NCBI GenBank assembly: GCA_002686945.1
Contig: NYYZ01000029.1
Coordinates: 1 to 64,000, forward strand
From: Planctomycetota bacterium
Lineage (GTDB): Bacteria; Planctomycetota; UBA1135; GCA-002686595
DNA length: 64,000 bases
Direction: 5' to 3'
The translations under genes and the position numbers were made by a program. Each line of letters begins with the position of its first letter. Position 1 is the first letter of the stretch. The notes below the pieces were generated by a model. That model saw nothing but the letters and a program-made list of their open reading frames with translations, was not told where the DNA came from and searched no databases. Positions 1 to 64,000 of the stretch are shown here, piece after piece.

Positions 1-585
1 GTTTGGACCTGGGGCCCCAATGAACTCGCCCTGCAAGATCTGCTCGCGGCGTTGGAGCTGCGCCAGGACAAGACCCCCCTGAGGCTTGCGATTGCCGGTC
101 GCGGCATCCGGCCGGTCCTTGCCCAAAGGCTGCAGCAGGCGGGGGCAGAGGTTCTCGGTTTCGTGGAGGATCTGGATGCATTCTACAGAAACACCCGCTG
201 CGTGATCGCGCCCTATCATCTGGGTGCGGGTGTACGACTCAAAGTGCTCGAGGCCATGACCCACGGGGTTCCGGTGTTAGGAACGCCCCTTGCCCTGCGC
301 GGGATTCGTGGGGACCCAAGGATGGGCACACTCATGGGAAGAGAAGCGGACGAACTCCTGGAGTCAGCCCATGCCCTCCGCCAGGATCCTCCTTCCAAGG
401 AAGCGCTAGCCCAAGGCGCCTTGCTGCGCGTGGCCAGCTCCCACCGGGAGTCACATGCCCACGAGGCCCTTTCGGAATTGCTGGCCAAGGCAGGAATCCC
501 GTGCACAGGCCAGGGCCGCGTGTTCCAACCCATGGGAACTGCTTCCGGCAAAAACGACGCTGAAGAAGCTATGCTGCCCCCATGA
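1..585 (+). CDS. Glycosyltransferase family 4-like, C-terminal part (5' truncated by window edge)
   Basis: The reading frame is open from base 1, so the start lies outside the window. The visible part is the C-terminal nucleotide-sugar binding half of a GT-B fold glycosyltransferase. It contains GFVEDLDAFY, then APYHLGAGVRLKVLEAM, then GVPVLGTPLALRGI, which is the usual GT4 order of a strand/helix pair, the acidic-helix region and the G-V-P-V-x-x-T loop. Donor and acceptor cannot be inferred. The stop (TGA 583-585) overlaps the ATG of the next gene in ATGA, so the two are probably co-translated. An internal TTG at 52 could be mistaken for the start, but the conserved fold needs residues upstream of it. 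Confidence 0.75.
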   Translation, partial: VWTWGPNELALQDLLAALELRQDKTPLRLAIAGRGIRPVLAQRLQQAGAEVLGFVEDLDAFYRNTRCVIAPYHLGAGVRLKVLEAMTHGVPVLGTPLALRGIRGDPRMGTLMGREADELLESAHALRQDPPSKEALAQGALLRVASSHRESHAHEALSELLAKAGIPCTGQGRVFQPMGTASGKNDAEEAMLPP

Positions 586-1475
586 ACACCCCACGACCGA
601 ACCTCCCACGCGTCTACGCGGCACCTGCGGGCGGGCTGCTGCTTGAGTTTGGCGGGCAGTGGTATGACTTGAGTGCCTGGGCTGCGGCGGCGGGGCATCC
701 GGCGGACCTCTTGGGACTCATTTCTGCGGGTCACCTCCACTCCGATCAGTTCAAAGCCTGCTTGCCCGGATCTGAGGGCAGCAACTGGACCGAGGTGGAG
801 ACTCCGGACAACACCGAATGGCGCGCGCCCTTGACCAGGCCCGAGGTTGGCAAGGTGCTTTGCCTGGGCAAGAACTTTGCCGCACACGCAGCGGAGTTCG
901 GAGAGCAGGTGCCTGAACAGCCGCTCTGGTTTGGAAAGTTGCCCGACACCATCTGTGGACACGGGAGCGAGGTCAGCGTGCGGCCCTGGTACACCGAGCA
1001 GATGGACCATGAGGCAGAGCTGGCCCTGGTCATCAGCAAGCAAGGCCGCGACCTCTCCACAGAAAACGCCATGGAACATGTGGGCGGCTGGATGGTGGCC
1101 AACGACCTCACCGCCCGCAGCATGCAGGGTGCCGATCGCAAGAAGGGCCATCCTTGGATGCCCGCCAAGAACATGGATGGCTTCCTGCCTCTGGGCCCTT
1201 GCCTGGTGCCGGCTGGATTCCTCGACCCACATGATCTGCGGGTGACCTGCAGGGTGGCAGACACTCTGCGTCAGGATGCCAGCACCAAGAACCTGGTGGT
1301 ACGCGTAGAGCCCGCCCTCGTGGCCCTTTCGCGGCATCTGACCCTTTATCCCGGAGACATCATCTTGATGGGAACACCCGAAGGAGTTGGCCCCCTCGAA
1401 GACGGGGACACGGTGACTTGCGAAGTGGATGCCATCGGTGCCCTCAGCACCCGTATCCTGCGTCCCAGAGCCTGA
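582..1475 (+). CDS. Fumarylacetoacetate hydrolase (FAH) family protein
   Basis: 297 residues. The C-terminal two thirds carry the FAH fold. Visible elements are KVLCLGKNFAAHAAEFG, the metal-binding acidic pair in MDHEAELALVI, NDLTARSMQ, and the closing GDIILMGTPEGVGPLEDGD. Family members cleave or decarboxylate 2,4-diketo or 2-hydroxy-dienedioate acids in aromatic catabolism or act on oxaloacetate, using Mg or Mn. The substrate cannot be told from sequence. The ATG at 582 overlaps the stop of the upstream glycosyltransferase by 4 nt, and the next gene begins 4 nt after the stop. The first ~75 residues are less conserved, as is common in the family. Confidence 0.88.
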   Translation: MNTPRPNLPRVYAAPAGGLLLEFGGQWYDLSAWAAAAGHPADLLGLISAGHLHSDQFKACLPGSEGSNWTEVETPDNTEWRAPLTRPEVGKVLCLGKNFAAHAAEFGEQVPEQPLWFGKLPDTICGHGSEVSVRPWYTEQMDHEAELALVISKQGRDLSTENAMEHVGGWMVANDLTARSMQGADRKKGHPWMPAKNMDGFLPLGPCLVPAGFLDPHDLRVTCRVADTLRQDASTKNLVVRVEPALVALSRHLTLYPGDIILMGTPEGVGPLEDGDTVTCEVDAIGALSTRILRPRA

Positions 1476-1479
1476 TTCC

Positions 1480-2598
1480 ATGCAATCCACCACCTTCGAA
1501 GGTCAACTCCGCGACCCCTCGCTCACAAGCCCCGACCAAAGCAACTACTCGCTTCCGGCCGTACTTGAGCTCAGCACCACAGGCATCAGCGCTCAAACAG
1601 AGGGGCATCCCGCACGGCAACTTTCCTGGAGCGGCATGCGCCTGCGCCGCAACGACAGCGGTGCCGTTGAATTCACCCAAGCAGGCCTGACCGTCAGCTC
1701 GCTGGACCCCAACATACTGCGCGCGGTTGAAAGTCTGGCGGGCAATGACCTGGGCAATGATATTGCGCGACTGGGAGGCGCATCGGTCTCGGGTCCTTGG
1801 CGCACGCGACTTGGATGCCTGGCCGTTTGCGCTCTCATTTTCTGGATGGTGGCAAAAATCCCAGCCTGCTTCAACGCAGTGACCGAAGGAGTTACGGAGA
1901 GCATCCCCTACTCCGCCGACGAAGCCATCGGCGAACTCGCCACGGGCTCCATGCCCACCAACGGCAATGAGATCACAGATCCCGTGCTACGGGGCGCGAT
2001 CGAAGTGATGCTCAACCGCATCGCTCCCCACCGCTCCCTGCCCGATGCAGAGTTTCAGTTCAAGATCGTGCGCAACCCCACCGTCAACGCCTTCGCCCTG
2101 CCCGGAGGCTACATCACGGTCTTCACCGGCTTGATAGAAAAAGCCACCAGCCCTGAGCAGGTGGCCGGGGTCCTGGCCCATGAGATCTCTCATGTAACCA
2201 AGCGTCACGGGATCAATCGAATCGTCAAGGCTGCAGGCACCGCAGCAGTGGTCGCCGTAACCCTGGGAGATCTGGGCGGCGTGGAAGAGGCGGCCATTGA
2301 AGTGCTCACCTCGGTGACCATGAATGGCTACGGCCGCGGGGACGAAAGCGAAGCAGACCGGGAAGGTGTACGCATGTTGATCGCCGCGCGCATCGATCCC
2401 GAGGGTCTGGCACAATTCTTCGAGACCCTGGAAGAAGAACAGGAAGGAGAGATCCCCGTCTGGATGAGCACCCACCCCGCCCCCGGGGGCCGCGCCCAAG
2501 CGGTACGCGACCAGGTGTTTGAACTCAGCAGCACACCCCAGTGGGAGCCCCTGGACATCGACTGGGACAAACTCCTGCAGCGTTTGGACGAGATCTAG
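1480..2598 (+). CDS. M48 family membrane-anchored zinc metalloprotease
   Basis: 372 residues from the ATG at 1480, 4 nt after the previous stop. An in-frame GTG at 1429 lies inside the previous gene and is less likely. The N-terminal ~105 residues have no recognised domain. One membrane segment follows (LGCLAVCALIFWMVAKIP), then a peptidase M48 domain. This has the zinc motif HEISHVTKRH at about residues 234-243 and the downstream E-S-E-A-D glutamate ligand near residue 289, preceded by NAFALPGGYITVFTGL, as in BepA/YcaL/Oma1-type proteases. It probably acts in envelope protein quality control. The stop overlaps, tail to tail, the stop of aroF on the other strand, leaving no room for a terminator between them. 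Confidence 0.9.
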   Translation: MQSTTFEGQLRDPSLTSPDQSNYSLPAVLELSTTGISAQTEGHPARQLSWSGMRLRRNDSGAVEFTQAGLTVSSLDPNILRAVESLAGNDLGNDIARLGGASVSGPWRTRLGCLAVCALIFWMVAKIPACFNAVTEGVTESIPYSADEAIGELATGSMPTNGNEITDPVLRGAIEVMLNRIAPHRSLPDAEFQFKIVRNPTVNAFALPGGYITVFTGLIEKATSPEQVAGVLAHEISHVTKRHGINRIVKAAGTAAVVAVTLGDLGGVEEAAIEVLTSVTMNGYGRGDESEADREGVRMLIAARIDPEGLAQFFETLEEEQEGEIPVWMSTHPAPGGRAQAVRDQVFELSSTPQWEPLDIDWDKLLQRLDEI

Positions 2599-3644
2599 GA
2601 CTGCTGCGCAGGCTGAACCAGTTGCTCGGCAAGGTGCCGACCCCCCACCGCTGCGTAGACCCTGGCGTCCGCCACCAGACCGGCGAGTTCACCCGGCAAG
2701 AGAGCCTGGCCTCCATCGCTCTTGGCGTATTCAGGGCTTGCGTGCACCTCCACCGCCAGACCATCCGCGCCAGCAGCCAGGGCAGCCCGGGCCAGGGGCG
2801 GGATCAATCCGGGAATACCGGCTGCGTGGCTGGGATCCACCATGATCGGCAGGTGTGACCATTGCTGCAACAGAGGCAAGACGGTCAGGTCCAGAGTGTT
2901 GCGCGTGGCGGGCTCGAAAGTACGGATGCCGCGCTCGCACAAGATCACATCATCGCAACCGTGGGCCGCGAGGTATTCCGCAGACTGCAACCACTCCTTG
3001 ATGGTCGCGGAGAGACCGCGCTTGAGCAAGACCGGCCGTCGGGCAGTGGCCACGGTCTTGAGCAGAGTGAAATTCTGCATGTTGCGTGCACCGATCTGCA
3101 GACAGTCCACATCGTGATCAAGAAATGCGGACAAGTGCCCCGCGTCCATGATCTCGCTGATAATTGGCATGCCATAGCGCAGGCCAGCTTCCTTGAGAAG
3201 AAACAAGCCCTCGCGCCCGAGTCCTTGGAAGGCATAGGGCGATGTGCGCGGCTTGAATGCTCCACCCCGCAGAACATGAGCCCCCGCCCGTTGGGCGCAA
3301 CGCGCCGCGTCGTCCAGTTGCTTGGCGTTTTCCACAGAGCAAGGACCTGCTATGACCACCACGCTCCCGCCACCCACAGGCACGCCCCCCAAACTGATTA
3401 CCGAGGGTCCATCCCGGAAACTACGATCCACTCGGCGCCACTCGCCCTCGGGATGCACGATGGACTCCAGCTCGGCCAATTCTTCGATGCGCCTGACGAG
3501 ACTTGCATCCACCTTGTCCAGGGTGGCGATGATTGGCCGGTTGAGTTCCGGACTGCGCGAGGTGCGCACGCCTTCGACTTCGAGCATCTCCGAAATCGCA
3601 GCCGCCCGAGCTTCCGATGTACCGGGCCAGAGGCGCAGGATCAT
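2595..3644 (-). CDS. aroF: 3-deoxy-7-phosphoheptulonate synthase, type I-beta
   Basis: 349 residues. Condenses phosphoenolpyruvate with erythrose 4-phosphate, the first step of the shikimate pathway. Residues ~1-85 look like the ferredoxin-like regulatory domain of Thermotoga-type I-beta enzymes (start MILRLWPG). The TIM barrel follows with IAGPCSVE (metal Cys), VLRGGAFKPRTSPYAFQGLG, LLKRGLSATI, ILCERGIRTFE, VDPSHAAG (metal His) and AVEVHASPEYAKSDG (metal Glu). The ATG at 3644 overlaps the stop of the upstream chorismate-mutase-like gene (ATGA). It is the last gene of the trp operon, so the entry step of aromatic synthesis should share the trp attenuator's control. The symbol is given by function; the family is also called aroA(G). 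Confidence 0.95.
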   Translation of the reverse strand: MILRLWPGTSEARAAAISEMLEVEGVRTSRSPELNRPIIATLDKVDASLVRRIEELAELESIVHPEGEWRRVDRSFRDGPSVISLGGVPVGGGSVVVIAGPCSVENAKQLDDAARCAQRAGAHVLRGGAFKPRTSPYAFQGLGREGLFLLKEAGLRYGMPIISEIMDAGHLSAFLDHDVDCLQIGARNMQNFTLLKTVATARRPVLLKRGLSATIKEWLQSAEYLAAHGCDDVILCERGIRTFEPATRNTLDLTVLPLLQQWSHLPIMVDPSHAAGIPGLIPPLARAALAAGADGLAVEVHASPEYAKSDGGQALLPGELAGLVADARVYAAVGGRHLAEQLVQPAQQS

Positions 3645-3862
3645 TGCGCACCCCCATTGTTTGCACAACAGCCCGCTTGAATCGCCTCGAAGACGCTTGA
3701 GAGAGCATGCGGGGAAAAGTCTCCGCTGGCCCGCAGCAGCAGATCCTCCAGGTTTGCGGGGACTTCCAGGGCTTCGTCTGCCAGCAATCGCGCCCGTTCC
3801 TCCAACAGGTTCAACAGAGCGCGATCGAGAAAGGCCAGGTGGTTTCTGGTTTGAGGTTGCAT
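3641..3862 (-). CDS. Truncated chorismate-mutase-like (AroQ fold) small protein
   Basis: 73 residues. The start is the ATG at 3862, with AGGAAA just upstream and 8 nt after the trpA stop; an upstream in-frame ATG would overlap trpA. The first helix (LAFLDRALLNLLEERARLL) matches helix 1 of AroQ chorismate mutases, and FSPHALSSVFEAIQAG matches the helix-3 region of the mutase domain fused to Bacillus DAHP synthases. About ten residues between helices 1 and 2, where the catalytic Lys and a catalytic Arg normally lie, are missing. It may be catalytically dead and act as a partner or regulator of the DAHP synthase encoded directly downstream with a 4-nt overlap. This is from my own alignment by eye; family membership is probable, function inferred. 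Confidence 0.6.
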   Translation of the reverse strand: MQPQTRNHLAFLDRALLNLLEERARLLADEALEVPANLEDLLLRASGDFSPHALSSVFEAIQAGCCANNGGAQ

Positions 3863-3870
3863 GGGTTTTC

Positions 3871-4686
3871 CTATTTCGGTTGGGCCCGACAAAGAGCCGC
3901 CACAAAGTCATGGGCCGCCTGAGCCCCATCCTGGGGAGAGCCCCCGGTGCGGTGCAAGAGTTGCACCAGGGCGCTGCCCGAGATCGCCAAATCCGTATGG
4001 CCCGCCAAGGCTGAAATGTCCGCAGGCTCGGCCACGCCAAAGCCCACGGCCAAGGGGGTAGAGCCTGCCAGAGCACGGACCTGATCGAGCCAGCCCAGGA
4101 CCTCCGCGTCGAAACAAGTGCGCTGGCCCGTGACTCCCGTGCGCCCCACACAATACAAGAAACCGGTGGAGGCTTCGGCAGCGGCACGAATCCGCGCCGG
4201 CGACGAGCGCGGAGTGGCAAAGAACACCGTGCCAAGGCCTAGCTCCGCGCAGGGTTCCTGCAGTTCTTGAGCCAACTCCGGGGGCAGGTCGGGCACCACG
4301 AAACCGTCGCCCCCCGCCTCGGCCAATCGTTCCGCGCTGGCCCCAAGGCCGCCCAGACCCACGAAAAGGGGATTGATGTAACTGAACAACAGCACCGCCA
4401 TGAGCCCGCCCTCTTCGCGGTAGGCACGAATCAACTCAAGGGTCCGGACCGGGGTCATACCCCCTGCCAGACTGCGCTGGGCAGCGGCCTGCAAGATCGG
4501 TCCATCCGCCAAAGGATCGGAGAAAGGCAAGCCCAACTCCAGACACACGGCGCCCGCCTTTTCGATTGCGTGCATCACCGCCAGGCTGCGCTCAAAACCC
4601 CCGTCCCCGGCGGTCAGGTAGGGCGCAATTGCGGGGCAGGCACCCTCGCGCCCCACCCGGATGGCAGCTTGCAGGAAAGCGCTCAC
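3871..4686 (-). CDS. trpA: Tryptophan synthase alpha chain
   Basis: 271 residues. Cleaves indole-3-glycerol phosphate to indole and glyceraldehyde 3-phosphate, working with TrpB. Visible are YLTAGDGG near the start, the catalytic Glu and Asp in [22 protein letters not shown], the loop before TGVTG, and [11 protein letters not shown] near the C-terminus. Length is normal. The ATG overlaps the trpB stop by 4 nt, so alpha and beta chains should be made in equal amounts by coupled translation. Confidence 0.97.
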
Positions 4687-5867
4687 GCCTCATCCCCCAG
4701 CAGGGGCAAGACGGTGACCAGGTCCTTGTCGCCTCGGCCCGAAAGACCGAGTACCACCCGTTTGCCCTGCCAGTCACCCTGATGGGTCATGAGCCAACCC
4801 AGGGCGTGTGAGGACTCCAAAGCGGGCAGAATCCCCTCGAACCGTCCGAGCGCCTGGAATCCTGCCAGGGCTTCTGCATCTCCGGCGACCTCGTAGCGCG
4901 CACGCCCCTGATCAAAAAGATCCGCATGCTCAGGGCCCACCGCGGGGTAATCCAAACCGGCGCTGATGGAGTGTGTGCCCTGAATCTGGCCGTGTTCATC
5001 TGAAAGCACCAAAGTGCGGCAACCGTGCAGGACTCCCTCACGCCCCCCAAGCCAACGCGCCGCGTGCTCTCCCGGCTGGGAACCGCGGCCTCCCGCTTCG
5101 ACTCCCATGAGGGCCACCTGCTGGTGGGGCAAGAAGGCGCGAAAAAGACCAATCGCATTGGATCCGCCCCCTACACAAGCCAGCGCGAGATCCGGCAACT
5201 CAACCCCGCTCTGCTCCTGGAACTGGCGCTTGGCTTCTTCTCCAATCACCGAGTGAAACGCGGCCACGATAGTGGGAAAGGGGTGAGGGCCAAGTGCCGA
5301 GCCCAACAGATAGTGCGCATCGGGGTCGGAAACCCAAGCGCGCAAGGCTTCGTTCACCGCGTCCTTGAGGGTGCGCTGACCGCTGGACACGGACTCGACT
5401 CGCGCGCCCAGCAAGCGCATGCGCTCCACATTGGGCCGCTGTCGTTCGATGTCCACCTCCCCCATGTAGACCACGCATTCCAAACCAAGCAGAGCACATA
5501 CAGTGGCGCTGGCGACCCCGTGTTGTCCCGCGCCGGTCTCTGCAAGGATGCGCTTCTTCCCCATGCGCCGAGCCAAGAGTGCCTGACCCATTGCGTTGTT
5601 CAGCTTGTGGGCTCCCGTATGCAGAAGATCCTCGCGCTTGAGCCAGAGGTCCACACCCCACTCTTTGCTTAGACGCTGGGCATGAAACAGAGGTGTGGGT
5701 CGCCCACCAAAGTCGCGGGCCAGACGCGCGAGTTCACTTGTGAACCCCGGGTCCCCTTGGGATTCGATGAAAGCGGCTTCCAATTCCAGGAGGGCCGGCA
5801 TCAATGTCTCAGGGGCATAGCAGCCGCCGAAGCGCCCAAAGTGCGTGGGAAGTTGGAAGGAACTCAT
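4683..5867 (-). CDS. trpB: Tryptophan synthase beta chain
   Basis: 394 residues from the ATG at 5867, which forms ATGA with the trpF stop. The frame is open further upstream, but that region lies inside trpF. It condenses indole with serine using PLP. Visible are [17 protein letters not shown], the PLP lysine in [25 protein letters not shown], the phosphate-binding GGGSNAIG, and the C-terminal GRGDKDL. This is the TrpB1 type that pairs with TrpA. Part of the seven-gene coupled trp set. Confidence 0.97.
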
Positions 5868-6502
5868 GGCTGGGTCTCCTGCAGGACAAAGGCCTGGCGA
5901 GCCCGATCCGCAAAATCCGTCATGCGCTGGGGATCTTTTTCTCCGGGAGCACTTTCCAAGCGGGAGGAAGCATCCACACCAAGGGGTTTGACCGCGCGGA
6001 TGCTGGCAGCAACACTTTCCGGACCCAGTCCCCCGGCCAGAAGACATGGCCCCGCAGCAGCAAGTTCCGCAGCCAGACCGGAATCAACCAGGAGCCCGCT
6101 GCCCCCAACAGAAGATGGATGATCGAGCACGAATGCCTGGGCCGCACTGAACCAGCGGCCCAGATCCACCAAGGCTCCCTTCTGCACACCTATGCGCCGC
6201 AGAATCGGAAAGCCAAAGGACTCAAAGTCCTCGGGATCCTGATCTCCGCACAACTGCAACAGGTCCGCGCCACTCGTCTTCATCAAGGAACCAAGATCAT
6301 CGGGGTCACCGTTCACCACCACCAACACACTGGACTTGTTCGCGGGAACGGCCGCCACCAGAGGCGCGAGATCTTGAAGAGAAACATGACGGGGAGAACC
6401 CTCGTGGTGTACAAAACCAAAGAGATCTGCCCCCGCCCCGACCGCCCCGTGCACATCCTCAACTCGAGTCAGCCCGCAGATCTTGACCGTGCCCGGCTTC
6501 AT
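5864..6502 (-). CDS. trpF: Phosphoribosylanthranilate isomerase
   Basis: 212 residues from the ATG at 6502, which overlaps the trpC stop as ATGA; an in-frame ATG at 6523 would overlap trpC further. It catalyses the Amadori rearrangement of phosphoribosylanthranilate to CdRP. The catalytic Cys is in VKICGLTR and the catalytic Asp in [12 protein letters not shown]. Phosphate-binding motifs AGGLGPESV and [10 protein letters not shown] are present, followed by the usual P-G-x-K-D end. TrpC and TrpF are separate proteins here, unlike the enterobacterial fusion. Confidence 0.95.
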
Positions 6503-7305
6503 ACCTCTAGCACCTCCCTCCAACTACGCAGAGTCGCTTCGGGGTCTTCAGAGCGCATGAGGGCCGTGCCCACCAATGCCGCATCCGCTCCTGCTGCGCG
6601 CACACGCAACAGGTCTTCAGGACCATACAAGCCGGACTCCGCCACTGACATGACACCCTCGGGGATGAGGGGCAAAATGCGCTCGACGGTAGCCAGGTCA
6701 ATCGAGAAATCCCGCAAATCACGCGCGTTGACTCCGATGGCACCAACACCGATAGACGCACAGTCAAGTCGTGCGGCCCGTTCCAGTTCCCCTTCATCGT
6801 GGATCTCCACCAAGGTGAAGAGCCCCTGCTCCCTAGCGCACACGGCCAGTTCTTCGAGCAGGGCGTCCTCCAAGCAAGCGCAGATCAAGAGCACCCCATC
6901 CGCTCCCATGGGCACGCTTTCGAGCACCATCTGAGTGGAAATCAAGAAGTCCTTGCGCAAGAGAGGCAACCCAGCGGATTGCACGGCGGCAAGATCCCGG
7001 GGATGGCCCCCAAAGTGCTCTTCCTCGGTCAAGATCGAAAGGGCCGCGGCGCCTCCGCGGGCATAGGCCTGTGCCCGCCAGGCAAGATCTACCTCTTTGG
7101 AAAGCTGCCCCACCGAGGGAGCCCGGCGTTTGCACTCAGCGATCAGAGACAGGCCGGGAGCGCCAAGGGCTGTGCGAAACAACTCTAGAGAACCTGCGGT
7201 AGCGATCCTCTCCACTGGCTGGCGCTCGCCTGCCCTGACAGCCACCGATTGCAGGATCGGATCCAGCCGGGTCCCTGTCAGCCGCACTCCAGCGGGCAAG
7301 CTCAC
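6499..7305 (-). CDS. trpC: Indole-3-glycerol phosphate synthase
   Basis: 268 residues if started at the GTG at 7305, which gives a GTGA overlap with trpD like the other junctions; an in-frame start at 7335 would lie inside trpD. It closes the indole ring of CdRP. Motifs are LIAECKRRAPSVG (catalytic Lys), AALSILTEEEHFGG, LLRKDFL, LVEIHDEGEL, IGVNARDLRDF and VAESGLYGPEDL. The usual IAEIKRxSPS motif is slightly altered but keeps Glu, Lys and Ser. Confidence 0.95.
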   Translation of the reverse strand: MSLPAGVRLTGTRLDPILQSVAVRAGERQPVERIATAGSLELFRTALGAPGLSLIAECKRRAPSVGQLSKEVDLAWRAQAYARGGAAALSILTEEEHFGGHPRDLAAVQSAGLPLLRKDFLISTQMVLESVPMGADGVLLICACLEDALLEELAVCAREQGLFTLVEIHDEGELERAARLDCASIGVGAIGVNARDLRDFSIDLATVERILPLIPEGVMSVAESGLYGPEDLLRVRAAGADAALVGTALMRSEDPEATLRSWREVLEV

Positions 7306-8318
7306 GCACTTACCGCCTGGGAGAGTTGCACCCACTGTTCCAAGCGATCCTTGGCCGCGCCCGAATCCAAGGCCTCGGCGGCCAGTTGCAGGCCCTCTTC
7401 GGCACTCGCTGCTTTCTCCGCCAGCACAAGAGCCGCCGACACGTTGTAGAGCAATGCATCCCGCAGGGGCCCACCGTCACCAACCAGCAGTCGCTGCAAG
7501 ATGCCCGCATTGTGCTGCGCATCACCCCCCGCCAAGGCGGAAACCGGCGCCGCGTCCAGACCCAGGTTCACTCCTTGCGCCTCAAAGGACTCCAAGGAGC
7601 CCACGCAGCGCACCATGTTGGGCCCGTCCAAAGTCAACTCATCCGCACCGCCGCCCCCATGGACCACCAACGCGCGCACATGGCCCAGGGACTCCAAAAT
7701 CGATGCCACCTCCTCAATCCGGGATCCATCCGAAACCCCCACCAACTGCCGACGAACAGCACCGGGGTTAGCGAGGGGGCCGAGAGAATTGAAAATCGTG
7801 CGAATCCCCAAGGCCTTGCGCACAGGTCCCGCATGGCGCATGGCCGGATGATAGAGAGGCGCGTGCAGATAGGTGATACCCACCTGCTCCAGAACCTCCC
7901 GAGCCTGTTCCGGGGTCAACTCAATGCAGACCCCAAGTGCTTCCAACAAGTCCGCGGATCCGGACTTGGAAGAAGCCGCTCGGTTGCCGTGCTTGACCAC
8001 CTGGGCTCCCGCGGCGGCGGCCACTAGGGCAGCTGCGGTGGATATGTTGAATGTGCCGAGCCCATCGCCACCAGTGCCACAGGTGTCGATGGCATCTGGG
8101 AAGGAATGCTCGAAGGGCAACATGCTGGCACGCAATGCGCGCACGGCTCCGAGCAATTCGTCCCGGGTCTCCCGCCGTTGAGCCAAACTGGCCAGGAGCG
8201 CAGCCAGGACCAGAGGATCTGCTCTACCACCCAGAACCTCCCCAAAAACCTCTTCGCACTCCGTACTGCTCAGCGTCGCGCCCCCCTGCACAGCGGCCAG
8301 TGCCTCTCGCGTGTTCAC
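7302..8318 (-). CDS. trpD: Anthranilate phosphoribosyltransferase
   Basis: 338 residues. Transfers phosphoribose from PRPP to anthranilate. The PRPP loop DTCGTGGDGLGTFNIST, KHGNRAASSKSGSADLLEALG and RTIFNSLGPLANP are intact. The ATG at 8318 overlaps the trpG stop (ATGA). It is not fused to trpG, unlike in E. coli. Confidence 0.97.
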   Translation of the reverse strand: MNTREALAAVQGGATLSSTECEEVFGEVLGGRADPLVLAALLASLAQRRETRDELLGAVRALRASMLPFEHSFPDAIDTCGTGGDGLGTFNISTAAALVAAAAGAQVVKHGNRAASSKSGSADLLEALGVCIELTPEQAREVLEQVGITYLHAPLYHPAMRHAGPVRKALGIRTIFNSLGPLANPGAVRRQLVGVSDGSRIEEVASILESLGHVRALVVHGGGGADELTLDGPNMVRCVGSLESFEAQGVNLGLDAAPVSALAGGDAQHNAGILQRLLVGDGGPLRDALLYNVSAALVLAEKAASAEEGLQLAAEALDSGAAKDRLEQWVQLSQAVSA

Positions 8319-8920
8319 AGACTGCTCCCCGGACTGCGCGTGGCCACGGGTTCTCCCGCAGCGGCCAAGAAGTTCGCCAGGATGCGGGTGCCCAGGGGAG
8401 TCAGAATCGACTCGGGATGGAACTGCACTCCAAAACGCGGGCCGCGGGTGTCTTGCACTGCCATCACATGCCCCTCCTCAGTCCAAGCAATCAGATCCAA
8501 ATGCTCCGGCAGGCTGGCCCGCTCGGCCACCAGAGAGTGATAGCGCGCACAGGGCAACGGACTCTGAATACCGCGAAACAAGGGCCCCTTGGCGTGGTGC
8601 ACCATGCTCGCCTTGCCATGCACCGGTGAGGGATCCACCAGCAGCTTGCCGCCAGCCTGCTCCACAAGTGCCTGGTGCCCAAGACAAACCCCCAGCACCG
8701 GTGTGCTGCAATCGAGAGCAGCGAGTAATTCCAGCGTTATGCCCGCGTCCTTGGGTCGACCCGGTCCCGGAGAAATCACCAGCGCTGAAGCTCCCAGGGC
8801 CAGGGCCTGTTCGCATGTCAAGGCATCGTTTCGCCGCACCGCAACTTCGGCACCCAAAGCGGCCAGAACCTGCACCAGGTTGTAGGTGAAGGAATCGTAG
8901 TTGTCGATCAAGAGAATCAT
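8315..8920 (-). CDS. trpG: Anthranilate synthase glutamine amidotransferase subunit
   Basis: 201 residues, a class I glutamine amidotransferase supplying ammonia to TrpE. The sequence starts MILLIDNYDSFTYNLVQ. The nucleophile Cys is in GVCLGHQAL and the His/Glu pair in QFHPESILT. SPGPGRPKDAG is the oxyanion region. It could in principle also serve PabB (4-amino-4-deoxychorismate synthesis), but its place between trpE and trpD favours tryptophan synthesis. The start overlaps the trpE stop by 4 nt. Confidence 0.96.
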   Translation of the reverse strand: MILLIDNYDSFTYNLVQVLAALGAEVAVRRNDALTCEQALALGASALVISPGPGRPKDAGITLELLAALDCSTPVLGVCLGHQALVEQAGGKLLVDPSPVHGKASMVHHAKGPLFRGIQSPLPCARYHSLVAERASLPEHLDLIAWTEEGHVMAVQDTRGPRFGVQFHPESILTPLGTRILANFLAAAGEPVATRSPGSSL

Positions 8921-10410
8921 GACTGAGCCTCCACCTGATTACCGCCCCGTGGCTGAAAAGCAGGTTCGGCGGCCATTGTCACGGTCTCTGCCATGGCTTG
9001 AGCCTTGTGCATGGTTTCCGCGTGCTCCAGCTCAGGTTTCGACTCCCAGACGATACCCGCCCCCGCCTGCCAATGAACCCGATTCGCTTGCACTACGAGA
9101 GTCCGGATGGTGATGGCCAACTCCGCCGATCCTGAGCCATCAAAGTAGCCGAAAGCCCCCGCGTAGGGTCCGCGGCAACGGCCCTCCAAGGCAGTGACCA
9201 ATTCCAGGGCGCGCACCTTGGGCGCTCCTGAAACCGTTCCCGCGGGAAAGCAGGCAGCGGCCAGATCCAAGGCGTCTCGACCAGCAGCGAGGCGGGATTC
9301 AACGCGACTGACCAGGTGCTGCACCCGAGGAAATTTCTCCAGCACGGCGTGTTCGCACACCCGCACGCTGCCCACACGAGCCACCCGGCCCAGATCATTG
9401 CGCGCCAGATCGACCAGCATGTCGTGCTCTGCACGTTCCTTGGGATCGGTCGAGAGCTCCACGCCCAAGAGATCGTCCTGCTCCTTGTCCGTGCCGCGGG
9501 GGCGGGTGCCTGCGATGGGAACGGCCTGACAAATCCCGTCACGCAGGGAAACCAAACGCTCTGGAGATGACCCGATCAGGGTGATGTCATCCGTGGACCA
9601 ATAAAACATGTGGGGCGCGGGGTTCACCAGGCGCAGCACGCGATAGAGGGTGAAAGAATCCCCCGCAAAGCGCCGGGAAAAACCCTGACTGAGGACTGCC
9701 TGAAAGACCTCCCCCGCGCCGATGCTCTGGCGCAAAGTCTCCACCGCTTCCATGTAGACACCAGCTTCAGTGGTGCGCTCAGGCTGATCGTCCAGCAGGG
9801 TGAAGCCTTTGAAATCCCCCGCCTCGGTGAAGAGGTCCTGGGCCAGCCCCTCTAGTTTCTTCTCCGCCGCACTGCGGTCAGCAGCGCCCTGGGGACAGGC
9901 GGTGATCAGATACAAACGCTGGGTCGCATGATCAAAGGCCACCACATCCCGGAACAAATCAAAACAGGCGTCTGGCGCACCGAATGGATCGTTCTCCTGT
10001 CGCTTGATGCGTGGCTCCAGCTCCGTGACCCACTCATGTCCAAAGAAACCAAGCCAGCCCCCCACCAGAGGCGGCAAACCCGGGGGCGCCTTGGGCACCG
10101 CGTGAGACTTGAGGGCCGCGCGCAAGGCTTCCAATGCGCCGCCTTGGGTGGTCACGCTCTTGCCACCCTCGGTGACGGACACTTCTCCCGCCCGCGCTCG
10201 CAGAGACGCGCAGGGATTGACGGCCACGAAGGAATAGCGCGCCAGACGCATCACCCCCTCGACGGATTCGAGCAGCGCGCCCTGGTGGCCGCTGGCCCTC
10301 AGAGCTCGGAATGCCTGCACCGGGGTGAGGAGGTCAGCGGGCAACACCCACCAGGCCAGTTGGTGCTGATCGGCGTCGTGATCGGTGGATCGGGAAAGAG
10401 GTGAAGTCAC
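8917..10410 (-). CDS. trpE: Anthranilate synthase component I
   Basis: 497 residues from the GTG at 10410. The frame stays open to 10656, but that stretch holds the attenuator terminator and the leader ORF in another frame, so it cannot be the N-terminus. The conserved sequence starts at LPADLLTPVQAFRALR. LLES, in the usual site for feedback binding of tryptophan, is present. The chorismate-binding domain shows GSSPERLVSLRDG, PIAGTRPRG, LARNDLGRVARVG, FPAGTVSGAPKVRALE and QAGAGIVWESKPE. No strong Shine-Dalgarno is visible at the GTG, so the start remains the least certain point. First structural gene of the operon. Confidence 0.95.
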   Translation of the reverse strand: MTSPLSRSTDHDADQHQLAWWVLPADLLTPVQAFRALRASGHQGALLESVEGVMRLARYSFVAVNPCASLRARAGEVSVTEGGKSVTTQGGALEALRAALKSHAVPKAPPGLPPLVGGWLGFFGHEWVTELEPRIKRQENDPFGAPDACFDLFRDVVAFDHATQRLYLITACPQGAADRSAAEKKLEGLAQDLFTEAGDFKGFTLLDDQPERTTEAGVYMEAVETLRQSIGAGEVFQAVLSQGFSRRFAGDSFTLYRVLRLVNPAPHMFYWSTDDITLIGSSPERLVSLRDGICQAVPIAGTRPRGTDKEQDDLLGVELSTDPKERAEHDMLVDLARNDLGRVARVGSVRVCEHAVLEKFPRVQHLVSRVESRLAAGRDALDLAAACFPAGTVSGAPKVRALELVTALEGRCRGPYAGAFGYFDGSGSAELAITIRTLVVQANRVHWQAGAGIVWESKPELEHAETMHKAQAMAETVTMAAEPAFQPRGGNQVEAQS

Positions 10411-10463
10411 ACGGAGTCTCGGGATTGGTCTTGCAGGGGCTGTTCTTGCAGGCCAGCAGGATA

Positions 10464-10506
10464 GGAAAAAAGAAGCGCGGGCCCCCAGAGGATCTGGGAG
10501 CCCGCG
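10464..10506 (-). terminator. trp attenuator terminator hairpin with U-tract
   Basis: Read on the minus strand, CGCGGGCTCCCAGA, loop TCC, TCTGGGGGCCCGCG forms a 14-bp stem with one G-U pair, followed by CTTCTTTTTTCC. This is a textbook intrinsic terminator. It lies between the leader peptide stop (10533) and the trpE start (10410), inside the transcribed leader, so it is an attenuator and not an end-of-gene terminator. The left arm is also the 3' half of the antiterminator. Confidence 0.9.
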
Positions 10507-10566
10507 ATGAACATCAGGAAAAGGCGAAGGTTCTAAGTCTCGCACCCCATCCGCTGCATCGCGGGC
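10500..10566 (-). promoter_or_regulatory. trp antiterminator helix (alternative to the attenuator)
   Basis: GCCCGCGATG at 10566-10557 is perfectly complementary to CATCGCGGGC at 10509-10500. The first segment begins 6 nt after the last of three Trp codons in the leader ORF. The second includes the left arm of the terminator stem, so the two structures exclude each other. A ribosome stalled on the first Trp codon would leave the first segment free, allow the 10-bp antiterminator and permit read-through into trpE. A local helix (CTCGC near 10571 with GCGAG just before the leader stop) may compete with it. The geometry was read by eye and folding energies were not computed. Confidence 0.82.
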
Positions 10567-10619
10567 GAGGGCCACCACCATTGCCCCAATAGGGCACTGG
10601 ATTGGCTGGGAGCGGTCAT
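10533..10619 (-). CDS. trpL: trp leader peptide with three consecutive Trp codons
   Basis: 28 residues, starting MTAPSQSSALLGQWWW and ending in TAG at 10533. Codons 14-16 are TGG TGG TGG. CAGGGG lies upstream of the ATG as a possible ribosome-binding site. It sits about 34 nt after a plausible transcription start and is followed by the antiterminator and terminator, the standard order of a ribosome-mediated trp attenuator. The peptide itself has no expected function; it senses charged tRNA-Trp by translation speed. It is too short for ordinary gene callers. Confidence 0.88.
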   Translation of the reverse strand: MTAPSQSSALLGQWWWPSPAMQRMGCET

Positions 10620-10659
10620 ACGCCCCTGGGGACCTTGGATCTTGCGTTCCATTCAACGA

Positions 10660-10687
10660 ATCCTAACCAGTCCGGCCCGGAGCGCAA
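10660..10687 (-). promoter_or_regulatory. Candidate trp operon promoter with overlapping inverted repeat
   Basis: On the minus strand, TTGCGC (10687-10682) is followed after 16 nt by TAGGAT (10665-10660), a 3/6 and 4/6 match to sigma-70 boxes. This would start transcription near 10653, about 34 nt before trpL. A 7-bp perfect inverted repeat (GGCCCGG at 10674-10680, CCGGGCC at 10691-10697) surrounds the -35 box. It could be a repressor operator or the 3' hairpin of the aldehyde dehydrogenase transcript; there is no T-run after it. The hexamers are weak matches. Confidence 0.4.
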
Positions 10688-10719
10688 GTACCGGGCCCAG
10701 AACGAAACAGAGGATCGGC

Positions 10720-12093
10720 TCAACCGGGCGCAGTTGCAACGGTCTTTGGAGTCGTGAACTGCCGGTGACCTTCGATGCCCCCGAGGAAGCCCACACCAGA
10801 CTGCCGAGCGCCGACCCAGGGAGTACCCGGGGCGCCGCCCAGATAACGATTGACCCCAACCTGACCAGCGCGCAACCCAGCGGAAACCCGGCGGCCTCGC
10901 TCCGGGTCGCCGGTCCACACATTTGCGCCCAAGCCATAGACCGTGTCGTTGGCTCGCTCGACAGCCTCGTCTTCGGTGTCAAAGCAGGTCAGGCAGACCA
11001 CCGGGCCAAAAGTCTCATCACGAATAACCTTCGCATCGCTCGGGGCATCGACAATCACCGTGGCAGGATAGAACCAACCGGATCCCTTTGGGAGTTCACC
11101 GCCGAGGGCAATACGCGCACCCCGTTCCCGGGCGTCTGCCACATGGGCAACGACATTATCCCGTTGGGATTCACTCACCAAGGGCCCCATGCAGGTCTGC
11201 TTGACCTGGGGGTCTCCAAAAGGCCAGTTCCCCGCTTCCTGCAACACAAGCTCCTCGAAGCGTTGCGCCACGGAACGCTCCACCAGGACCCGTTCCACAC
11301 TGCAACAGACCTGCCCCGTATTGCGCAAGGAGTTCTGAGTCGCGCAGATTGCAGCGGCCTCCAGATCAGCGTCTGCAAAGACAAGCAGAGGATCCTTGCC
11401 TCCGAGTTCCAGTACCAGTCGTTTCAGACTGCCAGCGGCGCTGCGCATGATTGCGATGCCCGTGGCGCGGCTGCCCACAAAAGCGATCATGTCCACCTCT
11501 TCCTCCACAAGCGCAGCGCCTACTGGGCCGCCCCCTTGCAGCAGTTCCAGCGCCCCATCTGGCAGATGCTCCTGAAACAGGCGGGCCAGGAATGCACCGG
11601 TCAGAGGTACGTGCTCGCTGGGCTTGAACACCACCGTATTGCCCGCCCCCAGGGCAGGAATCAGAATCTGGGCTGGCATGCCCACGGGAAAATTCCAAGG
11701 GGTGATGACTGCCACAACCCCGTGAGGTTCCCGGGACAAGAGCACCTCGTCCTCGCTACCCGGCATGGTCTGGGGCGCAATCGCCGTGGCGACCTCATCC
11801 AACTCATCAGTCAAATGCCTCGCATAGCCCTGCACTTCGCCAATAGCCTGAGAAAGGGGCTTGCCCATCTCACGGGAAAGGAGTGCTCCCAGTTCCGGGG
11901 CCTCGTCCTCCAGGCGTTTGAGAACAGCGCGCAACAGGTCCAGGCGCTGGCCCGAGTCCATGCTACGCCAGGCGGGCCAGGCATTCCGGGCCCTAGCTAC
12001 CTTGGCTTGAACCTCCGCTTCGGTGGCACAGGGAATCTCCTCGATCAACTCTCCCGTGGCGGGATCAAGATTATGGATGGTGGCTTGGCTCAT
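10720..12093 (-). CDS. NAD(P)-dependent aldehyde dehydrogenase family protein
   Basis: 457 residues from the ATG at 12093 (MSQATIHNLDPATGE); an in-frame start 21 nt upstream adds nothing conserved. ALDH fold elements are VITPWNFPVGMPAQILIPAL, the catalytic Glu in LELGGKDPLLVFADADLE, the catalytic Cys in GQVCCSVERV, and DETFGPVVCLTCF. The sequence is closest in style to succinate-semialdehyde or short-chain aldehyde dehydrogenases, but the substrate cannot be fixed. It follows an SDR and signal peptidase on the same strand and ends just before the trp promoter. Confidence 0.9.
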   Translation of the reverse strand: MSQATIHNLDPATGELIEEIPCATEAEVQAKVARARNAWPAWRSMDSGQRLDLLRAVLKRLEDEAPELGALLSREMGKPLSQAIGEVQGYARHLTDELDEVATAIAPQTMPGSEDEVLLSREPHGVVAVITPWNFPVGMPAQILIPALGAGNTVVFKPSEHVPLTGAFLARLFQEHLPDGALELLQGGGPVGAALVEEEVDMIAFVGSRATGIAIMRSAAGSLKRLVLELGGKDPLLVFADADLEAAAICATQNSLRNTGQVCCSVERVLVERSVAQRFEELVLQEAGNWPFGDPQVKQTCMGPLVSESQRDNVVAHVADARERGARIALGGELPKGSGWFYPATVIVDAPSDAKVIRDETFGPVVCLTCFDTEDEAVERANDTVYGLGANVWTGDPERGRRVSAGLRAGQVGVNRYLGGAPGTPWVGARQSGVGFLGGIEGHRQFTTPKTVATAPG

Positions 12094-12154
12094 GTCTCCA
12101 TGGTGCCCCAACACCAGGGCAACTGGCCAGCGGGACCTGCAATAATTCGAGCCC

Positions 12155-12877
12155 TTAGAGCAACCAGCCGCCAGCCACTTCCAAGTCCTGACCGATCACA
12201 TGGCTCGCGTCCGAAGAAAGCAACCAACTCACCGCCGCAGCGACTTCTTCGGGCTTGCCCCCGCGGCCGCTTGGAATTCGTGCCAGGAGCTCAGGGTCGG
12301 ATGTCTCCGAAGCGGCGTCCTTGTGAGGAATCACCCCTGGTGAGACCATGTTGACGCGCACCCCATGGGGCGCTTCCTCCAGAGCCGCAGACTTCATCCA
12401 GACCAGGAGCGCGGTCTTTGCAGCGATGTAGGCAGCAGTCGTTTGACGAGCGCGAACCCCCGCCAATCCAGCGCTTCCAAAAAATACCGCCGCCCCCTTG
12501 GAAGCGCGCAAGGCTCCGCGACTTGCATCCAAGAAATCCACCGCCGAGAGCATATTGCTACGCCAAAGGTCCTGCACCAATTCCCGTGAGGTTTCAGAGG
12601 GCACAGCACTCGCAAACTCCCCCATGGCGTGCACGACCCCGTCCAATCGACCAGCACTGGCCAGGACCCGATTTACCACCTGTCCAGCTGCCCCGGTCTC
12701 ACTCAGATCCGCCTGATGCACCTGGTCTTCACCAAAGCGATCGACGAGACCCTGTCGCCCTGCAGAATCACGGTGCACCCCGTGTACACACCAGCCAAGG
12801 GCCGCGAGACGTTCCGCGCTGGCCAGGCCCAAACCCTGAGCCGCGCCGCTGATCAAGACAATGGGAGTACTGGACAC
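12155..12877 (-). CDS. Short-chain dehydrogenase/reductase (SDR) family oxidoreductase
   Basis: 240 residues, classical SDR length. The Rossmann motif is LISGAAQGLGLA. The catalytic Ser lies in VFFGSAGL, Tyr and Lys in AAYIAAK, and NMVSPGVI follows. This resembles FabG-type 3-oxoacyl reductases, but no fatty-acid genes are nearby, so the substrate is open. It lies 30 nt upstream of nothing coding except the lepB 3' end and 61 nt before the aldehyde dehydrogenase, probably one transcript. Confidence 0.9.
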   Translation of the reverse strand: MSSTPIVLISGAAQGLGLASAERLAALGWCVHGVHRDSAGRQGLVDRFGEDQVHQADLSETGAAGQVVNRVLASAGRLDGVVHAMGEFASAVPSETSRELVQDLWRSNMLSAVDFLDASRGALRASKGAAVFFGSAGLAGVRARQTTAAYIAAKTALLVWMKSAALEEAPHGVRVNMVSPGVIPHKDAASETSDPELLARIPSGRGGKPEEVAAAVSWLLSSDASHVIGQDLEVAGGWLL

Positions 12878-12907
12878 GGCCCCACGATAGCCGAAGTCCC
12901 AGGGCCT

Positions 12908-13615
12908 TCAGTTCACCCAACCGGCACGACTGAAGGGCCACAGGCGCGCACGCACCACCCCGCGCAGGCAGTCCATTGGCACCTGACCGAACTCGCGGCT
13001 GTCGGAGCTGTGAATGCGATTGTCCCCAAGTACGAAAAAGTGATTGGGGGCCACCGTGCAGTGCTTGAAACTGGTGCGGTCGGCCAGACCCGCGTCCAGG
13101 TAGGGTTCGTCCAGGAGTTCCCCATTGACCCAGACCTTGCCAAAGGCGATCAAGATGTCATCCTCCGGCAAGCCGATCACGCGCTTGACATAGTCCAAAC
13201 TGCGATCGAGGGGATACTCCAACACCACCACGTCCCCTCTGTTCATGGGGATGATGTGGTGAAAGAAACCATCTACTACGATTCGATCGGAATTCAGGAT
13301 TCCCGGAGACATGGAGGACCCCCGCACCTGGGAAACGTGAAAGCACAGACTCCAGAGAATTGCCGCCATGGCCAGACTCTGGGGGAACCAGCGCAGCAGC
13401 CGACGCGAAATGCTCAGGCCGGACAATGGCAGCCTGCCTTCAGGAGACAGGCCCGAGGGAAAAACAGCGTGAGAAGAGGAAACGCGTGCGGCCGGATACT
13501 GGGCTGGCGCCATAAAATTTATCGGCGGGGCAAGCAGAGCCGCACGCGTGGTCTTGCTTTCCTGGTCCCCTTGAGGGGCACTCTTGGCCCCGAGACCCTG
13601 GAAATCCTCTTGCAT
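12908..13615 (-). CDS. lepB: Signal peptidase I
   Basis: 235 residues from the ATG at 13615. It removes signal peptides from secreted proteins at the outer face of the inner membrane. The catalytic Ser (about residue 101) is in VRGSSMSPGI and the general-base Lys (about residue 144) in DYVKRVIGLPEDD; box E is FFVLGDNRIHSSDSR. A single membrane helix precedes the Ser (SLAMAAILWSLCFHV). The ~70 residues before it are long for the family, and an in-frame ATG at 13513 would give a more usual N-terminus. Confidence 0.92.
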   Translation of the reverse strand: MQEDFQGLGAKSAPQGDQESKTTRAALLAPPINFMAPAQYPAARVSSSHAVFPSGLSPEGRLPLSGLSISRRLLRWFPQSLAMAAILWSLCFHVSQVRGSSMSPGILNSDRIVVDGFFHHIIPMNRGDVVVLEYPLDRSLDYVKRVIGLPEDDILIAFGKVWVNGELLDEPYLDAGLADRTSFKHCTVAPNHFFVLGDNRIHSSDSREFGQVPMDCLRGVVRARLWPFSRAGWVN

Positions 13616-13833
13616 GCGAGCTTTATCGACATCCGACCCCTCTCAACTTGAGCAAGGAGATGCTTCTGTTCGTGGTCACCTCAAGGCCCTTGTACAGGCC
13701 AGGCCCCAGCACAATGTTTGTTTTGAGTGGCCTCTCGCGAGGCCCGAATACCAGCGCTACACTCCCCCCGCGGAGCAGCCGGGTCTCACCCATCTCTGCA
13801 AGCTGACCAGCCGCCCAACACCCCCTTCTTCCC

Positions 13834-15135
13834 TTGGCAAGTCAAACACGCCTCCACGCCACGCTGAGGGTCGCCGCCAAGGAACTGCGCGAGACCCTGC
13901 GCGATCGTCAAACCGCTCTCACCACCTTGGTCCTGCCGATCTGCATGTACCCGGTGTTGTTCTGGGTCATGGTCCAAGGTTTCCTGGTATTGCAGGGTCA
14001 AAAGGAGCGCACCGAAGTGCGCGTGGGAGTGATCAACCAGGAGTCTGTTGCAGAAGACCTGCTACGCGCCTTGGACAGGGGGCAGGACGAGCACGAAGAT
14101 TATCAGGCGAACCGTTTGGTGCTGGTGGATCTAGGAGCACAAGAGGACGTGCCGAGGGCCGAGTTGTTGGAGCGCCAAGGGAAAGACTCTTCGCCCGCTG
14201 ATCCCACCCTGGCAGGGGTTTTGAGTTTTGCACCGCAGGGTGCACAGTTGCATGTCAACCGGAGCGAACCCAAGGGCGAGTTGACTGAAGGCCGCATCAC
14301 GAATCGCCTCGCCAGGCATGTGGAACTGCTGCGCGAGCAAGCTGCGCAGGATCGGGGCTACGCCCCAACAGCCCTGGAACCCTTGCGCCTGGAACGCAAG
14401 GATGTGGGCCCTGAGAGCGACAAGGGCGCGCTGATCCTGGCGATGCTGCTGCCCATGCTGCTGGTGACCATATGCGTCATGGGCGCCTTCTTTCCGGCAG
14501 TGGACCTTTCCGCAGGAGAACGGGAACGGGGCACCGCCGAAACCACCCTGCTCTTGCCCATCCCGCGCCTTTGGGTCCTGCAAGGAAAGGTACTGGCGGT
14601 GGCCAGCCTGGCCATGATCGCCACAAGCTTCAACCTCGTGGCCCTTGGGATTTCCGCCGAGGGGCTGTTGGCAACCTTGCTGCAGGGCAGCAGTATCACA
14701 ATCAACCTGCCCTGGCAGGCTCTCTTGGCAATCGCGCCCCTGACCCTGCTCTTTGCCCTCTTTGCAGGAGCCACCCTGACCGCAATTTCCGGTTTGGCGC
14801 GCAATTTCAAGGAAGCCCAGGCAATGCTCGGCCCGGTGCAATTGCTCTTCATCATGCCCGCCATTGCCGGCATCATGCCAGGCATCGACCTGACCCCGGG
14901 CCTGGCTCTGGTACCGGTCTTGAACATGACCCTGGCCGCCAAGTCCATGCTGCTGGGCAAGGTACTGCCCCTTGAGTACACGCTGGTCGCAGTCTCGTTG
15001 CTGATCAGCGGTTGGCTGGCCTTGAATCTGGCAGTGCGCCTGCTCTCCCGTGAAGCATTTGCGACTAGTTCAGCCACCATTCCCTTGAGAAAGCTCGTTT
15101 CCTTCCTGCGATCCGATGGGGACGCAAGCCGATGA
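13834..15135 (+). CDS. ABC-2 type transporter permease (NatB-like)
   Basis: 433 residues, starting at a TTG (13834) because the frame has a stop at 13804 and no ATG or GTG before the first helix; no clear ribosome-binding site. The first membrane segment is ALTTLVLPICMYPVLFWVM, followed by a large extracytoplasmic domain (~150 residues). A membrane domain then contains the signature GERERGTAETTLLLPIPR typical of NatB/ABC-2 permeases, and about five helices. It pairs with the ATPase directly downstream (ATGA overlap at 15132). It may export Na+ or a small compound; the substrate is unknown. Confidence 0.88.
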   Translation: MASQTRLHATLRVAAKELRETLRDRQTALTTLVLPICMYPVLFWVMVQGFLVLQGQKERTEVRVGVINQESVAEDLLRALDRGQDEHEDYQANRLVLVDLGAQEDVPRAELLERQGKDSSPADPTLAGVLSFAPQGAQLHVNRSEPKGELTEGRITNRLARHVELLREQAAQDRGYAPTALEPLRLERKDVGPESDKGALILAMLLPMLLVTICVMGAFFPAVDLSAGERERGTAETTLLLPIPRLWVLQGKVLAVASLAMIATSFNLVALGISAEGLLATLLQGSSITINLPWQALLAIAPLTLLFALFAGATLTAISGLARNFKEAQAMLGPVQLLFIMPAIAGIMPGIDLTPGLALVPVLNMTLAAKSMLLGKVLPLEYTLVAVSLLISGWLALNLAVRLLSREAFATSSATIPLRKLVSFLRSDGDASR

Positions 15136-15959
15136 CAGAAGCCACACAAAGCCAGGCCCTTGAGCCACAAGCAACCGACCCCAAGGGCCCGGCAATCGAA
15201 GCCAATGCTCTGACCAAGATATTCTCTGACCCGAAGCGCGGAGACATCGCGGCCGTGCAGGACCTGGACCTGGCCTGCAACTATGGCGAAGTAATGGGAC
15301 TTCTGGGGCCCAATGGCGCTGGCAAGACCACCACACTGCGCATGCTCTCCACGATCCTGGCCCCCACACGGGGAACGGCCACGGTCGCTGGAGCAGATGT
15401 AACCAACGACCCCATCACCGTACGCGAGCGAGTAGGGTTCCTGTCCGGCACAACCGGGCTCTATCCGCGCTTGACCGCCAAGGAAGTACTGCAGTATTTC
15501 GGACGGTTGCACGGCATGGATGAGGACACCCTGGGGCAACGCCTGGAAGTGGTGATCAAGGCCTTTGACCTCGACGAGTTCCTTTCCGGCCGCTGCGAGT
15601 CCCTTTCCACCGGCCAGAGGCAGCGGGTTTCCATCGCCCGGGCCGTGATCCACGACCCTCGGGTATTGATCTTGGACGAGCCCACCACCGGCCTCGATCT
15701 CCTGGCGGCCAGCGACATGATCCGATTCGTGGAATCCCGTCGGGAGGAAGGTCGCTGTGTACTGTTCTCCACCCATGTGTTGTCTGAGGCCGAGCGTCTA
15801 TGCGATCGCATCGCGATTGTGCACGCGGGCAGAGTGCTTGCCGTAGGTACAACGCAAGAACTGCGCGAAGAAACGAACGAGGAGTGGCTCGAAGATGTAT
15901 TCCGGGCCTTTGTGGCACGAGCAAACCAGACCCTCACCGACGAGGCAGACAACCTGTGA
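15132..15959 (+). CDS. ABC transporter ATP-binding protein (NatA-like)
   Basis: 275 residues. Walker A is GPNGAGKTTT, the signature is LSTGQRQRVSIARA, Walker B VLILDEPTTGLD, and the switch His is in LFSTHVLSEAERLCD. The Q-loop region reads VGFLSGTTGLYPRLTA, the variant usual in NatA-type subunits. It overlaps the permease genes on both sides by 4 nt (ATGA at 15132, GTGA at 15956), so one heterodimeric permease served by one ATPase is likely. Confidence 0.94.
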   Translation: MTEATQSQALEPQATDPKGPAIEANALTKIFSDPKRGDIAAVQDLDLACNYGEVMGLLGPNGAGKTTTLRMLSTILAPTRGTATVAGADVTNDPITVRERVGFLSGTTGLYPRLTAKEVLQYFGRLHGMDEDTLGQRLEVVIKAFDLDEFLSGRCESLSTGQRQRVSIARAVIHDPRVLILDEPTTGLDLLAASDMIRFVESRREEGRCVLFSTHVLSEAERLCDRIAIVHAGRVLAVGTTQELREETNEEWLEDVFRAFVARANQTLTDEADNL

Positions 15960-17998
15960 ACTGGGTCGGGACCATGGGCACAGTCTTCCGCGTGGAAGTG
16001 CTGCAACTTCTCCGAGATCGCCGGGCGCTGTTTGCCGCGGTGCTCCTGCCGGTGGTGCTCTATCCCCTGATGCTCTCGGGCAGCGACTTGCTGCAGAAGT
16101 CCGCGGTCAGCAGTTTGGACAAGCGCGAGCTGACCGTACTTGTGGACGCAAGCGAAGCACCGCCGGAACGCGCCATGCGTCTGATCGACGCGATTCGGGG
16201 TCCCGCTACCATCATCCAAGAGGGGGATGCCAGCAGCCTGAATCACCTGCCCGCTGCATCCCTGCCCGAAACCCACCGCCAACAGATCGAAGACGCCTGG
16301 CGGGAGCTCATTGGCGACACGGCCCAAGCGATCTTGACCATTGCAGGGGGTGACGGTCCGGACGAACAACTCAATGCAAGGATCTGGTACGAGCGCAAGG
16401 ACGAGTCCTCGCGCACCCTGTCGGTGCGCCTACGCAATCGCCTGAACGAGTTGGCCGAGACCATGACTGTCGAGCGACGCAAGGAATTGCTGGGCCGCGA
16501 TCCAGGCAGCGGCCTGCAACTTGAAGTGCACGATCTGGCTTCCGCCGAGGACCGAGGCGCGGCCAGCATGGCACGCTTCCTACCAATCCTGCTGGTGATG
16601 CTGCTCCTGTCCGGGGGCTCCTACGCTGCCCTCTCTGTTTTTGCCGGGGAGCGCGAGGCTGGCACCCTGGAGACACTGCTGGTGAGTCCCGCGGACAAGA
16701 GCGCCCTGGTGCTGGGCAAGTTCGGGGCTGTTCTTCTCACGGGCCTGGCCTGTCTGGCCTCCAACATCCTGGGACTCTTTCTGGCTGTCCAAGTGGGTTG
16801 GGAAGGAATGGGCGGCGGTGACTCAGGAGGCGTGGGCCTCGCCCGATTGAGTGGCGCCCTAGTCTTCATTCCCGCCTGCATCTTGGTCTGTGCCCTACTC
16901 TGTCTGGCCTGCGGGCGCGCACGAAGTTTCCGCGAGGGCCAGCACATGCTGCTACCCCTGATGCTCGCCCTGGCGGTGCCAAACATGGTCGTCCTCGCCC
17001 CAGGCCTGGAACACAACTTTCTCTTGGCCCTGGTGCCCCTGACCGGAGCGGCCCTCTCCCTCAGGGATGCGCTCCTGGGAGAGCTGACCCTGGGGGTGAC
17101 CCTGGTCATGATCCTGTCCCATCTGGGTTGGAGTGCCTTCGCGGTACGCCAGCTCGCCGGCCTGTTGGACGCAGAACGGGTTCTGATGGGCGGTTCGTCA
17201 GCAGAGGAAGCAGGCAATCGACGCCTCGCCTCCCGCCATGCCCAAGCCTATGCCTTCGGTGCGGTCCTCTTGATGCTGGGGGTGGCCTCGCGCCTGCAGG
17301 GCTACGACATGCTGGGAGGTCTCCTGGCCACCCTTTGGGGATTGATGCTGCCCCTGGGGCTGATCTGTCTCTGGCACGCGAAGAAACGCTTTGGGCCCTC
17401 ACCCGCCACGGACTTCATCCGCGCGCGGCCGCGCGTCTTGGACCTGATCCTGGCAATCTTGATCGTACCGGGCCTTGCCTACCTGATGGAACTCTTGATG
17501 CGCGGCCAGGAATTCGTGCTGCCCCTGCCAGAAGCTGTGACAAAGAACCCCGCCCTGGAAGAGTTCTTTGGCAGCACTCCCTTCTTCACCCTGCTCTTCG
17601 CCATGGCGGTCAGCCCTGGAATCGTGGAGGAGATTCTCTTCCGAGGCGCAATCCTGGGAACTCTGGCCCGGGACAACAGGCCCCTGCGCGGAGTCCTGAT
17701 CTCATCGCTCTTCTTTGCCGCCGCACATGCGTCTTTACACCGGCTGATGCCCACCTTCCTGATCGGCTTGCTACTCGGCACCATCACCCTGCGATCACGC
17801 AGCCTGTGGCCCGCTGTGATCCTGCACATCGCCTATGACGCTTGGATCCTGCTACTTGGCACAGAGCGCTTGCCAGAAGTGCTCACCCACGGCTGGGGAC
17901 AGTATCTTGCCTGGCTGAGCCTGCCCTGTCTGGCACTGCTGCTGCGATTCCGAGCAGCAGGCAAACCCGCTCAGTCGATGGCCGCGCCCATCAACTGA
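15956..17998 (+). CDS. ABC-2 permease fused to CPBP intramembrane protease
   Basis: 680 residues from the GTG at 15956 (GTGA overlap); upstream in-frame codons lie inside the ATPase gene. The N-terminal ~430 residues repeat the ABC-2 permease layout, with EVLQLLRDRRALFAAVLLP, an extracytoplasmic domain and GEREAGTLETLLVSP. The C-terminal ~220 residues are a CPBP (CAAX protease / bacteriocin-processing) domain with EEILFRGAIL, the His motif FFAAAHASLHRL and HIAYDAW. The conserved Glu-Glu, Arg and His residues are all present, so the protease may be active, possibly to process or clear an exported peptide. This fusion is known from Planctomycetota genomes. The gene end overlaps, tail to tail, the opposite gene by 28 nt. 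Confidence 0.9.
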   Translation: MNWVGTMGTVFRVEVLQLLRDRRALFAAVLLPVVLYPLMLSGSDLLQKSAVSSLDKRELTVLVDASEAPPERAMRLIDAIRGPATIIQEGDASSLNHLPAASLPETHRQQIEDAWRELIGDTAQAILTIAGGDGPDEQLNARIWYERKDESSRTLSVRLRNRLNELAETMTVERRKELLGRDPGSGLQLEVHDLASAEDRGAASMARFLPILLVMLLLSGGSYAALSVFAGEREAGTLETLLVSPADKSALVLGKFGAVLLTGLACLASNILGLFLAVQVGWEGMGGGDSGGVGLARLSGALVFIPACILVCALLCLACGRARSFREGQHMLLPLMLALAVPNMVVLAPGLEHNFLLALVPLTGAALSLRDALLGELTLGVTLVMILSHLGWSAFAVRQLAGLLDAERVLMGGSSAEEAGNRRLASRHAQAYAFGAVLLMLGVASRLQGYDMLGGLLATLWGLMLPLGLICLWHAKKRFGPSPATDFIRARPRVLDLILAILIVPGLAYLMELLMRGQEFVLPLPEAVTKNPALEEFFGSTPFFTLLFAMAVSPGIVEEILFRGAILGTLARDNRPLRGVLISSLFFAAAHASLHRLMPTFLIGLLLGTITLRSRSLWPAVILHIAYDAWILLLGTERLPEVLTHGWGQYLAWLSLPCLALLLRFRAAGKPAQSMAAPIN

Positions 17999-20034
17999 CC
18001 CATCTCCGCATCGGTCCAGACCAGACCCCAGCCCTTGGAGAGCGCCAGCAGGCGGGCACGACCATCTGAACGCTTGCCCGAGACCGATCCAACAGTCTGA
18101 ATTGCACCCAGTGAATCGCCCACGCGCCGCACAACCCAAGCGCCTCCAGCCTCGGTCTTTTCGAGCCAGGAAACCAGCAAGCGTCCCTCCCTGTCAAAGC
18201 AAGCGCTGACCTGCCCCAGGGCATTGCCTCGGTCGACTGCCCGGGCCGCACCGAAAGTCTGACCCCCATCGGAGGACAGGCAGACCTGGAGATGGGACGC
18301 CTCCTGTTTGTCCTGGGTGTACCAGATCAACGCCACCTGATCCTTGTGCCGCGCCAAAGCCGGACCATTGACCGGGCAAGCGGCATACTTCCAGTTGTCC
18401 GCATGGACCATGAAGGGCTCGCCCCAACCGGAGTCCGCGTTCCAGCGAGCCAGAAGAATGTCACGCATGCCCTCCTCGGAACGATCCCGCCAGGCCGCCA
18501 GGGCCGAACCATCCTCGAGCACAATCAAGCTGGTGGGACAACACTCGCAGGTCTCTCCGTCGAGCAGGGACTCCGATCCCCGCCGCCCGTCTGAATAGAG
18601 CACGCGGCTCATGAGAGTCATGGGCCCCTTTTCGCTCATCAGGCGCCCATCCAACCAAAGCGCCAAAACGCGTCCCGGACCCAACGCCGCCAAGGATGCG
18701 AAGCCGTGTTCGCCGGGTCCCGTATGTTCGTGCACGGGTCCCTGTTCCTCAAAGCTGCCGTCCTCCTGGCGCAAGGCGTACTGCACATGATAATCGTAAG
18801 TACCAGAGCCGGCTTTCTGCAGCCAGGTCACAAGGCCACCGTCAGGGGAAATCGCCGGAGCATCCGCCCAATTGACAAACCAGCCGCTGCCCTGAACGAC
18901 TTCCTCTTCCGGATTGAAGGAAAGCTCACCATTCTCAAGTTGCAAACGCGTGGTGATCAGCGCGTATTCTCCGTCCCCCAACTTCTGGGTGGCTAGTACG
19001 CGCCCCATATCCCCCACCCGGGGATAACGGCCCAAAGGGCCCTCCACCGTGGAGTGAACCTCGATCGCGTTTGGCTTTACGGTCTGGTCCTCGGCCACGC
19101 CACAAGCTTGAGCCCACAGAACAATCCCCACTCCGAAAAAACCGAGCCAGGTACCAGCAATCAAAGACGGAGTTGTGCGCCGGGCTCCGGCAACACCAAG
19201 ACGGGCGAAGGGCAAGGTAAACAAGGGGGTAGTGGAAAAGACGAGAGCCGCAACTCCCGCGGAGAGTTCACGCAGGGCCAGATGGTAGGGAATCAGACCT
19301 AGCACAGAACCGATGACCGAGGCGATCAGGAGGGCCCGCATGCCCTGGGGGCGCCGCAGGGGTTTGGTCAGCTCCGCGAACTCACGCCCCAGGCCCCGGC
19401 GCATGACGCCGAGTGTGGTGGCTATCAAGAAGGCCCCGATCACGCCCCCACTCAAACGCACCCCTGCACCGCTGAAGATCCCGGCCCCTTGCATGCCTTC
19501 GTGGCCGCTCAAAATCGCGACCGTAATCGCGAGGGCATTGCCTGTGGCCAAGAGCACGCCTCGGCGACGCACCTTTGGTTCGAGCGATCCGCCGCCTCCT
19601 CCGCTGCGCAAGACCAGCAGCACTCCTGCCAGCACCAGGCCCGCTCCCAGCAAACTGCCCGGATCCAGCACATCTCCAAACAACCAGTGGGCGCCGATCA
19701 CCGTCAAGGGCACATTGGTAAGGGACACTACCGCGGTGGTCTGCACGCCACACAGGGGCAGGGAGGCAAAATAGAGGGCGTCCCCGACAGCAAAACCCAA
19801 GAGCCCGCTGATCAGCATCTGCGGAATGGCGCCGCTGGGAACTCCCCCGTCGCCAACGGCAGCCCCGACAATGAAGAACAGAGCCCCCGCCAGAGTGTTC
19901 TTGAAGAGTACCGCAGCATTTGCGGTGGGCGGCTTGGGCCCAGAGAAGATCCGCGAAAACAGGTGCGAAGCCGCTGCCCAGCTGCCCGCGGCAAAGAGGC
20001 CTGCAAAGAGACCCCACAGGCTCATTTCAAGCAT
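17971..20034 (-). CDS. EamA/DMT-type transporter fused to a sialidase-like beta-propeller
   Basis: 687 residues from the ATG at 20034, with GAGGGG 9 nt upstream; a TTG 33 nt earlier is less likely. Residues ~1-311 form ten hydrophobic segments in two EamA-like halves (drug/metabolite transporter superfamily). Residues ~312-687 are soluble and resemble sialidase/BNR-type propeller proteins, with repeated blade-like strands (LITTRLQLENG, ALWLDGRLMSEKG), a C-E-C-C-P cluster, CPVNGPALARH and CLSSDGGQTFG. Such propellers normally carry a secretion signal. Here the last transporter helix (AGTWLGFFGVGIVLWAQACG) ends in a lipobox-like A-Q-A-C just before the propeller. A genuine fusion, or two genes merged by mutation or assembly error, are both possible. 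Confidence 0.78.
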   Translation of the reverse strand: MLEMSLWGLFAGLFAAGSWAAASHLFSRIFSGPKPPTANAAVLFKNTLAGALFFIVGAAVGDGGVPSGAIPQMLISGLLGFAVGDALYFASLPLCGVQTTAVVSLTNVPLTVIGAHWLFGDVLDPGSLLGAGLVLAGVLLVLRSGGGGGSLEPKVRRRGVLLATGNALAITVAILSGHEGMQGAGIFSGAGVRLSGGVIGAFLIATTLGVMRRGLGREFAELTKPLRRPQGMRALLIASVIGSVLGLIPYHLALRELSAGVAALVFSTTPLFTLPFARLGVAGARRTTPSLIAGTWLGFFGVGIVLWAQACGVAEDQTVKPNAIEVHSTVEGPLGRYPRVGDMGRVLATQKLGDGEYALITTRLQLENGELSFNPEEEVVQGSGWFVNWADAPAISPDGGLVTWLQKAGSGTYDYHVQYALRQEDGSFEEQGPVHEHTGPGEHGFASLAALGPGRVLALWLDGRLMSEKGPMTLMSRVLYSDGRRGSESLLDGETCECCPTSLIVLEDGSALAAWRDRSEEGMRDILLARWNADSGWGEPFMVHADNWKYAACPVNGPALARHKDQVALIWYTQDKQEASHLQVCLSSDGGQTFGAARAVDRGNALGQVSACFDREGRLLVSWLEKTEAGGAWVVRRVGDSLGAIQTVGSVSGKRSDGRARLLALSKGWGLVWTDAEMGQLMGAAID

Positions 20035-20150
20035 GGGCCAAAACCCCTCGGGTGCCTGCGCCCCCAAATAAGACGCCGTGCACCTGAAACAGAAGCGCGG
20101 CGTTCATGAACAATGGGACGAGCACCGCCGGAGCGACAACCGCCTCCCCA

Positions 20151-20267
20151 TCAGCCCTTGCGGGCCTTCTTCTTGGCGGTGTGGTACTTACCAGACCCCA
20201 TGCCGATCTTGCGCACGCGCTTGCGGCCGCGGGTGGGACCGCCAGCTTTGGATTGGGACTTGGCCAT
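20151..20267 (-). CDS. Small, very basic 38-residue protein
   Basis: ATG at 20267, TGA at 20151. The peptide begins MAKSQSKAGGPTRGRKRVRK and contains GSGKYHTAKKKARKG at the end. About 14 of 38 residues are Lys or Arg, there is no acidic residue, and codon choice (AAG, CGC, GGC) is that of strongly expressed genes. Composition and length recall small ribosomal proteins (bTHX-like) or nucleic-acid-binding tails, but I do not recognise the family. There is no good Shine-Dalgarno. It lies alone between a membrane protein gene and the transporter fusion, all on the minus strand. Confidence 0.55.
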   Translation of the reverse strand: MAKSQSKAGGPTRGRKRVRKIGMGSGKYHTAKKKARKG

Positions 20268-20369
20268 GACTGTGATTGACTCTGGATGGGGTTCTTGTGG
20301 CATCGCCGCGCCCAAAGGGGCGTGTTCGAGCGCCGAAGGGTAGCGGCTGGGAGGGCTGGGGGCAAGACC

Positions 20370-21008
20370 CTATTGATCCTGTGGAAGCTCGGAAGGGGCT
20401 CTGGACCCCTCCGAACCGACCTGCGGGCTGCCCTCTGGTTCCGGCCAGCCCGTGAACTCAAAGCGATAGCGTGCAGCGGAAATGTCCTTGGGCAGGGATT
20501 TGATCATGCGCTGGAGGGCAAATCGCAGGCGGCGCTCAAGAATGCCGATCCCCTCAGGATTGCTGCCCGGGGGAAAAACCTGGACTCCCATGGCATTGTC
20601 CCCCACCAGTACATCGCGGGCCATCAGGGTTGGACCTGGCATGGAGATGACAACATCCAGACCCTCCTGCCGGACGAAGTTGCGTGGCAGATCCTCGATG
20701 TCGACCCCATAGATCGCCGGGGGCTGCTTGGAATCGGCGGATCGGACAACATGGGTCACGATCCAAGGCCGCTCCGCAGAAAAGCGCGACATGGAGATAG
20801 CCTGATGAATGCCTGGGGACGCAAGTTCCAGATAGAGCTGCAAGCGGCCTTCGGCGGTCGTAGGGGACTCGTTTCGGATCTGATCCCTATTGGCCTCAGC
20901 CAATGAGACCTGCCAGCGAAAGAAAGCGGGCACAGCCATGCCCATCGCGACAATACCTAGCAAGATCAAGATCGCCCGGGGGCCGGAGGGCTGGGATTGG
21001 GATTCCAT
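20370..21008 (-). CDS. Hypothetical single-pass membrane protein
   Basis: 212 residues from the ATG at 21008 (MESQSQPSGPRAILILL). The frame continues upstream, but that runs antisense through the divergent hydrolase gene. One N-terminal membrane helix (AILILLGIVAMGMAVPAFF) is followed by ~180 soluble residues, likely extracytoplasmic, with a predicted alpha/beta pattern and a Pro/Glu-rich tail. I do not recognise a family. Divergent from the alpha/beta hydrolase with 78 nt between the starts, which must hold both promoters. Confidence 0.65.
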   Translation of the reverse strand: MESQSQPSGPRAILILLGIVAMGMAVPAFFRWQVSLAEANRDQIRNESPTTAEGRLQLYLELASPGIHQAISMSRFSAERPWIVTHVVRSADSKQPPAIYGVDIEDLPRNFVRQEGLDVVISMPGPTLMARDVLVGDNAMGVQVFPPGSNPEGIGILERRLRFALQRMIKSLPKDISAARYRFEFTGWPEPEGSPQVGSEGSRAPSELPQDQ

Positions 21009-21086
21009 AGGGCCCCCATTGTCCCTGAATCGTGTCCCGCGCACAAGTTCTGTGGGGCGTTCTGGTTCTGTAGGGTGTGCGCTGTC

Positions 21087-22007
21087 ATGACTCTCTTCAA
21101 CACCCTTGTCAGCGTCACTGCAGCGGCTCTGGTGGCGGGGCTCTCCCCCCAGGGGCCTCAAGAAGTCCAAAGCCGTGAGCACATACTGGATCGGGATGGC
21201 CAGCGACTGGTGCTTTGGGAAAAGCACCCCGAGCGATTGCACAAGCAGAGCACCCGAGTGGTCCTCCTCCTGCATGGTGCCACCTGGTCGGGGCGCCCCT
21301 GCTTTGACTTGGGGGTAGAGGGCTACTCCACCATGCAAGCCTTCGCCCAAGCAGGCTGGGACACCTTCAGCTTGGACATACAGGGCTATGGCAGGTCCCA
21401 GGATCCACGAGGCGAGAACGTCAGCGAGGCCAAGGATGCCATCGAGGATGTAAAGGTTGCAGTAGATGCGATCCGCAAATTGAGGGGTGTCAAGCGAGTG
21501 GACCTTCTCGGTTGGAGCTGGGGCTCCCAGGTGGCGGGGCTCTTCGCCGAAACCTATCCCCAGCGCACGGGACGACTGGTGCTCTACGGCTCCCACTGGC
21601 AGCCCCTGGAAGGAGCGCCGCCGCCACCTACCGATCGCTTTCGCAGCAACAGCAGAGAAGCCGCAGCATCAGACTTCGTGCCCGGTTGCTACGAGCCTGA
21701 GGTACTTGAGGCCTTTGTGAATGCAGCCCTGGCGGCGGACCCAGACAGTCCGAATGGTTCCCTCCGTGACTATCTCGGCAACATGCCTGTCCAACACCCC
21801 AGACGCATATCTCGGCCGACCCTCGTGATCCTCGGTGAGCATGAAGCAGCGTCCAAAATGAAGGATCAACTCGCCTTCTTTGCAGCCCTCCCTACTTCTG
21901 ACAAGCGCTTTGTGATCATCCCCGGGGGCGGACATGGCGTGCACTTGGAACAAACCAAAGAACACTGGCGAGGGGCGGTCCTGGACTTCTTGACCGCGGT
22001 GAACTGA
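21087..22007 (+). CDS. Alpha/beta hydrolase, probably exported
   Basis: 306 residues from the ATG at 21087. The N-terminus (MTLFNTLVSVTAAALVAGLS) resembles a signal peptide. The hydrolase core has VVLLLHGATWSG (oxyanion region), the nucleophile Ser in DLLGWSWGSQVAG, and the catalytic His in PGGGHGVHLE. The acid position reads LVILGEHEAASK, so a Glu may replace the usual Asp. Substrate unknown. Its stop overlaps the next start (TGATG), giving a coupled trio with the phosphatase and methyltransferase. Confidence 0.85.
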   Translation: MTLFNTLVSVTAAALVAGLSPQGPQEVQSREHILDRDGQRLVLWEKHPERLHKQSTRVVLLLHGATWSGRPCFDLGVEGYSTMQAFAQAGWDTFSLDIQGYGRSQDPRGENVSEAKDAIEDVKVAVDAIRKLRGVKRVDLLGWSWGSQVAGLFAETYPQRTGRLVLYGSHWQPLEGAPPPPTDRFRSNSREAAASDFVPGCYEPEVLEAFVNAALAADPDSPNGSLRDYLGNMPVQHPRRISRPTLVILGEHEAASKMKDQLAFFAALPTSDKRFVIIPGGGHGVHLEQTKEHWRGAVLDFLTAVN

Positions 22008-22747
22008 TGGACGGTCGTCGGATTTTCATCGGGGACATTCAGGGGTGTCTCATTGAGCTGGAGCAACTGCTTGGAGCTCTGGACTTTGATCCTGCGAAGG
22101 ATACGCTGCATCCGGTGGGAGATCTGGTCAACCGTGGCCCAGATTCGGTTGGGGTCCTACGGCTGCTCAAGAGCCTGAATGCGGGAGGCGTGCTCGGCAA
22201 TCACGATGTGCACCTGCTGCGGACGGCAGCGGGAATGCGCAGGCCGGGGCCGGACGAACGCATGGAATGTGTGCTGGAGGCGGAAGATCGAAAAGAACTA
22301 CTCGATTGGCTCGCCACGCGGCCCTGGTGCCTGGAATGGGACGACTTGATTTGCATCCATGCGGGGATTCATCCGGACTGGCAGCATCCCGCTGAGGTGC
22401 TGCAGAACATTCCCCCCACCGAGCCTACAGACGCGGCAGACTTCGCGGTATTGGTTCGCCACTGCGATGCGACTGGCCAGCGAGCCCCACATGAAGAACC
22501 TAAACCACCCGCGCCCTTCGCTCCCTGGTGGCAGTACTGGGAAGCGCGAGAGAACGAAACCAGGCGCGTGGTCTTTGGTCACTGGGCACGCCAGGGTCTA
22601 TTGATCCGAGACAAGATCGTTGGCCTGGATTCGGGCTGCGTCTACGGGGGTCAATTGAGCGCATGGATCGCCGAAGAAGAGCGTCTGGTACAGGTCCCCG
22701 CCCAAAAGGCGTGGTGCCCGGTCACGCCACCGCGCAGGAGATCATGA
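22007..22747 (+). CDS. ApaH-like metallophosphoesterase (symmetrical Ap4A hydrolase type)
   Basis: 246 residues. All calcineurin-type metal motifs are visible: FIGDIQGCLIELEQLL, GDLVNRGPDS, GNHDVHLLR, ICIHAGIHPDW and VVFGHWARQG. The fold and spacing match diadenosine tetraphosphatase ApaH, although the protein is shorter than the ~280 residues of E. coli. It probably hydrolyses Ap4A or NpnN caps. It starts 1 nt inside the hydrolase stop and overlaps the methyltransferase start by ATGA. Confidence 0.85.
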   Translation: MDGRRIFIGDIQGCLIELEQLLGALDFDPAKDTLHPVGDLVNRGPDSVGVLRLLKSLNAGGVLGNHDVHLLRTAAGMRRPGPDERMECVLEAEDRKELLDWLATRPWCLEWDDLICIHAGIHPDWQHPAEVLQNIPPTEPTDAADFAVLVRHCDATGQRAPHEEPKPPAPFAPWWQYWEARENETRRVVFGHWARQGLLIRDKIVGLDSGCVYGGQLSAWIAEEERLVQVPAQKAWCPVTPPRRRS

Positions 22748-23526
22748 ACGCAACAGAGACCGACTGGTACGACACGCCGCGCTACTACGACCTGGTGTTC
22801 GACGAAGACACGCCCTTGGAAGGTTTCTTTCTTGAGCAGGCCCATGCCTTTTACGGCATGTCCAAGGGCAAACGCTGCCTGGAACCCGCCTGCGGCTCAG
22901 GGCGGCTGGTCCTGGAGATGGCCCGCAGGGGTTGGAAGGTCAGCGGCAACGACCTCTCGAATCCAATGCTGGCCCACGCCAAGGAGCGTCTCCAAGAGGA
23001 AGGCCTCAAGGCGCGCCTGGCCCACGGTGACATGTGCGAGCTACGACTCCCAGGGCGCTTTGATCTGGCCCATTGCCTGGTGAGCACATTCAAGTACCTC
23101 GACACGGAAGCCAAGGCGCGCCAACACCTCACACGCATCGCGGACCTGCTCGTTCCCGGAGGGATCTACTGTTTGGGCATGCACCTGACCGATTATGAGC
23201 GCACCAAGCGCGAGCGCGAGCGCTGGGTGGTGGAAGAGGGAGGCACCCGCGTTACCTGCAACATCCAGGCCTGGCCCCCCCTGGCGCGCCGACGAAAGGA
23301 GCAGATGCGCAGTCGCATGCGTATCGAAGAGAATGGATCCGAACGCACCCAAGAAACCAACTGGTGGTTCCGCACCTACAGCGCGGAACAACTGCGCAGG
23401 ACCATCGGGTCAGAAAAGCGGCTGGAACTGGTGGCGGTGCACGACTTCCAGTACGACCTGGAGCAGACCGTGGAATTGGACAGGGGCTTTGATGTGCTCC
23501 TGGTGCTCCGGCGCAAGAGACTCTAG
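22744..23526 (+). CDS. Class I SAM-dependent methyltransferase
   Basis: 260 residues from the ATG at 22744 (ATGA overlap with the phosphatase gene). Motif I is RCLEPACGSGRLVLEMA, the acidic loop is KVSGNDLSNPML, and motif IV lies around RFDLAHCLVSTFKYL. The C-terminal part is a Rossmann extension with an Arg-rich stretch (KRERERWVV, ARRRKEQMRSRM). Substrate unknown. Stop codons of this gene and the opposite GNAT gene overlap tail to tail (TAG on each strand, 23523-23526). Confidence 0.85.
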   Translation: MNATETDWYDTPRYYDLVFDEDTPLEGFFLEQAHAFYGMSKGKRCLEPACGSGRLVLEMARRGWKVSGNDLSNPMLAHAKERLQEEGLKARLAHGDMCELRLPGRFDLAHCLVSTFKYLDTEAKARQHLTRIADLLVPGGIYCLGMHLTDYERTKRERERWVVEEGGTRVTCNIQAWPPLARRRKEQMRSRMRIEENGSERTQETNWWFRTYSAEQLRRTIGSEKRLELVAVHDFQYDLEQTVELDRGFDVLLVLRRKRL

Positions 23527-23993
23527 CGCCCGGGTCCCTCGCGCACCAACACCTCAAAGGAGCGGGTGAACCCCGAGCGCTCGCCCATGGAGATCAAGGC
23601 ATCGTCATTGTGCCCTGCCCTCGCCGCGAGGGAATGCAATCCACGGGAGCCCAGAATCTCAGCGGCGTTCTCGATCAGGCGCTTGGACATGCCGCGACGG
23701 CGATAAGGATCGGCAGTCCAAAGCAACAAGATCATGGGCGTCTCGTCTCCCACCAGGGGATCGAGCATGGGTCCAGTCACGATCAAACCGATGGTCTCAC
23801 CTTCGCTCCCAATCGTTCGCAAGATTACGCCTGCTCTTGATTGGAGCACTCCTTGCAACAACGCCAGTCCCCGGCCAGAAGGCACGCGCTCCTCGCGCAG
23901 CTCGCCCATTGTGTGCTCGATCAACTCCTGAGAGAGGGAGGCCAGGGGTTCGCAGTCGGCGGGGTTGTTGATCTCTTGTAGGCTCAGGTTCAT
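23523..23993 (-). CDS. GNAT family N-acetyltransferase-like protein
   Basis: 156 residues from the ATG at 23993, 13 nt after the RND pump stop. The acetyl-CoA loop is ADPYRRRGMSKRLIE, preceded by a strand in MILLLWT. The C-terminus GERSGFTRSFEVLVRE fits the last strand pair of a GNAT fold. The first 60 residues are less typical. The acceptor is not predictable. It lies at the end of the RND operon and may be read with it, though no good ribosome-binding site is seen. Confidence 0.75.
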   Translation of the reverse strand: MNLSLQEINNPADCEPLASLSQELIEHTMGELREERVPSGRGLALLQGVLQSRAGVILRTIGSEGETIGLIVTGPMLDPLVGDETPMILLLWTADPYRRRGMSKRLIENAAEILGSRGLHSLAARAGHNDDALISMGERSGFTRSFEVLVREGPGR

Positions 23994-24006
23994 GGAAAGA
24001 AGGGGC

Positions 24007-27000
24007 TCAGGTGGGAGTGGCGCGGGGCATTGGTTGCTGTTCCCTGGCCCAACGACGCCTGGCTCCCAACACCAGATCATCAAGGCAGGCCTGGACGCAG
24101 GGCACCAGCACCAGGACCAGGATAGTCGCCGCCGCCAGGCCGAAGAACACACTGATGGCCATGGGTTGCAAGAAGCGCGCCTGGCCGCTGCTGAAGAAGG
24201 TCAATGGGGTCAGGCCTGCCATCGTGGTCACACTGGTGAGCAGAATCGGCCTGAAGCGCAATGTACCCGCTTCGACCAGCGATGCGAGATGCTCAATGCC
24301 TTTAGCCCGACGCTGATTGACGAAATCAATCAGGATCAGAGAGTCATTGACCACCACACCGCAAAGGGCCAGAAGCCCGATCAATGACAGCAGAGTCATG
24401 TCCCGCCCCATCACCAGGTGCCCCACCACCACACCCACCAAGGCAAAGGGCACGATTGACATGATCACGAATGGTTGCAGGTAGGACCGAAAGAGAGTGC
24501 CCAGGATGGCGAAAATCAGAGCCAGTGCCACCAGAGACGCCTTGGCCAGGCCGGCGAGACTGTTCTGAGTGTCATCAAAATCCCCCAGCGCCTTGATGGT
24601 GGTGCCTCCATGGGTCTTTGACAAATCCGAGTAGCGCTCCAAGAGAGTGCTGATGATGTCCCTTGCATTGCCCACCGTCCGATCCACGTCCGCAGTCAGG
24701 GTGATTGACCGCTGACGATCCCGACGATGCAGGGAGGCTGGACCAGAGCCCTCTTCCCAAGTGGCCACATCCTTGAGGCGTACCCGCGCCCCTGTTGCCG
24801 TGGTGATCTTCAACTGCCCCAGGGCAGCGGGATCGTGACGCACGCTTTCGGGCAGTTTGAGTTGCAGGTCCAGATCATCACCCTTTCGACGAAGTCGCGC
24901 GCGACGCTGACCCTCCAAGGCAGTTCCGAGCTCTGCCACCAAGAGCCCCTCGCTGACCCCCATCAAGCGCCCGGCTTCGGTGGGCCTGATGCGCAACTCA
25001 CGCTTGCCCATTCGCACTGAGGTGCGCACCTCATGTACCCCGGCGAAGTTGTGCAAGTCGGCCAGCACTGCTTCTGCAGCAAGGGTTACTTGTTCTTCAT
25101 GTTGCCCACGCAGGACCAACTCAATAGCCCGGCCGTTGATCCCGGACTGCGGCTGGTCGATCTGCATGCTTTCCACCAAGGGCGCAACATCTCCCAAATT
25201 GGTGCGCAGCCACTGCACCACAGCACTTGCGTCCATCGTGCGTTGATCCCCCTCACGCAATTCCACCCAGATCTGGGCCAGGTTCTGACCCAGCTCATAG
25301 TCCACTGCGTTTTGGGCCGCGACCCCAATCAAGGTGTTGATGCTCTCCAGATCTGTATCCGGCATGGTCAGGCAAATGTCCTCCATCTGCCGAGCCACTG
25401 CTTCGCTGTCATCCAAGGAGGCATCGGGCACGAGGCGCACGGACACATAGAAAATCTTCGACTCAAAGTCATCGAAGAAAACAAAGGGCAGGCGGTGCTG
25501 GGCCAGGGCAGCCACCAATGCCAGAAGCCCGATTCCTGCACCCACCACGCTCCAGCGCCAGGCCAGGGAAAACTTGAGAAGACGCACATAAGCCAGGCGC
25601 AGGGGCTCGTACCAATGGCTCGGTGTCCGAACAGGTCCTGCAGCAGCCAACTGCTGGGCCGCCAACTTTTCGGCTCGCCGTGTACGCCCCTTGGACAGAT
25701 GTGCGGGCAGGACTGCCAGTGCCTCCACCAGCGAAATAGCCAGACACGCGGAGACGACCAACGGCAGAGGCCGCATGAACAACCCCGCCTGCCCGGAAAG
25801 CATCAAGACAGGAAGGAAAGCCGCCATTGAGGTCAAGATCGTTGCCACCACCGGCGCCCCCACCTGACCGACCCCTTCGATAGCCGCCTCGTCTGGCGGC
25901 AGCCCCTCTTCCATCAACCGAAAAGAATTCTCCCCCACAACAATCGCATCGTCCACCACCATGCCAAGCACAACGATCAAAGCGAACATGGTCACCATGT
26001 TCAAACTGATGCCCGCCCAATAGGCGATCGCGATGCCTCCGAGGAAGGCCACGGGAATACCCACCGCAGTCCAAAGAGCCACGCGCCTGTCCAAGAACGC
26101 AAGAAGGCAAGCCAGGACAAGCACGCCCCCCATCAAGCCCGACTCGGTCATCACCGCCAGACGATCGCGCACATAGATCGAAAGGTCTGAGTTCGTGCCC
26201 AATTGCACACCAGGTGCCAGATTTCTCCGCTCCGCCTCGATCCACTCATGAATCACAGCGGAGAGATCGATCAGGTCAGCCTTTGCATTCTTGTTGACCT
26301 GCATATGCAAGCAGGGCTCGCCATTGAAACGTGCCCGACTGAGCTCGCGCTCGAAGGCATCGCTGAGGCTGGCCACATCTCCGAGCCGCAACATGGCGCC
26401 CCGGGAATCCGGTCCCAGGGGCAGATCAAGCAAGTCTTCCGGCTCCGTCACATCTGCGCGCACCCTGAGGAGCCAATCCCCCTGCTCGGTTTCCAAGGCT
26501 CCCACCGGCGCCTCACGGGTGCGAGACGCGACCAGGGCACCGAACTGGGCAAGAGTCAGGCCCGTACGCTCCAAGGCGGCAGGGTCAACCTCCACCCACA
26601 ACTGCGCGTCCCGGCTGCCGGTCACCACTACCTGGGCAACGCCCTCGATGGCTGCCAGCTCCTGCTGAATGCGCTCGGTTTCACTGCTCAAGACAGCCGG
26701 TGAAGCGGACCCGTGCACAAACACCGCCAATACTGGAAAGACGTTTTTTTCCTCGAATACACGTGGTGGTTCAGCGTCTGCGGGCAGGAACAAGTCCCCG
26801 CGTCCGAGAGCATCCCTCACCTGTGCCAGAACCTCAGGCACCTCCGCGCCGGAAGTCAACACGAGATGCACTCGGCTGACCCCTTCGCCTGAGGTAGACA
26901 GAATGTCATCGACACCGTCGATCTCTCCCAACACCTCCTCGATGGGTTCGGTGACCAGCACCTCCACATCCCCGGGTGCAGCTCCACGCCACACAGTGAA

Positions 27001-27147
27001 GACCTCGATCTTGCCCAATGAGAAGTCCGGAAAGACCTCACGAGGCATGGCTATGTAAGAGACCACACCACTGATGATGATCATGCCCATCAACAGATTG
27101 GCGGCCACCGGGTTTCTTACGGACCAGCGAACGATTGAGCGAACCAT
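24007..27147 (-). CDS. RND efflux permease, HAE/AcrB type
   Basis: 1046 residues, normal length for the family. It begins with the amphipathic start and first helix (VRSIVRWSVRNPVAANLLMG). Two porter-domain repeats and twelve membrane helices follow. The proton-relay aspartates of helix 4 are in GMVVDDAIVVGENSF. The lysine of AcrB helix 10 appears to be replaced by Asn (GVVVNDSLILIDF), as in several non-AcrB branches, so coupling may differ from drug pumps. Probably assembles with the adaptor encoded 2 nt upstream; no outer membrane channel gene is in the window. Confidence 0.95.
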   Translation of the reverse strand: MVRSIVRWSVRNPVAANLLMGMIIISGVVSYIAMPREVFPDFSLGKIEVFTVWRGAAPGDVEVLVTEPIEEVLGEIDGVDDILSTSGEGVSRVHLVLTSGAEVPEVLAQVRDALGRGDLFLPADAEPPRVFEEKNVFPVLAVFVHGSASPAVLSSETERIQQELAAIEGVAQVVVTGSRDAQLWVEVDPAALERTGLTLAQFGALVASRTREAPVGALETEQGDWLLRVRADVTEPEDLLDLPLGPDSRGAMLRLGDVASLSDAFERELSRARFNGEPCLHMQVNKNAKADLIDLSAVIHEWIEAERRNLAPGVQLGTNSDLSIYVRDRLAVMTESGLMGGVLVLACLLAFLDRRVALWTAVGIPVAFLGGIAIAYWAGISLNMVTMFALIVVLGMVVDDAIVVGENSFRLMEEGLPPDEAAIEGVGQVGAPVVATILTSMAAFLPVLMLSGQAGLFMRPLPLVVSACLAISLVEALAVLPAHLSKGRTRRAEKLAAQQLAAAGPVRTPSHWYEPLRLAYVRLLKFSLAWRWSVVGAGIGLLALVAALAQHRLPFVFFDDFESKIFYVSVRLVPDASLDDSEAVARQMEDICLTMPDTDLESINTLIGVAAQNAVDYELGQNLAQIWVELREGDQRTMDASAVVQWLRTNLGDVAPLVESMQIDQPQSGINGRAIELVLRGQHEEQVTLAAEAVLADLHNFAGVHEVRTSVRMGKRELRIRPTEAGRLMGVSEGLLVAELGTALEGQRRARLRRKGDDLDLQLKLPESVRHDPAALGQLKITTATGARVRLKDVATWEEGSGPASLHRRDRQRSITLTADVDRTVGNARDIISTLLERYSDLSKTHGGTTIKALGDFDDTQNSLAGLAKASLVALALIFAILGTLFRSYLQPFVIMSIVPFALVGVVVGHLVMGRDMTLLSLIGLLALCGVVVNDSLILIDFVNQRRAKGIEHLASLVEAGTLRFRPILLTSVTTMAGLTPLTFFSSGQARFLQPMAISVFFGLAAATILVLVLVPCVQACLDDLVLGARRRWAREQQPMPRATPT

Positions 27148-27149
27148 GA

Positions 27150-28445
27150 TCAGTGCGCGCCCTGGCTGATCGAGGCCTGCGTCCCCAATTCTTCACCTGC
27201 CAACACCAAACTGCCAGGGGATAGAGCCGACAACGGGCTTACGATCAGCCGCTCCCCCAACTCCAAGCCGCCCAGTACTTCCAAGCCCCCTGAGCTTGAA
27301 CGGCCCAAGACCAAACTGCGCGCACCAGCCACGAGGGTACCGTTCTCGGCTTGTTCGATCACCAGAGCGAAGGGCGTGCCCTGTTGCCAGATCAGCTCGG
27401 AACGACGCAGGATCAAGGCGTCTCTAAACGGCGGCAACTCCAGGCTCACGCTGGCGAAGCCGGATACCAGCCCTCCCGGCGAAATCCCATCCAGTTCAAT
27501 CAACAGTCCCACATTGCGGCTGCCAGCATCCGCTCGCGGGGAGCGTCCCACCACGCGACCGGGGTAATCTCCCAAACCGAGTACTCCCGCTTGAACTTGA
27601 GCCTTGGCACCGATCGCAATCTCTGCCGCCTCTGCTTCCGAAACAAAGGCCAACATGCGCAGGGATCCATCGTCCACAACTTCAATCAGGGGCTGGCCTG
27701 GAGCAATCCAAGAGCCCAGAGCCGGAACGTCCGCCCCCAAGACCCCCGCGAAAGGCGCGCGCAGCGTGTGCCTCTCCAAAGCCACCTCCGCGCTGGCAAC
27801 CCCTGCCTCTGCCTGGGTCAAGCCTGCCCGCGCAGTCGCTATCCCCAACTCACGACTACGAATTGCCAAGTGGGCCTCACTCCAGGCAGTGCGCGCCGCC
27901 ACCGTGCGCGAGCGCGCCATGTCGTGGGCCGTGGGCACATCCTGGCCCTGCTCCGCCAGCACGTCCCAACGCAGCTCCTCCGCCAGGGCCAGATCCCGGG
28001 CTTCACGAGCCAAGGCCTCCAGAATAACCGCTCCCCCATGCGCCTCCTCAGCCAGAGCCACCTGGGCGCCAGCTTCCAGGAGTACTGCCCTCAAACGCTC
28101 CAATTCCGCCTCAGCTCCTTTGGAATCCAAGACCAGAAGCTCCTGACCGGCCTCCACGCGAGCCCCAAGCCTCCAACCATCCCAGGCCCAGGCAAGTTCG
28201 CCCCCCACAGACAGGCCCAGAGTCGCCGCTCGCTTGGGCTGCAGATTGCCATGAGCCAGAATCTGCCGGGCCATGCTCTGTCGGGCCACCGGACGCCAGC
28301 GTACAACCACCGCAGGAGTCACATGGGGCGGCGCCGGAGGCGGAGGGGGCGTCGTGGCGGCAATCCACTTGGCCGCTGCCAGACCACCAACTGTCAGCAG
28401 CAAGCCCACTAGAATCTGGGCGGGCAATCGAGGGGAAGAAGTCAA
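27150..28445 (-). CDS. RND efflux periplasmic adaptor (membrane fusion protein)
   Basis: 431 residues from a TTG at 28445; the start is uncertain and an in-frame GTG lies ~11 codons later. An N-terminal membrane anchor (ILVGLLLTVGGLAAAKWIA) is followed by a Pro-rich linker and an HlyD-like lipoyl half-motif (RVEAGQELLVLDSKGAEAEL). A long alpha-helical hairpin full of Ala, Glu and Leu comes next, then the second lipoyl half (LRAPFAGVLGADVPALGSW) and beta-barrel and membrane-proximal domains. Immediately upstream of its RND pump with a 2-nt gap. Confidence 0.92.
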   Translation of the reverse strand: MTSSPRLPAQILVGLLLTVGGLAAAKWIAATTPPPPPAPPHVTPAVVVRWRPVARQSMARQILAHGNLQPKRAATLGLSVGGELAWAWDGWRLGARVEAGQELLVLDSKGAEAELERLRAVLLEAGAQVALAEEAHGGAVILEALAREARDLALAEELRWDVLAEQGQDVPTAHDMARSRTVAARTAWSEAHLAIRSRELGIATARAGLTQAEAGVASAEVALERHTLRAPFAGVLGADVPALGSWIAPGQPLIEVVDDGSLRMLAFVSEAEAAEIAIGAKAQVQAGVLGLGDYPGRVVGRSPRADAGSRNVGLLIELDGISPGGLVSGFASVSLELPPFRDALILRRSELIWQQGTPFALVIEQAENGTLVAGARSLVLGRSSSGGLEVLGGLELGERLIVSPLSALSPGSLVLAGEELGTQASISQGAH

Positions 28446-28728
28446 GGCTGGAACGGTATGGCTGGGTATCGGGCCCTTGGCCTGCCTTGGAAGAACAACC
28501 TGGCAACAGAATCACCAGCAAGGGGTGGACGGGAGGCCCCTGGCGCGTTTCAATCTCTGCCCCAAGGGCCCACATCCCCCGGGCCAACTGCAGGCTGGGA
28601 AGGGTCCCGTGGAGGATTCTAGTCCAACACCCGACCCCCTGGCACTCCCGACGAGCCACTCCTGTCGGCCCCTCCCAAGACCACACCCAAGCCAGGCACC
28701 TCAGCTGCCCCCAACCCCCTCCCATCCC

Positions 28729-30015
28729 GTGGACGTCCAAGTCGAAAAGCCCTCCCCCAGCCTCGCCCGCATCACCGTCACCGTTCCCGCCGAAGAATTC
28801 CGAGGAGAATACGAGCGCGGCCTGCAGCATGAACGGAGCCGAGTCAACATGAAGGGCTTTCGCCCTGGCAAGGCTCCCATGCAAATGGTCGAGAAAAAGG
28901 TCGGCAGCGAACTCAAGGATGGCTTGCAACGCCACTATATCGAACAAGCGTTTCGTCAGGCCCAGGAAGAACACAGCATCAAACCATTCAACAACCCGCG
29001 CATTCCCAAGGATGACGCCCAGCTGGCGGAAGACGGCTCCTTCGAGGTTTCCTTTGAGATCTCCCTGCGGCCCGAAGTGGTGCTGGGCGACTACAAGAAC
29101 CTGCCGATCGAGAGCGAGCTCGAGCCCACCACCGAAGACACCGTGGACCGGGCCATCGACGACTTGCGTCAACAGCACGCACGCCCCGAGCCCGCTGGGG
29201 AAGACGGCCTCAAGGAAGACGGAATGGCCCTGGCCGATGTGAACTTCCTTTTCGGCGAAGAGGTGGTTTTTGAGCGCACGGGCCTGCGCCTGGGTGTCCC
29301 CCAAGCCCCCCCCGGCATCGATCAGGCGAGCTGGCAAGAGGCCCTGATCGGCAAGCAGGAAGGTGAGCAGTTCACAATCGACATCACCCTGCCAGACGCC
29401 CTTGACAAGGAAGAGGCCCGGGGCAAACCCGGCACCTGCGCTGTGTCCATCTCAAAGGTCTTTGACATGCTGCCCCCCTCGGACGATGAACTCTGCAAGG
29501 GCAGCGAAGTGGAGGACATGCAGGCATTCCGTGCCAAGCTGCGAGAGCACCTGGAGAACAACGCCCAGACCCAGGAGCAGACCCGTCAGGAGACCGCCCT
29601 GCTGGATAGAGTCCTGACCGACGCCCGTTGCGAAATCCCAGGGGGGGTGCTCGATGAGCAAGCCGAAGTGCGCCTGGAACAATTCGCCCAGGAGCTCGAG
29701 CAGCGCAAGGTCCCTGAAGAAGAACGCGGAGCTGCTCTGGAGGAACAGCGCCCCCTGGCCCGCCAGGAAGCCGAACGGGGCCTACGCGCCCTCTTGGTGG
29801 TGGAGGCCCTTGCAGAGGTGGAAAGCCTCGAAGTATCGAGCGAAGCTATGAATGCGGAATTGGCTCAGATCGCCGAGCGCAACGGCACGGACATCGAAGA
29901 GGTACGCAAGTACTACTCTGAGCAGAATATGTTCCAACAAATGGCTGTAGAGCTGCTTGAGCGCATGGTCCGGACATTCCTGCGGGAGCAGGCCGAGGTC
30001 AAGGATCCCGGCTGA
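28729..30015 (+). CDS. tig: Trigger factor (ribosome-bound chaperone and peptidyl-prolyl isomerase)
   Basis: 428 residues from the GTG at 28729, the usual ~430. The ribosome-docking motif GFRPGKAP is at residues 43-50, followed by IKPFNNPRI. A PPIase (FKBP-like) domain spans roughly residues 150-245, and a long helical C-terminal arm ends in LLERMVRTFLREQA. The frame extends upstream but without the domain. It heads the tig-clpP-clpX set, a very common bacterial order linking nascent-chain folding with proteolysis. Confidence 0.95.
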   Translation: MDVQVEKPSPSLARITVTVPAEEFRGEYERGLQHERSRVNMKGFRPGKAPMQMVEKKVGSELKDGLQRHYIEQAFRQAQEEHSIKPFNNPRIPKDDAQLAEDGSFEVSFEISLRPEVVLGDYKNLPIESELEPTTEDTVDRAIDDLRQQHARPEPAGEDGLKEDGMALADVNFLFGEEVVFERTGLRLGVPQAPPGIDQASWQEALIGKQEGEQFTIDITLPDALDKEEARGKPGTCAVSISKVFDMLPPSDDELCKGSEVEDMQAFRAKLREHLENNAQTQEQTRQETALLDRVLTDARCEIPGGVLDEQAEVRLEQFAQELEQRKVPEEERGAALEEQRPLARQEAERGLRALLVVEALAEVESLEVSSEAMNAELAQIAERNGTDIEEVRKYYSEQNMFQQMAVELLERMVRTFLREQAEVKDPG

Positions 30016-30127
30016 GCGGCCGATAAGACCCAGAAGTGGCCGTCGCGCCGGATCCTCGAGCCCGACTTTTCTGGACTCCCCTTGATTCCGGCTTGCATCC
30101 ACCCCCCAAGCACCCTAAACAGCGATC

Positions 30128-30748
30128 ATGCAGAACTACTATCCCGTCCCGTTTGTGATCGAGAAAACCGGCCGCGGTGAGCGCCAGTACGATATCTACT
30201 CGCGCCTGCTCGAAGATCGCATCATCTTCATCGGCACGACCATCGACGATGACGTGGCCAATGCTGTGATCGCGCAGCTCCTGTTCCTGGACAAGAGCGG
30301 CCGGAACCAGGATGTAAAAATGTACATCAACTCCCCCGGCGGCTCGGTCACCGCAGGCCTGGCGATCTACGACACCATGAAGTTGATCGAACCCGAGATC
30401 CAAACATTCTGCGTGGGACAAGCGGCTTCCATGGGCGCCAGCCTCCTGGCGGGTGGCACCAAGGGCAAGCGCTTCGCACTGCCCAGCGCACGCATCATGA
30501 TTCACGAGATCGGCTTCGGCTTGCACGGCAAGTATGCGGAGAACCGCGATGAATTCGAAGAGTCCACGCGCCTCTTCGAAGTACTCAAGCAGCACCTGGC
30601 CTCAGATAGCGGTCAGACCTTTGAGAAGATCTCCACTGCCATCGAATACCGCAACGTGTGGATGTCTCCCAGCGAAGCTCTGGACTTCGGCCTGGTGGAC
30701 CACATCGTGGGTGACGAGCAGAGCTCGGCCGAAGACTCCAAGAGCTAA
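30128..30748 (+). CDS. clpP: ATP-dependent Clp protease proteolytic subunit, with Asn in place of the catalytic Asp
   Basis: 206 residues. The nucleophile Ser (residue 101) is in GQAASMGA and the His (residue 126) in RIMIHEIGFG. In E. coli the third residue, Asp171, lies in E-R-D-R-F-L-S; here the aligned stretch is EYRNVWMSPSEALDFGLVD, so residue 176 is Asn (AAC at 30653-30655). The usual I-H-Q-P after the His is also changed to I-H-E-I. A Ser-His-Asn triad is known from ClpP1 of Listeria, which works poorly alone and is activated with a second ClpP. A second clpP elsewhere in the genome is therefore likely. Paired with clpX downstream. Confidence 0.93.
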   Translation: MQNYYPVPFVIEKTGRGERQYDIYSRLLEDRIIFIGTTIDDDVANAVIAQLLFLDKSGRNQDVKMYINSPGGSVTAGLAIYDTMKLIEPEIQTFCVGQAASMGASLLAGGTKGKRFALPSARIMIHEIGFGLHGKYAENRDEFEESTRLFEVLKQHLASDSGQTFEKISTAIEYRNVWMSPSEALDFGLVDHIVGDEQSSAEDSKS

Positions 30749-30782
30749 GAACGCACGACTCTCACAATGGGGCGCAAAGTCA

Positions 30783-30815
30783 TGCCATGATGCCCCTGGA
30801 ACCCATTTCATGGCA
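30783..30815. repeat. 8-bp perfect inverted repeat in the clpP-clpX gap
   Basis: TGCCATGA (30783-30790) and TCATGGCA (30808-30815) are perfect inverted copies separated by 17 nt. They lie in the 163-nt gap between clpP and clpX. No T-run follows on either strand, so it is a poor terminator; a protein-binding operator for a separate clpX promoter or an RNA hairpin affecting the clpP/clpX ratio are alternatives. Confidence 0.45.
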
Positions 30816-30911
30816 CTTTCGCAAGGTGGAATTGAGAATACTAGTGCATTCCGGGAGAAGCGAGGGAAGCCCCCACAGATGGGCGTGGCCAGCGAGTAGG
30901 ATCAGGTGGTC

Positions 30912-32354
30912 ATGAGCTCATCTACCAGTCGCGGAAGGCATGTGGAACGCTGCACTTTTTGTGAAAAGCGCAGGCACCATGTGACTTCACTCATTGCCGG
31001 TCCCCCCGGCGTATATATCTGCAACGAATGCATCGAAATTTGCAACTCGATCCTTCAGGAGGAACAGCGCCGCAATCCAGAGGCCGCTGGTACTCAATCC
31101 AGCGCAGGCACCGATTCAACCACCTCAACACCCAAACGTCTGCCCACCCCGGTTGAGATCGCGCGGCGCCTGGACGAATATGTGATCGGCCAGCGAGGCG
31201 CCAAGAAGGTGCTCGCCGTTGCGGTCTACAACCACTACAACCGTCTGCGTAGCGCCCCTGCAGAAGAAGGGCAGTACTCGGATGTGGAGATCGAAAAGTC
31301 CAATGTGCTGCTGGTTGGTCCCACAGGATCCGGAAAGACCCTTTTGGCCCGTACCATGGCACGCATGCTCGATGTGCCCTTCGCCATGGCCGATGCCACC
31401 ACCCTGACCGAGGCGGGATATGTGGGTGAAGATGTGGAGAACATCCTGCTCAAGCTGCTGCAAGCCGCAGACTTTGATGTGGAACGAGCCCAGCAGGGCA
31501 TCGTATATGTGGACGAAATTGACAAGATCGGGCGCACCACGGGCAATGTTTCGATTACCCGGGATGTATCCGGGGAGGGGGTCCAGCAAGCACTCTTGAA
31601 AATCCTTGAGGGATCCATGGCCAATGTGCCGCCCCAGGGTGGACGCAAGCACCCTGAGCAATCCTACATCCAGATCGACACCAGCAATATTCTCTTCATC
31701 TGCGGCGGTACCTTTAGCGGCATCGAGGAGTTCATCGGCAAGCGCATCGGTCAAGAAGCTATCGGCTTTGGCCGGGACCATGAACTTGTACGGAGCAAGA
31801 AGCTGGCACGCTCGTCCGTGGATCTCGATTCCCTGCCCCCCATGGGCGACCCTGAGGCCTGGGATGCTTACTCCAAATTCCTGATCCCCAAAGACCTGAT
31901 GGGCTTTGGTTTGATTCCCGAGTTCATTGGCCGTTTGCCTGTGATCGCCGCCCTCGACACCCTGAACCGCGCAGACCTGGTGCGTATCCTGCGCGAGCCC
32001 AAGAATGCCCTGACCCGCCAGTTCAGCAAATTGTTCGAGCTCAGCGGCAAGCAACTGGAATTCACCGACGAAGCGTTGCTTGCCGTCGCGGACCAGGCCA
32101 TCGATCGAGACACGGGTGTGCGTGCTTTGCGAGCCATCGTAGAAGATGTGCTGCTGGACCTCTTGTACGAATTGCCCAACCGACAGGACGAGGAGCTCTT
32201 TGTGGTGGAGGCGGATCATGTGCTTGGGAAAGCCTCCCTGGCGCGCGGCCTCTCCAATGCAGACCTGCAGGCGGAGGTCGAGCAGACTCCCCAGATGCCT
32301 GCCCTGCCTGAAGAATCCGACCTGCCGGACGAAGACGAGCGCGAGATCGCATGA
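30912..32354 (+). CDS. clpX: ATP-dependent Clp protease ATP-binding subunit ClpX
   Basis: 480 residues from the ATG at 30912, with AGGTGG close upstream; a GTG at 30906 is the alternative. The N-terminal zinc-binding domain has Cys14, Cys17, Cys37 and Cys40 (ERCTFCEKR and [10 protein letters not shown]). The AAA+ module has Walker [14 protein letters not shown], Walker [13 protein letters not shown], and an IGF loop in [11 protein letters not shown] that docks onto ClpP. Unfolds tagged substrates and feeds them to ClpP. The C-terminal ~50 residues form an acidic tail ([15 protein letters not shown]) longer than usual. Confidence 0.97.
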
Positions 32355-32433
32355 TTCAGGCGATAGCCCTGCTCTGACCTGACCCCCCCGGTTCTCTCCC
32401 TCGGGGTACCACCCCACTAGCTATGCTGTGCCC

Positions 32434-33381
32434 ATGTTCAAGGGGCAGCTGACCATTCATTATCACCGGGACTTCGACGGCATGGTTTCCGGAGCCGTGC
32501 TGGCGTCGATTCTGAGCGAGCGTGACGAGGAAGACATCGTCCTGAAAAGCGTCAACTACGACCAGCGCAAGAATTGGGAATCATTCAGCAAGGACGAGCG
32601 CTTCGCCATTGTGGATTTCCACTTCCACCCGCAGGCGGCCTATTGGTTCGACCACCACCCCACCACCTTCTTGACCCCGGAACTGCGCGAACAGTACAAG
32701 CCCGATGAACGCTGGATGTGGGATCCCGAATCCCCCTCGTGCCCGCCGATGATCCTGACCCACGCCAGGAAGTACTGGGACTACGAACCTTCGGAACGCT
32801 TCATCGAGATGGCCCAATGGAGCGACATCATCGACGCCGCCAAGTACGAGTCGGTGGACCAGGCAATCTACGGGGACACACCCGCCCTGCGAATTGCTCG
32901 AGCCCTCTCCGCCAGCCCTAGTCAAAAATGGCCTGATGAAATCGCCAGCGCCATGATGGATGAAACATTGGAGGAGGTCGCCGAACGCGCGGATGTGGAG
33001 CAAGCCCACCAACGCGCCTCTTCCAACCGTGACAAGGCTCTTCTGCACTTTCCCCCCACCGTGATCTGGAACAAGGGCGGTGTCTTGCTCTACGACGCCT
33101 CCTCCAACCGCATCCGGCGCGAACGTTTCGCCGCCTACTATCACCATCCAGACATCAGCTACGCCGTGGGCGTGATACCCACCAGGGCAGGATTTCATGT
33201 TACATGCGGTGAAAACCCATGGAACCAACCCACTAACCGCGCCAATGTCGGCGAGTTGATGGAGCGGTACGGAGGTGGTGGGCACATCGCCGTGGGCGGG
33301 GCCAATCCCCCGAACCTCGACGATACCCGCAGAGTGGCCGAAGAGGTCGCCAACATCCTGGTCAAGCACCTTCAAGACTGA
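32434..33381 (+). CDS. DHH/DHHA1 superfamily phosphoesterase
   Basis: 315 residues from the ATG at 32434 (a GTG 6 nt upstream is possible). Metal motifs are HYHRDFDGMVSGA (motif I), AIVDFHFHP (motif II) and YWFDHHPTT (the DHH). The C-terminal DHHA1 substrate-binding motif is RYGGGGHIAVGG. This is the arrangement of nanoRNases and cyclic-dinucleotide phosphodiesterases, so it may degrade short oligonucleotides or pApA; the long insertion between the two domains is less usual. It lies 5 nt upstream of rlmN and is probably co-transcribed. Confidence 0.85.
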   Translation: MFKGQLTIHYHRDFDGMVSGAVLASILSERDEEDIVLKSVNYDQRKNWESFSKDERFAIVDFHFHPQAAYWFDHHPTTFLTPELREQYKPDERWMWDPESPSCPPMILTHARKYWDYEPSERFIEMAQWSDIIDAAKYESVDQAIYGDTPALRIARALSASPSQKWPDEIASAMMDETLEEVAERADVEQAHQRASSNRDKALLHFPPTVIWNKGGVLLYDASSNRIRRERFAAYYHHPDISYAVGVIPTRAGFHVTCGENPWNQPTNRANVGELMERYGGGGHIAVGGANPPNLDDTRRVAEEVANILVKHLQD

Positions 33382-33386
33382 GCCCC

Positions 33387-34421
33387 ATGGCCTCCACCCT
33401 CTTGGCCCTCGAGGCCGATGCCCTTGCCGAATGGGTCACCACCCACGGGGGCCAGGCCTTCCATGCCAAGATCATTCGTAGCAATGTCCTGGAGCGAGGG
33501 GTGCTCGACTACGACCAGATGACATCCCTGCCCGCCGATCTGCGAGCCGCCTTGATCGCTGAGCTGCCAATCCTCGCATCCGCCGAAACAACTCGCACCG
33601 TCTCCCGCGACAAGACCATCAAGGTCCTGCTCCATTTTCCCGATCGCGGTGGTTCTGTGGAGATGGTCCACATTCCACCCCCCGACAAGGCCGACGCGCG
33701 AGGCGCGACCCTCTGCGTCTCGACCCAGGTTGGTTGCCCCGTGGGCTGCCCCTTCTGCGCTTCGGGCATCGGTGGCCTTGAGCGCAACCTCGATGCCCAT
33801 GAGATCCTCGAGCAGTTTGTGGTCGGCCGCCAGGTAGGGCCCCTGCGTCGGGCTGTGGTGATGGGTATGGGCGAGCCCCTGCTCAACATGGAAGCCATGA
33901 ACACAGCGCTCGCCGCAGTCCACGACGAAATGGGCCTCGGTGCCCGCAAGATCACCGTCTCCACTGTGGGTTTCCCGGACCGCCTGCGCAAAGCCGCCCG
34001 CCAGAAACCACGCTTTGAGCTCGCCATCAGTTTACATACGGCCGACGACGCCCAGCGGGACGATCTGGTGCCCGCCATGAAAGGCGTTGCAATCGAAGAC
34101 ATCCTGGCCGCCGGTGATGACTGGTTCGAGCAGACCGGCCGCGAGATCACCTACGAGATCGCGCTGCTTGGAGGCGAAAACGACACACCCTGGCATGCCC
34201 AGCGCCTCGCTGAACGCCTCGCCGGCCGCCGCTGCATGGTCAACCTGATCCCATGGAACCCAAGTCCAGGCATGAACTTCCGCCGCCCAGAACCCGGAAC
34301 CCCCGAAGCGTTTCGCGATGACCTGATCGCGCGCGGGTTGGTGGCGACGGTGCGCTGGTCGAAGGGGCTGGACGGAGATGCGGCCTGTGGACAGTTGCGG
34401 CAGCGTGTGAAGCAGGGCTGA
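33387..34421 (+). CDS. rlmN: 23S rRNA (adenine-C2)-methyltransferase RlmN
   Basis: 344 residues. Radical SAM enzyme that methylates A2503 of 23S rRNA and A37 of some tRNAs. The cluster motif CxxxCxxC is in STQVGCPVGCPFCASG, with MGMGEPLLNM and the substrate loop FELAISLHTADDAQRDDLVP. The methyl-carrying Cys is near the C-terminus in GDAACGQLRQRV, as the RlmN mechanism requires. The N-terminal helical domain (HAKIIRSNVLERGVLDYDQM) is present. Confidence 0.94.
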   Translation: MASTLLALEADALAEWVTTHGGQAFHAKIIRSNVLERGVLDYDQMTSLPADLRAALIAELPILASAETTRTVSRDKTIKVLLHFPDRGGSVEMVHIPPPDKADARGATLCVSTQVGCPVGCPFCASGIGGLERNLDAHEILEQFVVGRQVGPLRRAVVMGMGEPLLNMEAMNTALAAVHDEMGLGARKITVSTVGFPDRLRKAARQKPRFELAISLHTADDAQRDDLVPAMKGVAIEDILAAGDDWFEQTGREITYEIALLGGENDTPWHAQRLAERLAGRRCMVNLIPWNPSPGMNFRRPEPGTPEAFRDDLIARGLVATVRWSKGLDGDAACGQLRQRVKQG

Positions 34422-34450
34422 AGGGTCCATGCACATGGACGCCCTGGCCC

Positions 34451-35488
34451 CTAGCGATAGAAACCGGGCAGATGAGGAACCACTCCCAGGGCCGGGTAGT
34501 TGAAGCCGCTCGCAAGCGGGGCATAGTCACCCAGGACCTGAACACTTGAGTCCGCACGGATCCTGTCCTCCATACCCAGGCACCAATAGCAGGCATTGAA
34601 GAGCAGACGCCGCAGCCCCGCGCTCTCAAAGTCCTTGGCGCTTCCCATGGTGGAATGAAAGACCCGGGCCGGCTTGCCGCCTGCTCCAGTCCAGTTCTTG
34701 ACCCAGGCCACAGGAAGGGGGACCAGGTTGTGATTGGGTTCATCATCATGGGAACGACCCACAAGCGGCTGTCCCAAAACAAGGGCTGTGCAACCTTCGG
34801 GCAGGCTGCCGCCTTCTTTATAGGTACGGTAGACATCGGAGGGGCCCCAGATGTCATCGACGCCAACCAGAACCGGATGCCCACGGCTCTCCTCAACGAG
34901 GATCCCACGGGTGGAGTCCTGATGCCACCTGCCGTGGTGATTGCGGAAGGAACCACCGAGCACATCTTCACCGAAACGCACACGCTCACCAGCGACCTGG
35001 TAATCAAAACCGATGAAGCCGTGGTTTGCCGTGCGAAGACCGATCAGCGGCTTCCCAGAGTCCAGGTAGTCATAGATGTGCTGTAACTGATCTGGCTTGA
35101 GGGTGATCAGGCGACTGAAGAACACAAGCAGGTCCGCACTGCCCAGATGTTCCAGCCCTGGAATCACATGAGAGACCTCTTTGTCCTCCCAGCGGATCTT
35201 CTTGGTCGGATCCACAAGGCCCTCGTCGTTCAGACTGAACAGCACCGTGCAATGAAAACCGTGGAGCTTGGAGAGGGTGCGCGCCAGCATGGGCAGCGAC
35301 TGCTCACTGCGGTATTCCTGATCAGCAGCGACAAAGACAATGTGCTTGCCGGCCCCGGGTCCCGAACCGCCCTCATAGATCAACCAGCGGGGATCCTCTG
35401 GCACGGGATGGGCGCTCACAGGGGACTGGACCAAAGGCGGTCGAACGCAGGCAGAAAGCCCTGCCAAGATAATCAGAGGCAACATCAT
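34451..35488 (-). CDS. ThuA-like domain lipoprotein
   Basis: 345 residues. The N-terminus MMLPLIILAGLSAC is a lipoprotein signal with Cys14 (or 13 from the second Met). The ThuA-like (trehalose-utilisation type, amidotransferase-like) domain includes HIVFVAADQEYRSEQSLPML, LLVFFSRLITLKPDQ, PLIGLRTANHGFIGF and the C-terminal RVFHSTMGSAKDF and LLFNACYWCLG. The last gene of an operon with a multihaem cytochrome and a propeller protein (ATGA overlap at 35485). Such trios are frequent in Planctomycetota and are thought to act on extracellular sugars, but the reaction is unknown. Confidence 0.88.
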   Translation of the reverse strand: MMLPLIILAGLSACVRPPLVQSPVSAHPVPEDPRWLIYEGGSGPGAGKHIVFVAADQEYRSEQSLPMLARTLSKLHGFHCTVLFSLNDEGLVDPTKKIRWEDKEVSHVIPGLEHLGSADLLVFFSRLITLKPDQLQHIYDYLDSGKPLIGLRTANHGFIGFDYQVAGERVRFGEDVLGGSFRNHHGRWHQDSTRGILVEESRGHPVLVGVDDIWGPSDVYRTYKEGGSLPEGCTALVLGQPLVGRSHDDEPNHNLVPLPVAWVKNWTGAGGKPARVFHSTMGSAKDFESAGLRRLLFNACYWCLGMEDRIRADSSVQVLGDYAPLASGFNYPALGVVPHLPGFYR

Positions 35489-36978
35489 CGGGCTTCAGGG
35501 ATTGCGTTCAGGGTGTAGAAGGCATGCCGATGCAGAAGCGCTTCTCCATCGCGGGCGCGCACCGCACCCAGATCAAACTCGTGAACATGTCCCAGGGTGA
35601 GTTTGTCGAGCACGAGGGTCGCGCGCAGCCCGTCTTCAGAAAGCGTCACGGACTCCACCACCGGCCTGGTCTGATCGACCTCGGGGCCCCCATAACCGGC
35701 GTGATAGATGTGGGTGAAGGTACCCAGCACATAGGATCCCGGATCACTGGCCGTGGTCACATCCACCGGTTTAGTGAAATCCACATGGAAACCGGTAGGC
35801 GTGACCGACAGGCGCTCGATCTCAAAGGGCATCTTGCCAGTCCACTCCAAGCGCTCCAGCGCGAAGGGCTTGATCCCACGCACGGGCCAGCCGCGATTCG
35901 TGCCGCCTGTGAGCAGGCGCCCCTCTGGAGTGAACTGGATATTGAGGATCCCTGTGGAGAGCCCTTCACGGAAGGGATAGCAGGCTCCCTGCCAGACCCC
36001 GTTCACCTTCTCGGTAGTGGCCCGCAGCACGACCGAGAGACTGAAGTCACCGAGAAACATCTGACCCTCAAAGGGACCAAAGCGGCCCCCGCTGCGATCG
36101 ACCGTAAACCCCGAGATCGAACGCCCCATACGGATGTAGGGGAAGATGACCGCATAGGGCACGAGCTCTGGCACCCGATCCTTCTCGATCAAGATGCGCG
36201 AGCCCGACTTGGGCTGTACCGGTGCCGGCCCGAGCTCGGGCGCGAACTCATACCAGTTGAGGCTGACGGGATGCCCGTGAAAACTCCCGGGCGAAACCGC
36301 CTTGAGACTGCAGGCGGAGTTCCAAGGCCCCTGACTCTCCATGTAGAAAAGCGCGCCATGCTCATTGGGCCCGATCCCGGCGGGGCTGCGCATCCCGCTG
36401 GCAATGGGCACTGTCTTGCCCTCCGGTGTGACCGTCAGCGCCCAGCCTCGGAACAGGGCCCGGGAGTTGTAGGACTGGGAGAGTCCCAGGGCGATATGAA
36501 TGTTGCCCTGCTCATCGAACTTGGAACCAAAAGCGTACTCGTGGTAGTTCTCGTAGCCCCATTCTGCCGAGAGGGTGTCGAAGCGGTCCGCTTCCCCATC
36601 CCCGTCCGTATCGGTGATCCGCGTGAGCTCACAGCTCTGGGTCACATAGAAGGAACCGTCCTTGTACTCCAGGCCAAAGATTTCGTCGAGCCCGGTCGCG
36701 AAGAGCTCGAAGACGGGCTCCGGTTTCTCCCCATCGACGCCGTCCACGACATAGATATCACCCCGTCTGGTCCCTATTGCCATGCGGTTGTCCGGGAGCC
36801 GGTGAAATGCACCGGCTTCAATCACAAGCCCCTTCGGGATCGCCAGCTGCACGATGCGGTAGTACTCGCGCTCGCGCTTTGCGGTGCCCCAGGTATCCCC
36901 CAGGTCCTCCGCACTGGCCGGAACCATGCAGAAAGACAGCGCGAGAGCCAGTCCACACCCTTCAACGAAGCAGTTCAT
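35485..36978 (-). CDS. Secreted beta-propeller protein (glucose/sorbosone dehydrogenase-like)
   Basis: 497 residues from the ATG at 36978, with GGAGG 7 nt upstream; a TTG at 36984 is too close to that site. A signal peptide (CGLALALSFCMVPASA) precedes propeller repeats such as VIEAGAFHRLPDNRMAIGTR, LFATGLDEIFGLEYKDGSFY, ITDTDGDGEADRFD (calcium-type loop), GMRSPAGIGPNEHGALFY and LTGGTNRGWPVRG. This matches the soluble PQQ-sugar dehydrogenase fold used by many Planctomycetota proteins, though PQQ-binding residues cannot be confirmed by eye. It overlaps the upstream cytochrome gene by 17 nt and ThuA by 4 nt, so it could pass electrons to the cytochrome. Confidence 0.85.
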   Translation of the reverse strand: MNCFVEGCGLALALSFCMVPASAEDLGDTWGTAKREREYYRIVQLAIPKGLVIEAGAFHRLPDNRMAIGTRRGDIYVVDGVDGEKPEPVFELFATGLDEIFGLEYKDGSFYVTQSCELTRITDTDGDGEADRFDTLSAEWGYENYHEYAFGSKFDEQGNIHIALGLSQSYNSRALFRGWALTVTPEGKTVPIASGMRSPAGIGPNEHGALFYMESQGPWNSACSLKAVSPGSFHGHPVSLNWYEFAPELGPAPVQPKSGSRILIEKDRVPELVPYAVIFPYIRMGRSISGFTVDRSGGRFGPFEGQMFLGDFSLSVVLRATTEKVNGVWQGACYPFREGLSTGILNIQFTPEGRLLTGGTNRGWPVRGIKPFALERLEWTGKMPFEIERLSVTPTGFHVDFTKPVDVTTASDPGSYVLGTFTHIYHAGYGGPEVDQTRPVVESVTLSEDGLRATLVLDKLTLGHVHEFDLGAVRARDGEALLHRHAFYTLNAIPEAR

Positions 36979-39355
36979 ATTCAATCCTCCATTTGGATGT
37001 ACCGCGCGGGATGATCAACTGAATCAGAAGCTCCAGCTGGGGATCTTCCTCACCAAAAGAACGCAAGAGGGTCTCCCCAAAAGGCAAGCGGTGCTTGCCT
37101 TCGCGCTCAAGGCGCAGTTCCAGTTCACCTGTCTTGAAGGCTCGGGGGCCAAGCGCCTGCACTTCACCGGTCAGAGGGCGAAACCAGATCGTCTCAGGCT
37201 CAGGAGCCGTGATCGAAAGCGAGCGTCTCAAGACCGGTCGCTCACCCTCCAAGATCGGCTCGCACTTGTCTGTGACATCAAGCTTCCCGAACGAGTACAT
37301 GAAAGTGGGAGTCCTGGCCTGATCGAGATGGTAGCCCCTGAAACGATATCCGCGGTTGCGGGGATACTGCGGGTCAGGATTGACCGGGTTCTCATCATCC
37401 ATGACCGGCTTCAGCGGCCATGGATCATCCGACCCTTCGAGCTTGTAGAAAGACAGGTCCTGGGCAAGTCGCATGGGCCTGCTTGAGGGATTGAAGCCTC
37501 CAGCGCCCTGGCCATCCCAGCGCACAGAAACAAACCGTCCCCGCCAGATACCGGAAAGTGTGCCGTTGTTTGCGTCAAAGGCATAACTCAGTCCGCCTGG
37601 GTATCCGACTGCAATCCCGCGGAATCCTGCGATCTGGCTGCGGCCGCGGTAGGTGCGGGTCCTGTCTCCAACGACAAGTTCCTGACTCACTGATGAGAGG
37701 CCCTGGGGATCCCTCGCGGAGCGCCCCAGGGAAAGGTAGTCCCAGATCGCGCTGATCTGCTTGTCAGTGTCCCCACCCAGGATCTCTGTGTGGGCGGCGA
37801 TACCACCGGACCAGCTCTCGGGCATGACGATCCCAGGCCGGTATTCTTGGGGATCGACAACGAAGCGCTTGAACCAGGAAAACTTGAGGCGCTCATGGGA
37901 AGTGACCAGGTCAATGCCTTTGAACCCGACGGTCTCCTTCCCGTTGAAATTGTGGCAGGCCACGCAGGCCAGGCCAGTCGTACCCAGGAGTTTGCGCGCA
38001 CCATCCCGCGCCGCGCGGCGCTCTTCATCCCCATCAAAACCAAGCGGCACCAGCGGATCGAGATGATCCACGCTCTCGAAGAGCGCCGGCAGATGAGCGA
38101 GGTTTGCTTCACCAAACTGCGGCATGCGAGTGTCCATGAATGGACGAACCTTCTCCCCATCAAAGAGCACACGCTGCATCCACTCCAGGTTCAATTTCGC
38201 TCCGGCGAGGGTCAGCGGTGGAGGAATGCGCGCAGCATCTCCCAGCTCTGGTTCACTCGTCCCAAAGTAGGGATCGAGCTCCACTGCCACGCCCCCCTGC
38301 TCTCCACGGACATGACAGGCGATGCAGTTGAAGGAGGTCAGGGTCTGATCGATTCGCGCCGCGTCGGAGACCTCCTCTGTTTTGGCACCCAGGGCAGCGC
38401 GTAAGGCCGCACGCTGGGCAGGGCTCATCTGATAGCGGGGGGTCTCTTTCGAATCCTCGGAGAGGCATCCCCCGTTTGGATCAAGGTTCCTCCCCTTCGT
38501 GACCGGAGCAGGCGCGCTCAAGCCCTGCAGATCGTGGCAGGAGACGCAGCTCAACTTCTGGAGCAAGGCCCCGCCTAGCTCTGCGAGTTCCAAATCAACC
38601 GGGCCCGAGTCCTCCGTCGTCGACACCTCCGCCAGCAGATAGTTCGCAACATCCTCGGCTTCGACACGGGACAGCCCCATGTCCGGCATCCTCCCTGCGG
38701 GGCGCACGCGCAAGGGTTGAAACAAAAAATCTGAAAGGGACGCGAGACTGTACTTTGACGCCACATGCTCCAGCCCGACAGCGCCCCCTGCGGAATCCGG
38801 CAACTCGCCGCCCGCGTTCACAGAAGGCGAGTTGCCCGATAGCGCATGACAGGCAACGCAGCCGACTGCGTGAAAGAGCGTTCTCCCTCGTGCGACACGA
38901 GCCGCGTCCACTGGCTCGCGCTCAAAAACTGATCCGGGGCCAGCCTCCTGTTGTTTTGCAAGCACGGAGAGATAGGCGGGAATAGCGGCGGCGGCGTCCT
39001 CTCTGACCCGTGGATCGAAGCGGGCCAGAACATCCGGCATCTTCGCCCCCGGGTGAGAGCCCGCCGGGTCAAGAATGAATGCCTTCAGATACTCGGGCGA
39101 AATGCGCCAGGAGGCCTCATCGAGACGAGGCGCCCGGGGCATCGTCGCTCCGATCGAACTGATCCCCTCATGACAAGCGGCGCAACGCAGCTCGACAATG
39201 AGCAACTCCCCGACCTGCGCTTCGCTCAAGACATGGGCACCTGCGAGGCCCGGCACAATTGCCTGGGCCTCAGCCTGTGGAGCAAGACACAGCCAAACCA
39301 ACAACTGCACTCCGAGGCAATGAATCACTGCTCGAGATGCAGGGGGAATCAGCAT
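36962..39355 (-). CDS. Multihaem c-type cytochrome (five CxxCH), exported
   Basis: 797 residues from the ATG at 39355 (MLIPPASRAVIHC), with a signal peptide ending near AEA. Five haem motifs are CAACH (58-62), CVACH (166-170), CVSCH (270-274), CIACH (344-348) and CVACH (464-468). Methionine-containing loops after several of them (MPDVLARF, RMPDMGLS, RMPQFGEA, VMPESWSGG) could give axial ligands. The last ~320 residues lack haem sites and look like a beta-rich domain. It probably carries electrons from periplasmic sugar oxidation. First gene of the operon with the propeller and ThuA genes. Confidence 0.9.
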   Translation of the reverse strand: MLIPPASRAVIHCLGVQLLVWLCLAPQAEAQAIVPGLAGAHVLSEAQVGELLIVELRCAACHEGISSIGATMPRAPRLDEASWRISPEYLKAFILDPAGSHPGAKMPDVLARFDPRVREDAAAAIPAYLSVLAKQQEAGPGSVFEREPVDAARVARGRTLFHAVGCVACHALSGNSPSVNAGGELPDSAGGAVGLEHVASKYSLASLSDFLFQPLRVRPAGRMPDMGLSRVEAEDVANYLLAEVSTTEDSGPVDLELAELGGALLQKLSCVSCHDLQGLSAPAPVTKGRNLDPNGGCLSEDSKETPRYQMSPAQRAALRAALGAKTEEVSDAARIDQTLTSFNCIACHVRGEQGGVAVELDPYFGTSEPELGDAARIPPPLTLAGAKLNLEWMQRVLFDGEKVRPFMDTRMPQFGEANLAHLPALFESVDHLDPLVPLGFDGDEERRAARDGARKLLGTTGLACVACHNFNGKETVGFKGIDLVTSHERLKFSWFKRFVVDPQEYRPGIVMPESWSGGIAAHTEILGGDTDKQISAIWDYLSLGRSARDPQGLSSVSQELVVGDRTRTYRGRSQIAGFRGIAVGYPGGLSYAFDANNGTLSGIWRGRFVSVRWDGQGAGGFNPSSRPMRLAQDLSFYKLEGSDDPWPLKPVMDDENPVNPDPQYPRNRGYRFRGYHLDQARTPTFMYSFGKLDVTDKCEPILEGERPVLRRSLSITAPEPETIWFRPLTGEVQALGPRAFKTGELELRLEREGKHRLPFGETLLRSFGEEDPQLELLIQLIIPRGTSKWRIEYELLR

Positions 39356-39447
39356 GAAAACAGGATACAGATTCCTTGGCCAGACCGAGCATGCCGGGCG
39401 ATCTGGGCACCCCTGCTCACTCGGGCCCCACACTCGACAGTGATCCT

Positions 39448-41229
39448 CTATTCCAGCTCCATGCTTCGGCTCTCGACCAGGTCGAGGGCCATGGTCAAAA
39501 ACTCATCAAAGCCCATAGTCACCTGCTCGCGCGTTCCGCGACGGCGCAAAGCTACCGTGCCCTCTTCCATTTCCCGCTCGCCCACGATCAGCATGAAGGG
39601 GATCTGCTCTTTTTGGGCGACCTTGATTTTCTTGTTCATGTGGCCTTTCTCAAGCATGGCAGCCACGCGCAATTGGTGGTTTTCGAGTTTCTCCACAAGC
39701 TGCTGGCCGTAATCCGCGTGTTCCTCACGGATGGGAATGACCGCCACCTGTGTCGGCGCGCACCAGATCGGGAAGCGACCGCCGAAGTGTTCGATGAGGA
39801 CCCCCACGAAGCGTTCCAAACTGCCGAGGATTGCCCGGTGCACCATGATCGGGCGCTGTTGGGAACCATCCTTGGCGGTGTACTGCAGATCAAAGCGTTC
39901 GGGCAGGTTGAAATCGCACTGGATGGTGCTGTTCTGCCACTCGCGCCCGAGGGCGTCTTTGATCTTGTAATCAATCTTGGGGCCATAGAAAGCGCCACCG
40001 CCTTCGTCGGGTTCCAGCTTGAGGCCGATGGAATCCGCAGCTTCCTGCAGAGCCTGGGTGGCTTTTTCCCAGATGGCGGCATCGCCAATGGTCTTTTCTT
40101 CCGGGCGCGTGGCCAGGTAGGCGGTGCATTCGAAGCCAAAGGTCTTCATGAAGCGATCGACCAGTTGGCAGACTCCGGCGATTTCACCCGCCAGCTGCTC
40201 TGGCGTACAAAAAATGTGGGCGTCATCCTGAGTAAAGCCGCGCACTCGCAACATGCCGTGGACCACACCGGATCGTTCATAGCGGTAGACCGTGCCGAGC
40301 TCTGCCCAACGCAGAGGCAGCTCGCGATAGGAGCGGCCCCGGTTCTTGTAGATCAGTACATGGCCAGGGCAGTTCATGGGCTTGACCCGATAAGGCATTT
40401 CATCTAGCGCCATGGGCGCGTACATCATGTCGCCGTAATTTTCCAGGTGTCCCGAAACCGCAAAGAGCTCTTCGCGCGAAACGTGGGGTGTGTAAACGGG
40501 GCGGTAGCCGTCAGCCAGGTGCCAGTCCCACCAGAGCTGCTCAATACACTGTCGTACTGTGCCGAGTGCAGGATGCCAGAACACGAAACCAGCACCCGCA
40601 TCAGGATGGGTGCTGAAGAGATCCATTTCCGTGCCCAGGCGACGGTGATCTCTTTGGCGCACTTCCTCCAGCCACTCCAGGTGCTCGTCAAGAGCCTCCT
40701 GTGACCAAAAGGCCGTGCCATAGATGCGCTGCATCATGGGGCGTTTCTCATCGCCGCGCCAATAAGCACCCGCGAGGTTGAGCAATTTGAATTTGAAGGG
40801 CTGAACGAAGGAGTCCATGTGGGGTCCCTCGCACAGATCGCCCCACTGCTCTCCATCAGGTCCGTGGGTGTAGAAGGAGATCTCCTCGTCCTCTGGAATC
40901 AGGTCGAGTGCCTCAAGCTTGTAGGTTTGGTTCCAGCCCTCCAGCATGCGCCGGGCTTCATCTCGCGAAACCGTGCTGCGGGTGATGGCGGGCGAACGCT
41001 TGGCGATGCGCCGCATTTCCTTCTCGATCTTCTTCAGGTCCTTGTCGGTCAAGGGTTCTTCCAGATCAAAGTCATAGTAGAACCCGTGGTCTATGCAGGG
41101 ACCGAAGCCGAATTGGACGCCTGGGTGCAGCTTTTGCACGGCGGAGGCCATCAGATGCGCGACTGAGTGGCGCAGGGTGGACAGGGGATAGGGCTCCGCA
41201 ACTTGCGGAGCCGACGCGGTCTCTTCCAT
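39448..41229 (-). CDS. thrS: Threonyl-tRNA synthetase lacking the N-terminal TGS domain
   Basis: 593 residues against ~640 for most bacteria. The ~60-residue TGS domain is absent and the protein begins directly at the editing domain (LRHSVAHLMASAVQKLHPG, with LCEGPHM). The class II catalytic core has zinc ligands in PMNCPGHVLIYKN, TQDDAHIFC and MVHRAILGSLERF. The anticodon-binding domain ends the protein (APTQVAVIPIREEHADYG). Both editing and catalytic residues are intact. Located between the cytochrome operon and murB on the same strand, with 330 nt before murB. Confidence 0.95.
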   Translation of the reverse strand: MEETASAPQVAEPYPLSTLRHSVAHLMASAVQKLHPGVQFGFGPCIDHGFYYDFDLEEPLTDKDLKKIEKEMRRIAKRSPAITRSTVSRDEARRMLEGWNQTYKLEALDLIPEDEEISFYTHGPDGEQWGDLCEGPHMDSFVQPFKFKLLNLAGAYWRGDEKRPMMQRIYGTAFWSQEALDEHLEWLEEVRQRDHRRLGTEMDLFSTHPDAGAGFVFWHPALGTVRQCIEQLWWDWHLADGYRPVYTPHVSREELFAVSGHLENYGDMMYAPMALDEMPYRVKPMNCPGHVLIYKNRGRSYRELPLRWAELGTVYRYERSGVVHGMLRVRGFTQDDAHIFCTPEQLAGEIAGVCQLVDRFMKTFGFECTAYLATRPEEKTIGDAAIWEKATQALQEAADSIGLKLEPDEGGGAFYGPKIDYKIKDALGREWQNSTIQCDFNLPERFDLQYTAKDGSQQRPIMVHRAILGSLERFVGVLIEHFGGRFPIWCAPTQVAVIPIREEHADYGQQLVEKLENHQLRVAAMLEKGHMNKKIKVAQKEQIPFMLIVGEREMEEGTVALRRRGTREQVTMGFDEFLTMALDLVESRSMELE

Positions 41230-41559
41230 GAGGGCGTAGGTAAGGAGTGAAGTCCAACGAGACCAACTCCACCTGAGCCAGCCCTCGTGCCCCGCTGCAC
41301 TCCCGTGTCAACTGGGGGGCACACTCTAACCCCGGCAACGACGAAGAGCATGAGAAAAGCAGGCGCTGACGCTGATCAGGCCGATTGGGGATCAATTGGC
41401 ATGGATTCAGGGATGGACTTTCGAGTCCCGTTGGGGCTGCCATAGCACCGGAATCCAAGAGCTGGCCAGAGCCAAGTCAGCGCCAGACCGCAAGCTTGCC
41501 ACCCATGCCCCGCTCTTGAGATCCAGCTAGATGCAGCGGAGCCCCAAAGGCCAGGGACC
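41230..41559. other. Intergenic region between thrS and murB
   Basis: 330 nt without a credible gene on either strand. GTGCCCC (about 41289-41295) and GGGGCAC (about 41318-41324) can pair across 22 nt near the thrS 5' side, and no T-run follows. I see no T-box, tRNA or clear promoter boxes. It must hold the thrS promoter (minus strand) and the end of the murC-murB transcript. Confidence 0.5.
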
Positions 41560-42558
41560 TCAACCCAACCAGCGCTTGACCTCGAGCTCCAACTCGATGC
41601 CGGTCTGCTGGGCAACTTCTGCGCGCACCTCCTCGATCAACGCCAGCACATCCGTGGCCCGGGCAGCGCCCCTGTTGACCACAAAGTTCCCGTGCAGGGG
41701 ACTGACCATGGCATCTCCGATTGAGCGCCCCTTGAGGCCACAATCGTCCACCAGGCGCCCGGCCCCGCGCCCACCGGACACTTCCGCGTCAGGGTTCTTG
41801 AAGACGCACCCGGCACTGCGTTCAGACACGGGCTGTACCGCGTTTTTCTGGCGCAGGGTCTCGCGCATGCTCTCTTCGATGAGAGCCTTGGGCGTGGGCT
41901 CAAAGCGCAGGATTGCCGCGGCCACAACTTTTGTTCCCAGGTTGCCATTACGGTAACCGGGCTGGACTTGCTCCGGGGTCAGGTCCAAGAACTCGCCCTC
42001 TTCATCGATCACCCGCACCAACTCGATGTGATCCCAAAGCTCTCCCCAGCGACCGCCCGCATTCATGGCCACCCCTCCACCGAGATGACCGGGAATCCCC
42101 ACCACTCCTTCGATGCCCCCGTAGCCCAGATCACGGGCTGCGCGCACCAGGGACGGCAAGGTCGTGCCCGCCCAACCCACAAGGCGCGGATCAAGGGCCG
42201 GGTCGGCGGGAGCCACTCGACCGCTCGGCTCAGCGCTCCAAGCGGAGGGATCCTGCTCTTCATCGGAACTGCCCTCCCCGTCCACATCGGACCCGATGCG
42301 AAACAGTCGGTTCATGCGCCCGGTCCCGATCACCACCCCGGGCAGAATCCCATCAGCAATAATCAAGTTCGCGCCACCGCCCAGGATGCGCGGAGTGATC
42401 CCTCGCTCACGGCAGACACTGACCGCCGAGCGCAATTCCTCTGGGGTCGTAGGCTCCAAGAACCACTCCACACGCCCACCCACCCGCATGAAGGTATGGG
42501 GCGAGAGGTCTGCCTCAGGAGTCGAGGCGCAGGGCCAGCTGGCTGAGAAGATCATCAT
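41560..42558 (-). CDS. murB: UDP-N-acetylenolpyruvoylglucosamine reductase
   Basis: About 332 residues from the ATG at 42558; starts at 42555 or 42609 are possible, all overlapping the murC 3' end. NADPH/FAD enzyme that makes UDP-MurNAc. FAD motifs are ILGGGANLI and GIPGHLGGGVAMNAGG, and YRNGNL carries the conserved Tyr-Arg. The catalytic proton donor, Ser in E. coli (G-S-x-F-K-N-P), is a Cys here (SAGCVFKNPDA), a substitution that also occurs in some other MurB lineages. A ~30-residue acidic insertion (DGEGSSDEEQDPS) interrupts the FAD domain. Glu in GIELELEVKRW is kept. Confidence 0.93.
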   Translation of the reverse strand: MMIFSASWPCASTPEADLSPHTFMRVGGRVEWFLEPTTPEELRSAVSVCRERGITPRILGGGANLIIADGILPGVVIGTGRMNRLFRIGSDVDGEGSSDEEQDPSAWSAEPSGRVAPADPALDPRLVGWAGTTLPSLVRAARDLGYGGIEGVVGIPGHLGGGVAMNAGGRWGELWDHIELVRVIDEEGEFLDLTPEQVQPGYRNGNLGTKVVAAAILRFEPTPKALIEESMRETLRQKNAVQPVSERSAGCVFKNPDAEVSGGRGAGRLVDDCGLKGRSIGDAMVSPLHGNFVVNRGAARATDVLALIEEVRAEVAQQTGIELELEVKRWLG

Positions 42559-44047
42559 GGATAGTATCAATGTCGCCAGCCCCGAGAACCAAAAGGGCAG
42601 CGGGGTCAACGATCCCTTGGACCAGTTCAGCTAGAGCCGTCTTCAGCCCTCCACCGGCTGAGGCATCGAGTCCTGCCCGACGCAAGCCCACCGCAAGGTC
42701 CTCAGCGCCCGCTTGACGGCCGTCGATAGTCTGCCTCGCACCATAGACATCCGCCACCACCACGCGGTCGGCCCCGCGCAAGGACTCTATGAATTCTTTC
42801 AGGAACCGTTGGGTGCGACTGGCCTGGTGAGGTTGGAACATCACATGCAGTGGCATTCCGGGAAAGACTCGACGAGCTGCCTCAAGTGTTACGCTCACCT
42901 CCGTTGGATGGTGAGCGTAGTCGTGCACCACTTGCACCCCTTGCACCTGGCCCCAGGATTCGAAGCGACGTTTTGTGCCCTCGTAGCGCGCGACTCCCCG
43001 AGCGGCGTGCTCTGCGAGCAGTGCTTGATCAAGGCCACTGTCGCCTCTTGCACTGAGGCCCACGGCCAATGCCACTGCGGCTGCAGCGTTGTCCACGTTG
43101 AAACGCCCGGGAACTTGCAAGCGCACAACGCCCGACGCCCAACCGGGCCCCACAATGCGAATCGAGAAATGGCCCCGGTCCTCCCCATGCAGTTCCACAT
43201 CGTACTCCCGTCCAAGAGTCCAGACTTCACAGCGCGCAGCCTCGCGCAGGAAATCGGGCGCGTCTGACGAAAGCACCAGCAACCCCCTGGGATCAATACC
43301 AGCGGCAAAACGCGCAAAGGCTCCTTCGAGAGCCTCCATGGACCCATAATAGTCCAAGTGATCCGCCTCCAGGTTGGTGATGATCCCGCCGCGGGGGCTG
43401 AGTTCCAGGAAAGTCCGGTCGTACTCGCAGGCTTCCACGGCCATGGGCGCGCCCGGCCTGGGCGCAACTACATTGCAGCCCAATCGCTGGTGCAGGCCAC
43501 CCACCAAGATGCCCGCGCCATCTAGGGGCATGCCCGCCAGAGAGCGGGCCTGGTCCATCCCACCCAAGGCCTCGAACAACATCCAAGTGGTGCTGGTCTT
43601 GCCATGGGTCCCTGCGACCGCCAGAGAGTCGTTGGCAGTCACGGCCCCAAGCGCATGTTTGTATCGCAACACGGGCACCCCCGCAGCCTCGGCAGCGAGA
43701 ACCTGGGGGTCTGAGTCCGGCACCGCCGCACTGCGAATCAGAGTCTGGGCATCGCCTGGGCAACTACTCGAAACAGAAGGACCAGAGGCCACCGCGACTC
43801 CGCTGGATTCCAGGGCACTTACAAACGCGGAGGGCATGGGATCATGGGCGCTGACCATATGACCCCGGACTTGAAGCAACTGCCCGATTGCGCTCATTCC
43901 TGCCCCTCCCGCCCCCAGCAGATGCACCCGCTGAGCAATGCCCGGGACCAGGCGGGGAGAAGTGGTACTGACTGTAGAAGTGATGTCTTTGGAATGGGTC
44001 TCTTGCACGGGCCTATCCCACCAAATGGAACCTCTGCACTCCAGCAT
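42515..44047 (-). CDS. murC: UDP-N-acetylmuramate--L-alanine ligase
   Basis: 510 residues if started at the ATG at 44047; a GTG at 44008 with GGTGGG and AGG upstream is a good alternative. Adds L-Ala to UDP-MurNAc. The N-terminal Rossmann motif is VHLLGAGGAGMSAIGQLL, the ATP loop VAGTHGKTSTTWM, then EACEYDRTFLELSP and VHDYAHHPTEVSVTL. It is divergent from the DUF2007 gene (46 nt) and separated by it from murG. Confidence 0.95.
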   Translation of the reverse strand: MLECRGSIWWDRPVQETHSKDITSTVSTTSPRLVPGIAQRVHLLGAGGAGMSAIGQLLQVRGHMVSAHDPMPSAFVSALESSGVAVASGPSVSSSCPGDAQTLIRSAAVPDSDPQVLAAEAAGVPVLRYKHALGAVTANDSLAVAGTHGKTSTTWMLFEALGGMDQARSLAGMPLDGAGILVGGLHQRLGCNVVAPRPGAPMAVEACEYDRTFLELSPRGGIITNLEADHLDYYGSMEALEGAFARFAAGIDPRGLLVLSSDAPDFLREAARCEVWTLGREYDVELHGEDRGHFSIRIVGPGWASGVVRLQVPGRFNVDNAAAAVALAVGLSARGDSGLDQALLAEHAARGVARYEGTKRRFESWGQVQGVQVVHDYAHHPTEVSVTLEAARRVFPGMPLHVMFQPHQASRTQRFLKEFIESLRGADRVVVADVYGARQTIDGRQAGAEDLAVGLRRAGLDASAGGGLKTALAELVQGIVDPAALLVLGAGDIDTIHDDLLSQLALRLDS

Positions 44048-44093
44048 TTGGTTCTGGTAGCGACAAATTCACCGTTGTCCTATATTTGCGACC

Positions 44094-44366
44094 ATGACGG
44101 CCCCGCTGATTGTCGCCTGGACTGGCAGCTCCCACACCTCTGCCCTGATCCTTAAGAGCCTGCTCACGGCTGCTGGGATTCCTGCCCAGGTGGCGGGGGA
44201 GGGATTGATGGACGAGTTCGCCCTCGCCAGCCGCCTGAGAGGCGGCTTGGGGCAGATCCTGGTGCCCGAAGACCAGCTGGCAGAAGCCAAGAAAATCCTG
44301 AGCGAGCACGAAGCGCGGGGGCCTCTGCCCGAGGACTTTGAAGTGGGCGAAGAGCAGGATCCGTAA
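44094..44366 (+). CDS. DUF2007 family small protein
   Basis: 90 residues. It starts with a strand and helix (LIVAWTGSSHTSALILKSLL) followed by GLMDEFALASRLRGGLGQIL and VPEDQLAEAKKILSEH, the ferredoxin-like layout of the DUF2007 family ('putative signal transducing protein'). No biochemical role is established. It is the only plus-strand gene inside the cell-wall cluster, lying between murC (divergent) and murG (convergent, 1 nt between stops), so it interrupts the usual murG-murC continuity. Confidence 0.8.
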   Translation: MTAPLIVAWTGSSHTSALILKSLLTAAGIPAQVAGEGLMDEFALASRLRGGLGQILVPEDQLAEAKKILSEHEARGPLPEDFEVGEEQDP

Positions 44367-44367
44367 C

Positions 44368-45495
44368 CTAGGCCAGAGATCCCGCGCACAACCCGTGGAT
44401 CTCCCTCAGGATCGACTCGCCGGCATTGGGAGGAGACACCTGCCCCAGGGCTCGCCTCATAGCCGAGCGCTGCTCTTCACCTTTGCCACTGAGCAGTTCT
44501 CCGAGCTGCGCGCAACGGTCCTGATTCAGGTCCTCCTCCTGGACAATCAAGCAGCCCTCCCCCAACAATGCCGCGTTGCGCTCCTGATGACGGTCCGCGT
44601 GATGGGGATAAGGTACAACCACCGCCGGAGTGCCCACGGCTCCGACCTCCGCCAGGGTAGAAGCACCACCACGGCAGAGCACCACCGTGGCAGCGGCAAG
44701 CAGGGCAGGCACATCACGGGAGTATTCCACGACCTTCAGACCTGGACGTGAGGGTGCGCCTTCTGAAGAACGCTTGGGGCCCACCGCTTGAAAGACGCTG
44801 ATACCCCGGGCGGCAAACTCATGGTCATGCTGGGTGATGAAACGGTTCAGGCTCTGGGCACCTTGACTGCCACCAAGAACTACGAGCAGTGGCCGGTCAG
44901 GGTCAAAGCCCAACGCCTCGCGAGCGGCAAGATCTTCGGTCCTTTGACGACGAAAGGCTGGAGCAACGGGGGGGCCAGTAATCTTGTGTCGTTCAGATCT
45001 TCTGGTAGGACAGGTGCCTTCGGTGGCATGAAACACTCGTCTTGTAAGGGGCGCCAACAGACGCGTGGCGCGGCCAGGAGTGGCGTTGATCTCAAGCAAG
45101 GCAATGGGAATACCCAGGCTGCGCGCGGCGAGGGCTGCGGGAACCGAAGTAAAACCGCCGAGGCCCAGCAAGACGTCGCTCTTGTGCGCGATGAGAGCCC
45201 TGCGAGCGAGGAGGGTTTGGGGAAGAAGATTCCAGAGGATGCGCGCGGTTGAAGGGGCTCCCCCACCCGGAGGTTCAAGGGTGAGCTGTACGCGCTCCAC
45301 CGGTGTCGGCGCAAGGCGCGCCTCAAGCCCTTCGAGCACGCGCTGCTCCACCGCACGACCGCTCTGAAACCAAAGCAGATCCAAGGGCGCTGAACTACGG
45401 TGCTGGGCCCAATGATCGAGCAGAGCGAGACCTGGGACCAGATGGCCTCCGGTTCCCCCGCCCGCTAGAGCAAGACGCAGCCCTTGAGTGCTCAC
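44368..45495 (-). CDS. murG: UDP-GlcNAc--lipid I GlcNAc transferase
   Basis: 375 residues from the GTG at 45495, which forms GTGA with the upstream gene. Makes lipid II at the cytoplasmic face of the inner membrane. The signature LALAGGGTGGHLVPGLAL is at the N-terminus. LLVVLGGSQGAQSLN and VVLCRGGASTLAEVGAVG form the donor-binding half, followed by VPYPHHADRHQERNA. All key glycines and the Glu of the donor site are present. Confidence 0.95.
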   Translation of the reverse strand: MSTQGLRLALAGGGTGGHLVPGLALLDHWAQHRSSAPLDLLWFQSGRAVEQRVLEGLEARLAPTPVERVQLTLEPPGGGAPSTARILWNLLPQTLLARRALIAHKSDVLLGLGGFTSVPAALAARSLGIPIALLEINATPGRATRLLAPLTRRVFHATEGTCPTRRSERHKITGPPVAPAFRRQRTEDLAAREALGFDPDRPLLVVLGGSQGAQSLNRFITQHDHEFAARGISVFQAVGPKRSSEGAPSRPGLKVVEYSRDVPALLAAATVVLCRGGASTLAEVGAVGTPAVVVPYPHHADRHQERNAALLGEGCLIVQEEDLNQDRCAQLGELLSGKGEEQRSAMRRALGQVSPPNAGESILREIHGLCAGSLA

Positions 45496-45824
45496 CGGCC
45501 AGAACGGGGGGCGGGGGAGATGATGGCTTCCGCTGGTTCCCGGGGAGTGGCCCCTGCTGCGGCCGTTGGGATGGAATGCAGGCCGAGGTTCGCGTTGGAC
45601 TCGGATGCCTCGCCTTGCACCTGGCTTCTGACAGAAGCCAAACGGGATACCGTGAACCCCATGTGTGATGGAACGTCTGGCTGCACACTCAAGTGCCAGC
45701 CTGTTTCCCCTAAAGCGGGCACAGCCTTGGATCCGGGCCTGAGCAATTCCCAGGTCGCGGGCAGAAAGAGCCCTAGCAGCAGAACGCAACCCAGCAAGAA
45801 TCCATAACGCAGGGGAACACTCAT
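45492..45824 (-). CDS. Hypothetical single-pass membrane protein in the cell-wall cluster
   Basis: 110 residues from the ATG at 45824, giving ATGA with the LysM gene; its own stop overlaps murG (GTGA). One N-terminal membrane helix (YGFLLGCVLLLGLFLPATW) is followed by ~80 residues of low-complexity, probably extracytoplasmic sequence. I recognise no family. Strict coupling on both sides suggests a role with the LysM protein or with MurG/FtsW at the septum, which is inference only. Confidence 0.7.
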   Translation of the reverse strand: MSVPLRYGFLLGCVLLLGLFLPATWELLRPGSKAVPALGETGWHLSVQPDVPSHMGFTVSRLASVRSQVQGEASESNANLGLHSIPTAAAGATPREPAEAIISPAPRSGR

Positions 45825-46993
45825 TTCACTCCTGCCCACCTACGACCACTGAGACCTGAGGCCCGCGCAAGTTTGAACGCCCCGCCAGGAGAGTCCTGGG
45901 CCCTGATGCTGCTACTGCTTGCGGGCAGTTGCAGAACCTGGCCGACGCGGATGCGATCGGGATCAAGTCCCGGATTGGCAGCCACAATGTTGGCCACCGT
46001 GCAGCCCTGTTGGGTCGCGATGCGACCGAGAATATCACCCGGGCGAACCCGATGGGTGGGGCCGCTGGGCGTGCGCGCCGGAGGGGTTGTCTTGGGCCTG
46101 CTACCCTGGCTGGACTTTGACGCTGATGGAGGCGCAGTTCGGGGCAGGCGCAATTCCTGACCCACAATGATGCGGTTCGGATCAATGCCCTTGTTCAATG
46201 CCACCACATCGGAGAGCCGAACTCCTGCGGGACAGTTGGCACTGATAATACGGCTGAGCACATCACCGGACTGCACGCGATAGACGTTCAGGCTGCGCAC
46301 GCGGCCAGAGTTCTTGGACTCACCGGAACCCTCTGCGACTGTAAGCAGCTTATGAGCTGCTGCAGTTTCAGTGACCGCCGAGGCTCGACTCACCAAAGAG
46401 TCGTCCCGAGCGGGCAGCATGATTCGTTGGCCCACAAGAATACGGTCGGGATCAAGCCCTGGATTACAAGCCATCACCTGGTCGGTAAAGCGCCTGCCGC
46501 CACACTCCCTCTCGACTATTGTGCTGAACACTTCTCCGGACCGCACCACATGCACCCGCTCAGGAAGGCTCTGGATCGCCCCGGGCTTGGAGCGTTGATC
46601 ACCCACAAGCACCTGCTCGGGGGCCTTGTCCTGCAGGCTGTGCGTGGCCGGACGCTGGGGCCGGGTCTGTTGCAGGATCTTTGCTGCCCGCCTGAGCCTG
46701 GCGGACTGAGGGTCAGGTACGAAAGACTCCCCAGCCGTAGGATCTGGGGTCCTGCGCATGCCTAGAGCGGGGTCCACGGGCAAAGAAGAATCCTGGACCT
46801 GCGGAGGCACCTGTGCCTGCGCAACAGTTGGTGGCTGAACCCGAGGTCGCACACGACGCTTGACTGCTTCCCCAGGGCCCTGTGCCACCGGGCCTTCAAT
46901 GCTCTCCGGCCGGTCTCCCCAGACCCCGACAGCAAACAGGGTAATCACGAGAAGAATTAGAGCCAGGACTCCGTAGCGTTCGATTTTTTGCAT
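45821..46993 (-). CDS. Membrane-anchored protein with three LysM domains
   Basis: 390 residues. A signal anchor (VLALILLVITLFAVGVW) precedes a ~110-residue Pro/Gln-rich linker and three LysM peptidoglycan-binding domains at about 147-194, 237-284 and 313-357. Each ends in a near-identical N-P-G-L-D-P-D-R-I-x-V-G-Q type stretch. Probably binds septal glycan strands on the periplasmic side. No catalytic domain is present. It lies 87 nt after ftsW and is coupled to the small membrane gene downstream. This position in a division cluster is not the standard one for LysM proteins. Confidence 0.9.
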   Translation of the reverse strand: MQKIERYGVLALILLVITLFAVGVWGDRPESIEGPVAQGPGEAVKRRVRPRVQPPTVAQAQVPPQVQDSSLPVDPALGMRRTPDPTAGESFVPDPQSARLRRAAKILQQTRPQRPATHSLQDKAPEQVLVGDQRSKPGAIQSLPERVHVVRSGEVFSTIVERECGGRRFTDQVMACNPGLDPDRILVGQRIMLPARDDSLVSRASAVTETAAAHKLLTVAEGSGESKNSGRVRSLNVYRVQSGDVLSRIISANCPAGVRLSDVVALNKGIDPNRIIVGQELRLPRTAPPSASKSSQGSRPKTTPPARTPSGPTHRVRPGDILGRIATQQGCTVANIVAANPGLDPDRIRVGQVLQLPASSSSIRAQDSPGGAFKLARASGLSGRRWAGVK

Positions 46994-47080
46994 GGGACTA
47001 GAGACTTAGGGTGAGTATTCGTGGGTCAGATCAAAAGGGTGATTACTTGGCAACACAGACCGGATGGTCCGCGTGAAGAG

Positions 47081-48283
47081 TTAGGTCGGATGGCTTTCCC
47101 CCCGAGCGGCGCCTAGAACCAGGCCGATGGCCAGGCAGGTCGCAAGCAGCGCCGAGCCCCCATCACTGATCAGGGGCAGGGCCATGCCCTTTGGCGGCGA
47201 AAGCTGAGTCACCACCGCCAGATGAATCATCGCTTGGGTGGTCACGCCCACAGTCAGACCAAAGGCAGCCAAGGCAGCGAAGCGATCCTTGACCGTCCGC
47301 ACCAACCGCAGCCCATTCCAGATGAAGCCTGCCCAGAGACCCACCAACACAAGCACGCCGAAGAGCCCGAGTTCTTCCCCGACCAGGGAACAAACATAGT
47401 CGGTTTGCATGTACTGCAGGCTCGCGTTACGGAAGCCGCCCTGCCCCAGGCCCTGACCGAAGAAATTCCCGCTCGCCATGGCCTCTGCCGCCCTGGCCAC
47501 CTGATCATTGGATGCTTCTCCAAAGAACACCGCAAGCCGGTCCCGCACGTAGCCCAAGACGCTGGCGGCACCCAAGAGAATCGCGCAAGCACAACTGACC
47601 GCTGACACAGCCAGATGCCGCCCTTGAAACCCGCCGACCCACATGGTGGCCATCCATGCCACTCCAAACAGAAGGGTACTGCCCACATCGGGCTCAAGCA
47701 GAATCAAGATCGTCACCACCAGGCCGGCTACCAAGGTTGGCAAATAGCCTCTGAGGCCATCGCTGACCCGGTCCCCCAGGTCAACACAGCGGCGGGCCAG
47801 CCATAGGATCGCCAACACTCTTGCCACTTCCGATGGCTGAATGGTGAAGGACAGGCCCGGGATCTGGATCCAGCGACGACTGCCATTGATGGCCACAGCA
47901 AAACCCGGCACAAAAACCAACAGCAACAGCACCACCGCAATCACAGCCAGGGCAGGGATCATCGGGCGCAGTCGAGCGAGGCCTATCCACCAGGCGCCAA
48001 GCAGGGCCAACACTGCCATGCCGCGCATGACGACAAGATTGACCAGCTCTTCGCGGAAGGCCGCCATGGGCAAGGTGGTGGCCGCGTGGCTGACCTGCAT
48101 GATCAGCCCAAGGCCCATCATGGCCAGGGTCAGGCAGAAAATGACCCTGGCGGGCTCCGCCGGACTAGCCGCAGGCTTGGGAGCAGTGATGGCACCTATG
48201 CGTGTGAACAGACCGAGTTGGACCTCAGAGGGAGCACCCAGGGCTGCCGCTGTTTGACCAGCTCTTCTCTGAAAGCGCGCCAT
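47081..48283 (-). CDS. ftsW: SEDS family lipid II polymerase FtsW
   Basis: 400 residues with about ten membrane segments. SEDS motifs are INGSRRWIQIPGLSFTIQPSE, YMQTDYVCSLVGEELGLFG (with the acidic polymerase residue) and LSPPKGMALPLISDGGSA. The final motif identifies FtsW over RodA by comparison (P-x-x-G-x-x-L-P-x-I-S-x-G-G-S). A ~45-residue cytoplasmic N-terminal tail precedes the first helix. Starts 4 nt after mraY; the transpeptidase partner is the pbp gene of the same cluster. Confidence 0.92.
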   Translation of the reverse strand: MARFQRRAGQTAAALGAPSEVQLGLFTRIGAITAPKPAASPAEPARVIFCLTLAMMGLGLIMQVSHAATTLPMAAFREELVNLVVMRGMAVLALLGAWWIGLARLRPMIPALAVIAVVLLLLVFVPGFAVAINGSRRWIQIPGLSFTIQPSEVARVLAILWLARRCVDLGDRVSDGLRGYLPTLVAGLVVTILILLEPDVGSTLLFGVAWMATMWVGGFQGRHLAVSAVSCACAILLGAASVLGYVRDRLAVFFGEASNDQVARAAEAMASGNFFGQGLGQGGFRNASLQYMQTDYVCSLVGEELGLFGVLVLVGLWAGFIWNGLRLVRTVKDRFAALAAFGLTVGVTTQAMIHLAVVTQLSPPKGMALPLISDGGSALLATCLAIGLVLGAARGESHPT

Positions 48284-48287
48284 GGAT

Positions 48288-49436
48288 TCACCTCACCTTG
48301 AGCAAGGCCAAACTGGTCAAAGCCGCGAGGGCGGTCACCAGCCAAAGACGGACGACCACGGTTACCTCGTGAATCGCGCCCGTGGGAGAGCGTCGAAAGA
48401 GACCCCCTTCAAGATTGAAGGCATGGTGCAAGGGCGCGATCGTGAAAATCCGCTTGCCTCCGCTGATCCTGAAGTAGACCCGCTGCAGCGCGGTGGAACC
48501 CAATTCAGCAAAGGGCACCAGAGCGATCAGAGGCAACACCAGTTCTTGCTTGCTGACCAAAGCCATCCAACCGAGCAAGCCGCCCAGGGGCAATGAACCA
48601 GAATCCCCCATGAAGACTCGTGCGGGAAAAGCATTGAACCACAAGAACCCCGCGCAGGATCCCACCAGAGCTCCGCCCATGACGCTCATCTCAGCAGCCT
48701 CGGGCACATAGGTCAGACCGAGATAGTCTGTCCAGTCCCAGCGCCCCATCACATAGCAAAAAACCGCCAGAGCGCCCCCCGCAATCATGGTGCAGCCAGC
48801 GGCCAGACCGTCCATGCCGTCGGTGATGTTGACCGCGTTCGCGGTGCCCGCCACCACCAGCCAGCCAACAATCACGAAGATCCCCATGCCAAATACATCA
48901 TGGCCCAAGTCAATTGACCAGCCTTTGAAGAAGGGTGGGTGCATAGCCAGCAGGTTGTAGCGCCCGGACACATGGGCGGTCCAAGCCATGGCGGCGACTA
49001 CCAACCCCGCGACCACCAATTGTCCCAACAGCTTGCTCTTCTCGCTCAAGCCATCGCTGCCGCGCACAGTCAGCTTGAGAAAGTCATCCACAAAGCCCAC
49101 CGCTCCCAGACCCGCCACCAAGACGAGCCCCAGAATCACATGTACATTGTCCAAGCGACACCACAGCAAGGTGGTGCACAACAAGGCCGCCACCAGAAAG
49201 GACCCACCCATGGTCGGGGTCCCCATCTTGCCCGCGGCTCTGGAGTGGGTAGCCAGAGCATCGGAATCGCTCTTGCTCACATCTTCGCGAATGCGGTGAC
49301 GTTCGAGCCAGGCGATCGCCGGGCCTCCCATCAGAAGTGCCAGGCCAAAACCAGTCAGCACGGCCATTGCACCGCGAAAGCTGATGTAACGGAAGAGCCC
49401 CAGCCCCGCGTACTCGTGCATCAGGATGTATAGCAT
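48288..49436 (-). CDS. mraY: Phospho-N-acetylmuramoyl-pentapeptide transferase
   Basis: 382 residues, polytopic. Transfers phospho-MurNAc-pentapeptide to undecaprenyl phosphate to give lipid I. The Mg-binding aspartates are in GFVDDFLKL, NITDGMDGLA and VFMGDSGSLPLGG; PLHHAFNLEGG holds the conserved His pair. N-terminus MLYILMHEYAGLGLFRYISFR is typical. ATG overlaps the murF stop by 1 nt (TGATG). Confidence 0.96.
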   Translation of the reverse strand: MLYILMHEYAGLGLFRYISFRGAMAVLTGFGLALLMGGPAIAWLERHRIREDVSKSDSDALATHSRAAGKMGTPTMGGSFLVAALLCTTLLWCRLDNVHVILGLVLVAGLGAVGFVDDFLKLTVRGSDGLSEKSKLLGQLVVAGLVVAAMAWTAHVSGRYNLLAMHPPFFKGWSIDLGHDVFGMGIFVIVGWLVVAGTANAVNITDGMDGLAAGCTMIAGGALAVFCYVMGRWDWTDYLGLTYVPEAAEMSVMGGALVGSCAGFLWFNAFPARVFMGDSGSLPLGGLLGWMALVSKQELVLPLIALVPFAELGSTALQRVYFRISGGKRIFTIAPLHHAFNLEGGLFRRSPTGAIHEVTVVVRLWLVTALAALTSLALLKVR

Positions 49437-50854
49437 CAGGCCTGCGCGAGCTGCGCTGCCCCCCTGGCGGCGTGCAAGTCCGAGACGAGTTGATCCAGGT
49501 GAGCACCACGGCTGCCCTTGAACAGCACCGTGTCACCCGGGTGGAGTTGTGCTGGCAGACCCACGCGCGCCTGCTCCAGATCGGCGAAGTAGCACACACG
49601 GGCAGGATCCATGCCTGCAGCCAGGGCGCCCTCATGGGTGTCTTGCACCTTTGGTCCAATGAGAATCAAGCGCTCAAGGCCAGCCTGGGCCAGATCCCGC
49701 CCCAGATCCCGGTGCAACTCACGGGAAGCCTCGCCCAACTCGTTCATATCCCCCATCACCAGTACCCGAGAGGTACCGCCTTCCATCCCCGCCAGGACGC
49801 GAAGTGCAGCACGCATGGAACTTGGATTGGAGTTGTAGGTTTCGTCGATCAGGCGCATGCCCCTGACCTCCATCTGTACGCCTCGACCGGGACTTGCGGC
49901 CACTGCGGGCAAGCCCACAAGCAGCTCATCCAGATCCAGGCCCAGACCAAGACCCGCGCAAAGGGCTGCCAGAACATTCTGCACCTGGTGATGACCCAGG
50001 AGAGGTACGCGCACCTGACGAGGCTGGGCAATCAGGCTGCCAGCCAAAGTGAATACCGAGCAGCCTTCGTGGAACACGAGGTCGCGGGCAATCAAATCGC
50101 CCTCGTCTCCAAGGCCAAAGGTCAGTACGCGGGCGCGGGTAAGACGGCGCATTCGGCTTGTGCGGGGACACTGAGCATTGAGCACACAGAAACCGTCCGG
50201 GCCCAGCGATGCGGGCAGAGCACTCTTTTCCACAGCCACCCCGTCCTCGTCATCCAGTCCCTCTAGATGACTTGGCCCCACATTGGTCACGATGGCGCTG
50301 GTGGGTTGGGCCAGACGACAAAGGTTCGCAATCTCGCCCTTGCCATTGGTGCCCATCTCAAGGATGAGCACATCGGTTTCGGGAGCACACCTGAGCAGGG
50401 TGTGGGGCACACCGATGTCGTTGTTGAAGGAAGCAGGAGAAGCGCTCGGGGTGAGGGAAGTACTCTCGAGCAGTTGCAAGAGAATCTGCTTGGTACTGGT
50501 CTTGCCGCAGGATCCGGTGATGCCCAGCACATGTACATCCTGACGCAGACGATAGGCGGCTCCGATTTCTCCCAGAGCCCGGCGGGGATTGGCGCAGATC
50601 AGAACAGACACGGACTCAGGCAATTCCGGCACCTCGCCCCCTTCACGCAGCAAGACTGCCGAAGCCCCCGCCTGCACAGCTTGAGCAACAAAGGCCTGAC
50701 CATCAAAACTCGGTCCGCGTAGAGCCAGGAACAGGTCTCCTGCGCGGATCGAGCGGGTGTCGGTGGAGATGCCCCCCAGGTCCATGCGCTCTGGCCCACG
50801 TACAAGACGCGCACCGCTAGCTTGGAGTACCAGGTCCAGGGTCAAGCGCGACAA
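49436..50854 (-). CDS. murF: UDP-MurNAc-tripeptide--D-alanyl-D-alanine ligase
   Basis: 472 residues, starting at a TTG (50854) that has a strong AGGAGG 7 nt upstream inside murE, so this non-ATG start is well supported. A second TTG at 50845 would give a TTGA overlap but lies too far from that site. The ATP loop is GITGSCGKTSTKQIL; also FNNDIGVPHTLL, LEMGTNGKGEIANLC and DETYNSNPSSMRAAL. Overlaps murE by 13 nt. Confidence 0.95.
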   Translation of the reverse strand: MSRLTLDLVLQASGARLVRGPERMDLGGISTDTRSIRAGDLFLALRGPSFDGQAFVAQAVQAGASAVLLREGGEVPELPESVSVLICANPRRALGEIGAAYRLRQDVHVLGITGSCGKTSTKQILLQLLESTSLTPSASPASFNNDIGVPHTLLRCAPETDVLILEMGTNGKGEIANLCRLAQPTSAIVTNVGPSHLEGLDDEDGVAVEKSALPASLGPDGFCVLNAQCPRTSRMRRLTRARVLTFGLGDEGDLIARDLVFHEGCSVFTLAGSLIAQPRQVRVPLLGHHQVQNVLAALCAGLGLGLDLDELLVGLPAVAASPGRGVQMEVRGMRLIDETYNSNPSSMRAALRVLAGMEGGTSRVLVMGDMNELGEASRELHRDLGRDLAQAGLERLILIGPKVQDTHEGALAAGMDPARVCYFADLEQARVGLPAQLHPGDTVLFKGSRGAHLDQLVSDLHAARGAAQLAQA

Positions 50855-52368
50855 GACATGTCCTCCTGCAAGATCTCTCGAATCAAGGCCCGGTCATCGA
50901 AGTCGTGCGCGCCCTCCGCATCCAGCTGTTTGGTTTCGTGTCCCTTGCCCGCCACCAGCACGGTGTTGCGCGCATCGGAAAGGACTTCCGGCGCCAGGGC
51001 CGCGCGAATCGCGCGCTCCCGATCCAGGTCAATCTCTACGCTGCAGGCGCTGTGATCTATGCCTGCGTAGATGTCCTGAGCGATCGCGTTGGGATCCTCC
51101 GAACGTGAATTGTCATTGGTGACGATCAGATGATCCGCCTGCTGACTCGCCACCCTCCCCATCAGAGGACGCTTGCCCTGGTCGCGCTCACCGCCGCAAC
51201 CAAAGACACAGATCAGGCGTCCGCCTGCCGGCTGGGAAGCACGTAGAGCCTCAAGGGCCTGGCCAAGAGCGTCCGGGGTGTGCGCGTAGTCCACAACCAC
51301 GCGGGCACGTGAGGTAACGCCCCCATGAAAAGGGTCGCCGCCAGCCCCAAGGACTTCCATTCGTCCTGGGGCTGACGTGCAGGAAGCAAGACTGGCCAAC
51401 GCGTGGTCAAGTTTCACTCCCGCGACAAGCGCGCAACCTAGTGCCGCCAGTGCGTTCTCCACATTGAAACGACCAAACAGAGGAAGACGAATTTTCTGTT
51501 CAGAGATCCCCATCCCTTGAACGCAGAAGGTAATTCCCTGTGAGGTCGCTTGCAGCGCGTACGCGCAAAGGTCGGCACGCTGTCGCGTGCTGGTTGTCAG
51601 AATATCGGCACCGCGCTCACGGGCCAAAGCAGAAAAACTCGGCCAAGCATGGTCGTCCAGATTCCCAATGGCCCGTGCCCCAGGCTTGAGCGCGGCGAAC
51701 AGACGGCCCTTGGCCGCCTGATATGCCCCCATGTCCCCGTGGTAGTCCAAGTGTTCGCGAGTCAAGTTGGTGAATACCGCAGCGTCAAAGATCAGACCCG
51801 CGTGACGCTCCTGCACCAGGGCGTGCGAACTGAGCTCCAGTATCAAACAATCACCACCCAAGTCCCGGTGCCTGGCCACAAGGTCGACTAGAACAGGAGC
51901 AGCGGGGGTGGTGTGACTGGCCGGCAGCCAGGTGTCGTTGGCCAGGCGATGCCCGGCGGTGCCCAGGACTCCCGGGCGCATTCCATTCTGCCGCAGGATA
52001 TGGGCCACCAGATGGGCGGTGGTGGTCTTGCCGTTGGTGCCGGTGATGCCGATCACGGTCATGTCCCGTGCAGGGTTGTCGGCCAGCTGGTGACAGGCCT
52101 TTCCAAGGGCCACGGTGGGCTGAGGGTGAATCCACTGGACGGGAGCGTGTTTGACTTCGAGAGAGCAGTCGGTCAGGACCGCCGCAGCCCCGTTGCGACG
52201 GGCGTCTTTGACAAAACGCTCGCGCTCGACCTGGCTGTCCGAGAGGGCTGCGAAGATATGACCTGGGCCAACCTGACGCGAGTCCAGCTGGGCCGCAGTA
52301 ACCTCGGGATCCGTACCACCTGAATGCAACACACCACCGATGGCTTCGACCAGTTGGGAGAGCTTCAT
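50842..52368 (-). CDS. murE: UDP-MurNAc-dipeptide--2,6-diaminopimelate (or other) ligase
   Basis: 508 residues from the ATG at 52368 (ATGA with pbp). The ATP loop is GITGTNGKTTTAHL, the carbamylated Lys is in YQAAKGRLFAAL, and VVVDYAHTPDALG follows. In the amino-acid specificity loop, diaminopimelate enzymes have D-N-P-R-x-E-D-P; here it is TNDNSRSEDP, so Asn, Arg and Glu-Asp-Pro are kept but Pro is replaced by Ser. Meso-diaminopimelate remains the most likely substrate. Confidence 0.94.
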   Translation of the reverse strand: MKLSQLVEAIGGVLHSGGTDPEVTAAQLDSRQVGPGHIFAALSDSQVERERFVKDARRNGAAAVLTDCSLEVKHAPVQWIHPQPTVALGKACHQLADNPARDMTVIGITGTNGKTTTAHLVAHILRQNGMRPGVLGTAGHRLANDTWLPASHTTPAAPVLVDLVARHRDLGGDCLILELSSHALVQERHAGLIFDAAVFTNLTREHLDYHGDMGAYQAAKGRLFAALKPGARAIGNLDDHAWPSFSALARERGADILTTSTRQRADLCAYALQATSQGITFCVQGMGISEQKIRLPLFGRFNVENALAALGCALVAGVKLDHALASLASCTSAPGRMEVLGAGGDPFHGGVTSRARVVVDYAHTPDALGQALEALRASQPAGGRLICVFGCGGERDQGKRPLMGRVASQQADHLIVTNDNSRSEDPNAIAQDIYAGIDHSACSVEIDLDRERAIRAALAPEVLSDARNTVLVAGKGHETKQLDAEGAHDFDDRALIREILQEDMSCRA

Positions 52369-54938
52369 TTCTTCTGCCACCAGGGCTGTTCGAACAGGTC
52401 AAAATCCTCGGGGGTCAAGCCCTCGGGTGCGGGCCGGACCTGATCTCGTTCGCGGTCCAGGGAGCAAGCATGACGCAGGAGGCGCATCGCCGCTGGCCCC
52501 GCCGCATCGGCCCCGTAGCGGGACCCCTTACCGCGCTCGTCCACAACCACCAGCACCAGCACCATTGGACCGTCCTGAGTCAAGCGACCCAAGAGGCACA
52601 TGGATGAGGTGTAGCAGGAGTCGCGATGGGAGCGTTTGCCCCGCAGGGTGCGGAAGCAGGAACTCGAACAGGAGGTGCCTTCTTGGCGATGATGCAATTG
52701 GTGTTCCGCTTCCAGGTGGGAGCAGGGCACGCCCTCTTCCTTTTCGGTGGTGCCGGTCTTGCTCCCGATCCAGGCGAACTCCTCCAGGGCACCGCCGCCC
52801 ACCACGCGCGCGCCGGTACCGCTCATGGCACCCATCCGCATCATGTCCAGAGTCTGCTGGCAGGCCTCGGATGAAAGCACACGCACTTCGGCTTCGGGCT
52901 CAATAGGCCACCGCTCATGTCCTTGGCGCACCTCACGCACCATGCGCAGGGGCCGGTAGCCACCACCCCGGGCGATCGTGGCCAGGGCACCCGCCTGCTG
53001 CCAGAGGGTGACCAGGATCTCGTGACCAAAAGAAACTGAAGCGTGGGTGTAGGTCGGGCTCCAGCTGCCCTTCACCAAAGGTGGCAAGAAACCCGCCGAC
53101 TCGGGACCCAGCCCCGCGCCCGGGACGCGACCCAGGCCCAAGCCCACAAGGGCGCGGCGGAAGACCTGCGGCTCGATGCGACGTCCGATTTGCACCATGA
53201 CTGCGTTGACCGAGTGAGAGAGCGCTTGAGCTGCACTGATGGAATAGTCCTGGGGAGCCCCCCTGGCCTCACGAATCCTCCGTTGAGCACGGCCATCCAG
53301 CAGCATGATGCCATCGGGCGCAAAGGTGCGAAACATCTCATCGTGACGCACCACACCCGCGTCCAGGGCAATGGCCATCACCAAGGGCTTCATGATTGAG
53401 CCGGGTGCAAAACGAAACTTGATGGGAGCGAAACCGCTGACCGGGTAGGAAGACTCAGAGCCCACCGCCAGCACATCGCCACTCTCCACATCAAGGACAA
53501 TGCCCATGACCCTGACTGCTTCCGTGCGCTGAAGGGTCTCGTTCAATTCCAAGTGCAGAGCCTGCTGCAAGCCCACCTGCAGGGTGCTGACAACGGAAGG
53601 AGGAGCCACCGCCTGATTGGCGTCCAGGTAGAAGTCAGGCAGGCCACCCACTCCGCGCCAGGCACGGCTTCGATCCCGGGCCACGCTGCGGCGATTGCGC
53701 AAATAGGTGCGGCCAACCCGCTGAATGCGATCCTGCCAAAGAGGCTGGGCCAACAACTTACCCGCCAGATGCTCCAGTCCGGACCAGGGCCGGGCGTTGT
53801 TGGCCAGGTCGTCGCGCCGCGCTCGCAGCGGATCCAAGCGAGCGCTCCAGAACAGTTCCCAGGGTTCTTGATCTCGGTTGTGCTTGGCCCGTAATCCCGC
53901 GTCTATGAGGCCGAGGGTTCCCCAGTGACCGAGAATAGCAAAGGAATCCGGCGAGGCATTTCCCGCCGGGGGCTCGCCCATGGGAACCGAGGCGTTCCCC
54001 CCCGCACTGGTGGTGTGCCGCCGCTCCAGCAGGGACGTCAGGCTGAGTTGCCAAGAGTAGACACGCTCCTCCGCCATCCACTCTCTGATGGTGGCAGCGC
54101 GAACCGGATTCACCCCATGGATCACGACGCGGTGCTCGGTGGGCATCAACTCAGCCCAAAGGGCGTCGCGCAGCATGAGAGCTTGATCCCCAGAGATTTG
54201 ACGGCGAAGCTTGCTCGCGAGCGCCGGAGGCAGAGCTTCAAGCTCCACCCTGTTGTCCTCATCCAACAGCCCCAGGGATTGACCGATGCCATTCAGAAGA
54301 TGCTTTGTCCAGCGCTCGGGATGGCCCGCGCCCCCCTTTCCCAGGGCTTCCATGCGCTGCGCTTCGGCCAAGAGCAGGGTCGGCGCCCAGACCAAGGTGA
54401 AGTCGTCGCTGGCTTCGATGGGCCACACAGCGATGCCCTGCACCGGGCGCGACAAGAGACCCGCGCCCTGTTGAATCCACTTCTCCAGCAACTCTGCCTC
54501 TTGCGCGTCAAAGCGCAGCATGCGCGGCTCTCTGGGGGCCAGCCAGCCGCCCTGGGCGGCGACCCCCTCGGGCAGAATGCGATCCATGACAGCCGCGGCG
54601 GGGACGAGACCTTGAGGCATCTGGGCAAAGGCCGCAGCATCCAGAAGAGCCGCCAGTCCCTTCGCAATGCGCCAGGGCGTGTGCACCCGCAAGAGAGCTT
54701 GAGGCGAAACCGAGAGGGTGTAGACCTCCACCGACCGGGCCAGAGGCGCTCCATTTCGATCGAGCAGCCAAAAAGCTGGAGTCGGGGCTTCGCTGCGACG
54801 ATTAGTGCTCGGCTGCTTTCCCTGTTCAAACAGGCACAACCGCATGGCCGCGCCGGCAACCAACACAAATGCAAAGGCAAAGAAAACGAAGATAGGCGCC
54901 GGGTGCAAACCAGATACCGATTCAATTCTCTTGCTCAA
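52365..54938 (-). CDS. ftsI: Division transpeptidase (class B PBP, FtsI/PBP3-like), enlarged, with Cys-rich insertion
   Basis: 857 residues, much longer than the usual 580-700. It starts at a TTG (54938) in a TTGA overlap with ftsL. One N-terminal helix (IFVFFAFAFVLVAGAAM) is followed by a ~420-residue pedestal region. The penicillin-binding domain has S514-x-x-K517 (APGSIMKPL), S576-V-N578 (LSHSVNAVM) and K727-T-G (GSKTGTTEK). Right after the KTG, residues ~738-790 form an insertion with Cys739, 757, 761, 775 and 781 and several His, then the final strand resumes at MVLVLVVVDE. Gene position between ftsL and murE supports the FtsI assignment. Confidence 0.9.
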   Translation of the reverse strand: MSKRIESVSGLHPAPIFVFFAFAFVLVAGAAMRLCLFEQGKQPSTNRRSEAPTPAFWLLDRNGAPLARSVEVYTLSVSPQALLRVHTPWRIAKGLAALLDAAAFAQMPQGLVPAAAVMDRILPEGVAAQGGWLAPREPRMLRFDAQEAELLEKWIQQGAGLLSRPVQGIAVWPIEASDDFTLVWAPTLLLAEAQRMEALGKGGAGHPERWTKHLLNGIGQSLGLLDEDNRVELEALPPALASKLRRQISGDQALMLRDALWAELMPTEHRVVIHGVNPVRAATIREWMAEERVYSWQLSLTSLLERRHTTSAGGNASVPMGEPPAGNASPDSFAILGHWGTLGLIDAGLRAKHNRDQEPWELFWSARLDPLRARRDDLANNARPWSGLEHLAGKLLAQPLWQDRIQRVGRTYLRNRRSVARDRSRAWRGVGGLPDFYLDANQAVAPPSVVSTLQVGLQQALHLELNETLQRTEAVRVMGIVLDVESGDVLAVGSESSYPVSGFAPIKFRFAPGSIMKPLVMAIALDAGVVRHDEMFRTFAPDGIMLLDGRAQRRIREARGAPQDYSISAAQALSHSVNAVMVQIGRRIEPQVFRRALVGLGLGRVPGAGLGPESAGFLPPLVKGSWSPTYTHASVSFGHEILVTLWQQAGALATIARGGGYRPLRMVREVRQGHERWPIEPEAEVRVLSSEACQQTLDMMRMGAMSGTGARVVGGGALEEFAWIGSKTGTTEKEEGVPCSHLEAEHQLHHRQEGTSCSSSCFRTLRGKRSHRDSCYTSSMCLLGRLTQDGPMVLVLVVVDERGKGSRYGADAAGPAAMRLLRHACSLDRERDQVRPAPEGLTPEDFDLFEQPWWQKK

Positions 54939-55177
54939 AGCTCTTCCACCTCCCCCTCTTTCATCTCAGTTGCATTCCACTGTTCGCGGACCCCCAATTC
55001 AATACGCGCGTTCTCTTCTTCTAAGTGGGCGCGCTTGAGTTCGAAGGCCTCGCTCTCCTTGGTCAGTCGATCGAGCTCACCGGCGTCCTGATGAACCGTG
55101 GCCTGCAGAACGGCGACACCGAGCCCGGCTGCCAGGACCAGGGTGCAGCAAAAGAGAATCCCCAGGGCGCGCTTCAC
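54935..55177 (-). CDS. ftsL: FtsL-like septal protein
   Basis: 80 residues from a GTG at 55177 (GTGA with rsmH). Short cytoplasmic start, one helix (LGILFCCTLVLAAGLGVAVL), then a coiled coil rich in Glu and Leu (ELDRLTKESEAFELKRAHLE). FtsL is poorly conserved in sequence, so the call rests on size, topology, coiled coil and place between rsmH and ftsI. It would link FtsI/FtsW to other divisome parts. Confidence 0.75.
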   Translation of the reverse strand: MKRALGILFCCTLVLAAGLGVAVLQATVHQDAGELDRLTKESEAFELKRAHLEEENARIELGVREQWNATEMKEGEVEEL

Positions 55178-56169
55178 TCTTGGGACTCTCCGTGCTGGGG
55201 ATTGTCTGCTTGCCGCTCTCGCGCCTGCTGATCTGCGGCAGCCTCCTCTAGGCTTGACTCCGGCTCTGCGCCGATCCTCAGCGCGGCCCGAACGCGGGCG
55301 CTGCGTGCTCGAGGATTGCTACGAATCTCATCCCGGCTGGGCTGCAAGGGCCTCGGAGTGAGCAGTTTCCAAGCACCGCGTTTGGCACCGTCGGCCATGA
55401 ATCGCTTGACCACACCGTCTTCCCCGGAGTGGAAGGTAATCACACACAAGACACCCCCCTCGGCAAGGAAGAGCTCCGCCCCGTCTAGGCCAGCGGTGAG
55501 TTCGTCTCCCTCTTCATTCACCGCCCGGCGCAGGGCCTGGAAGACCCTCGTGGCGGGATGCAGCTTACCCCGGTGCCCCACAACCTGCTCTATCAGCATG
55601 GCCAGGCCCAGGGTGCGCCGGAAGGGCGTGGCCCGCCGAGCCCCGACAATTGCTTTGGCAATAGCGCGTGAGCGGGTTTCGCCTCCTTCGAAGTAGAACA
55701 GATCCGCCAGATCGCTCTCGTCCCAATGATTGATGATGTCCGCAGCAGTGCGCTCGCGGCTCGGGTCCATGCGCATGTCCAGGGGTCCGTCCAGCTGAAA
55801 GGAAAACCCTCGGTCAGGCCGGTCGAGCTGGAAGGAGCTTGCGCCCACATCCATCAGGAGCCCGGCCGGCCTTGCGACACGGAGCTTCCGCAACAAGCGC
55901 GGAAGTCCGGAGACCCTGCAGCACGCAATGCGCGCCCGATCTCCAAAGGGCTTCAGGCGCTCCCGAGCCACATCCAGAATCGCAGGATCCTGGTCCGTGC
56001 CAAGCACGGTGCAGTTCGGCAGTTCCTTCAGCAGTTGCACTGCATGCCCCCCGGCACCCAGTGTTGCATCCACGATCAGGCTCGAGTTTCCAGTGGCATC
56101 AACGCTACCCCCCAGCAGCTCCACCACTTCCCGAGCCATCACCGGGATGTGCACATCGTCGTATCCCAT
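55174..56169 (-). CDS. rsmH: 16S rRNA (cytosine(1402)-N4)-methyltransferase RsmH
   Basis: 331 residues from the ATG at 56169, which has GGAAGG 5 nt upstream and gives the standard N-terminus (VHIPVMAREVVELL). A GTG at 56211 would make a GTGA overlap with mraZ and add 14 residues. SAM motif is VDATLGAGGHAVQLL; also LLMDVGASSFQLDRPDRGFSF and the C-terminal VITFHSGEDGVVKRFM. Also called MraW. Confidence 0.95.
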   Translation of the reverse strand: MGYDDVHIPVMAREVVELLGGSVDATGNSSLIVDATLGAGGHAVQLLKELPNCTVLGTDQDPAILDVARERLKPFGDRARIACCRVSGLPRLLRKLRVARPAGLLMDVGASSFQLDRPDRGFSFQLDGPLDMRMDPSRERTAADIINHWDESDLADLFYFEGGETRSRAIAKAIVGARRATPFRRTLGLAMLIEQVVGHRGKLHPATRVFQALRRAVNEEGDELTAGLDGAELFLAEGGVLCVITFHSGEDGVVKRFMADGAKRGAWKLLTPRPLQPSRDEIRSNPRARSARVRAALRIGAEPESSLEEAAADQQARERQADNPQHGESQE

Positions 56170-56207
56170 GGCAACCTTCCAGGGGTCCGGTTGGGCGGCA
56201 TACACCC

Positions 56208-56735
56208 TCACCCCCTTTGCCCTCCGGGTTTTTCGGTACTGTTTGAATTGAATTCTATAAAGGCCGCTTCATTCTCCGCTTCCAAGGCGTCCCAACGTTC
56301 TGCCGCCCAAATCTCAATTCGCTCCCCCACACCGAGCAGTACCACATCGCGATCGATCCCAGCAATCTCGAGCAGATGCGCGGGCAGCAAGAGCCGACCG
56401 GAGGCGTCCAAGGTGAAGTCATGTCCACTGCGCAACATGGCGCGTTGAAGATTGCGATCTCGACGCGAACCGTAGGTATCCATGTTGACCTTCCAAAGCG
56501 CCTGGCTATGCCCCTGCTTGGTGAACAGGTCAATGCAGCCATCAAATCCTCGCATGAGAACCCCTGCACGGTTGCCCTCCTCATCAAGGGGCAGCCCGGC
56601 ATGAAAACGCTTGGGCAGGAAGACTCGGTTCTTGGGGTCCACCGGGTGGCGCGATTCACCGATGAACACGACAGGGACATCCCTCTCGGATTGCCGGTTC
56701 TCGTTTTCCTGCCACTTTGGTCCACTTGGCGCCAT
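56208..56735 (-). CDS. mraZ: Transcriptional regulator MraZ
   Basis: 175 residues from the ATG at 56735; the frame is open further upstream without conserved sequence. Two SpoVT/AbrB-like repeats each have the D-x-x-x-R core: HPVDPKNRVFLPKRF near residue 30 and TLDASGRLLLPAHLL near residue 110. MraZ controls its own division cluster by binding direct repeats in its promoter. The linker between repeats is longer than in E. coli (152 residues). First gene of the cluster. Confidence 0.93.
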   Translation of the reverse strand: MAPSGPKWQENENRQSERDVPVVFIGESRHPVDPKNRVFLPKRFHAGLPLDEEGNRAGVLMRGFDGCIDLFTKQGHSQALWKVNMDTYGSRRDRNLQRAMLRSGHDFTLDASGRLLLPAHLLEIAGIDRDVVLLGVGERIEIWAAERWDALEAENEAAFIEFNSNSTEKPGGQRG

Positions 56736-57139
56736 ATACCTATTCAACTCCCCCACCACCCCCCAGGCAACCACTCCCCGTAGATTCGGCCAGCTTGTCT
56801 CAGATTCGAGACGCAGGGCCCGGGGGGCCTCCCGGAGAGAGTCCACCAGATATTGGGGGCGACAGGCAGGAAGGGGAGCCACAGCCACAATATCTGGGCA
56901 TTGCACCCCCGGCCTTGGGCTGGGAACTTATTTGCCCAGCCAGACCCTGGTCCCCCACGCGGACCTCTTTGGGTGGGAACGGCCCTTCTCGGAGCCTTCT
57001 GCCAAATTGACCCCTTCAGGGAAGATCCTGGAGGCGAGTATCATCAAGAGGAGCGCCAAGGTGGTGAGGGGCACCTTCAATCAGATCGAAGTCCGCGAAG
57101 TCGCCATCGTATGGTGCCCTGTCAGCCCGATCCTCCGCA
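56736..57139. other. Divergent promoter region between mraZ and the radical SAM gene
   Basis: 404 nt with no supported gene. It must carry the promoter of the whole division cluster (minus) and of the radical SAM gene (plus). Close to the mraZ start the minus strand reads TGGGGGGTGGTGGGGG (about 56749-56764), with TGGGG twice at 10-nt spacing, vaguely like MraZ boxes. I found no convincing -35/-10 pair on either strand. Confidence 0.5.
56918..56941. repeat. 7-bp perfect inverted repeat between divergent genes
   Basis: GGCTGGG (56918-56924) and CCCAGCC (56935-56941) are perfect inverted copies around AACTTATTTG. No T-run follows on either strand, so an operator or RNA hairpin is more likely than a terminator. 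It lies about 180 nt upstream of mraZ and 200 nt upstream of the radical SAM start. Confidence 0.4.
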
Positions 57140-59038
57140 ATGGCGCTCCTCCCCGACAGCAGACAATCCAGCAGTGCTCACCTGGCCCCCCTCGATGCAC
57201 GGCCTCTGACTGTTCTGTTTGATGTATCGAACAAGTGCAATCTGCGCTGCCGGTTTTGCTACTTCAGCTACGACAGCGTTTTTCACCGGCCTGCGGTAAT
57301 GATGTCGCCCGAGACCTTTGAGCGAGTTGCGAGCCAGGTCTTGCCCATGGCGCGTGTGGTCTATCTTTCTGCTGGGAGCGAGTCTCTCATGAACCCCGAC
57401 TTCAAGGATCTCCTGCGGATCTGTGCGTCGTACCAGCCGCCCATGACCAAGCTGCTAACCAACGGAGTGCTGCTGGATCGGGAGACGATTGACGCTCTGA
57501 TCGAGCATGAATTGACAGAGCTGCATGTGTCGGTGGATGCGCCCAATCAGGAGACCTACGAGTATCTGCGCCGGGGCTCTAGCTGGGATCTGCTCAAGAG
57601 CAACCTGGCCCTGCTACAGCAGCGCAAGAAAGACGTGAATTCCCCAGGTCCTCTGCTGCAGTTCAATGTCATTTTGCTGCGCTCGAACTTGGATCAGCTC
57701 AATGACTTTGTGGACCTGGCCCTTGAATGGGGTGCAGAACGCATTGCCTGCCGCCATCTGATGCCCTACCAGGGCCTAGGAATGGATGAGGAGCGCACGG
57801 ACCGCGAACCGGAACAGGCAAACCTCTGCTTCTTGAAGTTCCTGCAATACGCCCAAGCGAAGGGCGTGATGGTAACCAGCTTCCCGGACTTCTATCACGT
57901 GGACAATGAGCCCTGGAACATACCCGTCCAAGCCATTGACCAACTTGCTGAAGACAGTGAGATGGCACAGGCCGAGCTCGACGGTCCGCTCGGCCATTGG
58001 GACACCCCAGCCGACAAGCTCAGCTTGGTGACGGAGAGCGTGGATCTGGAAGGTTGGGCCCTCTCGGCCCTGGGAGCCTGCACGGTGGAGATTTCCTGCT
58101 TGATTCCGGAACAAGAGACTGCAACGAATGGAACAGGAGCTGTCCCCTGCAAGGCCGAGCCTCACTCGACCTTGCTGGGACGCGCGACCTTCCTCAACGC
58201 CGTGCGACCGGATGTCACGAACGTTCATAGGGAGCTTCCAGCCGCCTATCGCTGTGGTTGGCGGTTTCGTCTGCAAGCCCTGGACGTGCCAACCGGCGTG
58301 AGAGCAGATGCCACGATCCTGGTACATGTGATCGGCCCCAATGGCAAGCGACGAGAACTCGGGCAGCGCGTAATCAAGTTCTCTTCGGGTTCCGATGCTC
58401 GGCCACTCCTCTTCTGTACGAAGCCTTTCGAAGATGTCTACATTGACCCGGAAGGAAATGTCTACCCCTACCCCGACTGCCAAACCGTCGAGCCTTTTGG
58501 TTCACTCGCCAAGTCCTCAGACTTCCGCTCTATTTGGTTTGGAGTCCAATTCGAGAATCTGCGACGCCGAGTGCTGGACGCAAGTCCTCCGAACATGTGT
58601 ACGACCTGCGCGGACTTCATCAACCGCAATGTAGATGACGCTCGATTCTTCGCAGCGCGTGATGTAGAACCTGCCCTGAGGCGACCTTTGGGTTTCTTGG
58701 ATCAACCCGGCACAACCATTGATACTGACCTCACGGTCATCAAGTTGCGGGGCTGGGCCTTGGCATATGGTGTCATGAAGAGTATTGATCTTTACCGTGA
58801 AACCGAAACTGGGCGCGTGCACCTGTGTAGCATCACCCCCGGTACAGAGGAGCGAGCGGATGTGGCCGCCGCATATCCGCGACTGGCCAAAGGCCAGCAG
58901 CCCGGTTGGTCACACAGCCTGCAGCTTTCACAGTTCCCGATGAACGAAGCATCCAACCTCGTGGTCATCGCCTCCACCGAAGAAGGCACGCAGCACACCT
59001 TGGGCTCCTGCGCCGTGACTCCGCGCTACAAACCATGA
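57140..59038 (+). CDS. Radical SAM/SPASM protein with two inserted beta-sandwich 'GWAL' domains
   Basis: 632 residues. The radical SAM cluster is Cys33, Cys37, Cys40 (SNKCNLRCRFCYFSY), followed by YLSAGSESLMNPDF and HVSVDAPNQETYEYLRRG. Around 420-500 is a SPASM-like region (CTKPFEDVYIDPEGNVYPYP, then C487-T-T-C490) for auxiliary clusters. Between core and SPASM (about 295-414), and again at the C-terminus (about 525-626), sits the same kind of domain: DLEGWALSALG with RPDVTNVHRELP and GWRFRL, and KLRGWALAYG with RADVAAAYPRL and GWSHSL. Such modules occur in surface-associated proteins. The substrate is unknown; modification of a secreted peptide or glycan is inference, supported only by nearby glycosyltransferases. 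Confidence 0.85.
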   Translation: MALLPDSRQSSSAHLAPLDARPLTVLFDVSNKCNLRCRFCYFSYDSVFHRPAVMMSPETFERVASQVLPMARVVYLSAGSESLMNPDFKDLLRICASYQPPMTKLLTNGVLLDRETIDALIEHELTELHVSVDAPNQETYEYLRRGSSWDLLKSNLALLQQRKKDVNSPGPLLQFNVILLRSNLDQLNDFVDLALEWGAERIACRHLMPYQGLGMDEERTDREPEQANLCFLKFLQYAQAKGVMVTSFPDFYHVDNEPWNIPVQAIDQLAEDSEMAQAELDGPLGHWDTPADKLSLVTESVDLEGWALSALGACTVEISCLIPEQETATNGTGAVPCKAEPHSTLLGRATFLNAVRPDVTNVHRELPAAYRCGWRFRLQALDVPTGVRADATILVHVIGPNGKRRELGQRVIKFSSGSDARPLLFCTKPFEDVYIDPEGNVYPYPDCQTVEPFGSLAKSSDFRSIWFGVQFENLRRRVLDASPPNMCTTCADFINRNVDDARFFAARDVEPALRRPLGFLDQPGTTIDTDLTVIKLRGWALAYGVMKSIDLYRETETGRVHLCSITPGTEERADVAAAYPRLAKGQQPGWSHSLQLSQFPMNEASNLVVIASTEEGTQHTLGSCAVTPRYKP

Positions 59039-59117
59039 GCAAGACCGGACTGCTGCTGGGCCGAGAAGGACCGATCTGAGAAAGGCGCCCGACCCAGGCA
59101 GCCACGGCACGGGACTC

Positions 59118-59837
59118 CTAGGGGGCGTCGTCAGAGACCGGCGCCGGAGTCCCAGAGTCGTCTGGAGACCCCCCATCCTCGTTCACGGGACCCCCATGAT
59201 CCAACAGGCTCTCGGGGTCTAGCTCGCTGCCAGCCCCATCCAGCAGGGCCTGTAGTTCATGACGCAGGCTCTCCATACGCTCGGGGACAAAGTCAAACAC
59301 CTCCACCCGATGTAATTCTTCAAGACGAGGCTTCTTGACCAGGAACGCCTCGCTGCCCTGCTCGCGCACCACGCGCATGACCTTCAAGCGCCGCTTGCGC
59401 AGGAGCAGCAAGCAGACCACATAGCGGATCTCCTGCAAACGGGTTTCCTTGCGTGGGGCGAGGGCATCAAAGAGCTGATCGAGCACCTCAAGGTCCATTC
59501 GCACGGCCTTTTCTGCCACTTCCTGGTGGCGAGAGGACCACCAGAACCGTTCCCTGAACTCGGACCCTGGGGAAGACCCAGCAGCGGGTCTCACAACCGA
59601 GTTGGCTTCGCTCGCCACCATCGCCCCAGGCTCTGCGGAACTCTCGTGGCCAGCGCAAAGCTCGCCCCCAAGGCCGTCCCCAGCCTTGCCCGCCTGCCAA
59701 CAGCCCACGCAAAAGTCCTCACGCAGAAGCCCCTGCTCGGCAACCTCCAGCACCGACTGAATGGTCTCGTGATGGACGAACTCTTTCTCGCAGGCTGCGC
59801 ATCCGCCGCCTCGACGCTCTACTTTCCACTTGGCCAT
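59118..59837 (-). CDS. Hypothetical protein with two Cys pairs (zinc-ribbon-like N-terminus)
   Basis: 239 residues from the ATG at 59837 (MAKWKVERRGGGCAACEKEF). C-A-A-C and, ~30 residues on, C-V-G-C (EDFCVGCWQ) form a four-Cys site likely to bind zinc. A helical, charged region follows (EVLDQLFDALAPRKETRLQE, VVCLLLLRKRRLKVMRVV) and then an acidic Pro/Asp tail. I do not recognise a family. It may be a nucleic-acid- or protein-binding factor. On the minus strand 49 nt after the HEAT lipoprotein gene. Confidence 0.7.
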   Translation of the reverse strand: MAKWKVERRGGGCAACEKEFVHHETIQSVLEVAEQGLLREDFCVGCWQAGKAGDGLGGELCAGHESSAEPGAMVASEANSVVRPAAGSSPGSEFRERFWWSSRHQEVAEKAVRMDLEVLDQLFDALAPRKETRLQEIRYVVCLLLLRKRRLKVMRVVREQGSEAFLVKKPRLEELHRVEVFDFVPERMESLRHELQALLDGAGSELDPESLLDHGGPVNEDGGSPDDSGTPAPVSDDAP

Positions 59838-59886
59838 GGGGCAGGTGAGCATACCGGTCCCCCGGGTCGGGATCGAGGCCTACGCC

Positions 59887-60855
59887 CTAGGAATCTCCCC
59901 GCTGAGCATCTATGCGGGCATTGCCGTGCAGATGCCACCAATCACGCCAGGCAGTGGTACCGCGCAGGTCACGCATGCCGGTCAGATCCGACAGGGATCG
60001 ATAGACAGAACGGGTGTGGCTCAGGTCCGTCGACCGCAAGATGCGCTCCAGGTGATTGATCAGAGCTGGAACTGCGCGCACATCCCCCAAGGACCCGAGT
60101 CCCACAGCCGCAGCCTTTGCCACGGCGGGGTCGGGGTCCACGAGAGCACGACTCAAAGCACCCAGAGCCCGGTCTGAAGTGACCGCACCCGCCCCGCCAT
60201 GCCTGCGGTTGCGCTGAGCCAGAGTCAGGGCACAGTGCTTGCGCACAATCCACTCGGGATCGGAATGCAGCAACTCAACCAGACGCTCCTGCACTTCAGC
60301 TTCGAATTCCGCTCCGTGTGGCAAGCGCGCCAGTAGTTCCACAGCCCGGCCGCGAGCACTCCAGCCATCCGTGCGCAGCAAGTGATTGCTGACCGCCTGA
60401 ACCCCAGCCGGGCCAAGCCCCTCGAGCACATCCCCAGCGATCGCTGGCCCTTGCCCGTTGCCCATGGCCATTAGCTCTGCCATGGGTTCCGCCACAGGGG
60501 CTCCGATCTGCCATAGCTCCCGCCTGATCACCTCGTAGCGACCGGACTCAGAAGAGCCCCGGCGTGTGAAAGAGCCAGCCTGCCATGCGGCGAGCAGTTC
60601 CACCATCAGGTTCTCCACCAGGAACCGGGTCAGACTCGGATCATCCAGAGCCATCTCCCGCTGCCGGGGCCAGTCGGGTGTCTGGTTGCGCCAGGCAAGC
60701 ATGAGTTCCCGGTGCGCTATAGGAAGCTTGTCCAGATCTGTGCGCGTGACCACTTCGACAGGCCCCTCCTGGTTTGTAGTCGACCCACAGCCCACCCAGC
60801 TGAGGCAGACAAAGAGAATCAGGAGCCCCTTCCATTTGCATTGATACTGGTTCAT
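59887..60855 (-). CDS. HEAT-repeat lipoprotein
   Basis: 322 residues. Lipoprotein signal with Cys in FVCLSWVGCGSTT. After ~70 residues come HEAT-like helical pairs (LWQIGAPVAEPMAELMAMG, LLHSDPEWIVRKHCALTLA, ALVDPDPAVAKAAAVGLGSL). The first half is less regular. Probably a protein-interaction scaffold on the envelope. Coupled to the glycosyltransferase gene upstream by ATGA. Confidence 0.82.
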   Translation of the reverse strand: MNQYQCKWKGLLILFVCLSWVGCGSTTNQEGPVEVVTRTDLDKLPIAHRELMLAWRNQTPDWPRQREMALDDPSLTRFLVENLMVELLAAWQAGSFTRRGSSESGRYEVIRRELWQIGAPVAEPMAELMAMGNGQGPAIAGDVLEGLGPAGVQAVSNHLLRTDGWSARGRAVELLARLPHGAEFEAEVQERLVELLHSDPEWIVRKHCALTLAQRNRRHGGAGAVTSDRALGALSRALVDPDPAVAKAAAVGLGSLGDVRAVPALINHLERILRSTDLSHTRSVYRSLSDLTGMRDLRGTTAWRDWWHLHGNARIDAQRGDS

Positions 60856-62222
60856 TGCTTCGGTTCCTCATCTGGCAGGCCCAGGCTAGAGCGTGGAGCA
60901 GCCTTTAGCGCTTCATCCCAAGCGTCCATTGTCTCCTGGGCCATGCGTTCCTCAAACCACTCTTCCGGCGGCACGCCGGGAGCACCCTCCCGCAAGGTAC
61001 GCCCATAGAGCGCTTGAATGTGCTCTACGGTTTGGTCAAAGAGATCCCCCTCTGGATGGACTCTGCGTCCCAGAATCTCCAGCAGTCCGCGCTCCCGGGC
61101 CAAACGGTCCAACACAGCAGTGAGATCATCCTCGTCACCCTGCTCATAGAAGAGCACACCTTCCCCATCAGAAAAACGTTCAGCCAAGGCGTCCATCAGG
61201 GGCAGTACCAGAGGCAGCCCAAGGGCCTGGCCTTCACTGGCCACCAATCCGTGGGATTCAAGCGCCAGGGACGCGACTGCGGCTACATGCACCCGGGTCA
61301 CGGGGTGCTCGGCCAGATCTTCAGGAGCATAGGCCCCGTAGGTCTCGATCCAGGGTTCGGATTCCCCTGCGGCGAGACCTGCCAGAACCAGGTGCACGCG
61401 CCCTTTCAGTCGGCGGGCGGCGGCTTTGAGAAGAGAAACACCCTTGGCGTCGTCACTCAAGCCCCATGCCCCCACCAAGAGGGGCTCTTTCCCAACCGGA
61501 GCGGGCAGAGGATCTCTTGGCGTCAAACTAACCGGGGCCAAGGGCGGGACTACGATCAAGTGATGCTGCGGAAGGCCCAAGAACAGCAATGACTCCGCGT
61601 GGGCCATGCTGGGCACCAGAATGCAACGCGCAGCATCAAGCTCCGCGGCTATAGCCTGCATGCGAGTCGCCGCGCTTAGAGCCTGTTCTTCCAACGGCAG
61701 CCAGGGAGTGCGCGGTGGAACCGCTGCTGCACAGAGGCTGCACGCCAGTGGCGCAAACTTGCGCTTGCAAACCGCTTCCTCGGTGGGATGCACTCGCCAA
61801 CCCAACAGGCAAGTGGCGTAGTGATCGTGCAAGGAGACGAGACTCGGAATCCCGGCCCGCGCTGCGCGCCGCACCAGATCTGTGGACAATCGCACCCAAT
61901 GGTGCACATGCAAGACCTCGATTCTGTGCTCTACCATCAACTCCACAGCGACCCGGCTTGTGTGCGGGGCCCGATGCTTCTGCCAGTGATCGAAGTAGGG
62001 ATCACTACGCTCGATCTTGACCACGCTGAAACTATTACCGCTGGCCGGATCCTGCTCACGCCCACGGCGAACGGACGGTGGATGGGAAAACTCCAAGGTG
62101 CCCGCGATGACCAACACCTCATGGCCATTGGCTGCGAGAGCTCGCGCAAGAGCACGGGTGGAGAGTTCGGTACCTCCCACCTGTTCCGGTGGCCAACCAT
62201 GCACGGCGATGGCGATTCTCAC
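60852..62222 (-). CDS. Glycosyltransferase family 4 (GT-B fold)
   Basis: 456 residues from a GTG at 62222 (GTGA overlap with the next GT gene). The N-terminal acceptor half starts MRIAIAVHGWPPEQVGGTEL, with HVHHWVRLSTDLVRRA and SLHDHYATCLLGWRVHP. A short Cys-containing stretch (CKRKFAPLACSLCAAA) resembles that in many planctomycete GT4 enzymes. The donor half has HVAAVASLALESHGLVASEGQ, where the E-x-x-x-x-x-x-E pair is only partly kept. Donor sugar unknown. Confidence 0.85.
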   Translation of the reverse strand: MRIAIAVHGWPPEQVGGTELSTRALARALAANGHEVLVIAGTLEFSHPPSVRRGREQDPASGNSFSVVKIERSDPYFDHWQKHRAPHTSRVAVELMVEHRIEVLHVHHWVRLSTDLVRRAARAGIPSLVSLHDHYATCLLGWRVHPTEEAVCKRKFAPLACSLCAAAVPPRTPWLPLEEQALSAATRMQAIAAELDAARCILVPSMAHAESLLFLGLPQHHLIVVPPLAPVSLTPRDPLPAPVGKEPLLVGAWGLSDDAKGVSLLKAAARRLKGRVHLVLAGLAAGESEPWIETYGAYAPEDLAEHPVTRVHVAAVASLALESHGLVASEGQALGLPLVLPLMDALAERFSDGEGVLFYEQGDEDDLTAVLDRLARERGLLEILGRRVHPEGDLFDQTVEHIQALYGRTLREGAPGVPPEEWFEERMAQETMDAWDEALKAAPRSSLGLPDEEPKQ

Positions 62223-63658
62223 GAGGAATCCTCCTCGCTTGAAAGCAGTTGAAGATAGACCTCCTCGATCCGTTGAACGGTTGCATCAAAGCTGGGCAGG
62301 TCAGGAGCCAGAGGTCGCAAGCTGCGCGTCCCTTCAGGATCCGCAGCACGCTCGACCAGGACCCGTGCCAGATCAGCCGCATCTCCCAGATCAAACCACC
62401 AACCATCGCGTCCTGGCTGCACCAGCTCTGCCATGCCACCGGAACCGGAAACCAGACATGGCACACCCATTGAAAGAGCCTCGAGAATTACCAGAGGGCG
62501 ATTTTCTAGCCAGATGCTGGGCACAACGAGCAGATCCGCACCGGCCAAAGCCGCTTGGACCCTCTGCGGGGCGAGGGGCTTGCCGATCTGCAGGCCCAAT
62601 TGCTGAGCCATTTGCACAAGGCTCTTATGGTAGCTCTCGTCGGAACCTTCAGGACCAAAGATGCGCAGGTCGATGCCTGCTCTCTGCTCTGTGTTCAAGC
62701 GGCCATAGGCTTCAAGCAAGACATGAGCACCCTTGGCGGGAACCAAAGTGCCAAGGAACAGGACCGCCAAGGGGCCCGTGCGTTCTTGTGGGTGAGAGGC
62801 CTTCGACACATCGGCTGCTTCGTCCCGCTGCACACCAGTGGGAAGAAACTCCACACGCCCAGGATCCAACCCGAGAGCCAGGCAACGCTCCGTCAGGAAT
62901 CGACTGGGAGCAAACACATGTCGTGCATGGCGCTGCACCGCTTGCACTAGAATAGACGAGCGCACTTCCGCCTCGCGTGCCCAGGCAGCATGGCTCTCCG
63001 CATCGGTGATTTTTGAAGCGTCCGCATCGCCCGATGCAACGGTGCCTGCACCCACAGCCCCGGACTTGCGCGCAAGCCGCGTCACCCTCGGAGCCAAATC
63101 AAGCCCCGTCACCCGGCGTACCGCCCCCAGCATGTGCCCCACCATGCGCGCTCCCGCAGACTGATTCCAAGGGGTCTGGGCGAGGCAAGACCCACAGCGA
63201 TCAAAATCCACCGTCTCGCACAGCCCTCCGTCCACATGCAGCAACTGACCCATGCGCGCGCACTCAAGGCCAAAGTCATGCAGGGTCGTCACCACCCGCG
63301 CGCCGCTGTCGGCCGCCTGCCCGAGACAACCCACGGACAAGTACATCAAGTGCTGCACATGCACAACATCCGGTTGCACAACCTTCAGCACCGAAGCAAA
63401 AACCGCTTCCACCGAGGAGTTCTGGTAGGTCTCGTTGAAGGAATGGTGGAAGAGGTTATTGATAATCTCATGCACCTCCACCCCGCGGTGCACTCGCCGC
63501 ACCAAGGAGTAATCTCTCTGGCTCACATCCTTTTCTGCACAGCAGACATGGACCTCATGACCCCTAGCAACCAACCCCATAGCCAAGGCCTCGCTATAGC
63601 GCTCGGTCCCCGCCGAATAGCACGGGGGATAGCGGTGCGTGACAATCAGAATCCGCAT
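62219..63658 (-). CDS. Glycosyltransferase family 4 (GT-B fold)
   Basis: 479 residues. Start MRILIVTHRYPPCYSAGTER is typical of GT4, as are HVQHLMYLSVGCLGQAA and TTLHDFGLECARMGQ. The donor half shows AVLFLGTLVPAKGAHVLLEA, the acidic motif in SIWLENRPLVILEALSMG, and GVPCLVSGSGGMAELVQPG. The acceptor-half Cys pattern (CETVDFDRCGSCLAQ) parallels that of the downstream GT. It is probably a paralogue, together building a surface glycan; both overlap by 4 nt. Confidence 0.88.
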   Translation of the reverse strand: MRILIVTHRYPPCYSAGTERYSEALAMGLVARGHEVHVCCAEKDVSQRDYSLVRRVHRGVEVHEIINNLFHHSFNETYQNSSVEAVFASVLKVVQPDVVHVQHLMYLSVGCLGQAADSGARVVTTLHDFGLECARMGQLLHVDGGLCETVDFDRCGSCLAQTPWNQSAGARMVGHMLGAVRRVTGLDLAPRVTRLARKSGAVGAGTVASGDADASKITDAESHAAWAREAEVRSSILVQAVQRHARHVFAPSRFLTERCLALGLDPGRVEFLPTGVQRDEAADVSKASHPQERTGPLAVLFLGTLVPAKGAHVLLEAYGRLNTEQRAGIDLRIFGPEGSDESYHKSLVQMAQQLGLQIGKPLAPQRVQAALAGADLLVVPSIWLENRPLVILEALSMGVPCLVSGSGGMAELVQPGRDGWWFDLGDAADLARVLVERAADPEGTRSLRPLAPDLPSFDATVQRIEEVYLQLLSSEEDSS

Positions 63659-63693
63659 GGGAGTCCGAAGTCTAGGGTCCCCGAGCCTCCCGT

Positions 63694-64000
63694 TCAGCCC
63701 CCTCGAGGAGGATCTTGCTCTTGTTGGGTACTGGAGGAGTTCTCAGCCGATGATTCAAGACGCTTGGCCAGACCTTCAAGCCCGGTCTCGTAGTCCCCGC
63801 CGAGCATGGCATCAAAGACACCGATGGCTACCATCCAGCGCGGCATCAATTCGTCGAACTCAAGGTCCAAGGACCAAGTCACCTCAGTGCCCTCTGGGGT
63901 GGGCACGAGACGGATTGAATCCTTGGCTTCCATGCGCTGCTCTCCGTCGATGAACACCAACTGGAAGCGCAACTCGTCCTCGGACGAAGCCAGCACAGTA
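63694..64000 (-). CDS. SRPBCC (START-like) family protein, C-terminal part
   Basis: The frame stays open to the window edge, so the N-terminus is missing; the GTG at 63996 need not be the start. The visible ~100 residues are the last strands and C-terminal helix of an SRPBCC/polyketide-cyclase-like fold (EVTWSLDLEFDELMPRWMVA, then MLGGDYETGLEGLAKRLES). The ligand is unknown. It is 35 nt upstream of the glycosyltransferase genes on the same strand. Confidence 0.7.
   Translation of the reverse strand, partial: TVLASSEDELRFQLVFIDGEQRMEAKDSIRLVPTPEGTEVTWSLDLEFDELMPRWMVAIGVFDAMLGGDYETGLEGLAKRLESSAENSSSTQQEQDPPRGG

Follow-up and report, generated by a model that had tools for sequence, protein, structure and literature searches.

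The analysed window, a stretch of 64 kb which belongs to an incomplete genome of 2.8 Mb, harbours on its minus strand a tryptophan operon of the order trpE-G-D-C-F-B-A, followed by an ORF of 83 amino acids and a gene for DAHP synthase. The first gene, trpE (8917 to 10410, GTG start), matches PF00425 and PF04715, its best NCBIfam model being TIGR00564, which scores below its cut-off. Downstream of it lie trpG (8315 to 8920; PF00117, TIGR00566 over cut-off), trpD (7302 to 8318; TIGR01245 over cut-off), trpC (6499 to 7335; PF00218), trpF (5864 to 6505; PF00697), trpB (4683 to 5870; PF00291), trpA (3871 to 4686; PF00290) and, beyond the 83-aa ORF, aroF encoding the DAHP synthase (2595 to 3644; PF00793, TIGR01361 over cut-off). 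The 83-aa ORF (3641 to 3892) bridges trpA and aroF as it overlaps the end of the former and the start of the latter. A preliminary description of this DNA had named seven trp genes, a chorismate-mutase-like gene and a DAHP synthase. While this order stands, the chorismate mutase match of the ORF is only a weak one (PF01817, E 0.0023) and falls below the curated cut-off. Judged from this weak match to the N-terminal part of chorismate mutase, the ORF perhaps represents a degenerate AroQ regulatory domain which was split from the DAHP synthase. The trpE-G-D-C-F-B-A order together with the following DAHP synthase recurs in relatives from the families f1 and f5, and aroF is found after trpA in most loci examined; L139 and L143 gave no DAHP synthase match, and L147 and L150 break off too soon for a decision. 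Because this synteny is conserved, co-regulation of DAHP synthase with the trp operon is plausible, and co-transcription would presumably extend through to aroF.

On the minus strand, 310 nt separate trpE (GTG 10410) from the preceding aldehyde dehydrogenase gene, which ends at 10720. Direct reading of this intergenic stretch reveals the sequence CAA TGG TGG TGG CCC, the three regulatory TGG codons of which occupy positions 10580 to 10572. The sequence GCCCGCGATG (10566-10557), henceforth segment 2, is perfectly complementary over 10 bp to CATCGCGGGC (10509-10500), segment 3, and the latter overlaps the 5' arm of an intrinsic terminator hairpin (segments 3:4), CGCGGGCTCCCAGA-TCC-TCTGGGGGCCCGCG (10506-10476). 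This hairpin of 14 bp, identified by folding and by a terminator scan, is followed by the T-tract CTTCTTTTTT (10475-10466), evident from direct reading as well as from the scan. The perfect 10-bp antiterminator and the 14-bp terminator with its T-tract, all located before trpE, are thus read exactly as described before, except that segment 2 begins 5 nt, and not 6 nt, after the last TGG. When the 310-nt region was subjected to dinucleotide shuffling 20,000 times, a WWW run within a short ORF arose 8 times and a comparable terminator 43 times, while the full combination never occurred. These shuffles and the 64-kb window served as the chance background for the pattern, and the trpE leader is the only TGGTGGTGG site in the window which shows all attenuator features. 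In addition, the 251-nt stretch containing the attenuator folds better than shuffled sequences (z -3.0).

The TGG run is part of a leader ORF, trpL, which encodes MERKIQGPQGRMTAPSQSSALLGQWWWPSPAMQRMGCET and probably extends over 39 codons from ATG 10652 to the TAG stop codon at 10535-10533, with segment 2 lying inside it. The preliminary description had assigned 28 codons to this ORF; its three TGG codons are indeed present, yet 28 codons result only from a start at the internal ATG 10619, which is not conserved and reads ATA, encoding Ile, in L004. A putative -10 hexamer, TAGGAT (10665-10660), is located 7 nt before ATG 10652. Across a further 16 nt it is preceded by TTGCGC (10687-10682), a putative -35 hexamer too weak to be listed by the consensus promoter scan and also present in L003 to L006 of the same genus. 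In 21 of 36 loci, a TAnnnT motif is found 6 to 9 nt before the start codon of the leader, compared to a mean of 1.8 loci (sd 1.3, maximum 7) in shuffles. The promoter position and the non-conserved internal methionine favour the in-frame upstream ATG 10652 and hence 39 codons. Since the -10 spacing recurs across loci and the internal ATG is not conserved, the leader transcript is probably leaderless, starting at or near 10652.

To judge the conservation of this arrangement, we read the regions upstream of trpE at 46 loci of the class, which represent one order and the families f1, f5 and f6. In 38 of them, trpE is preceded by a short ORF in which Trp codons cluster (e.g. MTNLANARWWWRSRPG..., MRQVQISKWWWPKEPAG..., MSMKNWYWRWLTGPEG...), with W-rich variants such as WWWRSRPG, WWWPKEPAG, WYWRWLTGPEG and WTWRWIGPEG. 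In the remaining eight, among them L007 and the loci of genus g23, no recognisable leader is present, and some of these are devoid of the terminator, too. L007 belongs to this group although its TrpE is 82% identical to that of the window. A strict automatic filter, demanding that an ORF of no more than 60 codons with a W cluster lie within 500 nt, accepted 32 of 45 loci in the class and 7 of 42 outside it. It rejected L030, L039, L068, L085, L090 and L092, in which reading nevertheless reveals the leader, while about half of the matches outside the class appear incidental. Most trpE genes outside the class hence have no W leader by this crude filter. Candidates which do appear real are G295 with WWWW, L170 (G154) with SCGWWWRWHMG behind a near-consensus promoter (TTGACC-17-CATAAT-7-ATG), L166 (G221) with SLWWRWF, i.e. 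WWRW, and a terminator, as well as L110 (G414) and L113 (G264), where WWIP* is accompanied by a conserved terminator. With 38 of 46 loci in the class and few convincing ones outside it, the attenuator is common within the class, whereas the rest of the Planctomycetota have it only sporadically. The close relatives of the window are Planctomycetota according to NCBI, in line with the phylum suspected earlier. Such an attenuator had been considered an unusual occurrence; within the class it is, on the contrary, the rule wherever a trp operon exists. Relatives lacking the TGG run and the complementary segments had been named as what would speak against the switch, and what we find in relatives is a retained W run, terminator and covarying antiterminator, which supports the complete ribosome-mediated trp attenuator originally proposed.

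Several observations were made alongside. Biosynthesis of tryptophan is patchy within the family, as TrpA was detected in 24 of 61 relatives and in 11 of the 28 better genomes. Presence of the attenuator seems to follow that of the trp operon. L040, L042, L052 and L053, four further loci from genomes of the same class, encode a second type of TrpE, the N-terminal part of which, by inspection, resembles that of E. coli TrpE. Their trpE genes are also preceded by WWW leaders, which lack the promoter spacing of the leaderless type, and possibly constitute a second, independently acquired attenuated trpE. A search for HisG (PF01634), carried out in order to look for a his leader, revealed that this enzyme is missing from most genomes of the class (0 of 14 better genomes compared to 13 of 14 control genomes), likely because histidine auxotrophy is widespread or because the enzyme has been replaced.

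Both RNA structures are backed by comparison of the leaders. Of 42 W leaders tested, 40 have a terminator, as a rule 20 to 39 nt past the leader stop codon. In 34 representative loci the strand following the W codons is more complementary to the terminator arm of its own locus than to swapped arms (mean 21.8 versus 16.8), a value reached by none of 20,000 permutations. In an alignment of 19 leaders, two-sided changes affect 10 of 11 terminator pairs (34 cells versus 8.7 expected, 0 of 500 shuffles), and two-sided changes are likewise seen in the antiterminator (11 cells versus 5.2 expected, 0 of 500 shuffles). The covariation of the latter is significant yet weaker, partly because the GGCCCG core, shared as the triple GGCCCG/CGGGCC/GGCCCG, hardly varies. 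A further hairpin (2:2'), in which segment 2 would pair with the sequence immediately following it, appeared in folds of single sequences and was discarded as covariation support for it is absent.

A covariance model built from the trpE leaders, R1, matches 29 of 121 genomes, nearly always as one strong copy before trpE, and recovers the window with an E value of 1e-8. Weaker matches in G057 and G124 precede a stand-alone ORF read, by inspection, as trpD, with leaders MAPSHCWCSPRRP... and MALSHPWCSPRRP..., respectively. These matches (L131 of G057, 1061-1178; L132 of G124, 1934-2051; both minus strand) comprise a -10-like hexamer, an antiterminator and a terminator, and their leader peptides, MAPSHCWCSPRRPAVPAEARGPSD and MALSHPWCSPRRPAVPAEARGPSA, contain one W flanked by Cys, so that they may perhaps respond to both amino acids. 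R1 matches on contig 90 of G005, contig 5 of G090, contig 169 of G084 and in G071 are weak, lie within or after unrelated genes and were dismissed as chance.

We are therefore highly confident that a functional ribosome-mediated transcription attenuator precedes trpE. From its anatomy, conservation, covariation and genomic position, all established computationally, we infer the following course for start site, translation, stalling, termination and physiological response. RNA polymerase would start at the A of ATG 10652 or close to it, whereupon a ribosome would begin the 39-codon trpL ORF, probably on a leaderless message. With Trp-tRNA scarce, it would stall at the first TGG codons, its front edge just short of segment 2 (10566-10557), which would then pair with segment 3 (10509-10500) and thereby preclude formation of the 14-bp terminator, enabling the polymerase to continue into trpEGDCFBA and probably aroF. 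With Trp-tRNA plentiful, the ribosome would run over segment 2 to the stop codon, where it would cover a large part of the sequence separating segments 2 and 3, leaving segment 3 to pair with segment 4 and transcription to end near 10466. As a consequence, full transcription of the trp genes is predicted to be restricted to conditions in which charged tryptophan tRNA is in short supply.

Folding with a ribosome footprint fits stalling at the first W codon as the signal. With the first W in the A site, segment 2 is left free and the calculated probability of the 2:3 pairing amounts to 0.96 (median), while it drops to 0.16 with the ribosome at the last W. Two observations count against the attenuator model: eight class loci are devoid of a recognisable leader, and with the ribosome at the stop codon the 2:3 pairing remains preferred at equilibrium in most loci. 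Termination in the presence of plentiful tryptophan would therefore need kinetics or steric hindrance. If, moreover, a transcript ending at the terminator 5' arm is folded without a ribosome, upstream sequence captures this arm with a median probability of 0.77 compared to 0.06 for E. coli trpL. This may point to a variant of the attenuator which is on by default: without a translating ribosome the antiterminator would form, and only a ribosome having passed the W codons would let the terminator fold. The location of segment 2 within the ORF agrees with such a variant, while the capture is not seen in L028, L030, L039, L052 and L091, and equilibrium folding leaves out co-transcriptional kinetics and early-forming hairpins. 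We consider it a serious possibility, albeit not the favoured one, and it is somewhat more doubtful still that leaderless, default-on trp attenuation, as suggested by these models, is characteristic of one planctomycete class. If true, loss of leader translation would raise expression, which is the reverse of the behaviour of E. coli.

In principle, the hairpin could also be a constitutive early terminator which merely dampens trp transcription next to an unrelated short ORF, its W run being incidental, as might be suspected from the eight class loci without a leader, some of which have no terminator either. W runs with conserved geometry in dozens of genera, the superiority of own-pair over swapped antiterminators and the W in the trpD-associated copies render this explanation very improbable. 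T-box or TRAP-type leaders, in which a tRNA or a bound protein would replace the ribosome as reader, are alternatives known from the trp operons of other phyla, but are extremely unlikely here, given the conserved W-run ORF and Rfam scans of the window and of ten relatives in which no family, T-box included, reached threshold.

The ribosome-read attenuator is a known kind of switch, which is here extended to a phylum for which no report was found in the open literature: as of 2010, leader-peptide attenuators were considered to be established only for Proteobacteria and Actinobacteria, to which a his case in Firmicutes was then added (PMC2965389), and the open-access literature yielded no report of such an attenuator in Planctomycetota. 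Its chief importance lies in what it implies for the cell. As a ribosome-read attenuator needs a ribosome close behind the polymerase, its conservation implies coupling of transcription and translation in the class. For the planctomycete Gemmata obscuriglobus, PMC6212462, citing Gottshall 2014, reports the two processes to be physically separated, a claim which is disputed (commentary PMC6554331). The attenuator provides a genetic test of coupling in this phylum. If aroF is co-transcribed, the first shikimate enzyme would, furthermore, come under the control of Trp-tRNA.

Compared to known systems, the planctomycete leader is likely distinguished by its leaderless start, by the location of an antiterminator strand within the ORF and by a possible default-on logic. 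With E. coli trpL (Rfam RF00513, Trp_leader) it shares a short ORF with consecutive Trp codons, the position before trpE and a mutually exclusive antiterminator and intrinsic terminator. The E. coli logic of segment order and spacing ascribed to it in the preliminary description accordingly applies in part. In E. coli, however, the antiterminator strand follows the leader stop codon and a 1:2 protector hairpin is present, no counterpart of which was evident upon folding of the planctomycete leader with E. coli trpL as control. RF00513, scoring 93 bits with this control, matched neither the window nor ten relatives. The trpLE(G) system of Sinorhizobium meliloti, a member of a different phylum, likewise has a W-run leader and a leaderless transcript, the 5' end of which coincides with the trpL ATG (PMC7298713), but its leader comprises 14 amino acids and precedes a fused trpE(G). 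The actinobacterial attenuators (Streptomyces TrpL1, MFAHSTRNWWWTAHPAAH, and Corynebacterium) also belong to a different phylum, and their leader peptides differ from the longer planctomycete ones. In S. lividans, moreover, trpE is monocistronic, in contrast to the seven-gene trp operon plus aroF behind the planctomycete switch. Yet in both the WWW run is followed by several further codons, and S. lividans trpL1 is leaderless, as measured, with a TAnnnT -10 motif at a distance of about 6 nt from its start site (PMC8079986). Finally, the GGCCCG/CGGGCC/GGCCCG core closely resembles the gGCC-rGCy-GGCC triple which is common to antiterminator and terminator in Actinobacteria (PMC1262725), a likeness by features.
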